Origin: Candidatus Eisenbacteria bacterium
Lineage (GTDB): Bacteria; Orphanbacterota; Orphanbacteria; Orphanbacterales; Orphanbacteraceae
Length of the DNA stretch: 56,611 nt
Assembly: GCA_016867715.1 (NCBI GenBank)
Contig: VGIW01000010.1
Location: 1 to 56,611, forward strand
Direction: 5' to 3'
The notes under the pieces were generated by a model that was not told the DNA's origin, made no database searches, and saw only the letters and a program-made list of their open reading frames with translations. The translations under genes were made by a program, and so were the position numbers. The first letter of the stretch is position 1; each line of letters starts with the position of its first letter. Below are positions 1 through 56,611 of this stretch, piece by piece.

Positions 1-2
1 CT

Positions 3-1028
3 CTCGGGATCAGGCTCTCGGCGTTCGCGGCGGGCGCGTGTGTCCCCTACGCGCTCGTCCTCGTCTGGATGGCGGCCTCGGGGACGCTCCGCGCCTTTCG
101 GCACTGGACGATCGATTACGCCGGCGCCTACGTCTCGCAGGTTCCGCTCGGCGAGGTGCCGGGCCGCTTCCTCGCCCTTTTCGGGAGCGTCGCGGGACAC
201 GCCCCCTCGATCTGGATCCTCGCGGGATGCGGGGTCGTTTCCCATCTCCTCACACGGCCCCGCCGCGCGCCTGTCTTGCTCGCGGCTCTCTTCTTCTCTC
301 TCGCCGCCGTCTCTCCCGGGTTTTACTTTCGACCTCATTATTTCGTTCTTCTTCTTCCGGTCGCCTCGCTTCTCGCGGGGGAGGGGATCGAGCGGATCGA
401 GCGACTTCTCGGGGAGCGTTTCGGATGGGGAGCGTCCGCGCGCCTCGCGCCGCTCGTCCTCCTCCTCGCGCTCGCCTTCGCGGTGCATCGGGAGAGGGCC
501 TTCTTTTTCGCGATGACCCCGGAGGAGGCGTGCCGGTCGACCTACGGGCTCAACCCCTTCGTCGAGTCGATCGAGATCGGGGAACGCGTTCGCGAGAGGA
601 CGCGCCCCGACGAGCGGATCGCGGTGATCGGGTCGGAGCCGGAGATCTACTTCTACGCGGATCGGCGCGCGGCGACCGGATTCCTTTACGTGTATCCCAT
701 GATGGAGGCGCAGCCCTTTGCGCGCGCGATGCAGGAGCAAATGATCGCCGAGATCGAGCGCGCGTCGCCTGCGGTTCTCGTCTTCGTTCGCAATCGGCAC
801 TCGTGGGCGATTCGTCCCGATTCCGAAACGCTCCTCCTCGATTGGTTCGATACCTATCGGGAGCGGAATTACCGTTTGACCGGCCTCGTCGAGCAGCATC
901 CGGAACGAAGCGTCTTCCACTGGGGGCCGGATCTTCCGTGGCCGCCGCGGACGAGCGACTGGATCGCGGTCCTCGATCGGCGCGAAGAAGCGCGCACCGG
1001 CTTCTCGGGGGGCGAAGCTGCGAACTGA
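3..1028 (+). CDS. Membrane glycosyltransferase, C-terminal part (5' truncated by window edge)
   Basis: The reading frame is open from the first bases of the window to a TGA at 1026-1028, so this is the C-terminal part (about 341 codons) of a longer gene. The visible part begins with hydrophobic membrane segments. It has an 'RPHYFVLLLPVASLLAGEG' stretch of the kind seen in the last membrane helices of GT-C type (ArnT/PMT-like) glycosyltransferases. A soluble C-terminal domain of about 180 residues follows, containing 'DERIAVIGSEPEIYFYA', which is common in bacterial family members. Such enzymes transfer sugars from polyprenyl-phosphate carriers on the outer face of the inner membrane. The acceptor cannot be told from this fragment. 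The family call is by resemblance; an O-antigen-polymerase-like protein is the main alternative. Confidence 0.6.
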   Translation, partial: LGIRLSAFAAGACVPYALVLVWMAASGTLRAFRHWTIDYAGAYVSQVPLGEVPGRFLALFGSVAGHAPSIWILAGCGVVSHLLTRPRRAPVLLAALFFSLAAVSPGFYFRPHYFVLLLPVASLLAGEGIERIERLLGERFGWGASARLAPLVLLLALAFAVHRERAFFFAMTPEEACRSTYGLNPFVESIEIGERVRERTRPDERIAVIGSEPEIYFYADRRAATGFLYVYPMMEAQPFARAMQEQMIAEIERASPAVLVFVRNRHSWAIRPDSETLLLDWFDTYRERNYRLTGLVEQHPERSVFHWGPDLPWPPRTSDWIAVLDRREEARTGFSGGEAAN

Positions 1029-1071
1029 AGCGGGAGGACCGACAGGTGTCCCGATTCCTTCCGCAGGCCCC

Positions 1072-1425
1072 CTACCCGACCTCCACCTCGATCATCCCCT
1101 TCTTCTCGTTCCACGTGCACGGGTACGAGCGCGTCTTCTCGCGGGGGATCTGGTAGTGATCGAGGAACGCCACGGCGCTCAGCATGACGATGCTTCCGTT
1201 CTTGTATCGCTTGATTCGGTACGCGTTCGGGAGCTCCTCTTTCATCGGCTTTATCCCGATCGTTGTCTTGTCGCGATCGTAGTAGTAGACGACGTAGTCG
1301 AATTCCTTCAGATACGTCCGATCGCAGACGGTGTTGATGCCGATGTTCCCCCTTTTCGATATCGTGATTTGCGGTTCTCGGTTCCCCCACCGTCTCCGTT
1401 GCTTGACGAACTCTTCGTAGGGCAT
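1072..1425 (-). CDS. Small hypothetical protein (117 aa)
   Basis: I do not recognise this family. The start chosen is the ATG at 1425-1423 (MPYEEFVKQ), because a strong GGAGGA ribosome binding site precedes it by 6 nt. The frame could extend 21 codons further upstream, but that part overlaps the promoter. The protein is basic and rich in Tyr, Lys and Arg. It contains 'DYVVYYYDRD' and 'PMKEELPNAYRIKRYKNGS', suggesting a small mixed alpha/beta fold, with no signal peptide and no membrane segment. Its codon use is less GC-rich than its neighbours, suggesting acquisition. It is transcribed away from the NYN-like gene at 1670, so the two share a divergent control region. Confidence 0.7.
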   Translation of the reverse strand: MPYEEFVKQRRRWGNREPQITISKRGNIGINTVCDRTYLKEFDYVVYYYDRDKTTIGIKPMKEELPNAYRIKRYKNGSIVMLSAVAFLDHYQIPREKTRSYPCTWNEKKGMIEVEVG

Positions 1426-1459
1426 CGTCTTCCTCCAGATTGATACCTTATACTCATTC

Positions 1460-1488
1460 TTGTACTTTGTTTGACAGCCGGATGTCAA
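1460..1488 (-). promoter_or_regulatory. Promoter of the small hypothetical gene, with overlapping inverted repeat
   Basis: Reading the minus strand, TTGACA (1488-1483) is followed after 18 bp by TACAAG (1464-1459), or after 17 bp by GTACAA, about 40 bp before the start codon. The -35 box is one arm of a perfect inverted repeat, TTGACA-N6-TGTCAA (1471-1488), which could be an operator. The promoter is inferred from sequence only. Confidence 0.5.
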
Positions 1489-1610
1489 GAGCTTTCCCTC
1501 TCCCGATCAGAAGTCCAAATCCAGAAAAGAGCGAAAGGCTCGATCGACGCCGCATCGCTGATACCTGCGTCGAACAGAATGCCTGATCCTGATTCAGAAT
1601 GCGGTGCGAA

Positions 1611-1639
1611 TTGACGTCGGCTCCGATCGGTGATAGCAT
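1611..1639 (+). promoter_or_regulatory. Probable promoter of the NYN-like gene
   Basis: TTGACG (1611-1616), a 17-bp spacer and TAGCAT (1634-1639) lie 30 bp before the ATG at 1670. The match to the sigma-70-type consensus is good at -35 and moderate at -10. Confidence 0.45.
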
Positions 1640-1669
1640 GAACATCAGAATCTGAAAGGAGATATTCGT

Positions 1670-2404
1670 ATGAGCCCGATGCGGAATTCCTGGAACCCGT
1701 CCGACCCGACGCATCGAGACGATGCCTTCGCCAACCCGGGGGGTGCAACTCCTCCCACCGCGGTGCTCATCGATGGGAGCGCCCTCTATCTCGTTTCCCG
1801 CGCGCTCTATGAGGGGCGCTCGCTCGACTACCGGGGCTTCATTCGCCTTCTCTGTGAAGAGGTGGAGGGAGTGCGGGAGCCGGATCCGAGAGGGAAGGAG
1901 GGCCTCTGGGTGATGTGGACCTCGGCGTCTTCCCAGAACGCGGGTCAGATGCGCTTTCTCGAGTTCGCCGAGAACGACCTTCATTGGGAGGTCCGCCGTT
2001 TCGCGCCGATCGAGAGCTTCGTGGTGGAGCCGGCGGGGGTGCTCGGGTTTTCGGAGGACGGGAAGGTGGCGCCCCGGCTGGTCCGTTTCGATGCGGGGAT
2101 CGCGTTCGCGATCGGAAGGCTGGCGGACTCGTATCGGATCGCGGTGGTCTCGGATAGCTTCGCGCTCTCCGAGCCTCTCCTTCGGACGGCGCAGATCGCG
2201 CGTCGCCGCGGGGGCGGTCACCGCGCGCCCGTGCTCGCTTTTTTCGGACGGGGGCTCGACGCGCGGTGGCAGCGGGTTCTCCGCGCGGAGGGGGAAGACG
2301 GGCTTCGCTTCCTGGATTTGGATGATTTCGAGGAGGGGCTTTTCGGTTTCGGGAGAGTGGTTCGCCCCCGCCCGGCCCGAGAGGAAGACGCTCCGATCTA
2401 CTAG
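1670..2404 (+). CDS. NYN/PIN-like domain protein (244 aa)
   Basis: The ATG at 1670 is preceded by AAAGGAGA at 1655-1662. After a variable N-terminus of about 30 residues comes 'AVLIDGSALY', matching the first acidic strand of NYN (LabA/DUF88) and other PIN-fold RNases. Later 'VRFDAGIAFAIGRLADSYRIAVVSDSFAL' matches the second acidic position and the V-x-S-D-S strand that usually reads S-G-D-S-D-F. The family members known are metal-dependent RNases or RNA-binding proteins acting in the cytoplasm. Here the 'SDSFA' motif lacks the second Asp of the usual D-x-D pair, so activity is uncertain. It is a single-gene unit with its own promoter. The family call is by motif resemblance; the function is inferred. 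Confidence 0.55.
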   Translation: MSPMRNSWNPSDPTHRDDAFANPGGATPPTAVLIDGSALYLVSRALYEGRSLDYRGFIRLLCEEVEGVREPDPRGKEGLWVMWTSASSQNAGQMRFLEFAENDLHWEVRRFAPIESFVVEPAGVLGFSEDGKVAPRLVRFDAGIAFAIGRLADSYRIAVVSDSFALSEPLLRTAQIARRRGGGHRAPVLAFFGRGLDARWQRVLRAEGEDGLRFLDLDDFEEGLFGFGRVVRPRPAREEDAPIY

Positions 2405-2536
2405 ATGCGCCGGGTCCTGTGCCGCATCGTGCGGTTCCTGGGCTCAGCCCGATGCGGGACGGGGAAGGCCGATTTCCCCAACGAACCTCCAGGCCTCAGC
2501 GGTGACGGAGGCGATGACTGAAAGGAGAATGGCCCA

Positions 2537-3553
2537 GTGAACTTCCACATTCGGAATGCCGTCCTCTCTTTCGCTGTTTTTTCCCTTCTCTTCGCCTTCC
2601 CCGCCTATGCAACGACCTACACGATCAAGACCTACAGCTATCAAGGGGAGCCCCTCGCGGGGCAGCTCGTGTTCGGCCGGCTCTGCGACCGGACGCTCTC
2701 CGATACAACTGATGCGAACGGGGAGGCGACTTTGGAATGGGTCCTCACCGGGGTCCCGGAGGCCCGCTCCGAACGGGGCTCCTGGGGCGCCGTCAAGAGG
2801 CTTTTCCACGTTGGCACGCCGGCGAAGACGAGTGTCTCTCCCTCCGACTTGTTGAACGGCCAGGTTATGATTGATGGGAATAGTGTGTATTGGAATTGGC
2901 TGAGAGATTTTGGAATAAATGCAAATGACAACCAGACAGTATGCGTGATGATAACGCCCAAACAATATCGCGGCGTTAGTGATTTTGATGTTGCTCTTAT
3001 GAAAGTACTCTATGATGTTCCAGTGCTTGGAAATGACAACAAATGGCATCCTACTGCGAATTTTCCGCTGAAGGTTGATGGGTATTATGTTGCATCATTG
3101 CCTCATCGTCCCCTAAATTCAACAGAAATTGGATATATTACAAGTGCTATTGATGATATTAATGCAAGATGCGATTCTATTATTCCAGGACCAGCTCTTG
3201 CGTGGGCTCCTGGTGAGGTCAATCCTGAGGAAGATAATATTTATATCTATATTTTAAATATGAATTCATCTGATTTTAATATTATTCCAGAGACGCAGGA
3301 AATAGAAGCAGTTACGATTTACTATAAGCCCGGAAGTTTGGGAATAGGCAACTGGAGGATTTGTGCACACGAGTTGGCAAGAGCTATTTCTGGTATTAGT
3401 GGAAATTCTTCTGATTCCAGACTTGGCATATTGCAGGTTAGTCCTCAGCCTTGGACCAGTTCAGATATCTCTTACATTGCCTGGGGAAGAGATAAAACAA
3501 GGAGAACAGAAGAACTTAGAAATGATGCCCAAGCTATTGAGTTCAATCAATAA
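2537..3553 (+). CDS. Secreted protein with degenerate matrixin-like region; composition switches mid-gene
   Basis: The gene starts at GTG 2537 behind AAAGGAG (2521-2527). Residues 1-25 form a clear signal peptide. Residues 27-80 look like a small beta domain ('GEPLAGQLVFG', 'TDANGEATLEW'). At residues 82-90 is SWGAVKRLF, nearly the same as the C-terminal tail of the secreted LTD protein at 4848-6281. From about residue 110 (base 2865) the DNA changes abruptly from GC-rich to AT-rich, while the frame stays open. The second part resembles a matrixin/M10-like fold: 'PLNSTEIGYITSAIDDINA', then an 'AVTIYYK' strand and HELAR at 278-282, where metzincins have HExxH. The final zinc histidine is absent, so it is probably not an active protease. 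The gene may be a fusion created at a DNA junction. Confidence 0.6.
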   Translation: MNFHIRNAVLSFAVFSLLFAFPAYATTYTIKTYSYQGEPLAGQLVFGRLCDRTLSDTTDANGEATLEWVLTGVPEARSERGSWGAVKRLFHVGTPAKTSVSPSDLLNGQVMIDGNSVYWNWLRDFGINANDNQTVCVMITPKQYRGVSDFDVALMKVLYDVPVLGNDNKWHPTANFPLKVDGYYVASLPHRPLNSTEIGYITSAIDDINARCDSIIPGPALAWAPGEVNPEEDNIYIYILNMNSSDFNIIPETQEIEAVTIYYKPGSLGIGNWRICAHELARAISGISGNSSDSRLGILQVSPQPWTSSDISYIAWGRDKTRRTEELRNDAQAIEFNQ

Positions 3554-4260
3554 ATCAATACCTCCTTTTCTCCAAAGAACAGATAATCTTGCCCAGGAAG
3601 TGGAACTCTCAAGAATTCACAGCAGGCAATGCTCCAATTTCCGGATTCTCCTGGGGGAGAGAAATCCTCAAGACACCACCCTAAATCATTCATGAACCCA
3701 GGCTGTGCAAGTGTCTCATTGGTCTGGCAATTATGCTGTGTCTCGTTCTCAAACCCATAATCGCACAATTCCTGAACCGGTTCACAGCGTCCAAAATCTT
3801 CATTCCAAATGAAATTAATGGGACACCAAACACCACTTTCAATACAAGTAATGTCCACATCATCTTTGTTGGAAATGGTCGAAAAACGAGAATAGCATCT
3901 GCCAGGTTCGTTATCATTTTCAGAATACGCACAATCCTGTCCCACTCCCGTGAGCTTGTTGCAATTCGCATATGCCGGGAGAGGTGTTGTGGTATTGCAC
4001 GCTCTTCCGAGCACAATGGCTTTGCTCATGTCAGTAAACCACCCGCACTTCATCTCCTGATTACCGCACCAAGGTATTCCTTCCATCGGCGGCTTGATTT
4101 CTGGTCCGACGCTGGTGATGTTTAAGTAGTCAAAGTAGACTGGCTCAAGGCTTCCGAGCTGTGCTCTTCCGACCATGAGCGTGCTTTGGTTGTTTAGGAG
4201 TATTGGGTCTGGAAGTGTGGGATGATCTTGGTGCCAGGCTACGGAATCCTGCCGCCTTCC
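2865..4260. other. AT-rich island, compositionally foreign
   Basis: Between about 2865 and 4260 the sequence is far richer in A+T than anywhere else in the window. Both of its reading frames use AT-ending codons. It contains the 3' two-thirds of the gene at 2537 and a convergent cysteine-rich frame on the minus strand. The left edge falls inside a coding sequence without breaking the frame. The right edge falls inside the minus-strand frame, which loses protein-like character there. Horizontal transfer and a mis-assembled contig are both possible. No terminal inverted repeats or integrase are visible. Confidence 0.7.
3547..4176 (-). pseudogene. Cys-rich secreted-type protein, 5'-truncated at island edge
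   Basis: The minus-strand frame ends at 3547, overlapping the end of the convergent gene at 2537-3553 by 7 bp. The first ATG is at 4176, but the frame stays open upstream to a stop near 4296. Residues encoded up to about 4255 (for example 'AWHQDHPTLPDPILLNNQS') still look like real protein. This suggests the gene originally continued and was cut at the island boundary. The protein has about 18 cysteines, several in Cys-x(6-12)-Cys spacing, and many N-x-T/S sites, like cell-surface proteins of some uncultivated archaea. That resemblance is an impression only. No signal peptide remains. Confidence 0.5.
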
Positions 4261-4847
4261 TAAGAAGTCTCGTGGCCCGGCGCCGAATCCGCGCTACACG
4301 TGCTCCGTTCCGCACGTTCGGAACGTTCCCGACCTCCCCCTCCGGCAGGTGGACAGTTCCCTCACTCCAAAACGTGGGGGGGTGGAGACGTCGCGAATTA
4401 TCGGAACTTGTTTCTCTACCGGTTCTCTTCATGATCCAGTTCCTCCGGCATGGAGTCGAGAACCGATACGCACGATTCGTCTCCAGTCCCTGTCTTCTGG
4501 CGTAAGCAAATCGAGCGCGAGGTTCCGCGAGTTCGGAACGTCCCCGATCTCTCCGTCCGCGATCTCTCTGCGGGGAAGGCCGCCGAGCCGTCCAGGCCCT
4601 GGGCGGCCTTTCGGTCGCGCCGCCCAACCGGTGGGCGGGGGCGCGTTCGCGCCCTTTGGGCCGCCTCGCTCGATGAGTCGCTCCCTCTTGCACTTGCCGG
4701 CGGCGGTCTTGGCGTTCGGCGGGGGGAACGGATCCTGCTTCGACCGGTCCCGAGAACCGGCCCGCGGGAGGGAGGTGATGCGGCCGCAAGAGAACCGGGC
4801 GTCGAATGGGATGGGATGTGCGGATGAAGGGAAGGAGTGAGGATTCG
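4261..4847. other. Gene-free GC-rich stretch with an imperfect direct repeat
   Basis: I find no convincing gene here: the open frames on both strands have no recognisable protein features. It holds two copies of an imperfect repeat of about 39 bp at 4307-4346 and 4522-4560. Each has the core GTTCGGAACGT followed by a C-rich tail. It ends with the ribosome binding site of the LTD gene. Confidence 0.5.
4307..4560. repeat. Two imperfect direct repeats with palindromic core
   Basis: The copies are at 4307-4346 and 4522-4560, 215 bp apart, and share GTTCCGC-N2-GTTCGGAACGT-(T/C)CCCGA-(C/T)CTC, with a few mismatches. Each contains TTCCG/CGGAA inverted elements. They could be REP-like or remnants of a duplicated control region. 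Confidence 0.5.
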
Positions 4848-6281
4848 ATGAGGTTGCTTTCGATCGCAATGATCGCGCTTCTGGTCCTCGTGTTCGCGCC
4901 GGCGGCGCGGGGGGCTTCGCCCGGGGACGTCGTGATCACCGAGATCATGCAGAACCCGGACGCGGTGAGCGACACGTACGGGGAGTGGATCGAGCTCTAC
5001 AACACGACCGCGGCCGGGATCGACATCAACGGATGGGTGATCGGGGATGGGGGGAGCGAGGCGCACACGATCGCCGCGGGCGGCTCGCTCGTGATCCCCG
5101 CGGGCGGGTTCCTGGTGCTCGGGCGGAACGACGACCCGGCGGTGAACGGCGGGTATACCTGCAACTACAAGTACTCGGCGATCACGCTTGGCAACGCGGC
5201 GGACCGGGTGGTGATTCGGCAAGGAACGACGACGATCGATTCGGTCGCGTACGACGACGGCGCGACCTTTCCGGATCCGACCGGCGCCTCGATGGAGTGC
5301 ATCGATCCGCTCGCGGACAACCGCGTCGGGTCGAACTGGGCGGAGTGCGTGGTCTCGACGTATGGGGCCGGGGATTACGGAACGCCGGGCGCTCCGAACG
5401 ACGCGTGGGGCGTTCCCTCGGGCCCTCCGGTGATCAGCGGGACGCGCCATGAGCCGGCGTATCCGAGCTCCGCGGACACGGTGCTCGTGTCGTCGGAGGT
5501 TCGGGACGATGAGGGGATCTCCCAGGTCTGTCTCTATTACCGGGTGAACGGCGGCGCCTCGCAGATGACCGTGATGGCGGCCGGGTCGGGGAACTGGTTC
5601 GAGGGACTCATCCCCCCGGCGGCGGATGGGTCGAGCGTGACGTACTACGTCTGCGCGATCGACGCGGGAGGACACACTTCGTACGATCCGGCCGGAGCGC
5701 CGGCCGAGACGTACGGCTACACGGTGGAGGACCATCTTCCGACCGTCGTCATCAACGAGATCCTCGCCTCTCCGCAGGGGGACGCGAACAACGACGGGAT
5801 CATCGACGCGTATCAGGACGAGTTCATCGAGCTTTACAATCCGGGCGCGACGAGCGTGGACGTCTCAGGTTGGACTCTGTCGGACGACGACTCTCCGACC
5901 GGCGCGTTCATCTTTCCGACCGGGACCGTGATCCCGTCGCACGGGTTCCTCACTCTGTTCGGCGGCGGATCGCCCCAGGGGTTCGAGGGTCCGGTCTTCG
6001 CCGACGACGGACGGATCGGGAACGGTCTCTCGAACAGCGGGGACACGGTGGAGCTTCGAAGGCAGGGCGAGCTGATCGACCAGCGCACGTATGGATCCGA
6101 GGGGAACCACGGCGAGTCGATGATCCGCTTCCCGGACGGCTACGGGGATTGGACGCGTCCCTCGCTCGAGGGCTTCGACTGGGACTATAGCCCGCAAGCC
6201 TCCAACGGCGGGAGCGTCACCTGGACGACCGGAAAGAGTTGGGGGGCGATCAAGAGGCTTTTCCAGGAAGCGGACGAGTAG
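4848..6281 (+). CDS. Secreted protein with two lamin-tail domains (477 aa)
   Basis: The start chosen is ATG 4848, which has GAAGGAG 10 bp upstream and opens directly on a signal peptide (MRLLSIAMIALLVLVF...AARG). Mature residues contain a first lamin-tail (LTD) domain with 'VVITEIMQNP' and 'GEWIELYN', a central Ig-like segment with 'VTYYVCAIDAGG', and a second LTD domain with 'VVINEILASPQGD', 'DEFIELYNPG' and 'SGWTLSDDD'. LTD domains are beta-sandwiches common in extracellular bacterial proteins, often beside nucleases or adhesins. No catalytic domain is present here. The protein ends in GKSWGAIKRLFQEADE, sharing W-G-A-x-K-R-L-F with the protein at 2537. This is possibly a lineage-specific tail or sorting motif. 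A strong hairpin follows the stop codon. Confidence 0.85.
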   Translation: MRLLSIAMIALLVLVFAPAARGASPGDVVITEIMQNPDAVSDTYGEWIELYNTTAAGIDINGWVIGDGGSEAHTIAAGGSLVIPAGGFLVLGRNDDPAVNGGYTCNYKYSAITLGNAADRVVIRQGTTTIDSVAYDDGATFPDPTGASMECIDPLADNRVGSNWAECVVSTYGAGDYGTPGAPNDAWGVPSGPPVISGTRHEPAYPSSADTVLVSSEVRDDEGISQVCLYYRVNGGASQMTVMAAGSGNWFEGLIPPAADGSSVTYYVCAIDAGGHTSYDPAGAPAETYGYTVEDHLPTVVINEILASPQGDANNDGIIDAYQDEFIELYNPGATSVDVSGWTLSDDDSPTGAFIFPTGTVIPSHGFLTLFGGGSPQGFEGPVFADDGRIGNGLSNSGDTVELRRQGELIDQRTYGSEGNHGESMIRFPDGYGDWTRPSLEGFDWDYSPQASNGGSVTWTTGKSWGAIKRLFQEADE

Positions 6282-6302
6282 CGGCTGATACAACTGTGGG
6301 GC

Positions 6303-6329
6303 GGGGCCCGCGGCCCGTGCGCGGGCCCC
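6303..6329 (+). terminator. Strong hairpin after the LTD gene
   Basis: A perfect 10-bp stem, GGGGCCCGCG / CGCGGGCCCC, with a 7-nt loop starts 22 bp after the stop codon. No T-tract follows, so it may be a terminator of the GC-rich type or an mRNA-stabilising hairpin. Confidence 0.5.
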
Positions 6330-6433
6330 AAGATTCGGGGAACGCGATCGGTTGCGGGCGGGTCGTCCGCCCGGGGGGTTGTTGTGGGCGCCGAGGCATG
6401 CCTTCCGCGCGCCTCCCCCACCGGACGGATTGT

Positions 6434-6462
6434 TTGGACCGTGACACCCCATGTGCTAGACT
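6434..6462 (+). promoter_or_regulatory. Probable promoter of the glycosyltransferase-radical SAM-murJ operon
   Basis: TTGGAC (6434-6439), a 17-bp spacer and TAGACT (6457-6462) lie about 45 bp before ATG 6508. No other promoter-like pair is seen in this gap. Confidence 0.5.
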
Positions 6463-6507
6463 GCGCGGGAAAACGGTCCGCTATCCGGGTTTCCGGGGGG
6501 CGAGCAG

Positions 6508-7827
6508 ATGTTGGCGATCCTCCTCGCGATCAGCGCCATCCCTTTCCTGATCGAGATGGTGCTTCTGGTTCGAGCGATCGCTTGGACCCGTCGGGAGAGA
6601 AGGGCGAGACGGCCCGTCTTCGGACCCCGCGTCGCCGTGATCGCCCCGCATTACGGATGGGACGCGCAGGCGGAAGCGAACGCGCGAGTGCTCCTCGACC
6701 AAAACTACCCCGGCGACTACCAAGTCTTCTTCGTCACACACGTCGACGTGGATGGGCGGCCCGATCGGTCGTACCGGCCCCTGCAGAGGCTCGCGTCCGC
6801 CGACACGCGCGCGCGCGTGCTCTTGGCCCCCAACGTGGTCGACAACGGTCTTGGGCGATCGCAGAAGGCGGAGAACCTCCTCACGGCGCTCGCCGCGGTT
6901 CCGGACGAGGTCGAGGTTTTCGCCTTCGTCGACGCGGACGCGGGGATTCACAGGGAATGGCTCGACCGGCTCGTGAGGCCGCTTCAGGACGAGGAGGTCG
7001 GGGTCGTCACCGGGGCCCGATTCTACGCGCCGATGGTTCCGAGCGTCGCCTCGTACACGGAAGCGGTGTGGGTAAACTTCCAGATCGCGCTCTACGGGGA
7101 TCCCCGTATCGGGATGGTCTGGGGCGGGTCGTCGGCGATCCGGAGGGAGACCTTCGCGCGCGGAGAGATCCTTGCGCGATGGAAGAAGGCCCTCTTCGAG
7201 GATCAGCATCTGACGCGGGCGATGTCCGAGCTCAAAAAGAAGATTCACTTCGCGCCCGAGTGCGTCCCGGTGAACTACACGGCCGAGCGAGGATGGCGTC
7301 CGGTGATCGAGTTCACGAACCGCCAGATGGCGGTCACTTATTGGATGAAGCTTCGGCTCTCCTGGTGGCTCTGTCTCACGCACCTCCTCCCGAAGGGAGC
7401 GGTCTTCGCCGCCGCGATCCCCCTCACGGTTCATGCTCCCGAGCGGTACGGGGTTCTTCTCGCGGTGCCGTTTCTCGAATCGTTGAGCTATCTTCTCTTC
7501 ACGCGCACGCTCCCCGAGAACCTCCGCAAGGACCGGAGGATCCGCCGCACGATGCTTCTCACGGCCCTCGCCGTTCCGGCGGCGATGCTGCTCGGAGGGG
7601 TCAACAGCCTCTGCGCCCCCTTCAAGCGATCGATCGTGTGGGGCGGGGTGCGTTACGCGCACCGGCATCCGGAGGGGTGCCGGATTCTCGGTCGCGTCCC
7701 CCGTCCGATCGAGGAGCCCCGCGAGAGCGCCTGGGAGGGGTTCCTGAGAAGGGCTCGGGCTCCCCTCGCGCGTCTCCTGCAGGTCGAGCCGGGCTTCCGC
7801 ACGGGCGATCTCTCTGAGGAGGACTAG
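6508..7827 (+). CDS. Membrane-anchored GT2/GT21-type glycosyltransferase
   Basis: This is a 439-residue protein with an N-terminal membrane helix and a GT-A fold catalytic region. 'RVAVIAPHYGWD' is the nucleotide-binding strand, DAD near residue 142 is the metal-binding motif, 'WGGSSAIRRETF' is an acceptor-site loop and 'EDQHLTRAM' is the E-D-x-x-L motif. Several hydrophobic helices follow at about residues 285-375. The architecture resembles ceramide-glucosyltransferase-like (GT21) enzymes and HpnI, which glycosylate lipids at the cytoplasmic face of the membrane. The substrate is not visible from sequence. The next gene (radical SAM) starts 1 bp after the stop and a MurJ-type flippase follows. 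The three probably work together on a lipid-linked or surface glycan. Confidence 0.75.
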   Translation: MLAILLAISAIPFLIEMVLLVRAIAWTRRERRARRPVFGPRVAVIAPHYGWDAQAEANARVLLDQNYPGDYQVFFVTHVDVDGRPDRSYRPLQRLASADTRARVLLAPNVVDNGLGRSQKAENLLTALAAVPDEVEVFAFVDADAGIHREWLDRLVRPLQDEEVGVVTGARFYAPMVPSVASYTEAVWVNFQIALYGDPRIGMVWGGSSAIRRETFARGEILARWKKALFEDQHLTRAMSELKKKIHFAPECVPVNYTAERGWRPVIEFTNRQMAVTYWMKLRLSWWLCLTHLLPKGAVFAAAIPLTVHAPERYGVLLAVPFLESLSYLLFTRTLPENLRKDRRIRRTMLLTALAVPAAMLLGGVNSLCAPFKRSIVWGGVRYAHRHPEGCRILGRVPRPIEEPRESAWEGFLRRARAPLARLLQVEPGFRTGDLSEED

Positions 7828-7828
7828 C

Positions 7829-9049
7829 ATGGCCATCCGCAGCCGCATCCCCCCGAGGGGCTTCGTGCGAACGTTGGCGGCCGCGCTCGACGAAGATGGG
7901 ATCGCCACGCGCACCTTCCTCCGGTATCAGGCCCTGAAGGAGATCTTCAACCTGCGCCACCCGCTCGGGGCGCGGCACGGGAAGGGAGACGGCGTGCAGC
8001 TCGTTTCCCTTCGGATCACGGACCGGTGCAATCTCCGGTGCCACTCGTGCGGGCAGTGGGGGGACAACGGCTACCTTTTGGACACGCCGTCCCGCGAGCT
8101 CCGGCGGCGCGAGGTTCCAATAGACATCTATCGTCGGTTCATCAACGAGATCGTGGCGGCCGGTTGGTCCCCCATCTGGTACGTGTGGGGGGGCGAGCCG
8201 ATGCTCTACCCCGGCATCCTCGAGGTGCTCCGCGCCATCCACGAAGAGCGGATGCCGATCTCGCTCGTCACGAACGGGACGCGCGTCGCGGACCACGCGA
8301 AGGAGATCGTCGAGACCTGCCGGGTCTTCTACATCAGCGTCGACGGCCCGAACGCGGCGATCCACAACCGGCAGAGGCCCGGCGCGGGCGAGACGGCCGA
8401 CAACTTCCGGGAGGTCGTCGCGGCGCTCGATGCGATCCGCGAGGAGAAGAAGAGACGCGGTTCGGTCTATCCGCTCGTCGTGCCGCTCTCCTGCATCACG
8501 AGCTACAACATCAATCATCTCGTCGATCTCTACCGCTTCGTCGCGGGCTACGCGGACGCGCACATCCTCTATCTCACCTGGTGGATCGACCCGGAGTCGG
8601 CGGAGGAGCACAGCCGGGAGTTCGAACGCCGCTTCGGCTTCCCGCCGAGGACCCACCTCGGCTGGATCGGAACGTGGAAGGACTTCGATCATCGTCTCGT
8701 GGCGGAGAAGCTCGATGCGATGCGCGCGCTCTCGAACGCAAGCGGGCGGTGCCCTCCGATCCCGATGCCGGCGCTGAAGACGCGCGAGGAGATCGAGCGC
8801 TACTACACGAACCACGCGGACGATTTCGGCTACGATCAGTGCGTCAGCATCTTCATGACGATGGAGATCGACAGCAACGGAAACGTCAGCCTCTGCCGGG
8901 ACTATCACGACTACGTGATCGGCAACATCGCCCGGGACGACGTCCGGACGATGTGGAACAACGAGCGCGCTCGGCGCTTCCGCCGGTCGATCAGCACCGA
9001 GGGGATCCTGCCCGCTTGCCGGCGCTGTTGCGGGCTGATGGGGTTCTGA
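7829..9049 (+). CDS. Radical SAM protein with C-terminal SPASM-type cysteines
   Basis: The 406-residue protein carries C67-x3-C71-x2-C74 (CNLRCHSC), the [4Fe-4S] ligand motif of radical SAM enzymes. A 'WGGEPMLYPGIL' follows, typical of the G-G-E strand that binds SAM. The C-terminus has additional cysteines ('DQCVSIFM', 'NVSLCRDY', 'ACRRCCG'), in the manner of a SPASM auxiliary-cluster domain ('IGNIARDDVRTMWNN' is characteristic). SPASM proteins modify peptides, alcohols or carbohydrates by hydrogen abstraction. The substrate is unknown here. The gene sits between a lipid-type glycosyltransferase and a flippase, so a modified glycan or lipid is a reasonable guess. It overlaps the next gene by one base. 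Confidence 0.8.
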   Translation: MAIRSRIPPRGFVRTLAAALDEDGIATRTFLRYQALKEIFNLRHPLGARHGKGDGVQLVSLRITDRCNLRCHSCGQWGDNGYLLDTPSRELRRREVPIDIYRRFINEIVAAGWSPIWYVWGGEPMLYPGILEVLRAIHEERMPISLVTNGTRVADHAKEIVETCRVFYISVDGPNAAIHNRQRPGAGETADNFREVVAALDAIREEKKRRGSVYPLVVPLSCITSYNINHLVDLYRFVAGYADAHILYLTWWIDPESAEEHSREFERRFGFPPRTHLGWIGTWKDFDHRLVAEKLDAMRALSNASGRCPPIPMPALKTREEIERYYTNHADDFGYDQCVSIFMTMEIDSNGNVSLCRDYHDYVIGNIARDDVRTMWNNERARRFRRSISTEGILPACRRCCGLMGF

Positions 9050-10638
9050 TGGAGGGGAGCGCCGCCGGGCGGGACGAGCACGCGGCGATCGGGCGCTCGG
9101 CGGGAACGATCGGCGCCGCCACGCTCCTCTCGCACGTCTTCGGGATGGGCCGCGACGTCCTCTTCGCCTTTCTCTTCGGGACGTCTCTCCAGGCGGACGC
9201 CTTCAACCTGGCATTCTCCGTTCCGCAGTTTCTCCGGCGCCTTTTCGGCGAAGGGGTGATGAACGCCGCCTTCGTTCCGGTCTACACGCAACACCGGATC
9301 GCGAAGGGAGACGAAGAAGCGTCCCGCTTCGGGTCGAACGCGCTCGTCGTGCTCACGATCCTTCTCGTTCTTCTCGCGGCGCTCGCGGCATGGGCCGCGC
9401 CCTTTCTCGTCGGGCTCTACGCGCGCGGATGGCGGGAGGATGCCCTCCGCATGGAGGCAGCGGTCCGCTTTACGCGTTTACTGTTTCCATATCTCCTTTT
9501 CATCGGCCCCGCGGTCCTCGTGATGGGGATTCTGAACGCGCTCCGGCGCTTCGCGATCCCCGCCCTCTCCCCGGTTGCCTGGAACATCGGGATCGTCGCC
9601 TTCGGTTTCGCGGCGCTCGCGCTTCCGAAGAGCGGCTACGCGCGGATGGACCTCTTCTGCGCGGGAATCCTCTTCGGTTCGGTCTTGCAGCTTCTCGTGC
9701 AGGTTCCGGAGCTCCGCAGTGCGGGCTTTCGCTTTAGGCCGCGCGTCGACCTCGGGAGCCCCGAGCTTCGCGCGGTGGGGGCCCTCATGCTCCCCGGAGT
9801 TCTCGGGCTCGCCGTGGTGCAGATCAACGTGCTCGTCGATACTCTCTTCGCCACGCTCCTCGATGAAGGATCGGTGACCGCGCTCCGCCTGGGGAACCGC
9901 GTGATGTTCCTCCCGCTCGCGGTCTTCGCGACCGCCGTCGCTTCGGCGTCGCTCCCCTCTCTTTCCGCGCAGGTGGCGGAGGAGGGGATCGAGCGGGCGA
10001 AGAGAACCCTTTCCTACACGCTCCGGCTTCTCTTCTTCCTCCTCATCCCCGCCACAATCGGGCTCATGATTCTCCGCAGGCCGATCATCCGCCTCTTGTT
10101 CGTTCGAGGGGAGTTCGACGCGGGAAGCTCGCTCGACCTCACCTCGACCGCGCTCCTCTTGTACTCGCTCGGGCTCTTCGCGTTCGGCGGCGTGAAGGGG
10201 GTCTCGCAAGTCTTCTTCTCGATGCGGGACACGCGGACGCCGGTTGTCGTCGGCGCGATCGCGGCCGGCGCGAACATCCTCTTCGATCTTCTCCTCTATC
10301 GACCTCTCGCCGTCGGAGGGCTCGCGCTCGCGACCTCGCTCGCCGGGATGGCCAACTTCTTCCTCCTTCTCGGCCTTCTCGTCCGGCGCCACGGGAGACT
10401 CGGCGGCCCGTCGCTCGCCGGATCGTCTCTTCGAACCCTTGGTTCCTCTCTCGTGATGGGCGTCGTCCTGTGGATCGTGAGCGGCCGCCTCGATCCCGGC
10501 GGCGAACCGACGCTCGCCGCGCAGCTCCTCCACGTCGGGGGGAGCATCGCGGCCGGTCTTCTCGCCTTCCTCCTCGCCTCCCTCGTCCTCGGCAGGCGCG
10601 AGCTCGCCGAGATTCGGACGGCGGTGCTCCGGCGTTGA
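9049..10638 (+). CDS. murJ: MurJ/MviN-family lipid flippase
   Basis: The start is ATG 9049, sharing one base with the upstream TGA. The frame is open far upstream, but that part is the radical SAM gene read in another frame. The product is 529 residues, the usual size for the family, and almost wholly hydrophobic with about 14 helices. The N-terminus 'GAATLLSHVFGMGRDVLFAFLFG' and the 'QADAFNLAFSVPQFLRRLFGEG' loop match the MurJ signature, including the conserved Arg and Gly. MurJ moves lipid II across the inner membrane for peptidoglycan synthesis. Because the gene lies beside a glycosyltransferase rather than in a mur cluster, a role with another lipid-linked glycan is also possible. Confidence 0.9.
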   Translation: MEGSAAGRDEHAAIGRSAGTIGAATLLSHVFGMGRDVLFAFLFGTSLQADAFNLAFSVPQFLRRLFGEGVMNAAFVPVYTQHRIAKGDEEASRFGSNALVVLTILLVLLAALAAWAAPFLVGLYARGWREDALRMEAAVRFTRLLFPYLLFIGPAVLVMGILNALRRFAIPALSPVAWNIGIVAFGFAALALPKSGYARMDLFCAGILFGSVLQLLVQVPELRSAGFRFRPRVDLGSPELRAVGALMLPGVLGLAVVQINVLVDTLFATLLDEGSVTALRLGNRVMFLPLAVFATAVASASLPSLSAQVAEEGIERAKRTLSYTLRLLFFLLIPATIGLMILRRPIIRLLFVRGEFDAGSSLDLTSTALLLYSLGLFAFGGVKGVSQVFFSMRDTRTPVVVGAIAAGANILFDLLLYRPLAVGGLALATSLAGMANFFLLLGLLVRRHGRLGGPSLAGSSLRTLGSSLVMGVVLWIVSGRLDPGGEPTLAAQLLHVGGSIAAGLLAFLLASLVLGRRELAEIRTAVLRR

Positions 10639-10886
10639 GAGAGCGAAGTGGCACGTACCGGGGCCGCATCGGAGGAATCTTTTGGCCCTCCTCCTTCGCA
10701 CGGGGATCGGCTATGCTGGAGCCGTCGAATCTTTGGTGGCGCGGACGCTCCGCGCCGCGCAATCCGCAGCGGATGAAAGATCCACATGCCGTCCGGCGCT
10801 TCGCGCGGCCAACGTGCGGCCAGAACGAACGAGCGGCCCCGCGAGCGTGTTCACTGAACCGCCCGCTCCTCGTCCGCGGCGGACCG
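10639..10886. other. Intergenic region with one terminator-like hairpin
   Basis: This gap of 248 bp after murJ contains GGAGGA...TCCTCC (about 10671-10694), a 6-bp stem that may end the upstream operon. I see no gene and no convincing promoter pair. Confidence 0.35.
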
Positions 10887-11834
10887 ATGGAGAGTGACGT
10901 GGAGAGGATCGCCGGCGTCATCGAGTCGGTCGGCCGAACGCCTCTTGTCGAGCTCCGACGCGTCGTGCCTCGCGGATCCGCTCGCGTGTTGTTGAAGCTG
11001 GAGAGCCACAACCCGACTGGAAGCATGAAGGACCGCATGGCTCTCTCACTCATTGATCGCGCGATTCGCTCGGGCCGTCTCTCGCCGCCGGGAAGGGTGG
11101 TTGAGTACACAGGGGGAAGCACGGGGACGTCGCTCGCCTTCGTGTGTGCAGCACGCGGGCTCCCCATCACGCTCGTGACATCCGATGCGTTCAGCCGGGA
11201 GAAGCGCGACCACATGCGTGCCTTCGGAGCCGTCGTCCTGGAGCTTCCGAGCGAAGGAGGGAAGACCACCAAGGAGCTGATTCAGAAGATGATCGCAAGA
11301 GCAACGGAGCTCAGCGCCGAGCCCGGCACCTTCTATGCCGACCAGTTCAACAATCCCGATGCCGCCCTGGGTTACGCGCCGCTCGCGGATGAGCTGTGGG
11401 AGCAGTCGGGTGCACGGGTGGATGCCTTCGTTCAGTGCGTAGGTACCGCCCAGTGCATCTCAGGGGTCTCCGACGCTCTGCGCGCACTGCATCCAGGAGT
11501 TCAAATCATCGCCGTGGAACCTGCCGAGTCGGCCGTGCTGTCCGGTGGCGTGCCCGGTGCTCACAAGATCGAAGGGGTGGGACCGGGTTTCGTTCCTCCG
11601 AGGTGGAGAGAGGACTTGGCGGACGAGATTCAGCAGGTCTCCACCGCCGAGGCGAAAGAGATGACCCGTCGCCTGGCGGGTGAGGAGGCTGTGTTTGCCG
11701 GGACGTCCACGGGAGCCAACGTCGTCGCGGCATTGCGCGTAGCCCGGCGACTAGGGGCTGGTCGTACGGTGGCGACCTTGGCGTGCGACTCCGGGCTGAA
11801 GTACCTGTCGACCGATCTTTTCACGACCACCTAG
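10887..11834 (+). CDS. PLP-dependent cysteine synthase family protein
   Basis: The start is ATG 10887 (MESDVERIAGVIESVGRTPL), which lines up with the usual N-terminus of cysteine synthases; the frame upstream has no protein character. The product is 315 residues. It carries PTGSMKDR with the Schiff-base lysine, 'YTGGSTGTSLAF' for the phosphate/substrate loop, and 'QCVGTAQCISGV' for the PLP phosphate-binding glycine loop. The family makes cysteine from O-acetylserine or O-phosphoserine, or related beta-replacement products. The usual PTGSxKDR motif has a Met here, and no cysE or thiS-like partner is nearby. The gene is flanked by intergenic gaps and its codon use is slightly less extreme than that of its neighbours, so it may be a later arrival. 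Confidence 0.85.
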   Translation: MESDVERIAGVIESVGRTPLVELRRVVPRGSARVLLKLESHNPTGSMKDRMALSLIDRAIRSGRLSPPGRVVEYTGGSTGTSLAFVCAARGLPITLVTSDAFSREKRDHMRAFGAVVLELPSEGGKTTKELIQKMIARATELSAEPGTFYADQFNNPDAALGYAPLADELWEQSGARVDAFVQCVGTAQCISGVSDALRALHPGVQIIAVEPAESAVLSGGVPGAHKIEGVGPGFVPPRWREDLADEIQQVSTAEAKEMTRRLAGEEAVFAGTSTGANVVAALRVARRLGAGRTVATLACDSGLKYLSTDLFTTT

Positions 11835-11918
11835 TTTCGTAGCCCCGCACCGAAATCCTCTCTCTCCCCTCCTCGTCCCCCCGCGAATCGGACTATACTC
11901 CGCCGGAGGAGGGGAGCG

Positions 11919-13715
11919 ATGAAGGCGGAGGATCTGGAGCGTCTTCCCGATCACCCGGGCGTCTATCTCATGAAGGACGCCGGCGGGCGCGTGATCTACG
12001 TCGGGAAGGCGAACAGCCTCCGGAAGCGGGTGCGGAGCTACTTCGGGCGCCGCCACGAGTCGGCGCGGCTTCGGGCCCTCGTCTCGCGCATCTGGAACGT
12101 GGAGACCTTCCTCGTCGATTCGGAGCTCGAGGCGCTCCTACTCGAGCTCAACCTGATCAAGGAGCACCGTCCCCGCTACAACGTCCGCCTGAAGGACGAC
12201 AAGCGGTACCCGTACATCGAGGTCACCTTGGGCGAGCCGTTCCCGCGGGTCTTCGGGACGCGGCGCCCGGCCGCGGAAGGCTCGCTCCTCTTCGGGCCGT
12301 ACACCGACGCGCAGGCGATGCACCGGGTCCTTCGCCTCATCCGGCAGGTTTTTCCGGTCCGCTCGTGCACGGCGGTTCTTCCTTCACGTGCCGTCCGTCT
12401 CTGCTTCGATTATCAAATCAAGAAGTGTTCGGGCCCGTGCGAGGGGAAGGCGTCCGAGGAGGAGTACCGCCAAATGATCGATCGCGTGATCCTTCTCCTC
12501 AAGGGGAAGAACCGGACTCTGGTCGAAGAGCTTCGCCGGGAGATGGCGCGCGCCTCGGAGGATCGCCTCTACGAGAAGGCGGCGATCCTCCGGGACCAGA
12601 TCGCGGCGGTCGAGCGGGTGATCGAGCGGCAGAGGATGAGCGCGAGCGACCCGGCTGACCGGGACGTGGTCGCGCTGTCGGAGGGGGACGGCGAGCTCGT
12701 CGCCGTGCTCCTTCGCGTCCGCGAGGGGAAGATGACCGGGAAGGAGACCTTCCCCCTCCAGGCGGGGGCGGAGGAGGAGGCGCTCGGCCCGTTCCTCAAG
12801 CGGCTCTACGAGAAGGCCCCGGCGATTCCTCCGGAAATCCTCGCCGACCGGGAGGCGGCGGATCGCGAGACGATCGAGGCGTGGCTCGCCTCGCGCGCGG
12901 GCTTTCGCGTGCGGCTCCTCGTTCCGAGCCGCGGGGAGAAGAAGCGGCTCGTCGATCTCGCCCGCGCGAACGCGGCGCACGAGCGGCAAGCGCTCCTCGT
13001 GCGGAAGCTCGCCCGGAAGGACCGGTCCTTCGAGGCGCTCCGAGAGATCCGGCGGGCGCTCGAGCTCGCGCGCATCCCGCGCCGCATCGAGTGCTTCGAT
13101 TGTTCGAACCTCGGTGATCGAGACCTCGTGGGATCGTCGGTGTCGTTTCGGGACGGGCTTCCGGAAAAGGCTAGGTACCGGCGGTATCGGATTCGGACCG
13201 TGAAGGGGATCGACGACGTCGCCTCGATCGGCGAGATCGTGGGACGGCGCTTCCGCCGCCTTCTCGCCGAGGGGGATCCGCTCCCCGATCTCGTCCTCGT
13301 CGATGGGGGGAAGGGACAGCTCGCGGCGGCGTGCGCCGCGCTCCGTGAGGCGGGGGCGGAGGGGACGGAGGCCGCCTCGCTCGCGAAGAGGGAGGAGGAG
13401 GTCTTCCGTCCGGGGGTCTCCGAGGCGATCCGCCTCCCGAACGGGCCGGGCCTTCGGCTTCTTCAGAGGATCCGGGACGAGGCGCACCGCTTCGCGATCA
13501 CTTATCAGAGGCGGCGGCGGGCGGAGGGGACGGAGCGGAGCGCGCTCGACGCGGTCCCCGGCCTCGGCGCGGAGCGGAAGCGCGCGCTTCTCCTCCGCTT
13601 CGGGTCGGTGGCGCGCGTTCGCGCCGCAACGGCGATCGAGATCGCCAGGGTTCGGGGGATCGGGCCGATTCTCGCCGAACGAATCCGCGCGCACCTTCGG
13701 GGAGCGGAACGATGA
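11919..13715 (+). CDS. uvrC: Excinuclease ABC subunit C
   Basis: The product is 598 residues, slightly shorter than the E. coli protein. Its parts in order are: the GIY-YIG nuclease ('HPGVYLMKDAGGRVIYVGKA', here GVY-YVG) for 3' incision; a cysteine-containing segment ('CFDYQIKKCSGPCEGK'); the UVR motif that binds UvrB ('EKAAILRDQIAAVERVIE', near 205-225); the RNase-H-like 5' incision domain ('ECFDCSNLGDRDLVGSSVSF', 'VLVDGGKGQL'); and helix-hairpin-helix repeats at the end. It cuts both sides of a bulky lesion in nucleotide excision repair. A TATACT box at 11894-11899 and GGAGGAGGGG before the ATG suggest its own promoter. The stop overlaps the xerD start (ATGA). Confidence 0.96.
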   Translation: MKAEDLERLPDHPGVYLMKDAGGRVIYVGKANSLRKRVRSYFGRRHESARLRALVSRIWNVETFLVDSELEALLLELNLIKEHRPRYNVRLKDDKRYPYIEVTLGEPFPRVFGTRRPAAEGSLLFGPYTDAQAMHRVLRLIRQVFPVRSCTAVLPSRAVRLCFDYQIKKCSGPCEGKASEEEYRQMIDRVILLLKGKNRTLVEELRREMARASEDRLYEKAAILRDQIAAVERVIERQRMSASDPADRDVVALSEGDGELVAVLLRVREGKMTGKETFPLQAGAEEEALGPFLKRLYEKAPAIPPEILADREAADRETIEAWLASRAGFRVRLLVPSRGEKKRLVDLARANAAHERQALLVRKLARKDRSFEALREIRRALELARIPRRIECFDCSNLGDRDLVGSSVSFRDGLPEKARYRRYRIRTVKGIDDVASIGEIVGRRFRRLLAEGDPLPDLVLVDGGKGQLAAACAALREAGAEGTEAASLAKREEEVFRPGVSEAIRLPNGPGLRLLQRIRDEAHRFAITYQRRRRAEGTERSALDAVPGLGAERKRALLLRFGSVARVRAATAIEIARVRGIGPILAERIRAHLRGAER

Positions 13716-14623
13716 GCGCGCCCGGCGTCCCCCCGCTCCGCCACGCGCTCCGCGATTTCCTGGTTCATCTGAAGACCGAGCGGGCGCTCGCGGCGAACAC
13801 GATCGAGAGCTACCGACGGGATCTCGAGCGCTACACGCGCTTTCTCGAGGAGGAAGGGGTCGTGGAGCCGGAGGCGATCGGCCCCGAGGAGGTCGCGCGT
13901 TTCGCGGAGCGGGAGGGACGCGCGGGCCTCTCCGCGCGCACGCTCGCGCGCCGCCACTCGTCCCTCCGCGCCTTCCATCGGTTTCTCATAGAGGAGAAGA
14001 TCCTCGCGGGGGACCCGACCTCGGTTCTTCTCCCCCCGCGCCTCCCCTTCCGCCTTCCGCACGCGCTCCCGGTTCGGGACGTGGAGCGGCTTCTCGAGGG
14101 GATCCGCCCGTCGGGGCCGATCGCGATCCGCGACCGGGCGATGCTCGAGTTCCTCTACGCGACCGGGCTTCGCGTCTCCGAGCTCGTCGCGTTCCCCGTG
14201 CGCGGTCTTCTCCGCCGGGAAGGGTACGCGCGCTGCGTGGGGAAGGGGGGGAAGGAACGGGTTGTTCCGGTCGGACGCCGCGCGAAGGAAGCGGTCGAGG
14301 CGTATCTCGACCGGGCGCGGCCCGCCCTCGTCCGGGGGAGGACCACCGAGGCGCTCTTCGTGAACCACCGCGGGGGGCCCTTGAGCCGGATGGGGGTTTG
14401 GAAAGCCCTCCGGAAGCGCGCGCGCGAGGCGGGGATCGAGGGGAAGCTCTCGCCGCACACGCTCCGGCATTCGTTCGCGACGCATCTTCTCGAGGGGGGC
14501 GCCGGTCTTCGCGACGTGCAGGAGATGCTCGGCCACAGCGACATCTCGACGACCCAGCTCTACACCGCGGTCGATCGGACCTACCTCAAGGAGGTTCACC
14601 GGACCTTCCACCCGCGCGGTTGA
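13712..14623 (+). CDS. xerD: Tyrosine recombinase XerC/XerD
   Basis: The 303-residue protein has an N-terminal SAM-like DNA-binding domain ('FLVHLKTERALAANTIESYRRDL') and a C-terminal catalytic domain. Visible catalytic residues are Arg in 'YATGLRVSEL', Lys in 'GKGGKERVVP', the H-x-x-R box 'HTLRHSFATHLL', His in 'MLGHSDISTTQ' and the nucleophile Tyr in 'LYTAVDRTYL'. XerC/D resolve chromosome dimers at dif after replication. It overlaps uvrC by 4 bp and is followed by scpA/scpB, so the cluster groups repair and chromosome segregation. XerD is slightly favoured over XerC by the context with scpAB; the sequence alone does not decide. Confidence 0.9.
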   Translation: MSAPGVPPLRHALRDFLVHLKTERALAANTIESYRRDLERYTRFLEEEGVVEPEAIGPEEVARFAEREGRAGLSARTLARRHSSLRAFHRFLIEEKILAGDPTSVLLPPRLPFRLPHALPVRDVERLLEGIRPSGPIAIRDRAMLEFLYATGLRVSELVAFPVRGLLRREGYARCVGKGGKERVVPVGRRAKEAVEAYLDRARPALVRGRTTEALFVNHRGGPLSRMGVWKALRKRAREAGIEGKLSPHTLRHSFATHLLEGGAGLRDVQEMLGHSDISTTQLYTAVDRTYLKEVHRTFHPRG

Positions 14624-14703
14624 CCGCGCGCCGCGCGGAACGGGAAAAGGGTGGAACAACCGGCGGGCGCTGTGCTTCAATACCTCGGCACGGGGAGGGC
14701 GTG

Positions 14704-15510
14704 ATGGCTCCGATGACGGAAGAGGTCCGCGGGACCGGCTACAAGGTCGAGCTCGAGGCCTTTCAAGGCCCCTTGGATCTTCTTCTCTATCTCATCAAGA
14801 GAGACGAGATCGACATCTACGACATCCCGATCGCTCGGGTGACGGAGCAATACCTCGCGCACATCCGCCTGATGCAGATGCTCGACCTCGAGGTCGCGGG
14901 GGAGTTCCTCGTCATGGCGGCGACCCTGATGAGGATCAAGGCGAAGATGCTTCTCCCGCGTCAGGAGGTCGAGGAGGGCGAAGAGGAAGAGGACCCGCGC
15001 GAGGAGCTCGTCCGCCGGATCCTTGACTATCGAAGGTTCAAGGCGGCCGCGGAGAACCTCCGGACGCGCGCGGAGGCGAGGAGCCTTCTCGTCGGGCGCG
15101 CCGCGCCGGAGGAGGAGGACGGCGAGCCGGACGAGCCGGAGGAGGTGCTCATCCCGGTCGACTTGGGAGGGCTGCTCCGCCTCTTCGCGGAGGTCATGCG
15201 GCGGACCCCCCGCCTCGAGCCGTACGAGGTGATCCTCCACGAGTACACCTTGGAGGAGCAGATCGAGCGGATCGAGAGCGCCCTCCGGTCGGCCGAGGAG
15301 GTCGAGTTCGAGCGTCTGTTCGAGCCGGAGGCGAAGAGGGCGGAGATCATCGTGACGTTCATCGCCCTTCTGGAATTGCTTCGCCTCCAAAGGATCTCGC
15401 TCGTCCAGGCGGGGCTTTTCGGGCGGATCCACATCCGCCGCCGAACGGAAACCGAAAATGGAAACGGGAACGGAAACGGGGACGAACCTCAGCACGAAAC
15501 GGATTCTTGA
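14704..15510 (+). CDS. scpA: Segregation and condensation protein A
   Basis: This is the kleisin subunit of the SMC-ScpAB condensin, which links the two SMC heads and organises the nucleoid. The N-terminal helix-turn-helix region 'YKVELEAFQGPLDLLLYLIKRDEIDIYDIPI' is diagnostic. The central part is acidic and variable, and the C-terminal winged helix ('VTFIALLELLRLQRISLVQ') contacts the SMC cap. The protein is 268 residues from ATG 14704. It ends in an unusual Asn-Gly repeat tail (E-T-E-N-G-N-G-N-G-N-G-D-E) that overlaps the start of scpB for 53 bp. Confidence 0.96.
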   Translation: MAPMTEEVRGTGYKVELEAFQGPLDLLLYLIKRDEIDIYDIPIARVTEQYLAHIRLMQMLDLEVAGEFLVMAATLMRIKAKMLLPRQEVEEGEEEEDPREELVRRILDYRRFKAAAENLRTRAEARSLLVGRAAPEEEDGEPDEPEEVLIPVDLGGLLRLFAEVMRRTPRLEPYEVILHEYTLEEQIERIESALRSAEEVEFERLFEPEAKRAEIIVTFIALLELLRLQRISLVQAGLFGRIHIRRRTETENGNGNGNGDEPQHETDS

Positions 15511-16183
15511 GGCGCTTCTCTTCGCCGCCGACGGGCCCTTGAAGCCGAAGGAGGTCCGGGCGCTTCTCCCGGAGACGGCGCCGCGGGAGATCGCGGAAGC
15601 GTTCGCGGAGCTCCGGGAGGGGTACGACCGGGAGGGGCGGAGCTTCGAGCTCGCCGAGGTCGAGGGGGGCTGGCAGCTCTTCACGCGGCGGGAGTTCTTC
15701 CCCTGGGTGCGGAGGATGCGGAGCGACCTTCGGACCATGCGTCTCTCGCGGGCTGCGGTCGAGACGCTCGCGATCATCGCCTACCGCCAGCCGGCGACGC
15801 GCGCCGAGATCGAGCACATCCGCGGCGTCGACGCGGGGGGAGTGCTCCGCACCCTCCTCGACCGGAACCTGATCACCCTGAAGGGGCGGGCGGAGGGGGT
15901 GGGGCGTCCTCTCCTCTACGGAACCACCGATTTCTTCCTCAATCATTTTGGCCTCAAGAGTCTAGAGGAGCTTCCGAAGGTTGAGGAGCTCTCCGAGATC
16001 ATGAAGGCGGACGAGCGGCTCTCGGTCGAAGAGGAGGTCGAAGAACTGCTCGCCGCGCGGAGAGAGCGGGCGGAGGGGGCGGGCGGATCGGAGACGGACG
16101 AGGATCCGGAGCTCCCGCGGGAGGGTCGGGAAGAAGGGGGAGAGGGGGAGCCGTACGATGAACCTCCCTCCGGAACGTTCTAA
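15458..16183 (+). CDS. scpB: Segregation and condensation protein B
   Basis: ScpB dimerises and embraces ScpA in the SMC condensin complex. The protein (241 residues) has two winged-helix domains: 'KRILEALLFAADGPLKPKEV' opens the first, and 'LAIIAYRQPATRAEIEHIRG' is the family signature in the second. The C-terminal 50 residues are an acidic low-complexity tail. The only ATG is at 15458 (METGTETGTN), inside scpA, giving a 53-bp overlap made of a simple GGAAACG-type repeat. The first 12 residues are therefore probably dispensable. Confidence 0.95.
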   Translation: METGTETGTNLSTKRILEALLFAADGPLKPKEVRALLPETAPREIAEAFAELREGYDREGRSFELAEVEGGWQLFTRREFFPWVRRMRSDLRTMRLSRAAVETLAIIAYRQPATRAEIEHIRGVDAGGVLRTLLDRNLITLKGRAEGVGRPLLYGTTDFFLNHFGLKSLEELPKVEELSEIMKADERLSVEEEVEELLAARRERAEGAGGSETDEDPELPREGREEGGEGEPYDEPPSGTF

Positions 16184-16919
16184 GGAAGAGGGGATCCGGA
16201 TCAACCGGTTCCTCGCCTCCGCCGGGCTCGGCTCGCGGCGGAAGGTGGAGGAGCTCGTCCTCCGGGGGCGCGTCACGATCAACGGGCGCGTGGTTCTGGA
16301 TCTTGCCGCCCGGGTCGATCCGGAGAGGGACCGGGTGCGCGTCGGGGGGAGGATCGTCGTTCCGCCCCGCCGCGTCCTCTACGTCCTCCTGCACAAGCCG
16401 GTCGACTGCCTGACGACGACGCGCGACCCCGAGGGACGCCGCACGGTCTATGACTACCTGCGCGGGCTCCCGGCTCCGGTCCTCCCCGTGGGCCGGCTCG
16501 ACCGAATGAGCGAGGGGCTCCTGCTTCTCACGAACGACGGACCGCTCGCGTTTCGTCTCACGCACCCCCGTTATCGCGTCGAGCGGATCTATCGGCTTTG
16601 GGTGGATGGAGAGATGAGCGACGCCCAGGTGCGGCGCTTCCAAGCCGGCGTGCGGATCGACGGGAGGCTCGCGCGGCCGAGCGAGGTTCGCCTCGTTCAT
16701 CGCACGAGGAAGCGAACGGTTCTCGAGGTCGTGCTCGCCGAGGGGCGGAACCGCGAGATCCGGAGGATCTCGAGGGAGCTCGGGCTTCGGGTCGAGCGCC
16801 TCGTGCGGGTTCAGCTCGGGCCCCTCTCCCTCCGCGGCCTCGGGCCCGGCGAGTGGCGCCTTCTCGGAGAGAAGGAAGCGGACCTCCTCCGGCGGATGGT
16901 CCGTCTCGGGGTGAGCTGA
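16158..16919 (+). CDS. rluB: Pseudouridine synthase, RsuA/RluB family
   Basis: The 253-residue enzyme begins with an S4 RNA-binding domain ('IRINRFLASAGLGSRRKVEE'). The catalytic domain carries 'PVGRLDRMSEGLLLLTNDG', whose aspartate is the nucleophile of pseudouridine synthases, and 'EGRNREIRRI' near the end. RluB modifies 23S rRNA U2605 in E. coli. Position after scpA-scpB is the usual place of rluB in many bacteria and favours it over RsuA or RluE/F. The start overlaps scpB by 26 bp. Confidence 0.93.
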   Translation: MNLPPERSKEEGIRINRFLASAGLGSRRKVEELVLRGRVTINGRVVLDLAARVDPERDRVRVGGRIVVPPRRVLYVLLHKPVDCLTTTRDPEGRRTVYDYLRGLPAPVLPVGRLDRMSEGLLLLTNDGPLAFRLTHPRYRVERIYRLWVDGEMSDAQVRRFQAGVRIDGRLARPSEVRLVHRTRKRTVLEVVLAEGRNREIRRISRELGLRVERLVRVQLGPLSLRGLGPGEWRLLGEKEADLLRRMVRLGVS

Positions 16920-16924
16920 CGGGG

Positions 16925-17941
16925 ATGATCCTTCACCTACGAAAGAACGTGTCCGCTCGGGACAAGAAGGACCTCCTTCGGCGGCTCGCCCTCCGGGGGG
17001 TGCAGGTCCACTACTCGCCCGGATCGGACGAGACGATCCTCGCGGCGATCGGCGACCGGCAAGCGATCGAGGAGGAGAACCTCGGCGCCCACCCGGCGGT
17101 CTCCCGTCTCGTCCCCCTCGACACCTCGTTCAAGCTCGCGAACCGGGAGTTCCGTCCGGAGCGGGCGGAGGTGCGGGTGGGGGATCTCGCCTTCGGCGGA
17201 GCGCGCATCCACGTGATGGCGGGCCCTTGCTCGGTCGAGAACCGGGAGGACCTCCTCGCCCTCGCGCGGGAGCTGAAGGATGGGGGAGCGAGCGTGCTCC
17301 GCGGCGGCGCGTTCAAACCCCGCACGTCTCCCTACAGCTTTCAGGGGCTCGGCGAGGAGGGGCTCCGGATCCTCGCGGAAGCGCGCGCGGAGACCGGTCT
17401 TCTCGTCGTGACCGAGGTGATGGACACGCGCGACGTTGAGCTCGTCTGCCGCTACGCGGACATCGTGCAGGTCGGCGCGCGGAACGTGCAGAACTTCGCC
17501 CTCCTCAAGGAGGTCGGACGGGCTCGCAAGCCGGTCCTCCTCAAGAGAGGGATGATGACCACGATCAACGAGTACCTCATGTCGGCGGAGTACGTCATGT
17601 CGGGGGGGAACTACGAGGTGATCCTCTGCGAGAGGGGGATCCGCTCCTTCGATTCCGCGACGCGCAACATGATGGACCTCGCGTCGGTCCCGCTCATCCA
17701 CCACTGGAGCCACCTGCCGATCATCGTCGACCCGTCGCACGGAACCGGGCATTGGCGCTGGGTGTCGCCGCTCGCCCTCGCCGGGGTGGCGGCCGGAGCG
17801 GACGGGCTCATGATCGAGGTGCACGCGCGGCCGGAAAGGGCCTACTCGGACGGCGACCAGTCGCTCCTTCCGGAGCGCTTCCGGAACCTGATGCGCGACC
17901 TTCGAAAGATCGCCGCCGTGGTCGGAAGAACCCTCGGATGA
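16925..17941 (+). CDS. aroF: 3-deoxy-7-phosphoheptulonate (DAHP) synthase
   Basis: This is the first enzyme of the shikimate pathway, joining phosphoenolpyruvate and erythrose 4-phosphate. The product is 338 residues from ATG 16925. An N-terminal ferredoxin-like regulatory domain of about 90 residues precedes a type I-beta catalytic barrel with 'HVMAGPCSVENRE', 'GGAFKPRTSPYSFQG', 'VGARNVQNF', 'LLKRGMMTTI' and 'IIVDPSHGTGHW' (metal ligand). The N-terminal domain in this subclass usually gives feedback control by tyrosine or phenylalanine. It overlaps aroA by 4 bp (ATGA), so the two shikimate enzymes are translationally coupled. Confidence 0.96.
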   Translation: MILHLRKNVSARDKKDLLRRLALRGVQVHYSPGSDETILAAIGDRQAIEEENLGAHPAVSRLVPLDTSFKLANREFRPERAEVRVGDLAFGGARIHVMAGPCSVENREDLLALARELKDGGASVLRGGAFKPRTSPYSFQGLGEEGLRILAEARAETGLLVVTEVMDTRDVELVCRYADIVQVGARNVQNFALLKEVGRARKPVLLKRGMMTTINEYLMSAEYVMSGGNYEVILCERGIRSFDSATRNMMDLASVPLIHHWSHLPIIVDPSHGTGHWRWVSPLALAGVAAGADGLMIEVHARPERAYSDGDQSLLPERFRNLMRDLRKIAAVVGRTLG

Positions 17942-19257
17942 ACCGCGAGACCCGCTTCCGCGTGTCGCCGGGGCCGGCCCCGCGCGGCGCGATCGCCGTT
18001 CCCGGGGACAAGTCGATGACCCACCGGGCGCTCCTTCTCGGGGCGCTCGCCGAGGGGGAGACGCTCGCGGCGGGGCCGAACCGGGGGGCGGACTGCCGGG
18101 CGACCGCCGCCGCGCTCCGCCGCCTCGGGGTCCCGATCGAGGAGAGCGCCGAGGGGTTCCTCGTCCGGGGGAGCGGAGGGGATCTTCGCGAGGCGGAGAG
18201 CCCGCTCGACTGCGGCAACTCGGGGACCGGCGCGCGCCTTCTCGCCGGCCTTCTCGCCGCCGAGGCTTTTCCGTCGACGATCGACGGGGACGCGTCGCTC
18301 CGGCGCCGCCCGATGCGGCGGGTCGTGGAGCCGCTTCGCGCGATGGGGGCGCGGATCGATGGGCCCGACGGGGGCGCGCGCCTTCCGCTCACGATCCGGG
18401 GAGGAAGCCTCCGCGGCATCGTCCATCGGACCGAGGTCGCCTCGGCGCAGGTGAAGACGGCGGTCCTTCTCGCGGGCCTCCGCGCGTCCGGCCGAACGAC
18501 GGTCGTCGAGCCGAGCCTCTCGCGCGACCACACCGAGCGGATGATCGCGTATCTCGGCGGGCGCGTGGAGCGCGAGGGGCTCCGGACGACGGTCGAGGGG
18601 GGGACGCGCCTTCGGGGGGCGCGCATCGAGGTGGGGGGCGATCCCTCTTCGGCCGCCTTCTTCGTGACCGCGGGTCTCGTCGTCCCCGGCGGCGAGGTCG
18701 TCGCGGAGGGGATCGTGGACAACCCGACCCGAACCGCGTTTCTTGATGTGCTCGAGCGGATGGGAGGGCGGATCGAGCGGGAGCGGGCGGAGACGATCGG
18801 GCCCGAGGGGCGGATCCACGTGCGGGCGCGCGCACGCGCGCTTTGCGGAACCGTGATCGAAGGGGATGAGGTTCCCCGCCTGATCGACGAGATCCCGATC
18901 CTCGCGGTGGCGGGGGCGCTCGCGGAGGGGGTCTTCGAGGTGCGCGACGCGGCGGAGCTTCGCGTCAAAGAGAGCGACCGGATTCGGCTCGTCGTCACGA
19001 TGCTCCGCGCGTTCGGCGTGGAAGCGGAGGAGCGGGCGGACGGGTTCGTCGTGCGGGGGGGCGGAGCGCTTCGCGGGGCGCGCGTCGCGAGCGGCGGCGA
19101 CCACCGGATCGCGATGGCGGCGGCGATCGCGGGGCTCGCCGCGCGGGGCGAGACGATCGTCGAGGAGACCGCGTGCGTGGCGACCTCCCTCCCCGAGTTC
19201 CTCGCGCTCGCGGCGGATCTCGGGCTCGGGGAGGCGCTCGCGGAGGAAGAGATGTGA
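17938..19257 (+). CDS. aroA: 3-phosphoshikimate 1-carboxyvinyltransferase (EPSP synthase)
   Basis: The 439-residue enzyme transfers enolpyruvate from PEP to shikimate-3-phosphate. Visible signatures: 'VPGDKSMTHRALLLGALAEG' at the N-terminus (substrate Lys, Ser and Arg), 'DCGNSGTGARLLAGLLA', 'RDHTERMIAYLG', 'VGGDPSSAAFFVTAGLVV' and 'RVKESDRI'. The loop reads G-N-S-G-T-G-A-R, with Gly where class I glyphosate-sensitive enzymes usually have the same glycine; class was not assigned further. It is coupled by 4-bp overlaps to aroF upstream and cmk downstream. Confidence 0.96.
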   Translation: MNRETRFRVSPGPAPRGAIAVPGDKSMTHRALLLGALAEGETLAAGPNRGADCRATAAALRRLGVPIEESAEGFLVRGSGGDLREAESPLDCGNSGTGARLLAGLLAAEAFPSTIDGDASLRRRPMRRVVEPLRAMGARIDGPDGGARLPLTIRGGSLRGIVHRTEVASAQVKTAVLLAGLRASGRTTVVEPSLSRDHTERMIAYLGGRVEREGLRTTVEGGTRLRGARIEVGGDPSSAAFFVTAGLVVPGGEVVAEGIVDNPTRTAFLDVLERMGGRIERERAETIGPEGRIHVRARARALCGTVIEGDEVPRLIDEIPILAVAGALAEGVFEVRDAAELRVKESDRIRLVVTMLRAFGVEAEERADGFVVRGGGALRGARVASGGDHRIAMAAAIAGLAARGETIVEETACVATSLPEFLALAADLGLGEALAEEEM

Positions 19258-19922
19258 GCCTCGTGGTCGCGATCGACGGGCCGGCCGGATCGGGGAAGAC
19301 CACGACCGCGCGGGCGGTGGCGGAGCGGCTCGGCTATCGCTACCTCGACACCGGGGCGCTCTACCGGGCGCTCGCGCTCGCCGTGATCCGTTCAGGGATC
19401 AAGGATCCGCACGGAGAGGGAGCGCTCGCGATCTGCCGGGCGGCGCGCGTGCGGCCCGAGTGGAGAGGGCGGGCGATGCGCGTTCTCCTCGACGGAGAGG
19501 ACGTGAGCGAAGAGGTCCGCTCTTCGGAGGTGACCAGGCTCGTCTCCCCTCTCTCCGCGCGGCCCGAGGTGCGCGCCCTTCTCGTCGACCTCCAGCGCGA
19601 GGCAGGGCGCGAGGGGGGGATCGTGGTCGAGGGGAGGGACATCGGGAGCGTCGTCTTTCCCGAGGCGGGCCTCAAGGTGTTCCTCGTGGCCGACCCGGAG
19701 GAGCGGGCGCGGCGGCGCTGGAGGGAGCTCGAGGCGTCCGGGGTTCCCGCGAGCCTGGAGGAGATCCGGCGCGCGATCGACGAGAGGGACCGGCGGGACT
19801 CCGGGCGGAGCGTGGCGCCGCTCGTCCGTGCGAAGGACGCGGTGGAGATCGACACGACCCCCCTCACGATCGACGAGCAGGTCGATCGGATCGTCCGGCT
19901 CGCGCGGGAGGCCGGCGCGTGA
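19254..19922 (+). CDS. cmk: Cytidylate kinase
   Basis: The start is GTG 19254, overlapping the aroA stop (GTGA). The product of 222 residues begins VSLVVAIDGPAGSGKTTTAR, with the P-loop GPAGSGKTT at the expected distance. 'YLDTGALYRALAL' is the NMP-binding motif, 'VVEGRDIGSVVFPEAGLKVF' the phosphate-binding strand, and 'RARRRWRELEASG' the LID arginines. It phosphorylates CMP and dCMP. The aroA-cmk-plsC-rpsA order is conserved in several phyla. Confidence 0.96.
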   Translation: MSLVVAIDGPAGSGKTTTARAVAERLGYRYLDTGALYRALALAVIRSGIKDPHGEGALAICRAARVRPEWRGRAMRVLLDGEDVSEEVRSSEVTRLVSPLSARPEVRALLVDLQREAGREGGIVVEGRDIGSVVFPEAGLKVFLVADPEERARRRWRELEASGVPASLEEIRRAIDERDRRDSGRSVAPLVRAKDAVEIDTTPLTIDEQVDRIVRLAREAGA

Positions 19923-20551
19923 AAACGCTCTACCGGGTGAGCTGGACGGCGGCGCGCGCGCTCGTGAAGGCGGTCTACGGCTTCCGCGTGGAGGGGACGG
20001 ATCACATCCCTCGGGAAGGGGGGATGATCCTCGCCGTGAACCACGTCTCCTCGGCCGATCCGGTGATCGCCGGCCTCGGCGTTCCGCGGGAGCTCCACTT
20101 CTTCGCCAAGAGGGAGCTTTTTCGGAACCCTCTTCTCGGGGGTCTCATCCGCGCGCACAACGCGCTCCCCGTCGACCGGGGAGAGGTCGAGAGGCGGACG
20201 CTCGAGAGGGTGATCCGCCTCCTCGCGGAAGGTGGAGCGCTTCTCGTCTTCCCTGAGGGGACCCGCTCCCGGGACGGAACGATCGGCGCGGGGCGCCCCG
20301 GGGTGGGCATGATGGCCCTCGCCGCCTCGGTCCCGATCGTGCCGGCCTACCTTCGGGGGACGCGCCGAATGGGCGGGTCGCTTGTTCGGAGAGGACACCT
20401 CGGCGTCTTCTTCGGGCCGCCGCTCGATCCGGGGTCGATCCCGGGGGCGAACCGGAAGGAGCGCTACCGGAAGATCGCCGAGGAGACGACCCGCCGGATC
20501 CGCGCCCTCCAGTCGAAATATGGCTGGCGCGAAGGGGGGAGGGTGCTCTAA
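19919..20551 (+). CDS. plsC: 1-acyl-sn-glycerol-3-phosphate acyltransferase
   Basis: The start is GTG 19919, overlapping the cmk stop by 4 bp. The 210-residue protein has the acyltransferase motif I 'NHVSSADPVIAG' (N-H-x-S-x-x-D), motif III 'VFPEGTRSRDG' and motif IV 'VPIVPAYLRG'. The N-terminus is a membrane-interacting helix. It adds the second acyl chain to lysophosphatidate in phospholipid synthesis at the inner membrane. Confidence 0.93.
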   Translation: MKTLYRVSWTAARALVKAVYGFRVEGTDHIPREGGMILAVNHVSSADPVIAGLGVPRELHFFAKRELFRNPLLGGLIRAHNALPVDRGEVERRTLERVIRLLAEGGALLVFPEGTRSRDGTIGAGRPGVGMMALAASVPIVPAYLRGTRRMGGSLVRRGHLGVFFGPPLDPGSIPGANRKERYRKIAEETTRRIRALQSKYGWREGGRVL

Positions 20552-20610
20552 GATAAGAGATTGCCCTCGTGGAGGGCGAATCGTTCCGTATGAGGAGGAA
20601 GAGAATCGGT

Positions 20611-22470
20611 ATGGAGTGGAACCAGGAAGGGAGACGCGCGGGCCGGGGCCGCCCGTACGACGACGACGCGGACGACCGCGACGAGGACGGGCGCGCGGAC
20701 GGAGGGGACGGGGGAAGGGACGAAGGTCCCCGTCCGGCGCGGATCAAGTTCGTCAACATCGACGAGGAGGACGGAGAGGAGACATCCGCGGATCTTCAGC
20801 AGATGCTCGGCGTGTACGAGGAGTCGATGCGGGAGATCGAGGAGGGCCAGATCGTCACCGGGACGGTCCTCCGGGTCGGCGAGAACGAGGTGATGGTCGA
20901 CGTCGGCTTCAAGTCGGAGGGGGTGATCGCTCTCTCCGAGTTCCCCGAGCCGATCAACATTCGCGTGGGGGATCGGATCGACGTCTATCTCGAGAAGCTG
21001 GAGAACCAGGACGGTCTCGTCGTCCTCTCGAAACAGAGGGCGGATTTTCTCCGGGTCTGGGGGCGAATCAAGGACTCGTACGACGCGGGCTCGATCGTGG
21101 ACGGACGGCTCGTCCGCCGGATCAAGGGGGGCGTCGTCGTCGACCTCTTCGGGGTCGAGGCGTTCCTTCCGGGCTCCCAGGTCGCTCTTCGCCAGGTTCC
21201 CAACCTGGACGATCTGATCGGTCAAGTGTTTACGTTTAAAATTATCAAGCTGAACAAGCGGCGCCGCAACATCGTCGTCTCGCGCCGGGTGGTCCTCGAG
21301 GAGGAGCGGAACAAGAAGAAGGAGCGCCTGATCGGCGAGCTGGAGAAGGGGCAGATCCGCGAGGGGGTCGTGAAGAACATCACCGACTTCGGCGCCTTCG
21401 TCGACCTCGGGGGGATCGACGGGCTCCTTCACATCACCGACATGTCGTGGGGCCGGATCGGGCATCCGTCCGAGGTCGTGAACATCGGCGAGACGATCCG
21501 GGTGAAAGTCCTCGAGTTCGACCGGGAGAAGGAGCGGATCTCGCTCGGCCTCAAGCAGCTCACCGCCTATCCGTGGGAGGACGTCGAGTCGCGCTACCCG
21601 GTCGGCGCGCGCATCAAGGGGCGGGTCGTGTCGATCACCGACTACGGCGCCTTCGTGGAGCTCGAGAAGGGGGTCGAGGGGCTGATCCACGTCTCGGAGA
21701 TGTCCTGGACGCGCCACATCCGCCATCCCTCGAAGGTCCTCGGGGTCGGAGACGAGGTGGAGGCGGTCGTGCTCAAGGTCGACCGCGAGGCGGAGAAGAT
21801 CTCGCTCGGCCTGAAGCAGACCGAGCCCGATCCGTGGCTCACGATCGAGCAGCGCTATCCGGTCGGCTCGCGGCTCTCCGGAAAGGTCCGGAACCTCACG
21901 AACTTCGGCGCGTTCGTCGAGCTCGAGGAGGGGATCGACGGGCTCGTTCACATCTCCGACATGTCGTGGACGAAGAGGATCAAGCACGCGAACGAGATCG
22001 TGAAGAAGGGGGACCTGGTCGAGGTGATGGTCCTCAACATCGACAAGGAGAACCGGCGCATCTCGCTCGGCCTGAAGCAAGTCCAAGAGGATCCGTGGGA
22101 CCACATGGAGATCCGGCATCCCGAGGGATCGACGGTGGAAGCTTCGGTCGTCAAGGTGTTGGACAAAGGGGTCGTGGTCGATCTCGGCGGCGACGTGGAG
22201 GGGTTCGTTCCCCTCTCGCAGATTCCGGACGAGATCCTTCGTGATTCGAAGGAGGGCCTCGCGCCGGGGAGGAATCTCGACCTTCGCGTCGTGCGGGTCG
22301 ATCCGCAGAACCGGAGGATCGTGCTGTCGGTGAAGGCGTTCCTCCAGCAGGAGGAGCGGGACGAGGTGGATGGCTATGCGCGCCGCCATTCGGGAAGCGC
22401 GAAGACGACGATCGCGGATCTCGTCGACTTCTCGAGAGGCGCGGACGACGACGAGGAGGAGGACCGATAG
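20611..22470 (+). CDS. rpsA: 30S ribosomal protein S1, six S1 domains
   Basis: The start chosen is ATG 20611 (MEWNQEGRR), with GAGGAGG about 12 bp upstream; an upstream GTG (20569) and an ATG (20590) are also in frame. The 619-residue protein has an N-terminal acidic, Arg/Asp/Gly-rich segment of about 60 residues and then six S1 repeats. Domains 3-5 are almost identical in pattern ('ITDFGAFVDLGGIDGLLHI', 'ITDYGAFVELEKGVEGLIHV', 'LTNFGAFVELEEGIDGLVHI'). S1 binds mRNA on the small ribosomal subunit. The extended charged N-terminus is unusual compared with E. coli S1. The gene ends 65 bp before tRNA-Val. Confidence 0.95.
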   Translation: MEWNQEGRRAGRGRPYDDDADDRDEDGRADGGDGGRDEGPRPARIKFVNIDEEDGEETSADLQQMLGVYEESMREIEEGQIVTGTVLRVGENEVMVDVGFKSEGVIALSEFPEPINIRVGDRIDVYLEKLENQDGLVVLSKQRADFLRVWGRIKDSYDAGSIVDGRLVRRIKGGVVVDLFGVEAFLPGSQVALRQVPNLDDLIGQVFTFKIIKLNKRRRNIVVSRRVVLEEERNKKKERLIGELEKGQIREGVVKNITDFGAFVDLGGIDGLLHITDMSWGRIGHPSEVVNIGETIRVKVLEFDREKERISLGLKQLTAYPWEDVESRYPVGARIKGRVVSITDYGAFVELEKGVEGLIHVSEMSWTRHIRHPSKVLGVGDEVEAVVLKVDREAEKISLGLKQTEPDPWLTIEQRYPVGSRLSGKVRNLTNFGAFVELEEGIDGLVHISDMSWTKRIKHANEIVKKGDLVEVMVLNIDKENRRISLGLKQVQEDPWDHMEIRHPEGSTVEASVVKVLDKGVVVDLGGDVEGFVPLSQIPDEILRDSKEGLAPGRNLDLRVVRVDPQNRRIVLSVKAFLQQEERDEVDGYARRHSGSAKTTIADLVDFSRGADDDEEEDR

Positions 22471-22535
22471 GCCTTGACAGGGGCCGCCCCGGGCCTATAA
22501 TCGACTCACTCATGGGACGTATCTTTCGGGAAATC

Positions 22536-22612
22536 GGGCGATTAGCTCAGTTGGTTAGAGTGCTTGCTTGACATGCAAGAGGTCACTGGTTCAAGTCCAG
22601 TATCGCCCACCA
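22536..22612 (+). tRNA. tRNA-Val (GAC)
   Basis: The full cloverleaf is visible. The acceptor stem is GGGCGAT/ATCGCCC with discriminator A. A normal D arm (GCTC...GAGT) is followed by anticodon stem CTTGC/GCAAG around loop TTGACAT, giving anticodon GAC. The T arm is ACTGG-TTCAAGT-CCAGT. The 3' CCA is encoded. Confidence 0.97.
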
Positions 22613-22638
22613 TTGCGATCCGGTCCGAGGGAGGGAAG

Positions 22639-22679
22639 GACCCCGCGCGCGGCGGGGCCCCGGACACGGGTCTCTTTTT
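22639..22679 (+). terminator. Probable terminator after tRNA-Val
   Basis: CCCCGC/GCGGGG (22641-22657) is followed by a small CCCG-GACA-CGGG hairpin and TCTCTTTTT at 22671-22679. It lies between the tRNA and the thrS start. Confidence 0.45.
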
Positions 22680-22729
22680 GTCTTGAAGCGCGGCCGGCCG
22701 GGAGGCGGCGCGCGCGGGGGGATCGGCGC

Positions 22730-24532
22730 GTGTCCGGAAAGGATCTGAGCCCCGAGGCGTACGAGGTCTACCGGCACTCGGCGTCCCACCTGATGGCCTC
22801 GGCGATCGAGAGGCTCTATCCGGGGGTTCGTTTCGCGATCGGTCCGCCGACGCAGGAGGGGGAGAAGTTCGGCGGGGTCGGCTTCTACTACGATCTCGAT
22901 ATGGAGCACGCGCTCACCCCGGAGGATCTGCCGCGGGTCGAGGAGGAGATGCGGAAGCTCGCGGCGGCGGATCTCCCCTTCGTGCGGGAGGAGGTCGCGC
23001 GGGGCGAGGCGATCGCGCTCTTCGGGAAGAGGGGGCAGAACTACAAGGTGGAGATGCTCCGGGAGATCCCGGACGGGGAGCCGATCACGCTCTATCGCCA
23101 CGGGGATTTCGTCGATCTCTGCCGCGGCCCGCACCTCGCGCGCACCGGGGAGATCCGGTCGTTCCGGCTTCTCTCCGTCGCCGGGGCGTATTGGCGCGGG
23201 GACGAGACGAAGCGGATGCTCCAGCGGGTTTACGGGGTCGCCTTCCCCGACGAGGAGTCGCTGGAGGCATACCTCCGCAATCTCGAGGAAGCGGAGAAAA
23301 GGGACCACCGGAAGCTCGGGAAGGAGCTTGATCTCTTCTCGATCGACGAGCGTTTCGGGCCCGGGCTCATCTTCTGGCATCCGAAGGGGGCGCGCGTCCG
23401 GAACGAGATCGAACGCTTCTGGTATGAAGAACATTTTCGGAATGGGTACGACGTCCTCTACACCCCCCACCTCGCCAAGGAAAGGCTCTGGGAGGTGTCG
23501 GGGCACATGAGCTTCTACCGGGAGCGAATGTACTCGCCGATGGATATCGACGGGACGAACTACATCGTGAAGCCGATGAACTGCCCGTTCCACATCCACG
23601 TGTACCAGAGCCGGCTTCGGAGCTATCGGGATCTTCCGCTCCGCTGGGCGGAGCTCGGGACCGTGTATCGCTACGAGCAGTCGGGGGAGCTCCACGGTCT
23701 GAAGCGCGTGCGCGGGTTCACGCAGGACGACGCGCACGTCTTCTGCACGCCGGAGACGCTCGCGGACGAGATCGCCAGGGTTCTCGCCTTCACGCTCCAC
23801 ATGCTCCGGACCTTCGGCTTCCACGCGTTCGACGTCTACCTCTCGACGCGGCCGGAGAAGTCGGTGGGGAGCGAGGCGGATTGGGAGGCGGCGACCGCGG
23901 CCCTTCTGGCGGCGCTCGAGGAATCGGCGCTCCCCTTTACGGTCGACCCGGGGGAGGGGGTCTTCTACGGGCCCAAGATCGACGTCAAGATCCGCGACAG
24001 CCTCGGGCGGTCGTGGCAATGCTCGACGATCCAGGTCGACTTCAACCTCCCGGAGCGGTTCGATCTTTCGTATCGCGGAGCGGACGGGGCCGAGCACCGT
24101 CCGATCATGATCCATCGGGCGCTTCTGGGGAGCTTCGAGAGGTTCTTCGGATGTCTCGTCGAGCACTTTGCCGGGGCGTTCCCCGTGTGGCTCGCGCCCG
24201 AGCAGGCGCGTCTCCTTCCGGTCTCCGAGAAGGAGAACGACTACGCGGCCCGGGTGGGGGAGAAGCTTCGCGCGGCCGGCGTTCGCGCGGTCCTCGACGA
24301 CGCGAACGAGACGCTCGGAAACAAGATCCGGAAAGGACGCGAGGAGAGGATCCCGTATCTTCTGATCCTCGGGGGGCGGGAGGCGGCGGCGGGGACCGTC
24401 TCCGTCCGGAAACGCGGGGAGGGGGAGACGGGCGTCCTCACGGTGGACGAGTTCCTGGAGAGGATTCGGGGCGAGATCGAGCGGCGGGAGACGGGGCTCG
24501 CCCCGAGGGAGGAGAAGCGATCAAACCGATAG
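22730..24532 (+). CDS. thrS: Threonyl-tRNA synthetase lacking the TGS domain
   Basis: The start is GTG 22730 behind a purine-rich GCGGGGGGA. Upstream codons run through the terminator and the tRNA and cannot be coding. The 600-residue enzyme opens directly at the second additional (editing) domain: 'YRHSASHLMASAIE' gives H-x-x-x-H, and 'DLCRGPHLA' gives C-x-x-x-H. Class II motifs follow: 'KPMNCPFHIHVY' with the zinc Cys, motif 2 'VYRYEQSGELHGLKRVRGF', and motif 3 'HRALLGSFERF'. The anticodon-binding domain closes the protein. Full-length bacterial enzymes carry a TGS domain of about 60 residues before the editing domain, and it is missing here. The 3' end overlaps infC. Confidence 0.95.
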   Translation: MSGKDLSPEAYEVYRHSASHLMASAIERLYPGVRFAIGPPTQEGEKFGGVGFYYDLDMEHALTPEDLPRVEEEMRKLAAADLPFVREEVARGEAIALFGKRGQNYKVEMLREIPDGEPITLYRHGDFVDLCRGPHLARTGEIRSFRLLSVAGAYWRGDETKRMLQRVYGVAFPDEESLEAYLRNLEEAEKRDHRKLGKELDLFSIDERFGPGLIFWHPKGARVRNEIERFWYEEHFRNGYDVLYTPHLAKERLWEVSGHMSFYRERMYSPMDIDGTNYIVKPMNCPFHIHVYQSRLRSYRDLPLRWAELGTVYRYEQSGELHGLKRVRGFTQDDAHVFCTPETLADEIARVLAFTLHMLRTFGFHAFDVYLSTRPEKSVGSEADWEAATAALLAALEESALPFTVDPGEGVFYGPKIDVKIRDSLGRSWQCSTIQVDFNLPERFDLSYRGADGAEHRPIMIHRALLGSFERFFGCLVEHFAGAFPVWLAPEQARLLPVSEKENDYAARVGEKLRAAGVRAVLDDANETLGNKIRKGREERIPYLLILGGREAAAGTVSVRKRGEGETGVLTVDEFLERIRGEIERRETGLAPREEKRSNR

Positions 24533-25107
24533 AAGTCCGGGTGAACCGGAGGATCCGCGTTCCGATGGTGCGTCTGGTCGGGGACGACGGCGAGCAGATC
24601 GGGATCGTCCCGACCGAACAGGCGCTCGCGATGGCCGAGGAGAAGGGGTTGGATCTCGTGGAGGTCGCCTCGAGCGCTCGGCCGCCGGTCTGCCGGATCA
24701 TGGACTACGGAAAGTTCAAATATCAACAAGCAAAGCGGGCCCAAAAGGCGAAGCGGAAGCAGCACGTCACGCACCTGAAGGAAGTCAAGCTCCGCCCGAA
24801 GATCGAGGAGCACGATTACCAGTTCAAGCTTCGGAACGCGATTCGGTTCCTCGAGGAGCGGGACAAGGTGAAGCTGACGATCCTCTTCCGCGGGCGGGAA
24901 ATGGCCCACCTCGACATCGGGCGCCGGATCCTCGAGCGCTTCGTTCGGGACGTGGGGGAGGCCGGCGCGGTGGAGGTCCCCGCCCGGATGGAAGGACGGA
25001 CGATGACGCTCGTCCTCTCGCCGAAGGGACGCCCGAAGACGCCCGAGCGGAAGACGGAGAAGGCCCCCGCCCTCGAGGAGAGCGGGGCCGGCGAGAGAAA
25101 CGAATAG
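24520..25107 (+). CDS. infC: Translation initiation factor IF-3, probable AUC start
   Basis: IF-3 prevents ribosomal subunit joining and checks start-codon pairing. The protein has the N-domain ('RIRVPMVRLVGDDGEQIGIVPTEQAL', 'PPVCRIMDYGKFKYQQAKR') and the C-domain ('EVKLRPKIEEHDYQFKLRNA', 'KVKLTILFRGREMAH'), with a charged tail. There is no ATG at the proper N-terminus. ATC at 24520 has GGGAGGAG 5-6 bp upstream and gives 195 residues. GTG at 24541 is the only other candidate and lies about 28 bp from that site. Non-AUG starts (AUU, AUC) let IF-3 repress its own translation in E. coli and others, so ATC is favoured. It overlaps thrS by 13 bp. Confidence 0.9.
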   Translation: MKPIEVRVNRRIRVPMVRLVGDDGEQIGIVPTEQALAMAEEKGLDLVEVASSARPPVCRIMDYGKFKYQQAKRAQKAKRKQHVTHLKEVKLRPKIEEHDYQFKLRNAIRFLEERDKVKLTILFRGREMAHLDIGRRILERFVRDVGEAGAVEVPARMEGRTMTLVLSPKGRPKTPERKTEKAPALEESGAGERNE

Positions 25108-25127
25108 ACGAATAATGAATGGGTCAA

Positions 25128-25151
25128 GGAATCTTCCGGACGGAAGGTTCC
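25128..25151 (+). promoter_or_regulatory. Stem-loop between infC and rplT
   Basis: GGAATCTTCCG and CGGAAGGTTCC pair with one G-U, giving about 10 bp with a tiny loop, immediately before the rplT ribosome binding site. It sits where rpmI is normally found. It could be a processing site or a leader control element for L20, which represses its own operon in other bacteria. Confidence 0.45.
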
Positions 25152-25169
25152 AGGGGAGGAGAGAGAGTC

Positions 25170-25532
25170 ATGCCGCGAGCGAAGAGCGGCCCGCCCGGGG
25201 CCCGTCGCCACAAGAAGCTTCTCGAGAAGGCGAAGGGGTACCGGGGGGCGCGCAAGAACACGTATCGGAGCGCGCTTCGCGCGGTGATCAAGGGCCTTCA
25301 GCACGCCTACCGGGGGCGCAAGCAGAAGAAGCGCGACTACCGCGGGCTCTGGATCGTTCGGATCGGAGCGGCGGCGCGCGCGCACGGCCTTTCCTACAGC
25401 GCGTTCATGCACGGCCTCAAGGTGGCGAACGTCGACCTGAACCGGAAGGTCCTCGCCGACCTGGCCGTCCACCAGCCGGACGCGTTCAAGGAGCTCGTCG
25501 AGACGGCGAGAGGGGCCGAGGCGAAGCGGTAG
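25170..25532 (+). CDS. rplT: 50S ribosomal protein L20
   Basis: The start is ATG 25170 after GGGGAGG. The 120-residue basic protein is typical L20: '[23 protein letters not shown]' forms the long N-terminal RNA-binding helix, and '[23 protein letters not shown]' the globular domain. L20 is needed early in 50S assembly and often represses the infC-rpmI-rplT mRNA. rpmI (L35), usually directly before rplT, is missing from the 62-bp gap. Confidence 0.97.
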
Positions 25533-25540
25533 GTTCTTCC

Positions 25541-25570
25541 GGGCGGGGCTCCGGCGTCCCTCGTTTTTTC
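25541..25570 (+). terminator. Possible terminator after rplT
   Basis: A GC-rich imperfect hairpin (GGGG...TCCC) is followed by TTTTTT at 25564-25569, soon after the rplT stop. Confidence 0.4.
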
Positions 25571-25572
25571 TG

Positions 25573-25601
25573 CTGGACGCCCGGAGCGGATGTGCTATGT
25601 T
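25573..25601 (+). promoter_or_regulatory. Possible promoter before the coiled-coil gene
   Basis: CTGGAC (25573-25578), a 17-bp spacer and TATGTT (25596-25601) lie 26 bp before the start at 25627. The pattern resembles the promoter at 6434-6462. Confidence 0.35.
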
Positions 25602-25626
25602 TTGAATCGATAAGGAGCGATTCCTC

Positions 25627-25902
25627 ATGGAGGACTTGAACTTGCGGCGCCTCGACGAGCAGATCGCCCTCGTTCAGGAGCGGTTCCTCCAAGAGAGGAA
25701 CGAGCGGGCCCGCTGGGAGGCGGAGCGCCGCCGGTTCGAGGAGAGGCTCCGCGCCCTCGAGGCGGAGATGGCGGCCCTTCGCGAGGCGGAGAAGCGCCTT
25801 CTCCTTCTCGAGTCGGAGAACGAACGGTACCGGAAGAGCCAGGAAGCGGCGCGCCAGCAGGTGGGCCGCGTGCTCGAGAGGATTCGTTCGATCGAGCGGT
25901 AG
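25627..25902 (+). CDS. Small coiled-coil protein before zapA (91 aa)
   Basis: Nearly the whole protein is one amphipathic helix rich in Glu, Arg and Leu, with heptad-like spacing ('RRFEERLRALEAEMAALREAEKRLLLLESEN'). It has no catalytic motif and no signal. AAGGAG precedes the ATG. A short coiled-coil gene directly before zapA is common, and these proteins may act with ZapA on the FtsZ ring, in the manner of ZapB. That role is inferred from position and form only. Confidence 0.75.
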   Translation: MEDLNLRRLDEQIALVQERFLQERNERARWEAERRRFEERLRALEAEMAALREAEKRLLLLESENERYRKSQEAARQQVGRVLERIRSIER

Positions 25903-26023
25903 GCGATTCCGTATTTATATAGAAGGACTTGCGGTCGATCGCCCGCGGCGCGGGCAAGGGCTTCGAGAGTTCTGGAAAGACAAACCGGACGTCGGTACTC
26001 GATCGTTCGTTTGCGGGGAGAGA

Positions 26024-26317
26024 GTGGAACCCGAGAAGAAGAGCGCGAAGGTCACGATCTTCGGGAGCGACTACAGCATCAAGGCAACCGAAGATCCTGC
26101 GTACATCGAGCGGATCGCTCGGTACGTCGACGGGAAGATGCGCGAACTCCAGGGGCGCGGCACGGTCTCGTCCTCCACCAAGATCGCCATCCTCGCGGCG
26201 ATGAACATCGCCGACGAGCTGCACCGGGCCAAAGAAGCCCGGGACTCGTGGCAGCGCATGGTGGATGAGCGCGCGGCCGAGTTGGCCGGTATTCTGGAGG
26301 GACGAACGAACGATTGA
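26024..26317 (+). CDS. zapA: Cell division protein ZapA
   Basis: The start is GTG 26024 after GGGGAGAG. The 97-residue protein has the ZapA N-terminal beta element ('[31 protein letters not shown]') and a C-terminal coiled coil beginning '[20 protein letters not shown]'. ZapA crosslinks FtsZ filaments at mid-cell. It is placed between the small coiled-coil gene and rny. Confidence 0.9.
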
Positions 26318-26321
26318 TCCG

Positions 26322-26343
26322 AGGCCCCGGGTCGCCGGGGCCT
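26322..26343 (+). terminator. Hairpin after zapA
   Basis: A perfect 9-bp stem, AGGCCCCGG / CCGGGGCCT, with loop GTCG starts 4 bp after the zapA stop. No T-tract follows. Confidence 0.5.
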
Positions 26344-26366
26344 GTGTCCGAGACGGTCCGAGGAGA

Positions 26367-26433
26367 AGCCCCGCCCGCGAGGCGGCGCCCCGGCGAATCG
26401 GGGGGCCGGCGCCGGCGGGGCTTTCGGTTGTTT
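26367..26433 (+). terminator. Long GC hairpin with T-rich tail before rny
   Basis: AGCCCCGCC (26367-26375) pairs with GGCGGGGCT (26414-26422) around further internal pairing, and TTTCGGTTGTTT follows. It probably separates the zapA transcript from rny. I considered 6S RNA, which often neighbours zapA, but the segment is too short. Confidence 0.5.
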
Positions 26434-26511
26434 CCCGGGCGGGCGCCGCGGAGGGCGGCGCCTCCGCCCCGCGTTCACATAGATGGGATCTTCCCTGGGA
26501 GGGAGCGGAAC

Positions 26512-28071
26512 ATGAATCCCGTGTCGATCGTTCTCGGCGTGGTTTTCGGAGCGATCCTCTTCGCGGTTGCCTGGCTGGTGCAGTGGCGCCTCGGGACGAG
26601 GCAAGTCGGATCGGCCCGCAACATCGCCTCGCGCATTCTCGAGGAGTCGAAGAAGGAAGCGGAGACCCGCAAGAAAGAGGCGATCCTCGAAGCGAAAGAG
26701 GAATGGTATCGGGCCAAGGAACGGTTCGAGCAAGAGACGGCCTCGCGGCGGAAGGAGATGGAGAAGCTTGAGAAGCGCTTCACCGAACGAGAGGCGAGCC
26801 TGAACCGCCGCGTCGAGCTTTTGGAGAAGAAGGAGTCGGAGTCGAAGCGCCGCGAGAAGGAGCTCGCGAAGCGCGAGGAGGATGTGCAGAAGGCGGAGGA
26901 GGAGGTGAAGGTCCTCGTCGAGAAGGAGAACCGCCAGCTCGAGCGGATCGCGGGTCTCTCCACGGCCGAGGCGAAGACGCTCCTCTTGCAGAACCTCGAG
27001 GAAGAAGCGCGGCACGAGGCGGCCGGCACGCTCCGGCAGATCCGCGAGGAGGCGAAGCGCTCCGCCGAGAAGGAAGCGAAGAAGATCGTCACGCAGGCGA
27101 TCCAGAGGTGCGCGGCGGATCATTCCGTCGAGAACACCGTCTCGGTGGTGACGCTCCCGAACGACGAGATGAAGGGGCGGATTATCGGACGGGAGGGGCG
27201 GAACATCCGCTCGTTCGAGACGGCGACCGGGGTCGACGTGATCATCGACGACACGCCCGGGGCGGTCGTTCTCTCCGGGTTCGATCCGATTCGGCGCGAG
27301 GTCGCGCGGATCAGCCTCGAGCGCCTCATCTCGGACGGGCGCATCCATCCGGGACGGATCGAGGAGCTCGTCGCGAAGGTGCAGAAGGAGCTCGAGGAGC
27401 GGATCGTCGAGATCGGCGAGCAGACGGTCCTCGAGATGGGGATCGTCGGGCTCCACGAGGACCTCGTGAAGCTTCTCGGCCGGCTGCATTTCCGCACGTC
27501 GTACGGGCAGAACGTGCTCTCGCACGCGAAGGAGGTCGGGTGGCTCTCGGGTCTCATGGCCTCGGAGCTCCGGCTCGATCCGCAGATCGCGAAGCGGTCG
27601 GGACTTCTTCACGACATCGGCAAGGCGCTCACGCACGAGACCGAGGGGATCCACTCGCTGATCGGCGGGGATGTCGCGGAACGCTGCGGGGAGCCGCCGC
27701 AGGTGGTGAACGCGATCCGCGCGCATCACGATGACATCGAGGCGACCTCGCTCTACGCGCCGCTCGTGCAGGCGGCCGACGCGATCTCGGGCGCGCGGCC
27801 GGGGGCGCGCGGCGAAACGCTCGAGACCTACGTGCGGCGCCTCGAGAAGCTCGAGGGGCTCGCCACGTCGTTCAAAGGGGTCGATAAGTGCTTCGCGATC
27901 CAGGCGGGGCGCGAGATCCGCATCATGGTGGAAAGCGACAAGGTCTCGGACGAGGAGGCGGCGAACCTTTCGGCGAGCATCGCGCGGAAGGTCGAGAAGG
28001 AGCTCGAGTATCCCGGACAGATCAAGGTCGTCGTGATTCGCGAGACCCGCACCGTGGAGTACGCGCGCTAG
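26512..28071 (+). CDS. rny: Ribonuclease Y
   Basis: The start is ATG 26512 behind GGGAGGG. The 519-residue enzyme has an N-terminal membrane helix (about 5-25) and a long coiled coil (about 35-190). A KH domain follows ('[22 protein letters not shown]'), then an HD domain with '[13 protein letters not shown]' and 'IRAHHDD'. RNase Y is a membrane-bound endoribonuclease that starts mRNA decay. The following ymdB homologue is its usual neighbour. Confidence 0.96.
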
Positions 28072-28122
28072 CGCGCTCGTCGACGGAACGCGCCGCGCGC
28101 TGCGCGGGAGAGGGGGAAGAGG

Positions 28123-28914
28123 GTGCGGATTCTCTTCATCGGCGATGTGTTCGGCGCGGCGGGGCGCCGGGCGGTCGCCGAGCGCCTGCCGGAGATTCGA
28201 AGGCGCCTCGCTCCCGACTTCTCTGTGGCGAACGCGGAGAACCTCGCGGCCGGGTTCGGGCTCACGGCGGCTCTCGCGGAGGAGCTCTTCGAGGCGGGGA
28301 TCGACGTCCTCACCGGCGGCAACCACACCTGGGACCGGCGCGAGGCGCTCCCTTTTCTCGAGGAGAACGGGCGGATCCTCCGTCCGGCGAACTATCCGCC
28401 GGGCGCGCCGGGACGGGGGGCGGGGGTCTTCGTCTCGCGGGGGGGAGCGAAGGTCGCCGTGCTCAACCTGATCGGCCGGGTCTTTCTCGACGCGTACGAC
28501 TGTCCCTTCCGGACGGCGGACGAGGCGATCCCGGTCCTTCGCGAGGAGACGCCGATCCTCCTCGTCGACTTCCACGCCGAGGCGACCTCGGAGAAGATCG
28601 CGATGGGTCGCTACCTCGAGGGGCGCGTGAGCGCGGTGATCGGGACGCACACGCACGTGCAGACCGCGGACGAGACGATCCTCCCGGGAGGAACCGCCTA
28701 CCTCACCGACGCGGGGATGACCGGCCCGCACGACTCGGTGATCGGCGTGAAGACCGATTTAATCTTCAAACGTTTTCTCTTGAAGATGCCCGTGCGCTTC
28801 GAGCCGGCGGAAGGGGACCCGCGTTTCTCCGGCGCGGTCGTCGACGTCGATCCGGCGAGCGGGCGGGCCCTTCGCATCGCAAGGATTCACGAGAAGGCGG
28901 CGGATCTCTTCTGA
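28123..28914 (+). CDS. ymdB: YmdB-type metallophosphoesterase
   Basis: The start is GTG 28123. The 263-residue protein carries 'MRILFIGDVFGAAGRRAV' (first metal ligand), 'VANAENLAAGFGLT', 'DVLTGGNHTWDRREAL', 'LLVDFHAEATSEK' and 'VIGTHTHVQTADE', which together form the calcineurin-like metal site of the TIGR00282 family. Members hydrolyse 2',3'- or 3',5'-cyclic nucleotides. Position after rny is highly conserved. Confidence 0.93.
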   Translation: MRILFIGDVFGAAGRRAVAERLPEIRRRLAPDFSVANAENLAAGFGLTAALAEELFEAGIDVLTGGNHTWDRREALPFLEENGRILRPANYPPGAPGRGAGVFVSRGGAKVAVLNLIGRVFLDAYDCPFRTADEAIPVLREETPILLVDFHAEATSEKIAMGRYLEGRVSAVIGTHTHVQTADETILPGGTAYLTDAGMTGPHDSVIGVKTDLIFKRFLLKMPVRFEPAEGDPRFSGAVVDVDPASGRALRIARIHEKAADLF

Positions 28915-28954
28915 GCGCCGGGCCGGCTGCGTCCGGCCGCCGCGAGGAGGCGTC

Positions 28955-29830
28955 GTGGACGGGAAGCGGATCGACGGGAAGGCGATCGCGATGAGGATCG
29001 AGGAGGAGGTGGCGGCGGAGGTCGCGCGTCTCCGCACCGCGGGGACGGAGCCCCGGCTCGTCTCCCTCGCGCGCGACGAGGAAGACGCCTCGTTCGCGTC
29101 GTATCTCCGGGCGCGCGAGGCGGCGTGCCGGAGGGTCGCCATCCGCTCCGATGTCGAGACGGTCCCCTTCGCGAGCGGAGAGAAAGGGTTCCTCGACGCG
29201 CTCGAGAGGCTCGGCGAGGACCCCTCCGTCCACGCGATCCTCCTCAAGCTCCCCTTGCCGGCCGGCTTCTCCGAGGAGAGGATCTTCTCGCGGATCGCGC
29301 CGGAGAAAGACGTCGAGGGGCATCACCCGCTGAACGCCGGACTTCTCGCGCTCGGTCGCCCGCGCTTCGCTCCGTGCACCGCGCTTGCCGTCCTCGAGAT
29401 CCTCGCGGCCGAAGGGATCGCGCTCGCGGGGAAGCACGCGGTGGTCCTCGGGAGAAGCCGGGTCGTCGGCGCGCCGCTCGCCTCGCTCCTTCTTCAGAAG
29501 GGGACCGACGCCACGGTCACGGTCTGCCACTCGCGCACGGGGGACCTCGCCCGCTTCGCGCGGCAGGCGGATCTTCTCGTCGCCGCGGTCGGGAGGCCGG
29601 AGTTCGTCCCCGGCGATTGGGTGCGGCCGGGCGCGGTCGTGATCGACGTCGGGACCCACTCCGTTCCGGATCCCTCCTCGGCGAAGGGGTGGCGCCTCGC
29701 GGGGGATGTCCGGTTCGACGAAGCGGAGGCGGCCTCGTCGCGGATCACGCCGGTGCCGGGGGGCGTGGGGCCGGTCACGACCGCGGTCCTCCTTCGGGCG
29801 ACCGCGCGGGCGGCGGGGGGCGCCCGATGA
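28955..29830 (+). CDS. folD: FolD-family protein with substituted catalytic residues
   Basis: The family oxidises 5,10-methylene-THF and hydrolyses the methenyl form, supplying one-carbon units. The start is GTG 28955 and the length is 291 residues. The fold is intact: 'LLKLPLPAGF', 'HHPLNAG', the NADP-binding 'VVLGRSRVVGAPLA' and the C-terminal 'PVPGGVGPVTTAVLL'. Aligned without gaps to E. coli numbering, Tyr50 is kept. Residue 54 is Arg (usually the catalytic Lys), 98 is Lys (usually Gln) and 121 is Glu (usually Asp). These positions are central to the cyclohydrolase reaction, so this protein may be dehydrogenase-only or altered. The stop overlaps xseA by 4 bp. Confidence 0.88.
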   Translation: MDGKRIDGKAIAMRIEEEVAAEVARLRTAGTEPRLVSLARDEEDASFASYLRAREAACRRVAIRSDVETVPFASGEKGFLDALERLGEDPSVHAILLKLPLPAGFSEERIFSRIAPEKDVEGHHPLNAGLLALGRPRFAPCTALAVLEILAAEGIALAGKHAVVLGRSRVVGAPLASLLLQKGTDATVTVCHSRTGDLARFARQADLLVAAVGRPEFVPGDWVRPGAVVIDVGTHSVPDPSSAKGWRLAGDVRFDEAEAASSRITPVPGGVGPVTTAVLLRATARAAGGAR

Positions 29831-31071
29831 GGACGCCTCTCCCGCGGCCTCTTCCGTTCCAGGACGAGAGGGTGTGGAGCGTCTCCGAGATCACCTCCGC
29901 CGTCAAATCGACCCTCGAGGCGGAGTTCGCCTCGCTCTGGGTGGAGGGGGAGATCTCGAACTTCACGCATCATTCATCCGGACATATGTATTTCTCGTTG
30001 AAAGACGAGAAGGCGCAGCTCCGCGCGGTCTTCTTCCGGGGAGAAAACCGGCTTCTCCGTTTTCGGCCGCAGGACGGGATGAAGGTCCGGGCGCGCGGGG
30101 CGCTCACCGTGTACGAGAAGAGCGGGCAGTACCAGCTTCTCGTGCGAAGCCTCGTCCCGATCGGGGTCGGGGAGCTCGAGCTTGCGTTTCGGCAGCTCGT
30201 CGAGCGGCTCGAGAAGGAGGGACTCTTCGATCCGGCCGGGAAGAAGCCGCTTCCGCGCTTCCCCGGGCGGGTCGCGGTCCTCACCTCGCCAACCGGCGCG
30301 GCGATCCACGACATCCTTCGCGTCCTTCGCGGGCGCTTCCCGATCGAGGTGCTTCTCGTCCCGGTGCGGGTGCAAGGAGAAGGGGCGGCGGAAGAGATCG
30401 CGGAGGCGATCGACCGGATGAACGCGCGCGGAGGGGTCGATCTCCTTCTCGTCGGGCGCGGCGGGGGATCGCTCGAGGATCTCTGGGCCTTCAACGAGGA
30501 AGTTCTCGCGCGCGCGATCGCCCGCTCGCGCCTCCCGGTCCTCTCGGCGGTGGGGCACGAGGTGGACGTCACGATCGCGGATCTCGCGGCGGACGTGCGC
30601 GCGCCGACCCCCTCGGCGGCGGCGGAGATGCTCGTCCCGGGGCGGGAGGAGATCGCGGAGCTCCTTCGCGCGAGGAGGGAGCGCCTCGCGGCTCGCGCGC
30701 GGGAGACGGTCCGCTTCTGGAGGGAACGGATCCGGCGCTTCCGGGAGAGCCGCGCGCTCGCCCGTCCCGAATCGCTCGTCCGGGAGAGCGCCCAGCGTCT
30801 CGACGATCTCTCGCGCCGCATGGAGAGCGCCTCGGCGGCGCGGCTCGGGCGGGCGCGCGACCGCTTCGAGGGGATGCGAAGGGCGCTTCGCGCGCTCGAT
30901 CCCTACGCGATCCTCGAGCGGGGCTACTGCATCTGCCGCCAGGGCCGAGGCGGGGCTCCGGTCGTCGATGCGCGCGCGATCGCGCCGGGCGCGCTTCTCG
31001 ATCTTCACTTTCGTAGGGGGAGAGCGGAGGCGCGCGCCGAGCGGGTCGATCCGGAGTCGGAAGGAGATTGA
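29827..31071 (+). CDS. xseA: Exodeoxyribonuclease VII large subunit
   Basis: The 414-residue protein has an N-terminal OB fold ('VWSVSEITSAVKSTLE', 'LWVEGEISNFTHHSSGHMYFSLKD') and the catalytic region ('VAVLTSPTGAAIHDIL', 'VLLVPVRVQGEGAAEEIAEAI', 'DLLLVGRGGGSLEDLWAFNE', 'VGHEVDVTIADLAADVRAPTPSAAAE'). A coiled coil and a short C-terminal barrel follow. With XseB it degrades single-stranded DNA. It is coupled by overlaps to folD and sits 3 bp before xseB. Confidence 0.96.
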   Translation: MRTPLPRPLPFQDERVWSVSEITSAVKSTLEAEFASLWVEGEISNFTHHSSGHMYFSLKDEKAQLRAVFFRGENRLLRFRPQDGMKVRARGALTVYEKSGQYQLLVRSLVPIGVGELELAFRQLVERLEKEGLFDPAGKKPLPRFPGRVAVLTSPTGAAIHDILRVLRGRFPIEVLLVPVRVQGEGAAEEIAEAIDRMNARGGVDLLLVGRGGGSLEDLWAFNEEVLARAIARSRLPVLSAVGHEVDVTIADLAADVRAPTPSAAAEMLVPGREEIAELLRARRERLAARARETVRFWRERIRRFRESRALARPESLVRESAQRLDDLSRRMESASAARLGRARDRFEGMRRALRALDPYAILERGYCICRQGRGGAPVVDARAIAPGALLDLHFRRGRAEARAERVDPESEGD

Positions 31072-31074
31072 ACC

Positions 31075-31314
31075 ATGAAGAAAGCGCCGGAGCCGGTCGA
31101 TTGGGAGAAGAGCGTCCAGCGGCTCGAGGAGATCGTGCGCGCCCTCGAGGGGGGAGCGGCCGGGCTCGACGAGTCGCTCGGGCTCTTCGAGGAGGGGACG
31201 GCGCTCGTCCGGGCGCTCGAGAAGCGTCTCGCGGAGGCGGAGCTTCGCGTGAAAACGCTCGTCGAGCGGGAGGGCGAGGCGCGCGAGGAGCCGTTCGAGG
31301 AGGAGGCAGGGTGA
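31075..31314 (+). CDS. xseB: Exodeoxyribonuclease VII small subunit
   Basis: The 79-residue helical protein carries the family signature 'WEKSVQRLEEIVRALEGG' and 'GLDESLGLFEEGTALVR'. Several XseB copies bind the XseA coiled coil. It overlaps ispA by 4 bp (GTGA). Confidence 0.94.
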   Translation: MKKAPEPVDWEKSVQRLEEIVRALEGGAAGLDESLGLFEEGTALVRALEKRLAEAELRVKTLVEREGEAREEPFEEEAG

Positions 31315-32201
31315 GCGAATCGCCGGCGGAGCGGCTCCGGCCGTACCGGGAGCGCGTGGAACGCGCGCTTCGCGAGCATCTCTCCCCCGAAGGAGAGGAG
31401 GGGCCCGATGCGATCCGCCGGGCGATGGCCTACTCGCTCTTCGCCGGCGGAAAGCGTCTCCGTCCGATCCTCGCGATCCTCGCGCACGAGGCGGCGGGAG
31501 GGAGCGCCTCCGGGATCGAGGCGATCGCCGCGGGGATCGAGATGATCCACACCTACTCGCTCATCCACGACGACCTCCCCTGCATGGACGACGACGATCT
31601 TCGGCGCGGCGTCCCGACCTCGCACGTCGTCCACGGCGAGGCGCTCGCGCTTCTCGCGGGGGACGCGCTCCTCACGCGCGGCCTTACCCTTCTCGCCGAG
31701 GCGGAGGGGGTTCCCGCGGAGCGGCGCCTCCGCATCGTCTCGCTCGTCGGGCGCGCGGCGGGGGAGAGCGGGATGATCGGAGGGCAGGTGCTCGATCTCG
31801 CCGCCGAGGAGCGGCCGGTCACGCGGATCGATGAGGTACGAACGATTCATGAACGAAAGACCGGCGCCCTTCTCGCCGCATCGGTCCTCGCCGGGGCGAT
31901 CGCCGCCGGATGCCCCCTCGAGGAAGAGAAGGGGTTCGAGACGTACGGCCGGAGGCTCGGGCTCGCGTTCCAGGTGGCGGACGATCTTCTCGACGCGGTG
32001 GGGGACGCGGGAGCGATGGGGAAGCGGGCGGGAAAGGACGCCGCGCGGGGGAAGGCGACCTACCCGGGTCTCGTCGGCGTCGCGCGCGCGCGGGCGATCG
32101 CCGAGGAGCTCGCGCGCGAGGCGGCCGCGGCCCTCCCGCGCGACACGAAGGACGGTCTTCTCGCGGCGGTCGCCCGCTTCGCGGTTGACCGGGCCGGCTA
32201 G
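31311..32201 (+). CDS. ispA: Short-chain polyprenyl diphosphate synthase (farnesyl-type)
   Basis: The start is GTG 31311. The 296-residue enzyme has the first aspartate-rich motif 'IHDDLPCMDDDDLRRG' (D-D-x4-D, as in FPP synthases with two extra residues) and the second 'LAFQVADDLLDAVGD'. 'GGKRLRPILAILA' binds the allylic diphosphate. It makes farnesyl (or geranylgeranyl) diphosphate for undecaprenyl and quinone synthesis. dxs and tlyA, often between ispA and nadK in other bacteria, are absent here. Confidence 0.93.
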   Translation: MSESPAERLRPYRERVERALREHLSPEGEEGPDAIRRAMAYSLFAGGKRLRPILAILAHEAAGGSASGIEAIAAGIEMIHTYSLIHDDLPCMDDDDLRRGVPTSHVVHGEALALLAGDALLTRGLTLLAEAEGVPAERRLRIVSLVGRAAGESGMIGGQVLDLAAEERPVTRIDEVRTIHERKTGALLAASVLAGAIAAGCPLEEEKGFETYGRRLGLAFQVADDLLDAVGDAGAMGKRAGKDAARGKATYPGLVGVARARAIAEELAREAAAALPRDTKDGLLAAVARFAVDRAG

Positions 32202-32221
32202 GGTTTGATAGGAGATCCACC

Positions 32222-33055
32222 ATGAAGCTCGCCGTCGTGGTCAATCGAAGAAAACCGGGGGCGGATGAGCGGGCGGCGGCCGTCGAGCGTTGGGCGGAGC
32301 GCCGCGGCCAGGAGGCGTACACGATCGACGGGGCCGCGCCGGAGGCGATCGACCGGGCGCGCTTCGACCGCTCGGACTTCGTGATCTCCCTTGGCGGCGA
32401 CGGGACCCTTCTCCGCGCCGCCCGCTTCGTCGGGGAGCGGGAGATCCCGATCCTCGGCGTGAACCTCGGATCGCTCGGCTTCCTCGCCGAGATCGGCGCG
32501 GACGGGATCGAGGAGGCGCTCGAGAGCCTGCGCGCCGGGCGCTTCCACCTCGAGGACCGGATGAACCTCGAGGGGACCGTGAACGACCGGGCGGGAGAGA
32601 GGAGCTTCCGCGTCCTGAACGACGCTGTGATCACGCGCGTCGGCGCGACGCGCATCGGGCACTTCGCGACCTACCTCGGGGACGGCCTGATCAGCGCGTA
32701 CACCGCGGACGGGCTCATCCTCTCGACGCCGACCGGATCGACCGCGTACAACCTCTCGGCCGGCGGGCCGATCGTGAACCCGACCCTCCGCGTGATCGTG
32801 ATGACGCCGATCTGTCCGCACGCCCTCGGGCTTCGCCCGCTCATCCTTCCGGAGACCGAGCATATCCGCGTCGAGTGCACCGAGCCGGACGAGGAGGTTC
32901 GCCTCGCGACGGACGGGCAGGAGTCGCATGTCTACCGGTCGGACGCGGTGATCCGCGTCCGGGCCGCGCGCCGGCCGACGCGCCTCGTTCGGGTCGGAGG
33001 AAAGGACTTTCACGAGGTGCTCCGCCACAAGCTTCACTGGGGGAAGCGGGAGTAA
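32222..33055 (+). CDS. nadK: NAD kinase
   Basis: The 277-residue enzyme phosphorylates NAD to NADP. It has the ATP-binding 'SLGGDGTLLRAAR' (G-G-D-G-T), 'ILGVNLGSLGFLAE' and the second diagnostic loop 'STPTGSTAYNLSAGGPIV'. The start ATG follows AGGAG. It lies between ispA and recN, a common order. Confidence 0.95.
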   Translation: MKLAVVVNRRKPGADERAAAVERWAERRGQEAYTIDGAAPEAIDRARFDRSDFVISLGGDGTLLRAARFVGEREIPILGVNLGSLGFLAEIGADGIEEALESLRAGRFHLEDRMNLEGTVNDRAGERSFRVLNDAVITRVGATRIGHFATYLGDGLISAYTADGLILSTPTGSTAYNLSAGGPIVNPTLRVIVMTPICPHALGLRPLILPETEHIRVECTEPDEEVRLATDGQESHVYRSDAVIRVRAARRPTRLVRVGGKDFHEVLRHKLHWGKRE

Positions 33056-33075
33056 GAGGGAGGGGCGGGGCGGGG

Positions 33076-34896
33076 ATGCTCCAGGAGCTTCACATCGAAA
33101 ACTTCGCGCTCGTCGAACGCCTGCGGGTGGCGTTCGGGAGCGGCCTCAACGTGCTCACCGGAGAGACCGGCGCGGGGAAGACCATCCTCCTCGAGGCGAT
33201 CGCGCTTCTCGCCGGCGGGCGGAGCGATCGTCCGGCGGTGCGGGAGGGGGCGGAGGAGGCGGTTCTCCAAGGGCGGTTCGATCTCTCGCGCGAGGGGTCC
33301 TTTCCGCATCGGGAGTGGGTCGACGAGGAGGGGATGCTCCTCCTCGAACGGCGGATCCCCCGTTCGGGGCGCGGAAGGGCGGAGGCGAACGGGCGTCTCG
33401 TTCCGCTCGAGACGCTCCGCCGGCTCGGCGCGGCGCTCGTCGCCTTCCACGGGCAGCAGGAGAGGGAACACCTTCTGGATCCGGCGCTTCAGCGCGCCTA
33501 CCTCGACGCGTTCGCGGGGACGGAGGAAGAGAGGGCGCGCTTTCGCGAGGCGTACGCCGCGCTCGAGGGGGCGCGCGCGGCGCGGCGCGAGGCGGAGGAG
33601 CGGCTCCGCGCGGCGCGCGAAAGGGAGGAGTTCCTTAGGTGGCAGGCGCGCGAGATCGATGAGGCGAACCTCCGCGCGGGGGAAGCCGAGGAGCTCGCGG
33701 CGACGGTGCGCGCGCTCCAAGATGCGGAGCGTCTTCGCGAGATGATCCACCGCGTGCGGGAGGAGCTGCACGACGGGGAGGGGAGCGCGGTCGATCGGAT
33801 CGGGGATGCGGCCGAACGGCTCGCGCGCGTTTCGGCGGCGCCCGAGGAAACCCACGCCGCCGCGGACGCGTGCCGGAGGGCGCTCATCGAGATCGAGGAA
33901 GCGCTCGCCGCCGTTCGCCGGATCGAGGGACGGATCGACGCGCCCCCGGGGGCGATCGACGAGGCGATCGCGCGGCTCGAGAGGATCCGCGCGCTCGAGA
34001 GGAAGCACAAGAAGAGCGCGGAGGAGATCCTCGCGCTCCGGAAGACGATCGCGGGGGAGATCGCGCTCCTCGACGGCGGCGGCGAGGCGCTTCGTTCGCT
34101 CGGCGAGGAGGAGGTGCGCCGCGGGGTGGAGGCGGCCGAGGCGGCGCGGGCTCTTTCGGAGAAGCGCGCGGCGAGCGCCCGCCGTCTCGGCGCGGCGATC
34201 GAGAAGGCGCTCCGTCCTCTCGCGCTCCCGGCCGCCCGGTTCGCCGCCGAGGTCGCGCGGGCTCTTTCGGAGAAGCGCGCGGCGAGCGCCCGCCGTCTCG
34301 GCGCGGCGATCGAGAAGGCGCTCCGTCCTCTCGCGCTCCCGGCCGCCCGGTTCGCCGCCGAGGTCGCGCGCCTCGAGGATCCGGAGGGGGAGCTCGCGAT
34401 CGGGGGAAAGAGCTTCCGCGCGGGCGAGGAGGGGATCGACCGGGTCGAGTTCCTCTTCGCGGCGAACCGGGGGGAGCCGCTCCTCCCGCTCCGGCGGGTG
34501 GCGTCGGGCGGGGAGATCTCGCGCGTGATGCTCGCGGTGAAGCGCGTGCTCGTGGGCGTCGCTCCCGTTCCCACCGCGGTCTTCGACGAGGTCGACGCGG
34601 GGGTCGGCGGGGACGTCGGGGAAACGATCGGCGAGGCGCTCGCCGAGGTCGCCGCGAGGCGGCAGGTCCTTTGCGTCACGCACCTCCCCTCGATCGCGAG
34701 CCTCGCCGACCGGCACCTTCGGGTTGTGAAGCGCGTCCGCGGCGGCCGGACGCGGATCGAGGTCGCTCCGCTCGAGGGGGAGGAGCGGGTCGAGGAGCTC
34801 GTGCGGATGCTCGGAGGCGCGTCCCGGCGGGAGACGAGCGTTCCGCACGCGGAGGCGATCCTCCGTTCCGCGCGCCGCCCGCGGCGCGCAGGATAG
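33076..34896 (+). CDS. recN: DNA repair protein RecN with internal tandem duplication
   Basis: RecN is an SMC-like ATPase acting in double-strand break repair. The start is ATG 33076 (MLQELHIENFALVERL), followed by Walker A 'LTGETGAGKTILLEAI' and the conserved 'FHGQQEREHLLDP'. After a long coiled coil come the ABC signature 'VASGGEISRVMLAVK', Walker B 'TAVFDEVDAGVGGDVG' and 'VTHLPSIASLAD'. The protein is 606 residues, longer than the usual 550-570. The excess is largely a perfect 37-residue repeat (residues about 358-432) in the C-terminal coiled coil just before the ABC signature domain. Confidence 0.93.
   Translation: MLQELHIENFALVERLRVAFGSGLNVLTGETGAGKTILLEAIALLAGGRSDRPAVREGAEEAVLQGRFDLSREGSFPHREWVDEEGMLLLERRIPRSGRGRAEANGRLVPLETLRRLGAALVAFHGQQEREHLLDPALQRAYLDAFAGTEEERARFREAYAALEGARAARREAEERLRAAREREEFLRWQAREIDEANLRAGEAEELAATVRALQDAERLREMIHRVREELHDGEGSAVDRIGDAAERLARVSAAPEETHAAADACRRALIEIEEALAAVRRIEGRIDAPPGAIDEAIARLERIRALERKHKKSAEEILALRKTIAGEIALLDGGGEALRSLGEEEVRRGVEAAEAARALSEKRAASARRLGAAIEKALRPLALPAARFAAEVARALSEKRAASARRLGAAIEKALRPLALPAARFAAEVARLEDPEGELAIGGKSFRAGEEGIDRVEFLFAANRGEPLLPLRRVASGGEISRVMLAVKRVLVGVAPVPTAVFDEVDAGVGGDVGETIGEALAEVAARRQVLCVTHLPSIASLADRHLRVVKRVRGGRTRIEVAPLEGEERVEELVRMLGGASRRETSVPHAEAILRSARRPRRAG
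34144..34370 (+). repeat. Perfect 111-bp tandem duplication inside recN
   Basis: Two copies of a 111-bp unit (34150-34260 and 34261-34370) are identical, with 7 bp of shared sequence at the left border. The unit is 37 codons, so the frame is kept. Perfect identity means either a very recent event or an assembly artefact. Confidence 0.95.
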
Positions 34897-34950
34897 CGAG
34901 CGGCCGCGCCGCGCGGGAAGCGCGCGGACGGGGCGTTTCCGGGAAAACGC

Positions 34951-34979
34951 TTGACAGTCGGCTTCGGCGGCTGGAAGAT
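34951..34979 (+). promoter_or_regulatory. Probable trp operon promoter
   Basis: TTGACA (34951-34956), 17 bp and GAAGAT (34974-34979) lie in the 207-bp gap between recN and trpE. The -10 matches only half the consensus. Confidence 0.4.
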
Positions 34980-34984
34980 CGAAC

Positions 34985-35016
34985 CCCCGCACGAACGGGG
35001 CAAGGCGAAAGCCCCG
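34985..35016 (+). promoter_or_regulatory. Possible attenuator-like alternative hairpins in the trp leader
   Basis: CGGGG (34996-35000) can pair either with CCCCG upstream (34985-34989) or with CCCCG downstream (35012-35016). The second fold encloses a GGC-GAAA-GCC hairpin. No leader peptide rich in Trp codons is seen, and 5-bp GC stems arise easily by chance here. Confidence 0.25.
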
Positions 35017-35103
35017 GATCCTCCCGCCGCGAGCGGTTCGCGGGCGCGCGGCGCGCGCGTTCCGCGAAGAAGGCCGCCGGCCGATCCGATTCCGGGAGCA
35101 TCG

Positions 35104-36582
35104 ATGACGATTCCTTCATGGGCGAAGTTTCGGGAGCTGGCCGGCCAAGGGACCCTCGTTCCCGTCTACCGGGAGATCCTCGCCGATCTCGAAACCCCGG
35201 TCTCCGCGTTCCTCAAGCTCATGGGCGAGGGGAGCGCGTTCCTCCTCGAGAGCGTCGAGGTCTCGGAGAGGTGGGCGCGCTACTCGATCCTCGGGTTCGA
35301 TCCGGAGATCACGGTGACGGTCGCGGAGGGGACGGCGGTCGTCGCGCGCGCCGGGTCGGCTCCCCGGCGGTTCCCGGCGAAGGACCCGATCGAGCCGGTG
35401 GAGAAGGCGCTTCGCGGCGAGGTGGTCGTCCCCTGCGAGGGGCTCCCGCCTTTCTACGGGGGCGCGGTCGGTTTTCTCTCGTACGATGCGGTCCGCGCCT
35501 TCGAGACGCTCCCCGTCCGCGCGCGCGCCGACCGGCCGGTTCCGGACGCGCTCTTCCTCTTTCCGCGGACCCTTCTCGTCTTCGACAACCTCACCCACCG
35601 CGTGCAGGTCCTCACGCTCGTCCGCGCGGGGAAGGGGAGAGACGCGGAGCGCGCGTACCGAGCGGGCGCCGAGCGGATCGAGGCGGTGATCGAGAAGCTC
35701 CGGCGGCCGGTTCCGCCGCGGGAGAGCCCGCGGGGCGGCGGGCGGATCGACTACACGAGCACGCTCGACGAAAAGGCGTACTGCCGGAAGGTGCGGCGCA
35801 TCCAGAAGTGGATCCGGGAGGGGGAGATCCTGCAGGCGGTCCTCGCGCAGCGCCTCGAGACGACCCTCCGTTCGGATCCGTTCGATGTGTACCGTGCGCT
35901 CCGAACGATCAATCCATCTCCTTATATGTACTACCTCGATCTTCAGGACCTCAAGATCATCGGCTCGTCCCCCGAGGTGCTCGTCCGGGAGCGGGACGGG
36001 AAGATCGAGGTGCGGCCGATCGCGGGGACGAGGCCGCGCGGCGCCGATCCGGCGGAAGAGGAGAGAGTCGCGCGCGAGCTTCTCGCCGACGAGAAGGAGC
36101 GGGCGGAGCACGTGATGCTCGTCGATCTCGGGCGGAACGACGTCGGGCGCGTGGCGGAGTTCGGAAGCGTCGCGACCGAGGAGTTCCAGGTGCTCGAGAA
36201 GTACTCGCACGTGATGCACATCGTCTCGCACGTGAGCGGGCGGCTCCGCGAGGGGCTCACCTCCTTCGACGTTCTTCGCGCGTGCTTCCCCGCGGGGACC
36301 GTGACCGGCGCGCCGAAGATCCGCGCGATGGAGCTGATCGAGGAGAGCGAGCCGGTCCGGCGCGGGGTGTACGGCGGAGCGGTCGGCTACTTCGGATACG
36401 CGAACCATATGGACATGTGCCTCGCGATCCGGACGATCGTCGTCGAGGGGACGCGGGCGCGGATCGGCGCGGGGGCGGGCATCGTCGCCGACTCGGTCCC
36501 CGAGCGGGAGTACCGGGAGACCCTCTCGAAGGCGGACGCCCTTCGAAAGGCGATCGAAACCGCGGCGCGCGGGCTCGAATAG
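35104..36582 (+). CDS. trpE: Anthranilate synthase component I
   Basis: The start is ATG 35104, because 'FRELAGQGTLVPVYREI' matches the usual N-terminus. The 492-residue enzyme has 'LLESVEVSERWARYSILGFDP' (tryptophan feedback region with L-L-E-S), 'GGAVGFLSYDAVR', 'PSPYMYYLDL', 'IAGTRPRGADPAEEE', 'LVDLGRNDVGRV' and 'FPAGTVTGAPKIRAMELIEE'. It makes anthranilate from chorismate using ammonia from TrpG. It is the first gene of the trp operon. Confidence 0.96.
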   Translation: MTIPSWAKFRELAGQGTLVPVYREILADLETPVSAFLKLMGEGSAFLLESVEVSERWARYSILGFDPEITVTVAEGTAVVARAGSAPRRFPAKDPIEPVEKALRGEVVVPCEGLPPFYGGAVGFLSYDAVRAFETLPVRARADRPVPDALFLFPRTLLVFDNLTHRVQVLTLVRAGKGRDAERAYRAGAERIEAVIEKLRRPVPPRESPRGGGRIDYTSTLDEKAYCRKVRRIQKWIREGEILQAVLAQRLETTLRSDPFDVYRALRTINPSPYMYYLDLQDLKIIGSSPEVLVRERDGKIEVRPIAGTRPRGADPAEEERVARELLADEKERAEHVMLVDLGRNDVGRVAEFGSVATEEFQVLEKYSHVMHIVSHVSGRLREGLTSFDVLRACFPAGTVTGAPKIRAMELIEESEPVRRGVYGGAVGYFGYANHMDMCLAIRTIVVEGTRARIGAGAGIVADSVPEREYRETLSKADALRKAIETAARGLE

Positions 36583-36594
36583 GGGAGACGCGGC

Positions 36595-37161
36595 GTGATC
36601 CTCCTCATCGACAACTACGATTCCTTTACGTACAACCTCGTGCAGTACTTCGGCGAGATGGGGGAGCGGATCGAGGTCGTTCGAAACGACGCGATCGGCG
36701 TCGAGGCGATCCGCCGGAAGAAGCCCGATCACCTCGTGCTCTCCCCGGGACCCGGCGGGCCCGAGGACGCAGGGATCTCGGTCGAGGCGATCCGCCGTCT
36801 CGGAGGATCGATCCCGATCCTCGGCGTCTGCCTCGGGCACCAGTGCATCGGGGCGGCGTACGGGGCGGAGATCGGGCCGGCGAAGACGATCATGCACGGG
36901 AAGACCTCGCACATCATCCACGACGGGAAGGGGATCCTCCGCGGGATCGACAACCCGTTCGAGGCGACCCGCTACCACTCCCTCGTCGTCCGGAGAAAGA
37001 ACCTTCCCGAATGCCTGGAGGTGATCGCCTGGACGGCCGACAAGGAGATCATGGGGCTCCAGCACCGGGAGCACCTCGTGTGGGGCATCCAGTTCCATCC
37101 GGAATCCATCCTCACGGTGCGGGGAAAGAGGATCCTCCGGAACTTCCTCGACATCGCATGA
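36595..37161 (+). CDS. trpG: Anthranilate synthase component II (glutamine amidotransferase)
   Basis: The start is GTG 36595. The 188-residue class I amidotransferase has 'LLIDNYDSFTYNLVQYF', 'LSPGPGGPEDAG', catalytic Cys in 'LGVCLGHQCIG' and the His-Glu pair in 'IQFHPESILT'. It supplies ammonia to TrpE. PabA is nearly the same protein and the copy may serve folate synthesis too. Its stop overlaps trpD by 4 bp. Confidence 0.95.
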   Translation: MILLIDNYDSFTYNLVQYFGEMGERIEVVRNDAIGVEAIRRKKPDHLVLSPGPGGPEDAGISVEAIRRLGGSIPILGVCLGHQCIGAAYGAEIGPAKTIMHGKTSHIIHDGKGILRGIDNPFEATRYHSLVVRRKNLPECLEVIAWTADKEIMGLQHREHLVWGIQFHPESILTVRGKRILRNFLDIA

Positions 37162-38237
37162 AACCCGGCGCGCACGCGAACGACCCGAACCATTCTCCTC
37201 TCCGGGAGGCGATCCGCGCCCTCGTGCAAGACCGCCGCGATCTCGGCGCCGAAACGATGCGCGAGACGATGCGCGCGATCATGGAGGGCCGGGGAACCGA
37301 CGCGCAGATCGCGGCGTTTCTCGTGGGGCTCCGAATGAAGGGGGAGACGGTCGAGGAGATCCTCGGCGCCGCCGAGGCGATGCGCGCGAAGGCGCGGCGC
37401 CTGCGGACGATCCACGATCCGGTTCTCGACACGTGCGGCACCGGAGGGGACGGAGCGGGGACCTTTAATATCTCAACGATCACCGCGCTCGTCGCGGCGG
37501 GGGCGGGAGCGTGCGTCGCCAAGCACGGCAACTACTCGGTGTCGAGCCGGTGCGGAAGCGCGGATCTTCTCGAGGCGCTCGGCATCGACATCCGTCTATC
37601 CTATCCCGACGTCGAGCGCTGTCTCGACGAGGGGCGGATCGCCTTCCTCTTCGCGCCGCTCCTTCACGAGGCGATGAAGTTCGCGATCGCCCCGCGGCGC
37701 GAAATCGGCGTCCGTTCAATCTTCAACCTTCTCGGGCCGCTCACGAACCCCGCGGGCGCGAAGCGCCAGCTTCTCGGCGTGTACGGACCGGCGCTCACCG
37801 AGCCGATCGCGACGGTGCTCGCGCGTCTCGGGGCGGAGCGCGCGTGGGTCGTGTACAGCGAGGAGGGGACGGACGAGATCACGCTCGGGGGGCGAACGTT
37901 CGTCTCCGAGGTGGAAGGGGGGCGCGTGCGGAACCTCACGCTCTCCGCGCGGGACTTCGGGCTCGCCTCCGTTCCGGTCGATGCGATCCGCGGCGGGCCG
38001 CCGGAGACGAACGCGTCGATCGCCCTCTCGGTCCTCGCCGGGGAGCCGGGTCCGGCTCGCGAGACGATCCTCGCGAACACGGCGGCCGCGCTCCTCGTCT
38101 CCGGGACGGCCGGGACGCTCGCCGAGGGGATCGATCGGGCGATCGAGTCGATCGATTCGGGGGCGGCGCGCGGGCGGCTCGAGTTCCTTCGCTCGCGGGG
38201 CCGGGGCCCCGAACGGCTCCTCCCCGAAGGCTCGTAG
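37158..38237 (+). CDS. trpD: Anthranilate phosphoribosyltransferase
   Basis: The start is ATG 37158. The very long open frame upstream is not coding in this register. The 359-residue enzyme has 'DTCGTGGDGAGTFNIST' for PRPP, 'AKHGNYSVSSRCGSADLLEALGI' and 'RSIFNLLGPLTNP'. The usual K-H-G-N-R reads K-H-G-N-Y here, a variant I associate with Bacteroidetes-type enzymes. It adds phosphoribose to anthranilate. Confidence 0.95.
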   Translation: MKPGAHANDPNHSPLREAIRALVQDRRDLGAETMRETMRAIMEGRGTDAQIAAFLVGLRMKGETVEEILGAAEAMRAKARRLRTIHDPVLDTCGTGGDGAGTFNISTITALVAAGAGACVAKHGNYSVSSRCGSADLLEALGIDIRLSYPDVERCLDEGRIAFLFAPLLHEAMKFAIAPRREIGVRSIFNLLGPLTNPAGAKRQLLGVYGPALTEPIATVLARLGAERAWVVYSEEGTDEITLGGRTFVSEVEGGRVRNLTLSARDFGLASVPVDAIRGGPPETNASIALSVLAGEPGPARETILANTAAALLVSGTAGTLAEGIDRAIESIDSGAARGRLEFLRSRGRGPERLLPEGS

Positions 38238-38240
38238 AAC

Positions 38241-39029
38241 GTGATCCTCGATACGATTCTCCGCCACAAGAGGGACGAGGTCTCGGAGAGGAAGAAGGCC
38301 CGGTCGTTCGCGTCGCTCCGGCGCGAGGCGGAAGAACGAACGGACGTTCGGCCGTTTCGAGAAGCGCTTCGGAGGGAACACCTCGCGCTCCTCGCCGAGA
38401 TCAAGAAAGCGTCCCCGTCGGCGGGGGTGATCCGGGGGGTGGTTCACCCGGCGGAGATCGCGGCGGCGTACGAGGCGAACGGCGCGTCGGCGGTCTCGGT
38501 CGTGACCGACGCGCGCTTCTTCCAGGGATCGCTCGAGGCGCTTCGGGAGGCGCGCGCGGCGGTTCGGCTCCCCGTTCTCTGCAAGGAGTTCATCGTCGAT
38601 CCGTACCAGATCGCCGAGGCGTCGGTCCACGGCGCGGACGCGTTTCTTCTTCTCGCGGGGCCGCTTCTGCGGGCGGAGCTCGCGGACCTTCTCGCCTTCG
38701 GGCGCGCGCTCGGCCTCGAGGCGCTCGTCGAGGTGCATTGCGGGAAGGACCTCGACGAGGCGCTCGCCGCGGGGGCGGAGACGATCGGCGTGAACAACCG
38801 GGACCTCGCGACCTTCCGCGTCGACCTTGGCGTCTCGCTCGCGCTCGCGCCCGCGATCCCGCCCGATGCGGTTCGCGTGAGCGAGAGCGGGATCCGGGGT
38901 CCGGAGGAAGCGCGGCTCCTCCGCGCGGCGGGGTTCGACGCGATCCTCGTGGGGGAACACCTGATGCGCGCCCCCTCGCCGGGGGATGCGGTCCGCCGCC
39001 TTCTGGAGGGGACCGAGTGGGGCTCGTGA
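38241..39029 (+). CDS. trpC: Indole-3-glycerol phosphate synthase
   Basis: The start is GTG 38241. The 262-residue TIM barrel has '[15 protein letters not shown]' (catalytic Lys), '[12 protein letters not shown]', '[15 protein letters not shown]', '[12 protein letters not shown]', '[11 protein letters not shown]' and '[11 protein letters not shown]'. It closes the indole ring. The stop overlaps the start region of trpF. Confidence 0.96.
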
Positions 39030-39643
39030 AGATCTGCGGGCTCGCCCGCGAGGCGGATGTGGAGGCGGCCGCGGAGGCGGGGGCCGATCTCGCCGGGTTC
39101 GTCTTCGCTCCCAGCCCGAGGCGCCTGAGCGCGCGCCGAGCTTCGGTCCTTCGCGCGCGTCTCGAGGGGACGCCGGTCCGCGCGGTCGGGGTCTTCGTCG
39201 GCGGGACGCCGGAAGAGATCCGGCGGATCGCGGAGGAGGCCCGGCTCGATCTTGTTCAGCTCCAGTCGGAAGGACCGGAGGACGCGAGGGCGATCGGCCT
39301 CCCGGTGATCCGCGCGCTTCGGGTCAATGGGGACCGCTTGGTCGGCCGCGCGAACGACCCGTCCGCGGCGTGGTATCTTCTCGACGCGTTCGATCCGGAG
39401 AGAGGGGGCGGGACCGGGCGGGCGTTCGACTGGGAAGCGGCGCGCTCGCTCGCTCTTCCGCGCCCCTTCCTGCTCGCTGGGGGGCTCCGCCCGGAGAACG
39501 TCGGCGAGGCGATCGCGATCCTCCGTCCGGACGGCGTGGACGTCTCGAGCGGCGTGGAGGAGGCTCCCGGGCGGAAGAGCCGCGAGCAGATCCGGCGGTT
39601 CGTCCGCGCGGCGCGCGACGCGTGGGAGAAGATGGGAACATGA
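39017..39643 (+). CDS. trpF: Phosphoribosylanthranilate isomerase
   Basis: The N-terminus is [21 protein letters not shown] 39017 is chosen because GGAGGGG lies 6 bp upstream; GTG 39026, which overlaps the trpC stop as GTGA, is an alternative. The barrel has the catalytic Cys in 'KICGL', '[17 protein letters not shown]', 'LVQLQSEGP' (usually L-x-Q-L-H-G) and '[16 protein letters not shown]', 'GVDVSSGVE'. It isomerises phosphoribosyl anthranilate in tryptophan synthesis. It overlaps trpB by 4 bp. Confidence 0.93.
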
Positions 39644-40869
39644 CCAAGCGAGTGCCCGATCGGCGGGGATATTTTGGGGCGTACGGCGGGCGCTTCGTGC
39701 CGGAGACGGTGATGCCGGCCCTTCTCGATCTCGAGAAGGCGTACGCGGCGTGCCGGAGGGATCGCTCCTTCCGCCGCCGGCTCTCGGATCTCCTCCGCGC
39801 GCACTGCGGAAGGCCGACGCCGCTCTCCTTCGCCGCGCGTCTCTCCGCCGCCCTCGGCGGCCCGAAGATTTATTTGAAACGTGAAGATCTTTGCCACACG
39901 GGGGCGCACAAGATCAACAACGCGCTCGGGCAGGCGCTCCTCGCCCGCTCGATGGGGAAGAAACGGATCGTCGCCGAGACGGGGGCGGGGCAGCACGGGG
40001 TGGCGACGGCGGCCGCGGCGGCGCTCCTCGGGATGGAGTGCACGATCTACATGGGGACCGAGGACATGCGGCGGCAGGCCCCGAACGTCGCGCGGATTCG
40101 GCTCCTCGGCGCGGAGGTCGCGCCGGTCGACGCGGGATCGCGCACCCTGAAGGATGCGATCAACGAGGCGATGCGGGACTGGGTCACGAACGTGCGAACG
40201 ACCCACTACCTCCTCGGATCGGTTCTCGGCCCGCACCCGTACCCGCTCCTCGTGAGGGACTTTCAGACGGTGATCGGCCGGGAGGCGCGCCGGCAGATCC
40301 TTCGAAGCGAGGGGCGCCTTCCCGACCTCCTCGTCGCGTGCGTCGGGGGAGGGTCGAACGCGATCGGCCTCTTTCATCCGTTTCTTCGGGACGAGCGGGT
40401 GGCGATGGTCGGGGTCGAGGCGGGAGGGAGGGGAGGGGCGCTCGGCGCGCACGCGGCCCGGTTCTTCGGCGGATCGGAAGGGGTCCTGCACGGCACGCGG
40501 AGCTTCCTGCTTCACGATCGCCACGGGCAGATCGCCCCGACTCACTCGATCTCCGCCGGCCTCGACTACCCCTCGATCGGACCGGAGCACAGCTTCCTCC
40601 GCGCCGAGGGGCGGGTTCGCTACGCGCGGGTCGGGGACCGGGCGGCGCTCGATGCCTTCCACCTTCTCGCGCGGACCGAGGGGATCCTCCCCGCCCTCGA
40701 ATCGGCCCACGCGCTCGCCTACCTGGCGGAGCAGGCGCGCGCCCTCTCGAAGAAGACCCTCGTTCTCGTGAACCTCTCCGGCCGGGGGGACAAGGACCTG
40801 GAGACGGTCCGGAAGAGCCTCGGCAAGAAGGTTTCGGGATCGAAGGGGAAGCCCCCTCGTTCCCGCTGA
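39640..40869 (+). CDS. trpB: Tryptophan synthase beta chain
   Basis: The 409-residue PLP enzyme has '[17 protein letters not shown]', '[20 protein letters not shown]' (Schiff-base Lys), '[12 protein letters not shown]', '[13 protein letters not shown]' and '[13 protein letters not shown]'. It joins indole with serine. Its partner gene trpA does not follow; the next gene is an unrelated secreted protein behind its own promoter. Confidence 0.96.
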
Positions 40870-40908
40870 TCTCTCCGACCATTCGAACGGGATTTCATCC
40901 TTCAGGAC

Positions 40909-40937
40909 TTGACAGTTGGCCCAAGAGAGGCTTTACT
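40909..40937 (+). promoter_or_regulatory. Promoter of the secreted phosphodiesterase gene
   Basis: TTGACA (40909-40914), a 17-bp spacer and TTTACT (40932-40937) lie about 100 bp before the start codon. It marks the end of the trp operon. Confidence 0.65.
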
Positions 40938-41038
40938 GAGGGCAAGCCGGATCGGTTGTTTCCCTTTTCGGAATCGGGTCCCCGCCGGATCGGCGGGTGT
41001 TCGCGGGTTCGTCCGTGATCGTCGAGGGAGGGCTCGCC

Positions 41039-42397
41039 GTGAGCCGTCCGGGCGCCCGGATGCCGTTCCCCCCCGCGTGTTCCTCGATCGCCGCCGCGCT
41101 TCTGGCGTGCGGTCTCCTCGCCTCGCCCTGGCTTTCCCCCTCGGTGCGCGCCGAAGGCCTTCGCGCGGTCGTCGTCACGATCGACGGAATCCGCGAGTCG
41201 GAGTTCCTCGCGTGGGGGGAGCGGCTCGCCGACTGGGCGTGCTCGTACGGGGCGTACGTTCCGGATGTGGTGAACGAGACGCGGGGGATCACCGATCCGA
41301 ACCACGCGATCCTCTGGGGATCAGGCGATCCCGGGCAGTGCCTCAACATGGAAGGACATCCCGCCGAGCCGATGCACTTCGAGCTTCTCCGGAAGGAACG
41401 AGGGCTTTCGGAGTGCGTGGTTGCGTTCGCGACGGGGAAGGAGCATCTCGTCGCGACGAACGCGTTCTCGGCCCATCCGGAATACGGAAGGCTCTACCGC
41501 GCGCACACCTGTCTCGTGAGGTCTCCGGCCCCTTCCTGCATGGGGGTCGGCGCGCTCTACGAAGGGCCGGACTCGCTCATCGTTCGGGCGGCGCTCGACC
41601 ACCTGCAGAACCACAACGTCGTCTGGATGGGGGTGAACCTGAGCGAGTACGACTTCTTGGCGCATGCGGTCGGCTTGACCTGTTGCGAGAACGATACGGT
41701 CTGCTACTGGGCGCGCCTGGAGGAGGTCTACCGCACCGCCGAGGGCCTCGTCGTCGACGAGATCTGGCCCTTCCTCGAATCCCATCCGCTCTACGCGGGC
41801 CGCACGCTCCTCGTCGTGGCGACCGACCATGGACGCCATCTGGATGATGTGCGAACCGGCTTCGTGGATCACGGCCACGGGTGGCTTCCGGACCACTCGG
41901 GCTGCCAACTGAACTGCGCCGGGTGCCGGGAGATCTGGGCGGTGTTCGTGGGGCCTGGAATCCGCGCGGGGACGGTCGCGTTCGGCACGTACAGGCTCGA
42001 GGACGTCGCGGCGACCGTCCGCCACTTGATGGGATTTCAGAACCCGTTCGAGAGAGGCTTTCCGATCGAGGAGATCTTGGAGGATCTGTCGACGGGTCTC
42101 GAGGGTCCGCGGAGGGCCGAGGGGGCGAGGCCCGAGGCGGGCGGGCCGAACCCGTTCCGAGGGTCTACGCGGGTCTCCTTCCGTCTCCCCGGCCCATTCC
42201 CTGTGGAGGCGCGGGTTCACGACCTCGCGGGGAGGGAGGTCCTTCGGGTCGATCTCGGGCGCCTCGACGCGGGACCGAACGAGTTCGTCTGGGACGGAAG
42301 GGACGCGCGGGGAGATCGGGCCGCCCCCGGGGTGTATTTCTGCGTGTTCCGATCGGACGGAGGAACGGAGCGGAAGAAGGTCGTGCTCCTTCGATGA
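41039..42397 (+). CDS. Secreted alkaline-phosphatase/phosphodiesterase-like protein with FlgD-like C-terminal domain
   Basis: The start is GTG 41039 with GAGGGAGGG upstream, and the product of 452 residues opens with a signal peptide ending near 'SVRAEG'. The catalytic region resembles the alkaline phosphatase superfamily: 'AVVVTIDGIRESEF' (metal-binding Asp), 'ITDPNHAILWGSGDP' where the nucleophile Thr/Ser would lie, 'VNLSEYDFLAHAVG' (D-x-x-x-H) and 'LVVATDHGRHLDD' (D-H-G). Several cysteines suggest disulphides. Residues about 375-452 form a FlgD-like Ig fold ('NPFRGSTRVSFRLPGP', 'DGRDARGDRAAPGVYFCVF'), a common C-terminal sorting module of FCB-group exported proteins. Substrate unknown; nucleotide or phospholipid esters are possible. 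Confidence 0.8.
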   Translation: MSRPGARMPFPPACSSIAAALLACGLLASPWLSPSVRAEGLRAVVVTIDGIRESEFLAWGERLADWACSYGAYVPDVVNETRGITDPNHAILWGSGDPGQCLNMEGHPAEPMHFELLRKERGLSECVVAFATGKEHLVATNAFSAHPEYGRLYRAHTCLVRSPAPSCMGVGALYEGPDSLIVRAALDHLQNHNVVWMGVNLSEYDFLAHAVGLTCCENDTVCYWARLEEVYRTAEGLVVDEIWPFLESHPLYAGRTLLVVATDHGRHLDDVRTGFVDHGHGWLPDHSGCQLNCAGCREIWAVFVGPGIRAGTVAFGTYRLEDVAATVRHLMGFQNPFERGFPIEEILEDLSTGLEGPRRAEGARPEAGGPNPFRGSTRVSFRLPGPFPVEARVHDLAGREVLRVDLGRLDAGPNEFVWDGRDARGDRAAPGVYFCVFRSDGGTERKKVVLLR

Positions 42398-42468
42398 GCC
42401 GCAACTATTCAGATGTCGATCGATGTGGTTTCGATAAACAAGAGACGAGAAAAGCATCTATCGATCGA

Positions 42469-42498
42469 ATCAATCGATACGTTTGACTGTCGATTGAT
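42469..42498. repeat. Inverted repeat in an AT-richer CGAT-repeat patch
   Basis: ATCAATCGA (42469-42477) and TCGATTGAT (42490-42498) form a perfect 9-bp inverted repeat. The surrounding 42410-42510 patch is full of ATCGAT-like words and is poorer in GC than the flanks. Confidence 0.55.
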
Positions 42499-42556
42499 TG
42501 ATATCGAGTCGATCGCGGGTTCTCGGCTCGAGCCGAGGAGAGACCCGAACCGCGAA

Positions 42557-42583
42557 GGGGATCTTCCGGCACGGAAGATCCCC
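42557..42583 (-). terminator. Hairpin downstream of tRNA-Arg
   Basis: A perfect 12-bp stem, GGGGATCTTCCG / CGGAAGATCCCC, with a 3-nt loop lies just past the 3' end of the minus-strand tRNA. It has no clear T-tract on either strand but is well placed to end that transcript. Confidence 0.55.
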
Positions 42584-42591
42584 GAGAGGCC

Positions 42592-42664
42592 TACGCCCGA
42601 GAGGATTCGAACCTCCGACACCTGGCTCCGGAGGCCAGTGCTCTATCCACTGAGCTACGGGCGC
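42592..42664 (-). tRNA. tRNA-Arg (CCG)
   Basis: On the minus strand the acceptor stem is GCGCCCG/CGGGCGT (first pair G-U), the D arm is GCTC...GAGC, and the anticodon stem CTGGC/GCCAG encloses CTCCGGA, giving anticodon CCG. The T arm is CGGAG-GTTCGAAT-CCTCT-like. The 3' CCA is not encoded, unlike tRNA-Val in this window. Confidence 0.95.
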
Positions 42665-42942
42665 ATGTCGAGAAAAGAAGCCGGCGTTCGCCGCGCGGCG
42701 CAGGGTGCATTGTAGCCCAGCCGCTCTCTCCGTCCAACCGAAATGTCTGGGCGCGCGGGGCGAGGCGGGCTTCGTTGGGAGGGGATGCGGCTTCTCGCCT
42801 CTCGCGCCCCGCCGGGAACCGGCGCGGGAGAGGTTGCACCCGGCAAAAAGGGCGAACACGGGCGGGAATCGGAGTGCCGAATCTGGGTAATCCGTTGCGA
42901 GACAATCGGTTCGATGCGGACGCGATCCCCGCGAGAAAAGAG

Positions 42943-42971
42943 TTGACAGGGAGGATTGGGGATCCTACAAT
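42943..42971 (+). promoter_or_regulatory. Near-consensus promoter
   Basis: TTGACA (42943-42948), exactly 17 bp and TACAAT (42966-42971) make the strongest promoter in the window. The nearest confident gene downstream starts 600 bp away. Confidence 0.8.
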
Positions 42972-42977
42972 GCCGCT

Positions 42978-43300
42978 CCACCCTTTGCGCGACCGGGAGA
43001 AACCGGCCGGGAACCGGCCTTCGCGCCCCGGTGTGGATCGGTCGCGAGGATGGCGAGCGTGCGCGAGGCGGCGACCTGGCGCGGCGGCCGGCGTCGCGGC
43101 GGAGGGAGCGCGGCCGAGCGGCCGCGCGGTCCGGGCTTCGGCGGGTCGGCGGAAGCCCGGGGGGCGTGCGGGGAGTTCACGGCTCACCCCCTGCTCCCCG
43201 GGAGCCGGCCCGGCGCGGGCGAACGGCGCCGGCGAACACGGATACGATCGAACAGGCCGCTTTCTCGTTCGGAGTCTGTGAATGGAGGTGGACGTCCGCA
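42978..43300 (+). ncRNA. Candidate structured RNA or long 5' leader
   Basis: Downstream of the promoter are perfect stems in series: GCGCGGCC/GGCCGCGC (43108-43127, loop GAGC), CCGGGCTTC/GAAGCCCGG (43131-43160), CGGGGAG/CTCCCCG (43169-43200) and CCGGCGC/GCGCCGG (43210-43232). It lacks RNase P, tmRNA, 6S and SRP signatures. The ends are uncertain. In sequence this rich in GC some stems are expected by chance, so it may simply be the leader of the pilM operon. Confidence 0.35.
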
Positions 43301-43576
43301 TTTCCACTCTCCCTTGGGCTCACGGCGAATAGGCGGCCTTCTTCTTTTGGGGTGAAGGATCGGGCGGGAAGGCCCGCCGCGCGCTCGCTCGCGTGGACGG
43401 CGTCCGGCGGGACCGGCGCCGTCCTCTCGCTTTCTCTTCAAGGAACGCGCGAGGCCGAAACGGCGCGCCCGGCGAGCGCCTCCGGGAAGAAGATCGGGGC
43501 CTCGCCCTCGATCCCGCGGTTGTCCCTCCCGCGCGTCGGGCAGTACCCTCGTCACCGGAAGAAGGGAGCGAGCGCC

Positions 43577-44611
43577 ATGTTCAGGCGGTCGGTGCGGATC
43601 GGCCTCGACTGGTCGGGAACAAGCGTCAAGGCGGTCCGCGTGGTTCTCTCCGGGGGACGCGCGCGGCTTTCCCACGCGGCGTCGGGCCCCGCGAGGGGAG
43701 AAGCCCGCGCCGGGATGGTGCTCCGGAACGCGGGGATCCGAGGGCGCGGCGCCGATCTCCGCGCCTCTCTCCCGGAGGGGGAGATCCACATCCGCGAGAT
43801 CGACCTCCCGCTCGCGCCCGGAACGGACTGGGCATCCTCGCTCCCCTTCGAGATGCGCCGCCATGCCCCCCTCTCCGCGGAAGTCGATTGGGTGCTCGCG
43901 CACGAGGTCACGCGGCGCGACGAGGAGGGAGGACGCCTCTCCGTTCTCGCCGCGATCGCCCCCCGTAAGGAAGCGGAGGAGTCCCTCGCGGCGCTCGAGC
44001 GGATGGGCATGCATCCCCGGCGTCTCACTGCCGCGCCGATCGCCGGGATCCGCCACCTTCTCCACGATCCCGCCCTCCGCGAGGAACGAAGCTGCCGGGC
44101 TCTCCTCGACGTGGGGGAGAGCGGGAGCTGGCTCGTGATCCGCAAGGAAGGCTCTCCTCTCTATTGCCGGCGTCTCCGGACGGGCGGAAATCGCTTGACG
44201 AATGAACTGATGGAGCGCGCGGGGATCGACCGGGAGGAGGCGGAGAACGTGAAGCGGGGGGAAGTCCCTCTCGCCCGCGTGCGCCCCGAATGGCGGGAGA
44301 AAGCGCCGACGCTCATCGATCTCGTTCGGGAAAGCGCGCTCTCCCTCGCCGACGAGACCCGCGAGGCGATCGATGGGTTTCGCCGAAAGCACGGGCCGGT
44401 GCGCGTGCTGCATCTCGGCGGGGGGGGCGCTCTCCTTTCCGGGATCGACCACCTCCTCGGGCGGCGGCTCGCGCTCGAGACGCACGTGGTCGACCCCTTC
44501 GAGAGCCTGGAGCTTCCGCCGCGCTGGAGCGAGAAAGAGAGGAACCTTCTGCGGGGGCAGGCGGCGCGTTTCCTCACGGCGGTCGGCCTCACCGCTTGGT
44601 GGGAAGCATGA
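43577..44611 (+). CDS. pilM: PilM-like actin-fold pilus assembly protein
   Basis: The start is ATG 43577 (MFRRSVRIGLDWSGTSVKAV). The 344-residue protein has the actin-like phosphate loop 'IGLDWSGTSVKAV', a second glycine loop 'ALLDVGESGSWLVI' and the adenosine motif 'VLHLGGGGALLSGI'. PilM sits on the cytoplasmic side of type IV pilus machines and binds the N-terminus of PilN. It is followed by three small membrane proteins with 4-bp overlaps, matching a pilMNOP operon. A type II secretion GspL-like role is the main alternative. Confidence 0.8.
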   Translation: MFRRSVRIGLDWSGTSVKAVRVVLSGGRARLSHAASGPARGEARAGMVLRNAGIRGRGADLRASLPEGEIHIREIDLPLAPGTDWASSLPFEMRRHAPLSAEVDWVLAHEVTRRDEEGGRLSVLAAIAPRKEAEESLAALERMGMHPRRLTAAPIAGIRHLLHDPALREERSCRALLDVGESGSWLVIRKEGSPLYCRRLRTGGNRLTNELMERAGIDREEAENVKRGEVPLARVRPEWREKAPTLIDLVRESALSLADETREAIDGFRRKHGPVRVLHLGGGGALLSGIDHLLGRRLALETHVVDPFESLELPPRWSEKERNLLRGQAARFLTAVGLTAWWEA

Positions 44612-45117
44612 GCGAGAATCGGTACGATCTCGACTTCCTCCCCGCGGTCCGCCCGGTCGATCGGAGACCAGGCGCAGTTCTTCCCCTCCTGCTTCTGGCG
44701 ATCGGCGTTCTCTTTCTCGCGGTCGAGAGGCACGAGAGCCGGGAGGCGGCGAATCGTTGGGAGGAGGCGCGGAGGCGCGTCGAGGCGAGGGCCGCGGAGG
44801 CGGGGGCCGGATCGGGATCGGAGGGATGGCGCGCCAGGGAACGGGTGGAGGAGCGGGTGGAGCGGGTTCCTTGGAAGGCGCTCCTCGCTCTTCTCGCCGA
44901 GGAGCTCCCGCCGGAGGGGAGGATCGAACGGATCGCGTACGACGGGGCGGCGCGCGCCCTTCGGATTGAAGGGAAGGGGAGCGAGGGGACCGGGGCGGCG
45001 CTCGCCGGAGCCCTCGCGCGCGATCCACTCGTCGCGCGCTCCTTCCCGACCGTGAGGGAGGAAAAGACCGGGCCCTCGTCCTTCGTCCTTCTCGCCGAGG
45101 AGAGGAGGGCCCCATGA
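44608..45117 (+). CDS. pilN: PilN-like membrane protein
   Basis: The 169-residue protein starts MSENRYDLDFLPAVRP, a short cytoplasmic N-terminus of the PilN kind ('INLLP'-type, here 'LDFLPA'). One membrane helix lies at about 22-40, followed by a coiled coil and a small alpha/beta domain ('LLALLAEELPPEGRIERIAYD'). PilN couples PilM to the periplasmic PilO/PilP. The call depends on gene order and topology. It overlaps both neighbours. Confidence 0.65.
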   Translation: MSENRYDLDFLPAVRPVDRRPGAVLPLLLLAIGVLFLAVERHESREAANRWEEARRRVEARAAEAGAGSGSEGWRARERVEERVERVPWKALLALLAEELPPEGRIERIAYDGAARALRIEGKGSEGTGAALAGALARDPLVARSFPTVREEKTGPSSFVLLAEERRAP

Positions 45118-45596
45118 GCCGCCCGGAGGTTCTCGCCGCCGCGGGGGCCGTGGTGCTTCTCGCCTTGCAGATCGCCGTCGGGGGGAGCGGTCCCTTCGGT
45201 CGGTCGGAGTGGGGAGAGGAGATCGCCCGAAGGGAAGCCGAGGTGCGGGCGCTCGAGGAGGCGCGCGCCCGGGAGAGGGCGGAGAGCCGCCTTCTCGAAG
45301 AGTACCTCGCCTCCGCGGGTTCGGCGCTCGCGCCCCGCGGGGTTCTCCCTGAGGAGGGGGTCCCGGGAGCATGGCGGGAGGCGTTCGGACGCTTCGCTCC
45401 CGGTCGAGCGGAGTGGAGCGGCGGGGAGCCGATCCGGCTTCGCGTCCGCGGGCGCTTCGCCGACGCGGCGCATCTTCTCGGCGTGATCGACCGAACGCCG
45501 GGCCCGCTTCGTATCGACCGCCTCGAGATCGTGCCCGAGGGAGGGGGCGTCGCGCTCACCGTCCAGTTTTCTTCGGTGGCGGAGGGAGGGGCCTGA
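45114..45596 (+). CDS. pilO: PilO-like membrane protein
   Basis: The 160-residue protein has one N-terminal membrane helix ('AAAGAVVLLALQIAVGG'), a coiled coil (about 38-70) and a ferredoxin-like C-terminal domain with 'HLLGVIDRTPGPLRIDRLEI', the usual PilO pattern. It should pair with PilN in the inner-membrane platform. Overlaps PilN by 4 bp. Confidence 0.65.
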   Translation: MSRPEVLAAAGAVVLLALQIAVGGSGPFGRSEWGEEIARREAEVRALEEARARERAESRLLEEYLASAGSALAPRGVLPEEGVPGAWREAFGRFAPGRAEWSGGEPIRLRVRGRFADAAHLLGVIDRTPGPLRIDRLEIVPEGGGVALTVQFSSVAEGGA

Positions 45597-45598
45597 AC

Positions 45599-46063
45599 AT
45601 GAGCGCCCGCCTGCCGCGTCCTGCGGTTCTCCTTCTCGCGACGGTCGTCCTCTTCGGCGCGTGGCGCGCCCTCGACGCGGCGCATTTTCGGCGCGAGGCG
45701 CTTCCGGAGGTCGATCGCCCGGAAGCCCCTGCGGCCTCCCAGGAGCCCCCGGTCCTCGAGAGAGCCCGCGCGCGCGACCGCATGGCGGAGGAGTGGGCGG
45801 AGCGGCCGATCCCGCGCGATCCGTTCCGGGGCTCCGCTCCTTCCGCCCCGCCACCGGCCCCTTCCCCATCGGAGGCGATCCCCCGGATCGCCCGCGCCCT
45901 GGGAGAGGGGGAAGGACGGACGATCGTTCTCGCGTTCGGCCGTTCCGAGTCGCGCCCCCTCGCCGCGGGCGGTTCGGATCGGGGCTGGACGGTCCTCTCG
46001 ATCCAAGAAAGAAAGGCGCTCGTCGAGCACGACGGGGTGATCTACTCCCTCCCGATTCCTTGA
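45599..46063 (+). CDS. PilP-like small membrane protein
   Basis: This 154-residue protein has one N-terminal membrane helix, a proline-rich linker containing 'PIPRDPFRGSAP' and a small C-terminal beta domain ('RGWTVLSIQERKALVEHDGVIYSLPI'). The D-P-F motif and the beta domain resemble PilP or GspC-like proteins that link the platform to the outer-membrane secretin. No secretin (PilQ) gene follows. Identity is inferred from order. Confidence 0.5.
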   Translation: MSARLPRPAVLLLATVVLFGAWRALDAAHFRREALPEVDRPEAPAASQEPPVLERARARDRMAEEWAERPIPRDPFRGSAPSAPPPAPSPSEAIPRIARALGEGEGRTIVLAFGRSESRPLAAGGSDRGWTVLSIQERKALVEHDGVIYSLPIP

Positions 46064-46281
46064 GGCGGGGGGAACGGGGATCGGCCGCCCGAGCGATAGA
46101 AAAGGAAGTCCGATCGTGCCCGAGAAGAAACCCGCCTGGAAGCTACACGGGACGTAGCTTCCCCTCGCGGGAGGAGGGATCTCCGAAGAACGGCTTCTAT
46201 CCGATGCGATCAGAAAAGGATCGATGGAGGATCTGACAAAAAACGTGAAGGGTTTTTCCCCAATTCCTGTAGCTTGGAGGG

Positions 46282-46566
46282 CCCTTTTCGACTGTGAATC
46301 AAGTTCGCAGAAAAGGGATCGACGTAACCGGCGACTGGGTAGAGGATTAGATGCGGGCCCGCGACGGGGATCCTGGCACGTCTCTTGTAAAGAGGGTTGC
46401 CGCCGGAGGAAGAAGATCCCCTGCCTTCCTTCGTGTCGCGCTTCGTCCTGTGAACCAAATCGTTCGAAAGGGAAACTGCCTAGACTACCCTGGGTTTCCA
46501 ATGTAGCGTGCACGGGTTGCGCGGGGGACATTTGTTCAGGGCCGTCCGTTCGTGGGCGGCCCTTTT
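46282..46566 (+). ncRNA. Candidate structured non-coding RNA ending in a terminator
   Basis: Four structures follow each other. First, CCCTTTT/AAAAGGG with CTGTGAA/TTCGCAG above a bulge (46282-46317). Second, GGGGATC/GATCCCC enclosing GGCA/TGCC and CTCTT/AAGAG (46366-46421). Third, GGAAAC/GTTTCC (46471-46499). Fourth, AATGT/ACATT enclosing CGTGC/GCGCG (46500-46532). A terminator ends the series. The strand is set by the T-tract. No known RNA class was recognised, and the 5' end is a guess. Confidence 0.45.
46539..46566 (+). terminator. Intrinsic terminator
   Basis: GGGCCGTCC / GGGCGGCCC (9 bp, one G-U) with a 6-nt loop is followed directly by TTTT. It ends a transcript that does not contain an obvious gene just upstream. 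Confidence 0.8.
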
Positions 46567-46654
46567 GTGTCGGGGCGGGAGGGGAGTGGGCGGCGCAATC
46601 CGGTGAAGGCCCCACGCGCTTCGCCCCGCGCGCGGGTGAGGGAGGGGGGCCGGC

Positions 46655-47524
46655 GTGAGCGTCCTTGTTCTCGTCAACCCGCGGGCGGGGACCCGCCGCG
46701 ATCGGCTCATGATCTCGGAGCGGATCGTCTCTCTCCTCGCGCCCGAGGACGTGGCCATCGAGGTGCCCGGGAGCCGGGAGGCGCTTCGCGCGCGCGCGGA
46801 GCGGGCCGCCGCTTCGGGCGCTAGGCTCGTCGTGGCGGTCGGAGGGGACGGCACGATCCGAGAGGTCGCCTCCGCGCTTCAGGGGACCGAGACCGCGCTC
46901 GGCATCCTTCCGCTCGGGTCGGGGAACGGGCTCGCGCGAGGGCTCGGGATCGGGGTCTCGGCGAGGCGGGCGCTCCGCGTGCTGGCCGAGGGGAAGGACC
47001 GCGCGATCGACGTCGGGTACCTGAACGGCGAGCCGTTCTTCAACGTCTCCGGGATCGGCTTCGACGCGGTGGTCGGGGAAGAGTTCAACCGGGGACCGTT
47101 TCGGGGGCTTCTCCCGTACTTCGGGATCGCCGCCAGGGAGTCGCTCCAGTACCGACGGGCCGAGGTGAGCCTCCGTCTCCCCGACCGCGAGATCATCGCG
47201 CGGGTCTTCCTCGTCACCGTCGCCAACCTGAACCAGTTCGGAGCGGGGGCCATCATCGCGCCGGGCGCGGACCCCTCGGACGGGCTTCTCGATATCGTGG
47301 TCGTGCGGAAGCTCTCCGCCTTCGAGCTTCTCCTCTACGCGCCGAAGCTCTTCGACGGATCGGTCCGGGAGCTCTCGAACCTGGAGACCTTGCGGAGCGC
47401 TTCCTTCCGGATCGTCCGATCGGAGAGCGGTCCCGTGCACCTCGACGGCGAGCCGTTCCGGTTCGGGCACGTGCTCGACTACTCGATCCGGCCGCGGGCG
47501 CTTCGCGTGCGGGTCCCGGCGTGA
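46655..47524 (+). CDS. Diacylglycerol kinase-family lipid kinase
   Basis: The start is GTG 46655. The 289-residue protein has 'VLVLVNPRAGTRR' at the N-terminus, the nucleotide loop 'LVVAVGGDGTIREVASAL' (G-G-D-G-T), 'LGILPLGSGNGLARGLGI' and the C-terminal 'GPVHLDGEPFRFG' (D-G-E). These define the DAGK catalytic family (YegS, DgkB, BmrU-like). It phosphorylates diacylglycerol or a related lipid at the membrane. Confidence 0.88.
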   Translation: MSVLVLVNPRAGTRRDRLMISERIVSLLAPEDVAIEVPGSREALRARAERAAASGARLVVAVGGDGTIREVASALQGTETALGILPLGSGNGLARGLGIGVSARRALRVLAEGKDRAIDVGYLNGEPFFNVSGIGFDAVVGEEFNRGPFRGLLPYFGIAARESLQYRRAEVSLRLPDREIIARVFLVTVANLNQFGAGAIIAPGADPSDGLLDIVVVRKLSAFELLLYAPKLFDGSVRELSNLETLRSASFRIVRSESGPVHLDGEPFRFGHVLDYSIRPRALRVRVPA

Positions 47525-47609
47525 ATCGGCTTTCCCTGGCGCGGCGGCGCGCTCTTTTCTATTCTCATCGCGTGGTTCCCGCTCGGTCCCCCGAGCCGAA
47601 GGAGGCGAC

Positions 47610-48812
47610 ATGATCATGAGGATTCCGCTCGCTCTCTCTCTTCTTCTCCTCGCGTGCGGAGCGGGAGAGGAGCGGGTCGCGACGAGAAGCGAGCCGGCCG
47701 GCGATCTCTTCGTGCACAGCCCGAGGGCGCCGCGCCTCCCGCTCGAGCGCGCGGAGCGGGGCGACCGAGCCCCCGAGCTCCCTCCCGATGCGGTCCTCTG
47801 GACGGCGCGCCTCCCGATCGGATCGGACCCGGAGAGCGGCCCCGCGATCCTCGCCGCGACCGACGCCTCGGGCCTTCCGATCGAGAGCCGCATCTGGATC
47901 GATCCCATCGGGATCGGGGATTTTCTCTCGGCCGAACCGGTTCCGCTCGAACCGGATTCGACAAGCGAGGGGTACTTCTGGACCGATGCGGCTTCGTTCG
48001 CCTTCCCGGTCGCCGGAGCTTCGGGGACGGCGGAGGGGAGCGCCTCCTTCCGTCTTCTCCTCGAGATCGGCAAAACCGGAGGGCGTGTCCGTCTCTATCC
48101 GGCCGAGACGAGGACCGGGGTCTTCCCTCGCGGCGGGACGCGTTTTCTTTTATACGACAACGATCGAAACGGGATCTATGATCATGCGGACCGGCTCGTG
48201 ATCGACGCGAACGGCGACGGGACCTTCGACGGGAACCGGAACAGCATCGAGCTCTACGCGATGGACGAGCCGTTCCTTCTCGGGGATGCGTCCTACCGCA
48301 TCGCATCGGTCGCGTGGGACGGATCCTCGGTCGTGCTGGCCCGGAGCTCCGAGGAGGCGGAGGCACGCCGCGCCCTCCTTCCCGGAGACCCCGCCCCCGA
48401 CTTCACCCTTCCGCGCACGGACGGCGAGCCGATCCGCTTCGCCGAGGCGCGCGCCGGACGGCCGACGCTTCTCTCCTACTGGGCGACGTGGTGAGGAGGA
48501 TGCGTTGAGGAGGCTCCTCAACTCGCACGACTGGCCGAACGATTCGCCTCCGAAGGGCTCGTTCTCTTCTCGGTGAGCTACGACGACTCCGCCGCGCATG
48601 TGGAACGCTTCTTCCGCGAAAAGGGCTTCTCCTATTCGGTCGTGATGGACGATCGGGAGAAGGGAGCGACGGGAAAGCCGTATCAGGTCGGGGCGATCCC
48701 GACCCTCTTCTTCATCGATCGGGAGGGGAAGATCGTCGAGAAGATCGTCGGGTACGAGCCGGCCGAGGCGGCGAAGCTCGAGGCGCGGGTCGCCGCCCTT
48801 CTGACAAGGTGA
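47610..48812 (+). CDS. TlpA-like thioredoxin-fold lipoprotein, probable selenoprotein (UGA = Sec295)
   Basis: An ordinary reading stops at TGA 48492-48494, but the same frame continues without another stop to 48812, giving 400 residues. Residues 1-17 form a lipoprotein signal with lipobox L-L-L-L-A-C. The middle has two Ca-binding-like acidic loops (D-x-D-x-N-G and D-x-N-x-D-G). From about 265 a TlpA/AhpC-type domain begins: 'LLPGDPAPDFTLPRTDGEP', then Y-W-A-T-W-(TGA)-G-G-C-V-E-E-A-P-Q-L, where the family has W-C-x-x-C. After the TGA come 'VLFSVSYDDS', 'YQVGAIPTLFFIDREGKI' (cis-Pro) and a final helix, all expected. So TGA most likely encodes selenocysteine in a U-G-G-C redox site, acting as a periplasmic thiol/selenol oxidoreductase. 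Confidence 0.85.
48492..48527 (+). promoter_or_regulatory. SECIS-like stem-loop after the in-frame TGA
   Basis: Sixteen nt after the TGA is a 5-nt loop AGGCT on a 7-bp stem, GTTGAGG (48504-48510) / CCTCAAC (48516-48522), with TGC/GCA (48501-48503 / 48525-48527) below a 2-nt bulge. Bacterial SECIS elements sit immediately 3' of UGA with a GG-containing apical loop; E. coli fdhF has AGGUCU at nearly the same distance. Confidence 0.75.
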
Positions 48813-48846
48813 CAGGCCCCCTACGGATTCAGGGTGTCTGTCCCCC
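48808..48846. repeat. REP-like palindromic element
   Basis: GGTGACAGGCCCCC and GGGTGTCTGTCCCCC flank a short loop, with GACAG/CTGTC and CCCCT/AGGG pairing. This GGTGACAG...CTGTCCCC form resembles REP elements that I recall being scattered in many bacterial genomes and mobilised by RAYT transposases. It contains the stop codon of the selenoprotein gene and lies between two convergent genes, where it may also serve as a two-way terminator. Confidence 0.6.
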
Positions 48847-48869
48847 ACTCAGGATCGGGCGTCCGCGGC

Positions 48870-50708
48870 CTATTTCTTCTTCCGCGAGGGGGCGCTCCGC
48901 GCGCGCACGGTCTCCCCGTCCGCCTCCAGGACGATCTTTTTCACCTCAAGGTTCTCGAGCAGATAGAGGGAAACGGGGCGGAGGACGAGGTCCTCGACCG
49001 TTCGGGTGAGCTGGTGCGCGCCGGTGCGCGTGCTGAACCCCCGCTCGGCGACGAGGCGGACCACCTTGGGGTCCACGACAAGCGAGACCCCGCGCCGCGC
49101 GAGGCGCTCGCGGATCGATTCGATCTCGATCTCGGCGATCGCGCGCACCGACTCGGGGGTGAGGGGGTCGAAGTAGAGGACCGCGTCGAACGCGTGGAGA
49201 AAGTCGGCGGCGAAGAAACTCTCCGTCGCCTGCTGAATCGCGCGGCGCTGCATCTCGATCGTCTTCGTGCTCTCGCTCTCGAGAAACCCGACCGTCTTCT
49301 GCTCTTCCTCCTGAAAGAGGTTGTCCGAGTTCGCGATCACCACCACCGTCGTCGCGGCGAACGAGATGTGGCGCCCCTCCTCGTCGGTGATCCTCCCTTC
49401 CTTGAGGAGCTGGAGGAGGATCGGTCCGACCTTCGGGTTCGCCTTCTCGATCCCGTCGACGAGGAAGACCGCGTTGGGCCGCCGCTCGATGAGCGCCGCG
49501 AGGACCCCCTTCACGCCGGGCGTCCCGCGCGTCCCGAGGAGCTTCTGCGCCGCGTCGTCCCCGGTGAACTGCGCCATGTCGAGGTGGAGAAGATGGTCGA
49601 GGTTCCCGTACAGCTCGATCGCGAGGCGCCGGGCGAGCTGGTTCTTTCCGACCCCTGAGGGGCCGATGAAGAGGAACGAGCCGTCCGGTCGTTCCGGGTG
49701 GGAGGAGAGCCCGACCTTCGCCACGCGGAGAACGTCCGCCACGCGGCGCACGACCTCGCACTGCCCCTTGATGCACGCAGAGAGGCTCTCCTCGAGGCGG
49801 ATGAGATAGCCCCCCGCCCGGTCGTAGAGCTTCTCCATCGGGATGCCGAGGCGGCGGCTCACGGTCTCCCCGACGACCTCCGCGTTCACCGCGCGCGGCT
49901 TTCGTCTCTCGCCCCGCGCGCGCACGACCTCGGCGGCGCACGCCTCGTCGAGGACCTCGAGCGCCTTCCCGGGGAGCACGCGCGAGCGAAGATAGTAACT
50001 CGAAAGGTCGATCGCCTTGTCCACCGCGTTCGCCGTGATCTCGATCGAGTGGAACCGCTCGAGCTTCCCGCGCACGAGGCGGAGGATCTTCCGCGCGAGG
50101 TCGGGAGAAGGTTCCGCCACCTGGATCGGGACGAGGTTCGACTCGATCCAGGGGTGCTCGAAGACCGCCCTCTGGTAGGCCCACTCCGAGATCGAGGCGA
50201 TGATCTGGAGCTGCGGCTGGCGCGAAGCGACCTCGAGGAGAGCGGAGGCGCCCCCGAACCCGCCGTCCGTTCGGCCGAGGAAGTTCTCGAGTTGGTTGAA
50301 GTAGAGGATCACGTCCTCGCGGCCCACCGCCTCCTTGATCGCGTGGAAGAGCACCCGCTCGAAATCTCCCGGGTCTTGAATGTACGGCATCACGCTCGGC
50401 AGCGTGATCTCGAGGATGTGCTTCGCGCGAAGGTTCGGCGCGACGTTGCCGTGGGCCATCAGCTCGGCGAGCCGAAGAACCATCGTCCGCTTCCCGACCC
50501 CCACCGGTCCGTGGAGGAGCACGTTGTGGTTCGAGCGTTTCTGGAGGGTCTCGAGGAGACGGGTGACCTCGGACTTCCAGGGGACAAGCGAGCTGACGCG
50601 CCGCTCGTGGGAGAGGTGGCTGAGATCGGTCGAGATGTGGGAGAGGATCGAGAGAGGCGTCTCTTCGGTCTCCGCGGCCTCCGGCGGTCCGGTTTCCGGA
50701 TCGTTCAT
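48870..50708 (-). CDS. ClpB/ClpC-like double AAA+ protein with degenerate catalytic residues
   Basis: The 612-residue protein has the ClpA/B/C layout of two AAA+ domains without the N-terminal adaptor domain. D1 (about 45-290) has Walker A 'GPVGVGKRT' (67-75), but at the Walker B position reads 'VILYFNQLE' in place of hhhhDE. The arginine-finger segment 'ALERRF' becomes 'WIESNL'. D2 (about 305-600) has Walker A 'GPSGVGKNQ' (349-357), Walker B 'VFLVDGIEKANP' (DG for DE), no G-Y-V-G pore tyrosine ('GTRGTPGVKG') and 'DFLHAFDAVL' where the finger Arg of 'FLNRID' is expected. It may bind nucleotide without efficient hydrolysis, acting as a scaffold. Target unknown. Convergent to the selenoprotein gene. 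Confidence 0.85.
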   Translation of the reverse strand: MNDPETGPPEAAETEETPLSILSHISTDLSHLSHERRVSSLVPWKSEVTRLLETLQKRSNHNVLLHGPVGVGKRTMVLRLAELMAHGNVAPNLRAKHILEITLPSVMPYIQDPGDFERVLFHAIKEAVGREDVILYFNQLENFLGRTDGGFGGASALLEVASRQPQLQIIASISEWAYQRAVFEHPWIESNLVPIQVAEPSPDLARKILRLVRGKLERFHSIEITANAVDKAIDLSSYYLRSRVLPGKALEVLDEACAAEVVRARGERRKPRAVNAEVVGETVSRRLGIPMEKLYDRAGGYLIRLEESLSACIKGQCEVVRRVADVLRVAKVGLSSHPERPDGSFLFIGPSGVGKNQLARRLAIELYGNLDHLLHLDMAQFTGDDAAQKLLGTRGTPGVKGVLAALIERRPNAVFLVDGIEKANPKVGPILLQLLKEGRITDEEGRHISFAATTVVVIANSDNLFQEEEQKTVGFLESESTKTIEMQRRAIQQATESFFAADFLHAFDAVLYFDPLTPESVRAIAEIEIESIRERLARRGVSLVVDPKVVRLVAERGFSTRTGAHQLTRTVEDLVLRPVSLYLLENLEVKKIVLEADGETVRARSAPSRKKK

Positions 50709-51024
50709 CGGGGGTCCTTTCGTGAGGGTCCTCGCCGAGAATAGGAACCGGGGCGTCCCCTGTCAACCCGCCCGGGCGTTCGTTTCCTGAACAGCGTATC
50801 GGTTGTTGAGCACCTTTTCTCGCGTCCGTTCGGCCTCGTGGACGCCGCGCGATCGGCCGGCCGCGGGAGCGCGTGCGCGCGGCCCGCGCGGCCTCCCCGG
50901 CGCTCTCGCGCGCGTCGAGGGGTGGCACGCCTTATGCGACCCGGCGGGGCGAAGGGAAACGGCCGCTCGGTCGATCATCGGAGAAGCGGGGGGAAGCGGG
51001 AGCCCTCCCCCCGGGAGGCCCTGC

Positions 51025-52833
51025 ATGCGCATGCGACGGCGGACCGCGGCGTCCGCTCTCCTCGTTCTCCTCGCGCTTCCCCTCGCGGGATGCGCTCCGT
51101 CGGTCTTTGTCCGGCGGGGACAGGACGCCGAGGAGGAGCGCCCGATCGAGAACGCCGCGGTTCTTCTCTTTCGAAAACAGGTTGCGGGATGTCCTCCGCA
51201 TCTCGACGAGCTCGCCACCGACGCGTTCAGTTTAGAGCTAAAGAAATACTTCCCCGCTCTCGTCGACCGCTATCAGGTGGCGGCGTTCCTTCGCGCGCGC
51301 GGCATTCCGGAAGCCGAGGCGACCGCGCCGCACGTTCTGCGGGCGATCGGAGAGGAGCTCGGGGCGGACGGCCTCTTCGTGGGGACGGTCACCGGGTACG
51401 GCGAGACGCGAAGCTTCCTCGGATGGAACGAGCGTCCCCACTTCTTCATGGAGTGTCGTCTTCTTTCGACGAGGGAAGGGCGGGTTCTGCTCGCGGGACG
51501 GGCGTCGATCACCGAGAGCGTTCCCCTTCCGGTCGAGGACACGAAGCAGATGGCGGTCTACGGCGTGCGGAGCCTGATCGCCCGCATGCGGCTCGACGAG
51601 CGCCTCGGGCCTCCGGTCCTGACGCGGGAAGACCCGGCCTGGAGACGCGCGATGCGGGCGTACGAGCGCCGCCGGTTCTGGGAGGCGGCGGAGGCGTTCG
51701 GCGCGATCGTCGCCGGCTTCCGGCCGGGGGACCTTCGCGAGGAGGCGCGCCTTTACCAGGCGCGCTCCCTCGAGGAGCTCGGCTTCGAGGAGACGGCGCG
51801 CGCGGTCTACGAGGGGATGCGCGCGGGCCCCTTCGCTGCCGCGGCGCTCGTCCGCCTCGCCGAGCGGGCCCTTCGAGCGGGGGAGGGGGAGACCGTTCTC
51901 CGTCTCGCCGACGAGATCGCGGCGCGCTTTCCCGGCTCGCCCGAGGAAGGAGCCGCCCGCTATCTCGGCGGGTCCGCGCTCGCGCGCGCCGGACGAACCC
52001 GCGAGGCGATCGCCTTGTTCGCGGCGGTGCCGGAAGAGAGCGCGTGGCGCCGCTTCGCACGGTACGCGCTCGCCGAGGCGCATCTTCGCGCGGGGGACGA
52101 GAGCGCCGCCCGCGCGGCGCTCGAGGAGGCGGGGGCGCCGGGCGGGGGAACCGAATCGGAACGCCGCCTGAGGGGCCGTGCGCTTCTCGCGCTCGGGGAT
52201 CTTCATCATCGGGCGGGGCGGCTTGAGGAGGCGGACGCCTGCTTCGCCCGCGTGGAAGGCGAGGAGGAGGCCCGCGCCTCCCTCGCGCGCGGGTGGGTCG
52301 CCGCCGAGCGGGACCGTTTCGGGGAGGCGATCGAGCTCCTCGCGGCGGCTCGGGTCTCGGAGGACCCGCGTCTCGCCGCCGAGGCGCTTCTTCTCGACGG
52401 CTCGTGCCGGGCGCGCCTCGGGCTCTGGAGCGAGGCGGCGGCCGTCTTTCGGGAGGCGCTCGCGGCGTGCGCCGCCTGGGAAGCGGCGGGGGCGCGCGGG
52501 GCGGACCTCGCCCGCGAGCGCGGGGAGGCACTTCGGGAGCTTTCCCAGGAGATCAAGGCGCACGAGGGGGCGGTCCTCGGTCTTCTCCCCGCGGGGGACG
52601 CGGGCGGGGAGAGCGCTCTGCGGGCCCTTCGAAGACGACACGAGACGCTCACCCTCCGCGTGGAGCGGATCGAGGCGAGCGTACCGCGCGCCGGGGATCC
52701 GGAGAGCGAGACGGCCGCCCGGGCGGCGATTCGGGAGAGGGCCGACTTCTCGCTCGCCCAGGCGCTCTTCGAGAGCGGCCGGGGGGAGACCCGGGAAACG
52801 GCGGCGCTCGGCGGCGCGGGAGGAAACCGATGA
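51025..52833 (+). CDS. Lipoprotein with LpoB/CsgG-like domain and TPR repeats
   Basis: The start is ATG 51025 behind GGGAGG; the open frame upstream lacks protein character. The 602-residue product has a lipoprotein signal ('LLALPLAGCAPS'). A domain at about 35-165 ('AAVLLFRKQVAGCPPHLDELATDAFS', 'IGEELGADGLFVGTVTGYGE') resembles the GNA1162/CsgG/LpoB-like lipoprotein fold. About ten TPR-like helical repeats follow ('EEARLYQARSLEELGFEETARAVYEG'). It is probably anchored in the outer membrane as a scaffold. It is the first gene of an operon with the next three, joined by 4-bp overlaps. Confidence 0.75.
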   Translation: MRMRRRTAASALLVLLALPLAGCAPSVFVRRGQDAEEERPIENAAVLLFRKQVAGCPPHLDELATDAFSLELKKYFPALVDRYQVAAFLRARGIPEAEATAPHVLRAIGEELGADGLFVGTVTGYGETRSFLGWNERPHFFMECRLLSTREGRVLLAGRASITESVPLPVEDTKQMAVYGVRSLIARMRLDERLGPPVLTREDPAWRRAMRAYERRRFWEAAEAFGAIVAGFRPGDLREEARLYQARSLEELGFEETARAVYEGMRAGPFAAAALVRLAERALRAGEGETVLRLADEIAARFPGSPEEGAARYLGGSALARAGRTREAIALFAAVPEESAWRRFARYALAEAHLRAGDESAARAALEEAGAPGGGTESERRLRGRALLALGDLHHRAGRLEEADACFARVEGEEEARASLARGWVAAERDRFGEAIELLAAARVSEDPRLAAEALLLDGSCRARLGLWSEAAAVFREALAACAAWEAAGARGADLARERGEALRELSQEIKAHEGAVLGLLPAGDAGGESALRALRRRHETLTLRVERIEASVPRAGDPESETAARAAIRERADFSLAQALFESGRGETRETAALGGAGGNR

Positions 52834-53315
52834 GGAGGCTCGTTCTCGCCCTCTCGCTTCTCGCGGCGGCCGCGCCCGGCCTCGCGGAGACGGGGGAGCC
52901 TTCCCTCGATCGCGTGATCCTTGCGGATCGAACGGTTCGTGTCGGAAGGATCCTCTCGCTCGACGCGACCGACCTTGCGATCCGCGAGGACTTTCGGAGC
53001 GCGAGCCGCCTTCTCCCGCTCGCGGAGGTGCGCGAGATCCATTGGTCGGACGGCTCGGTCCGCCTCTTCCATCCGATCGAGAACGCGGATCCGAACGCCC
53101 CCGACCTCTCCGCGACGCCGCTCCGCTCCTCTCCGCATATCCGTCCGGAAGATCTCGTCCTCACGCGGGGGGAGGTCGTTCGCAACGCGATCCCGCGCGG
53201 CATCCTCGCCGGGACCGTCGCGACCTTCTGCACGACCGACGCCGACGGGAAGAAGATCGCCTTCGCCACGGGCTTTCTTCTTCAGTTCGGCATCTCTCTC
53301 GCTTTGGGGTGGTGA
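52830..53315 (+). CDS. Small secreted protein of the TPR operon (161 aa)
   Basis: The protein starts with a signal peptide (MRRLVLALSLLAAAAPGLAE). A beta-rich stretch follows ('VGRILSLDATDLAIRED', 'LAEVREIHWSDGSVRLF') of a kind often seen in short secreted proteins. The C-terminus is hydrophobic ('GFLLQFGISLALGW'), possibly a second membrane segment. No named family recognised. It overlaps the upstream gene by 4 bp. Confidence 0.65.
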   Translation: MRRLVLALSLLAAAAPGLAETGEPSLDRVILADRTVRVGRILSLDATDLAIREDFRSASRLLPLAEVREIHWSDGSVRLFHPIENADPNAPDLSATPLRSSPHIRPEDLVLTRGEVVRNAIPRGILAGTVATFCTTDADGKKIAFATGFLLQFGISLALGW

Positions 53316-53318
53316 ACG

Positions 53319-56300
53319 ATGCGGCGCGGAATCTTCTTCATGTGGAAAGGAACCGGCGCGACGTGCCTCGCGCTCGCTCTTCTCGCCGGGTTCGCTCCGG
53401 GCGCGGCGGCCGAGAAAGGCGCCGGTCGGGACAGGGAGGCGCGGGAGGCGTCGATCGCTTCGTTCGAGGCGCTCCTCGCGCGGTATCCGGAGAGCGCGAT
53501 GCGCGCCCCCGTTCTCCTCCTCCTCGGCGATCTCTACGCGGAGCGGGAGAAGGCCCGGTATCTCGAGGCGGCCCTCTGCCACGAGGAGGCGCTCGCCGCC
53601 GGACGCTCCGCCCCGCCTCCGGTTCTCGATTACGGAGAGGCGATCCGCGCGTTCGAGGAGGTCGCGCGCTCGGGCGCCGACTTCCCGGGGAGCGTCGAGG
53701 CGCTCCACGCGCTCGGGGTCTGCCACGACGAGATGGGGCGGGCGGATGAGGCGGAGCGGGCGCTTCTCGAGGCGACGGCTCTCGCTTCCGAACCGGCCCT
53801 TCGCGCCGCCTCGCTCCTTCGGCTCGGCGAGCTCCGCTTCTCCCGCGGGAACTGGGAGGGGGCGCGGGAGGCGTTCGAGGCGGCCGAGGAAACGGGCGTG
53901 GACGCCGGGGCGATGAAGCTCGACTACCGGATCGGGTGGTGCCGCCTGAAACAAGGCGCCCTCCCCGAGGCGGGGGAGCGATTCGAGGCCGCGCTCGCGC
54001 GCGCGCTCCAAGGGGATCTCGCGGGGCGCCCGGAGGAGAGCCTCTCCGAGATCCTTCGATCGCTCGCCCTCGTGCAGGTCGAGACCGATCCGGGCGATCT
54101 CGACGGCTTCGCGATGCGCTTTCCGGAGGGGAGCCTCCGGCGCGCGGCGCTCGTCGAGCTCGGGGAGGCCCTTCTCGAGCACGACCGGCCCGCCCCGGCG
54201 GAGCGGGCGTTCCGGAGCGCGCTTCGGATGGACGCAGGCGCGTCCGACGCTCCGGATGTTCACGATCGAATGATTGAAGCATTGAGCGCAGGCGAGCGGA
54301 AGCGGGAGGCGGGGATGGAGATGGAGGATTTCGTGCGGCGCTACGCCCCGGGCGGGGAATGGTGGGAGGCGGCGAGGCCGGAGGGGGACCGGGCGGACGC
54401 CGTGCGGGGGAAGATCGAGAGGAACACGTGGAACGCCGCGCTCCTCCGCTTCGAGACGGGGACGGAGGAGGATCTCCGCGCGGCCGCGCGTCTCTTCGAG
54501 GAGCACGCGGACACGCAGGGGGGCGCGCACAAGACGGCGCGGGCCCTCCTCTTCGCCGCCGAGTCGCGGGCGCGTCTCGGCGAGAACGAGAAGAGCCTCG
54601 CGCTCCTCGAGCGGATCGATGCGGGAGAGCTCCCCGAGGAGGAGAGGGAGCACGCGCTCCGGGGCGCGGTCCTCGCGCATCGGAGCCTCGGGCGGACCGA
54701 CGAGGGGCTCGCGCGGGCCGCGATCCGGTACGCGGAGGCGTATCCGGAATCGGAGGAAGCGCGGAAGGCGCTCCTCGTCGCCGCGGAGCGGGAGGAGACG
54801 GCCGGGCGTCTCTCCTCGGCGTTCGCTCTCTCTGCGCGGGCGGCGGAAGGGGCAGCCCCGCCTCTCCGCGGAGAGGCGGAGGCCAGGGCGGCGCGTCTCG
54901 CGGCGGCGAGGGAGGAGAAAGGGGCGGCCGAGGAGTGGTTCCTCCGCGCCGCCGCCTCCGCCGAGAACGACGCGGACCGAAAGGATCGCCTCGAGCGGGC
55001 CGCGGCGAGCGCGTTTCTCGCGGCGGGGGATCTTGAGGCCGAGGGGGATGCCGCCGGGGCGGCCGACGGGTACGCTCGCGTCGTCCGCGCGTACCGATCG
55101 ACCGCGGTCGCGGCGGACGCTCTTCTTCGCGAGACGGCGTGCCGCGCCCTGTTCGACGAGCGGGAGAAGGTCCTCGCGCTCGCCGACACGGCCGCCGTTC
55201 AGGGCGCGGGGAGCGAGGAGACGCGCGCCGGGCTCGCGGCGGCGGCCCAGGGCGCCGCGCGCGCCGGCCGGGACTCCCTCGCCGCGCGGCTCTACGAGCG
55301 CGCGGTCCGGGTGCTCCCACGGGCCGAGGATCTCCTCGGCGCCGGGGAAGCCTTCGAGCGCGCGGGGGAGAGGGAGGCGGCGCGCGCCTCCCTCGAGCAG
55401 GCGGCGGCGGTCGGTGCGGGGACGCCGCTCGCGGCGGAAGCCCTCTATCGCTTGGGCCTCGTCTACGCGGGGGACGGAGAGAACGGGCGCGCCGCGCAGG
55501 CGTTCGACCGGGCCCGGGAGGAGGGAGAGGACCGGCCGATCGAGCTTCTCGCGCGCGCCGGGAGCGCGTGGCTCGCCGCCGGCGACGAGGCCCGGGCGGC
55601 GGACCGCCTCTCCCGAGCGGTCCGCGCGTCCGAGTCGGAGGGCGCCTCCGGCCAAGAAGAGGAGGCGCACGCGGCGCGGGCCTTCATCGATTATTCACGG
55701 GTCAAGGAAAAAACCTGGACCGAGGAGGTCGCCCGCTGGCGCCGCGGAGGATCGGGCGAAAAGGCGGGCCGTCTTCTCGAGGAGCGGATCGATCTCTACC
55801 GCCGGGCGATCGCCCTCCGCTTCGAGGGGACGACCGAGACGGCGGCGCGCGAGGCGGCGGAGGTTTTCGAGGTCTACGGCAGGACCGCTCTCCTCCGCGA
55901 GATCGAGGCGGGCCGCGCCGCCTCCGCCTCTCTCGCCGAGCCGTTCTACGCGGACGCCGCGGTTCTTTTTCGATCCGCGGGGGAAGAGGGACGCCGGCTC
56001 TCTCTCTACGCGAGCCTCGCGGACACGCTGATCCGCCGGGCGGATGAGGATGCGCGCGCGGCGGCGCTCCCCCTCGCGGGCCTCCCGGCCGATCCGGAGG
56101 CGCGCGCCGAGGCGATCGGCGCCGCTCTTCAGGCGATCGAACGGTGCGACGAGAAGTGGAGCGTGGCGGCGGATCTTCTCCGGCGGCAGGAGTCGATCGA
56201 GGGGCCGCACACGCGGAGCGCGAACCGGGCGGCGCTCGCGCTCCGGGCGTCCGCCTCGCTCGAGGAGGGCGCCGCGCTCCTCCGGGAGGCTCCCGAGCCG

Positions 56301-56486
56301 GGCGACCTCGCGGGGGAGGACCTCGTTCTCTACCGCGGGCTCGTCGAGGAGAAGGCGCGCGCCTTCGAGGCGCGGGCGGCCGAGTGGCTCCTCTCGCTCC
56401 CGGACGCGTCCCCGGAAGTCGTTCCCGCGGACCTCTCCCTTCGCGGGGGAGAGGAGGCGGGACGCCGCGAAGGAGAGAACCGATGA
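53319..56486 (+). CDS. Large secreted TPR-repeat protein (1055 aa)
   Basis: After a signal peptide (about 1-30, cleavage near 'GAAAEKG') the whole protein is helical repeats of about 34-40 residues with TPR-like spacing ('SVEALHALGVCHDEMGRADEAERALLEAT', 'AEALYRLGLVYAGDGENGRAAQAFDRA'). The composition is extremely rich in Ala, Glu, Arg and Leu. It should act as a periplasmic protein-protein scaffold. Its operon partners (LpoB-like TPR lipoprotein, small secreted protein and the next secreted protein) suggest an envelope-spanning assembly, comparable in style to the TPR genes of motility or Tol/Ton-type systems. This is inference. Confidence 0.8.
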   Translation: MRRGIFFMWKGTGATCLALALLAGFAPGAAAEKGAGRDREAREASIASFEALLARYPESAMRAPVLLLLGDLYAEREKARYLEAALCHEEALAAGRSAPPPVLDYGEAIRAFEEVARSGADFPGSVEALHALGVCHDEMGRADEAERALLEATALASEPALRAASLLRLGELRFSRGNWEGAREAFEAAEETGVDAGAMKLDYRIGWCRLKQGALPEAGERFEAALARALQGDLAGRPEESLSEILRSLALVQVETDPGDLDGFAMRFPEGSLRRAALVELGEALLEHDRPAPAERAFRSALRMDAGASDAPDVHDRMIEALSAGERKREAGMEMEDFVRRYAPGGEWWEAARPEGDRADAVRGKIERNTWNAALLRFETGTEEDLRAAARLFEEHADTQGGAHKTARALLFAAESRARLGENEKSLALLERIDAGELPEEEREHALRGAVLAHRSLGRTDEGLARAAIRYAEAYPESEEARKALLVAAEREETAGRLSSAFALSARAAEGAAPPLRGEAEARAARLAAAREEKGAAEEWFLRAAASAENDADRKDRLERAAASAFLAAGDLEAEGDAAGAADGYARVVRAYRSTAVAADALLRETACRALFDEREKVLALADTAAVQGAGSEETRAGLAAAAQGAARAGRDSLAARLYERAVRVLPRAEDLLGAGEAFERAGEREAARASLEQAAAVGAGTPLAAEALYRLGLVYAGDGENGRAAQAFDRAREEGEDRPIELLARAGSAWLAAGDEARAADRLSRAVRASESEGASGQEEEAHAARAFIDYSRVKEKTWTEEVARWRRGGSGEKAGRLLEERIDLYRRAIALRFEGTTETAAREAAEVFEVYGRTALLREIEAGRAASASLAEPFYADAAVLFRSAGEEGRRLSLYASLADTLIRRADEDARAAALPLAGLPADPEARAEAIGAALQAIERCDEKWSVAADLLRRQESIEGPHTRSANRAALALRASASLEEGAALLREAPEPGDLAGEDLVLYRGLVEEKARAFEARAAEWLLSLPDASPEVVPADLSLRGGEEAGRREGENR

Positions 56487-56611
56487 GAACGCTTCTCCTC
56501 GTCCCGCTTCTTCTCGCTCTCGTCTCTCCTCTCCGCGCCGCCTCCCCCGGCTCGCCGGAGGAGACGACGCGCCGGCAAACGATCGACCTCGAAACCCTCA
56601 CGATCGAGGGG
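56483..56611 (+). CDS. Secreted protein, N-terminal fragment (runs off window)
   Basis: ATG 56483 overlaps the upstream stop as ATGA. The 43 visible codons hold a signal peptide (MRTLLLVPLLLALVSPLRAAS) and then 'DLETLTIEG' at the edge. In similar operons a gene at this place encodes a periplasmic TonB-like or carboxypeptidase-regulatory-like protein, but too little is visible to assign. Confidence 0.6.
   Translation, partial: MRTLLLVPLLLALVSPLRAASPGSPEETTRRQTIDLETLTIEG

Follow-up and report, generated by a model that had tools for sequence, protein, structure and literature searches.

Thioredoxin-fold selenoproteins with a UxxC active site, including TlpA-like (cd02966) and Redoxin (PF08534) proteins, are listed in PMC13188914, and the cd02966 type goes back to PMC1088965. 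The locus described here lies in a stretch of 56,611 nucleotides from a Candidatus Eisenbacteria bacterium, hereafter the window. The protein predicted from it is like these thiol-disulfide isomerase-like and Redoxin-family selenoproteins in its TlpA/Redoxin-like domain, in the placement of selenocysteine (Sec) as the first residue of the CxxC motif, and in a bSECIS element directly after the UGA; they are compared by listed domain and motif only, and the acidic-loop module is a feature of the window protein. The UxxC TlpA/Redoxin-like type of selenoprotein is already known, and the window protein is a further example. NF041054 (ResA-like WAxxUGC motif-containing protein) also has an active-site Sec in a ResA-like domain, but its model does not take the window protein (42.6 bits, where 300 are required), whose motif is WATWUGGC (UxxC) and not WAxxUGC. 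The ResA, DsbE and TlpA oxidoreductases agree with it in fold and in the layout of the active site (3gl3, ResA), but carry Cys instead of Sec and lack the 240-residue N-terminal module; the window protein falls below the NCBIfam cut-offs for ResA and DsbE (80.5 bits against 170 for ResA NF002854). There is a good case for regarding the window protein and its orthologues as a distinct subfamily. Our literature search found no paper joining Eisenbacteria and selenoproteins, and plasmid records contained distant TlpA domains only.

An in-frame TGA at the first Cys position was also seen in TlpA-type frames of other lineages, with the motifs WATWUPTC (L048, genome G038), WATWUPSC (L063, G037), WATWUPYC (L065, G054) and WAEWUGAC (L068, G022). 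The first two are followed by hairpins of 7-8 bp at the same spacing as in the window gene.

The gene and the domains of its product

The start codon is closely preceded by AAGGAGG, as seen on inspection of the sequence, and the only stop codons in the frame are the TGA at codon 295 and the terminal TGA at codon 401 (coordinates of all features are given in the table). Translation bears out the original prediction of a single in-frame TGA exactly at the first Cys of the W-C-x-x-C motif of a Redoxin/TlpA (ResA-like) domain. Past the TGA the frame stays open for another 105 codons. The original description of the frame is accurate: residues 258-390 match both Redoxin (PF08534, 4e-24) and AhpC-TSA (PF00578, 1.7e-23), and the cis-Pro segment GAIPTLFF is in place. 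With a thioredoxin fold, a W-[CU]-x-x-C motif and the cis-Pro, the C-terminal domain has the hallmarks of a TlpA/ResA-like oxidoreductase, and the structures closest to it are those of DsbE-like 3gl3 and ResA.

Features of the predicted selenoprotein locus in the window (positions of the whole stretch)
Feature	Positions	Strand	Description	Evidence
Predicted selenoprotein gene	47610..48812	+	400 aa with UGA as Sec at residue 295; stop TGA 48810-48812	Translation; orthologues L021-L024 with the same in-frame TGA
Predicted Sec codon	48492..48494	+	UGA, U295 of W-A-T-W-U-G-G-C	TGA in all five Sec orthologues, TGC in the sixth (L054)
Putative signal peptide	47610..47660	+	Lipobox-like LLAC; Cys16 the presumed lipidation site	Sequence; the Cys is kept in all five Sec orthologues
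N-terminal module	47658..48371	+	Beta-rich, extracytoplasmic (predicted)	AlphaFold pLDDT 86; Foldseek PDB best E 0.042; no Pfam match
Acidic loops	48156..48239	+	Two loops, DNDRNGIYDHAD and DANGDGTFDGNR; possibly Ca-binding	Invariant D/N/G columns in six orthologues; also present in Cys-type L027
Thioredoxin-fold domain	48381..48779	+	Redoxin / TlpA-ResA-like	PF08534 4e-24; best solved relatives DsbE-like 3gl3 and ResA
bSECIS-type hairpin	48504..48522	+	GUUGAGGA-GGC-UCCUCAAC; loop 17 nt after UGA	Folding and comparison

The protein is probably a lipoprotein anchored through Cys16: the LLAC at residues 13-16 follows a hydrophobic start, and the cysteine is kept in all five Sec members, with LSGC in the Cys-encoding orthologue L054. 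Between the signal peptide and the redox domain lies a module of about 240 residues that is predicted to be beta-rich and returned neither a Pfam match nor a convincing PDB fold match by Foldseek. Judging from its acidic loops, there is an even chance that this module binds metal (Ca2+), while none of the five Sec members has a Pfam match to EF-hand or dockerin at E 0.5. The module recurs in L027, a Cys-type TlpA protein of another lineage (blastp 1e-10, hhalign 97.8%). L027 is lipoprotein-like as well and has ND-x-NG and D-x-NGDG loops ahead of its TlpA domain, but differs in having WCGPC at the active site and no hairpin (best stem 4 bp), and in belonging to a different lineage and a separate tree branch. 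The fusion is therefore not special to the Sec form, and the original view that an acidic-loop lipoprotein joined to a Sec-containing TlpA domain is unusual does not hold, since the module is present in Cys-type TlpA proteins of other phyla as well.

A YegS/DagK-type lipid kinase gene (46655-47524) lies directly upstream, 85 nt from the selenoprotein gene in the window, and is the immediate 5' neighbour in all five Sec genomes. On the other side, a gene for a ClpB/AAA_2-type ATPase with a divergent first half (48870-50708, minus strand) is convergent to the selenoprotein gene and is likewise its neighbour in G001. Elsewhere in the window, G+C content dips to 0.517 at positions 2001-4000 against about 0.68 overall, and this segment may be acquired DNA. 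A scan of the window by codon-position G+C for other Sec genes gave nothing convincing; its thresholds also missed the selenoprotein gene at 47610-48812, so that the scan is no evidence of absence.

Conservation of the UGA codon and a cysteine-encoding orthologue

Full-length relatives that are 90, 45, 41 and 40% identical to the window protein were found in four genomes of the same family, each with one in-frame TGA at the identical codon and the motif ATWU[G/S/P]GC. In the other two family members searched (G002 and G004) we found only shorter Cys-type TlpA homologues. Changes past the TGA fall mostly at third codon positions in pairwise comparison, and dN/dS after the UGA is about 0.13 in two pairs (0.026/0.21 for the window against G001, 0.061/0.45 for G003 against G006). 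By this measure, purifying selection acts on the part downstream of the TGA.

A scan of 84,980 species genomes yielded one more full-length orthologue, L054 of Candidatus Eisenbacteria bacterium RS_13_32 (genome G060), which is 33-36% identical over its length. L054 has TGC where the others have TGA, in the motif WASGCGGC. Finding an orthologue with Cys in place of the UGA is a standard line of evidence for a selenoprotein, and the expected alignment of Cys with residue 295 is seen both here and in distant homologues. The five Sec proteins group together (98/92) in a tree built from 36 domains, and L054 branches as sister to them (100/98). The genome of L054 has SelA and a tRNA-Sec; because the anticodon of the latter is UCA, we rejected the idea that UGC itself is read as Sec there.

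L054 retains an 8-bp SECIS-like hairpin (L054:1484-1522), in which an A-U pair has been replaced by C-G through compensatory changes on both sides; as long a stem arises in only 0.3% of synonymous recodings of L054. The retention of this structure in a Cys-encoding gene points to a probable Sec-to-Cys conversion with the hairpin kept, which is the simplest reading. The compensatory pair is modest evidence, as the covariation amounts to one pair in one sequence and is reached by 84 of 500 shuffles. Switches in the Sec-to-Cys direction are thought to be rare in bacteria. They have been reported mainly for FdhA and SelD (PMC1794560, PMC13188914). Cys homologues of FdhA and of a HesB-like protein are described as carrying SECIS-like remnants (PMC1794560).

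Sec decoding and the reading of UGA295

The genome that contains the window (3.51 Mb, rated 100% complete) was searched for the Sec machinery by family models, and the components that the original prediction called for are all there: a tRNA-Sec with UCA anticodon (C3:102542, 73 bits), SelA (544 bits), SelB (387 bits) and SelD (358 bits). With this complete set, decoding of UGA as Sec is very probable in this organism. Its SelD gene (L017, G000:C4:78012-78938) has an in-frame UGA near the start followed by a hairpin, and its product is probably itself a selenoprotein. Among the related genomes, G001-G005 have a tRNA-Sec and G002-G005 have SelA, which is split into two pieces in G002. Our searches recovered no SelA from G001 (91% complete) or G006 (82%), which both have the UGA gene, and no tRNA-Sec from G006; incomplete assemblies are the likely cause of these gaps.

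The published model of the bSECIS element has a loop of 3-9 nt, a stem of 4-16 bp, a G in the first two loop positions, a spacing of 16-37 nt and an MFE of at most -7.5 (PMC13188914). The hairpin after UGA295 agrees with it in every respect, as was anticipated for a bacterial SECIS: its 8-bp stem starts 9 nt past the UGA, its G-first loop is GGC (or A-GGC-U), the spacing is 16-17 nt and the MFE is -12.3. All five Sec genes have an 8-bp stem, with the spacing unchanged. Synonymous recoding gives an equal stem length in 3.5e-4 of cases for the window gene and in 0 to 0.026 for the other Sec genes. Invariant residues that use one codon across the five genes make up 5 of 7 hairpin positions and 14 of 102 positions elsewhere (p=0.0016), and the hairpin codons GTT, CCT and CAA are rare in the organism (6/106, 4/74 and 2/23). 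At the same place, 25 Cys homologues have no such hairpin, their stems not exceeding 6 bp (median 3). The strength of the hairpin was considered as proof by itself and rejected: by a simple test 28 of the 856 TGAs in the window (3%) are followed by a stem of 8 bp or more, and the MFE is ordinary for the G+C content. Rfam gave nothing relevant at the hairpin; its other matches in the stretch were to miRNAs and due to chance. Since a hairpin after a TGA is weak evidence when taken alone, the case for the selenoprotein rests on comparative conservation.

We weighed three other explanations of the in-frame TGA. The first is a pseudogene or sequencing error, in which a Cys codon had mutated or been misread; in its favour, TGA is one substitution from TGC or TGT, and the Cys orthologue has TGC. 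Five separate assemblies nevertheless have TGA at this codon, with identities as low as 40%, and purifying selection continues past it. Together these are a strong argument against both decay and misreading, and we regard such an origin as extremely improbable; a read error in the window would leave the TGA of the four separately assembled relatives unexplained. Termination at UGA295 would give a truncated 294-residue module, the downstream domain being made separately or not at all. TGA does serve as an ordinary stop in this genome, the selenoprotein gene itself ending in one. The split would, however, cut through the catalytic motif and leave a downstream part that has neither the catalytic residue nor the first half of the fold and yet is conserved, while L054 is one continuous frame; we therefore give termination very little credence. 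A general reassignment or readthrough of UGA to Trp, Gly or another amino acid is about equally implausible. The amino acid at UGA295 is a prediction from sequence, but UGA acts as a stop at the end of the same gene, the Sec machinery is complete, and the UGA coincides with the catalytic Cys position and is followed by a bSECIS hairpin. Reading of UGA295 as Sec, which would give a Sec-containing TlpA/ResA-like protein, is in our judgement very probable. The original prediction of a selenoprotein with a U-G-G-C site thus gains support from the machinery, the conserved UGA, the Cys orthologue and the hairpin.

Proposed function and significance

According to the mechanism we propose, SelB carrying Sec-tRNA-Sec(UCA) would bind the mRNA hairpin just past UGA295, so that the codon is decoded as Sec. 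The resulting U-G-G-C active site in the ResA/TlpA-like domain would have Sec as its catalytic nucleophile. The protein would be exported, probably lipid-anchored, and would work on the outer face of the membrane. There the Sec295 selenolate would attack and Cys298 resolve, reducing disulfides or related oxidised thiols, and a DsbD-type membrane reductase would recharge the enzyme. The genome encodes two DsbD_TM-type membrane proteins as candidate electron donors to the selenoprotein. The acidic-loop module may fold round a metal (Ca2+) and position the redox domain or its substrate. By analogy with the DsbE and ResA families the protein would be an exported thiol-disulfide oxidoreductase, and we consider a redox role as a ResA/TlpA-like reductase likely. 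The frame, the machinery, the conserved UGA, the hairpin and the Sec/Cys pair are seen in the sequence itself; Sec insertion, export, lipidation, the direction of electron flow and the substrate are deduced from it.

More tentatively, and with somewhat less than even confidence, we suggest that these proteins may form a separate family in which a lipid-anchored metal-loop module is joined to a Sec-TlpA domain. Such a family would have contained Sec ancestrally and be linked to a YegS-type lipid kinase, with one Sec-decoding lineage having gone back to Cys while its SECIS hairpin was kept by compensatory change.

Standard gene calling would stop at residue 294 and the catalytic domain would be lost from the annotation. 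With this gene, a poorly sampled phylum gains a conserved selenoprotein, and Sec would be used there not only in SelD but also in a redox protein predicted to be exported. With its preserved SECIS hairpin, L054 clearly records an exchange between Sec and Cys in a thiol oxidoreductase.
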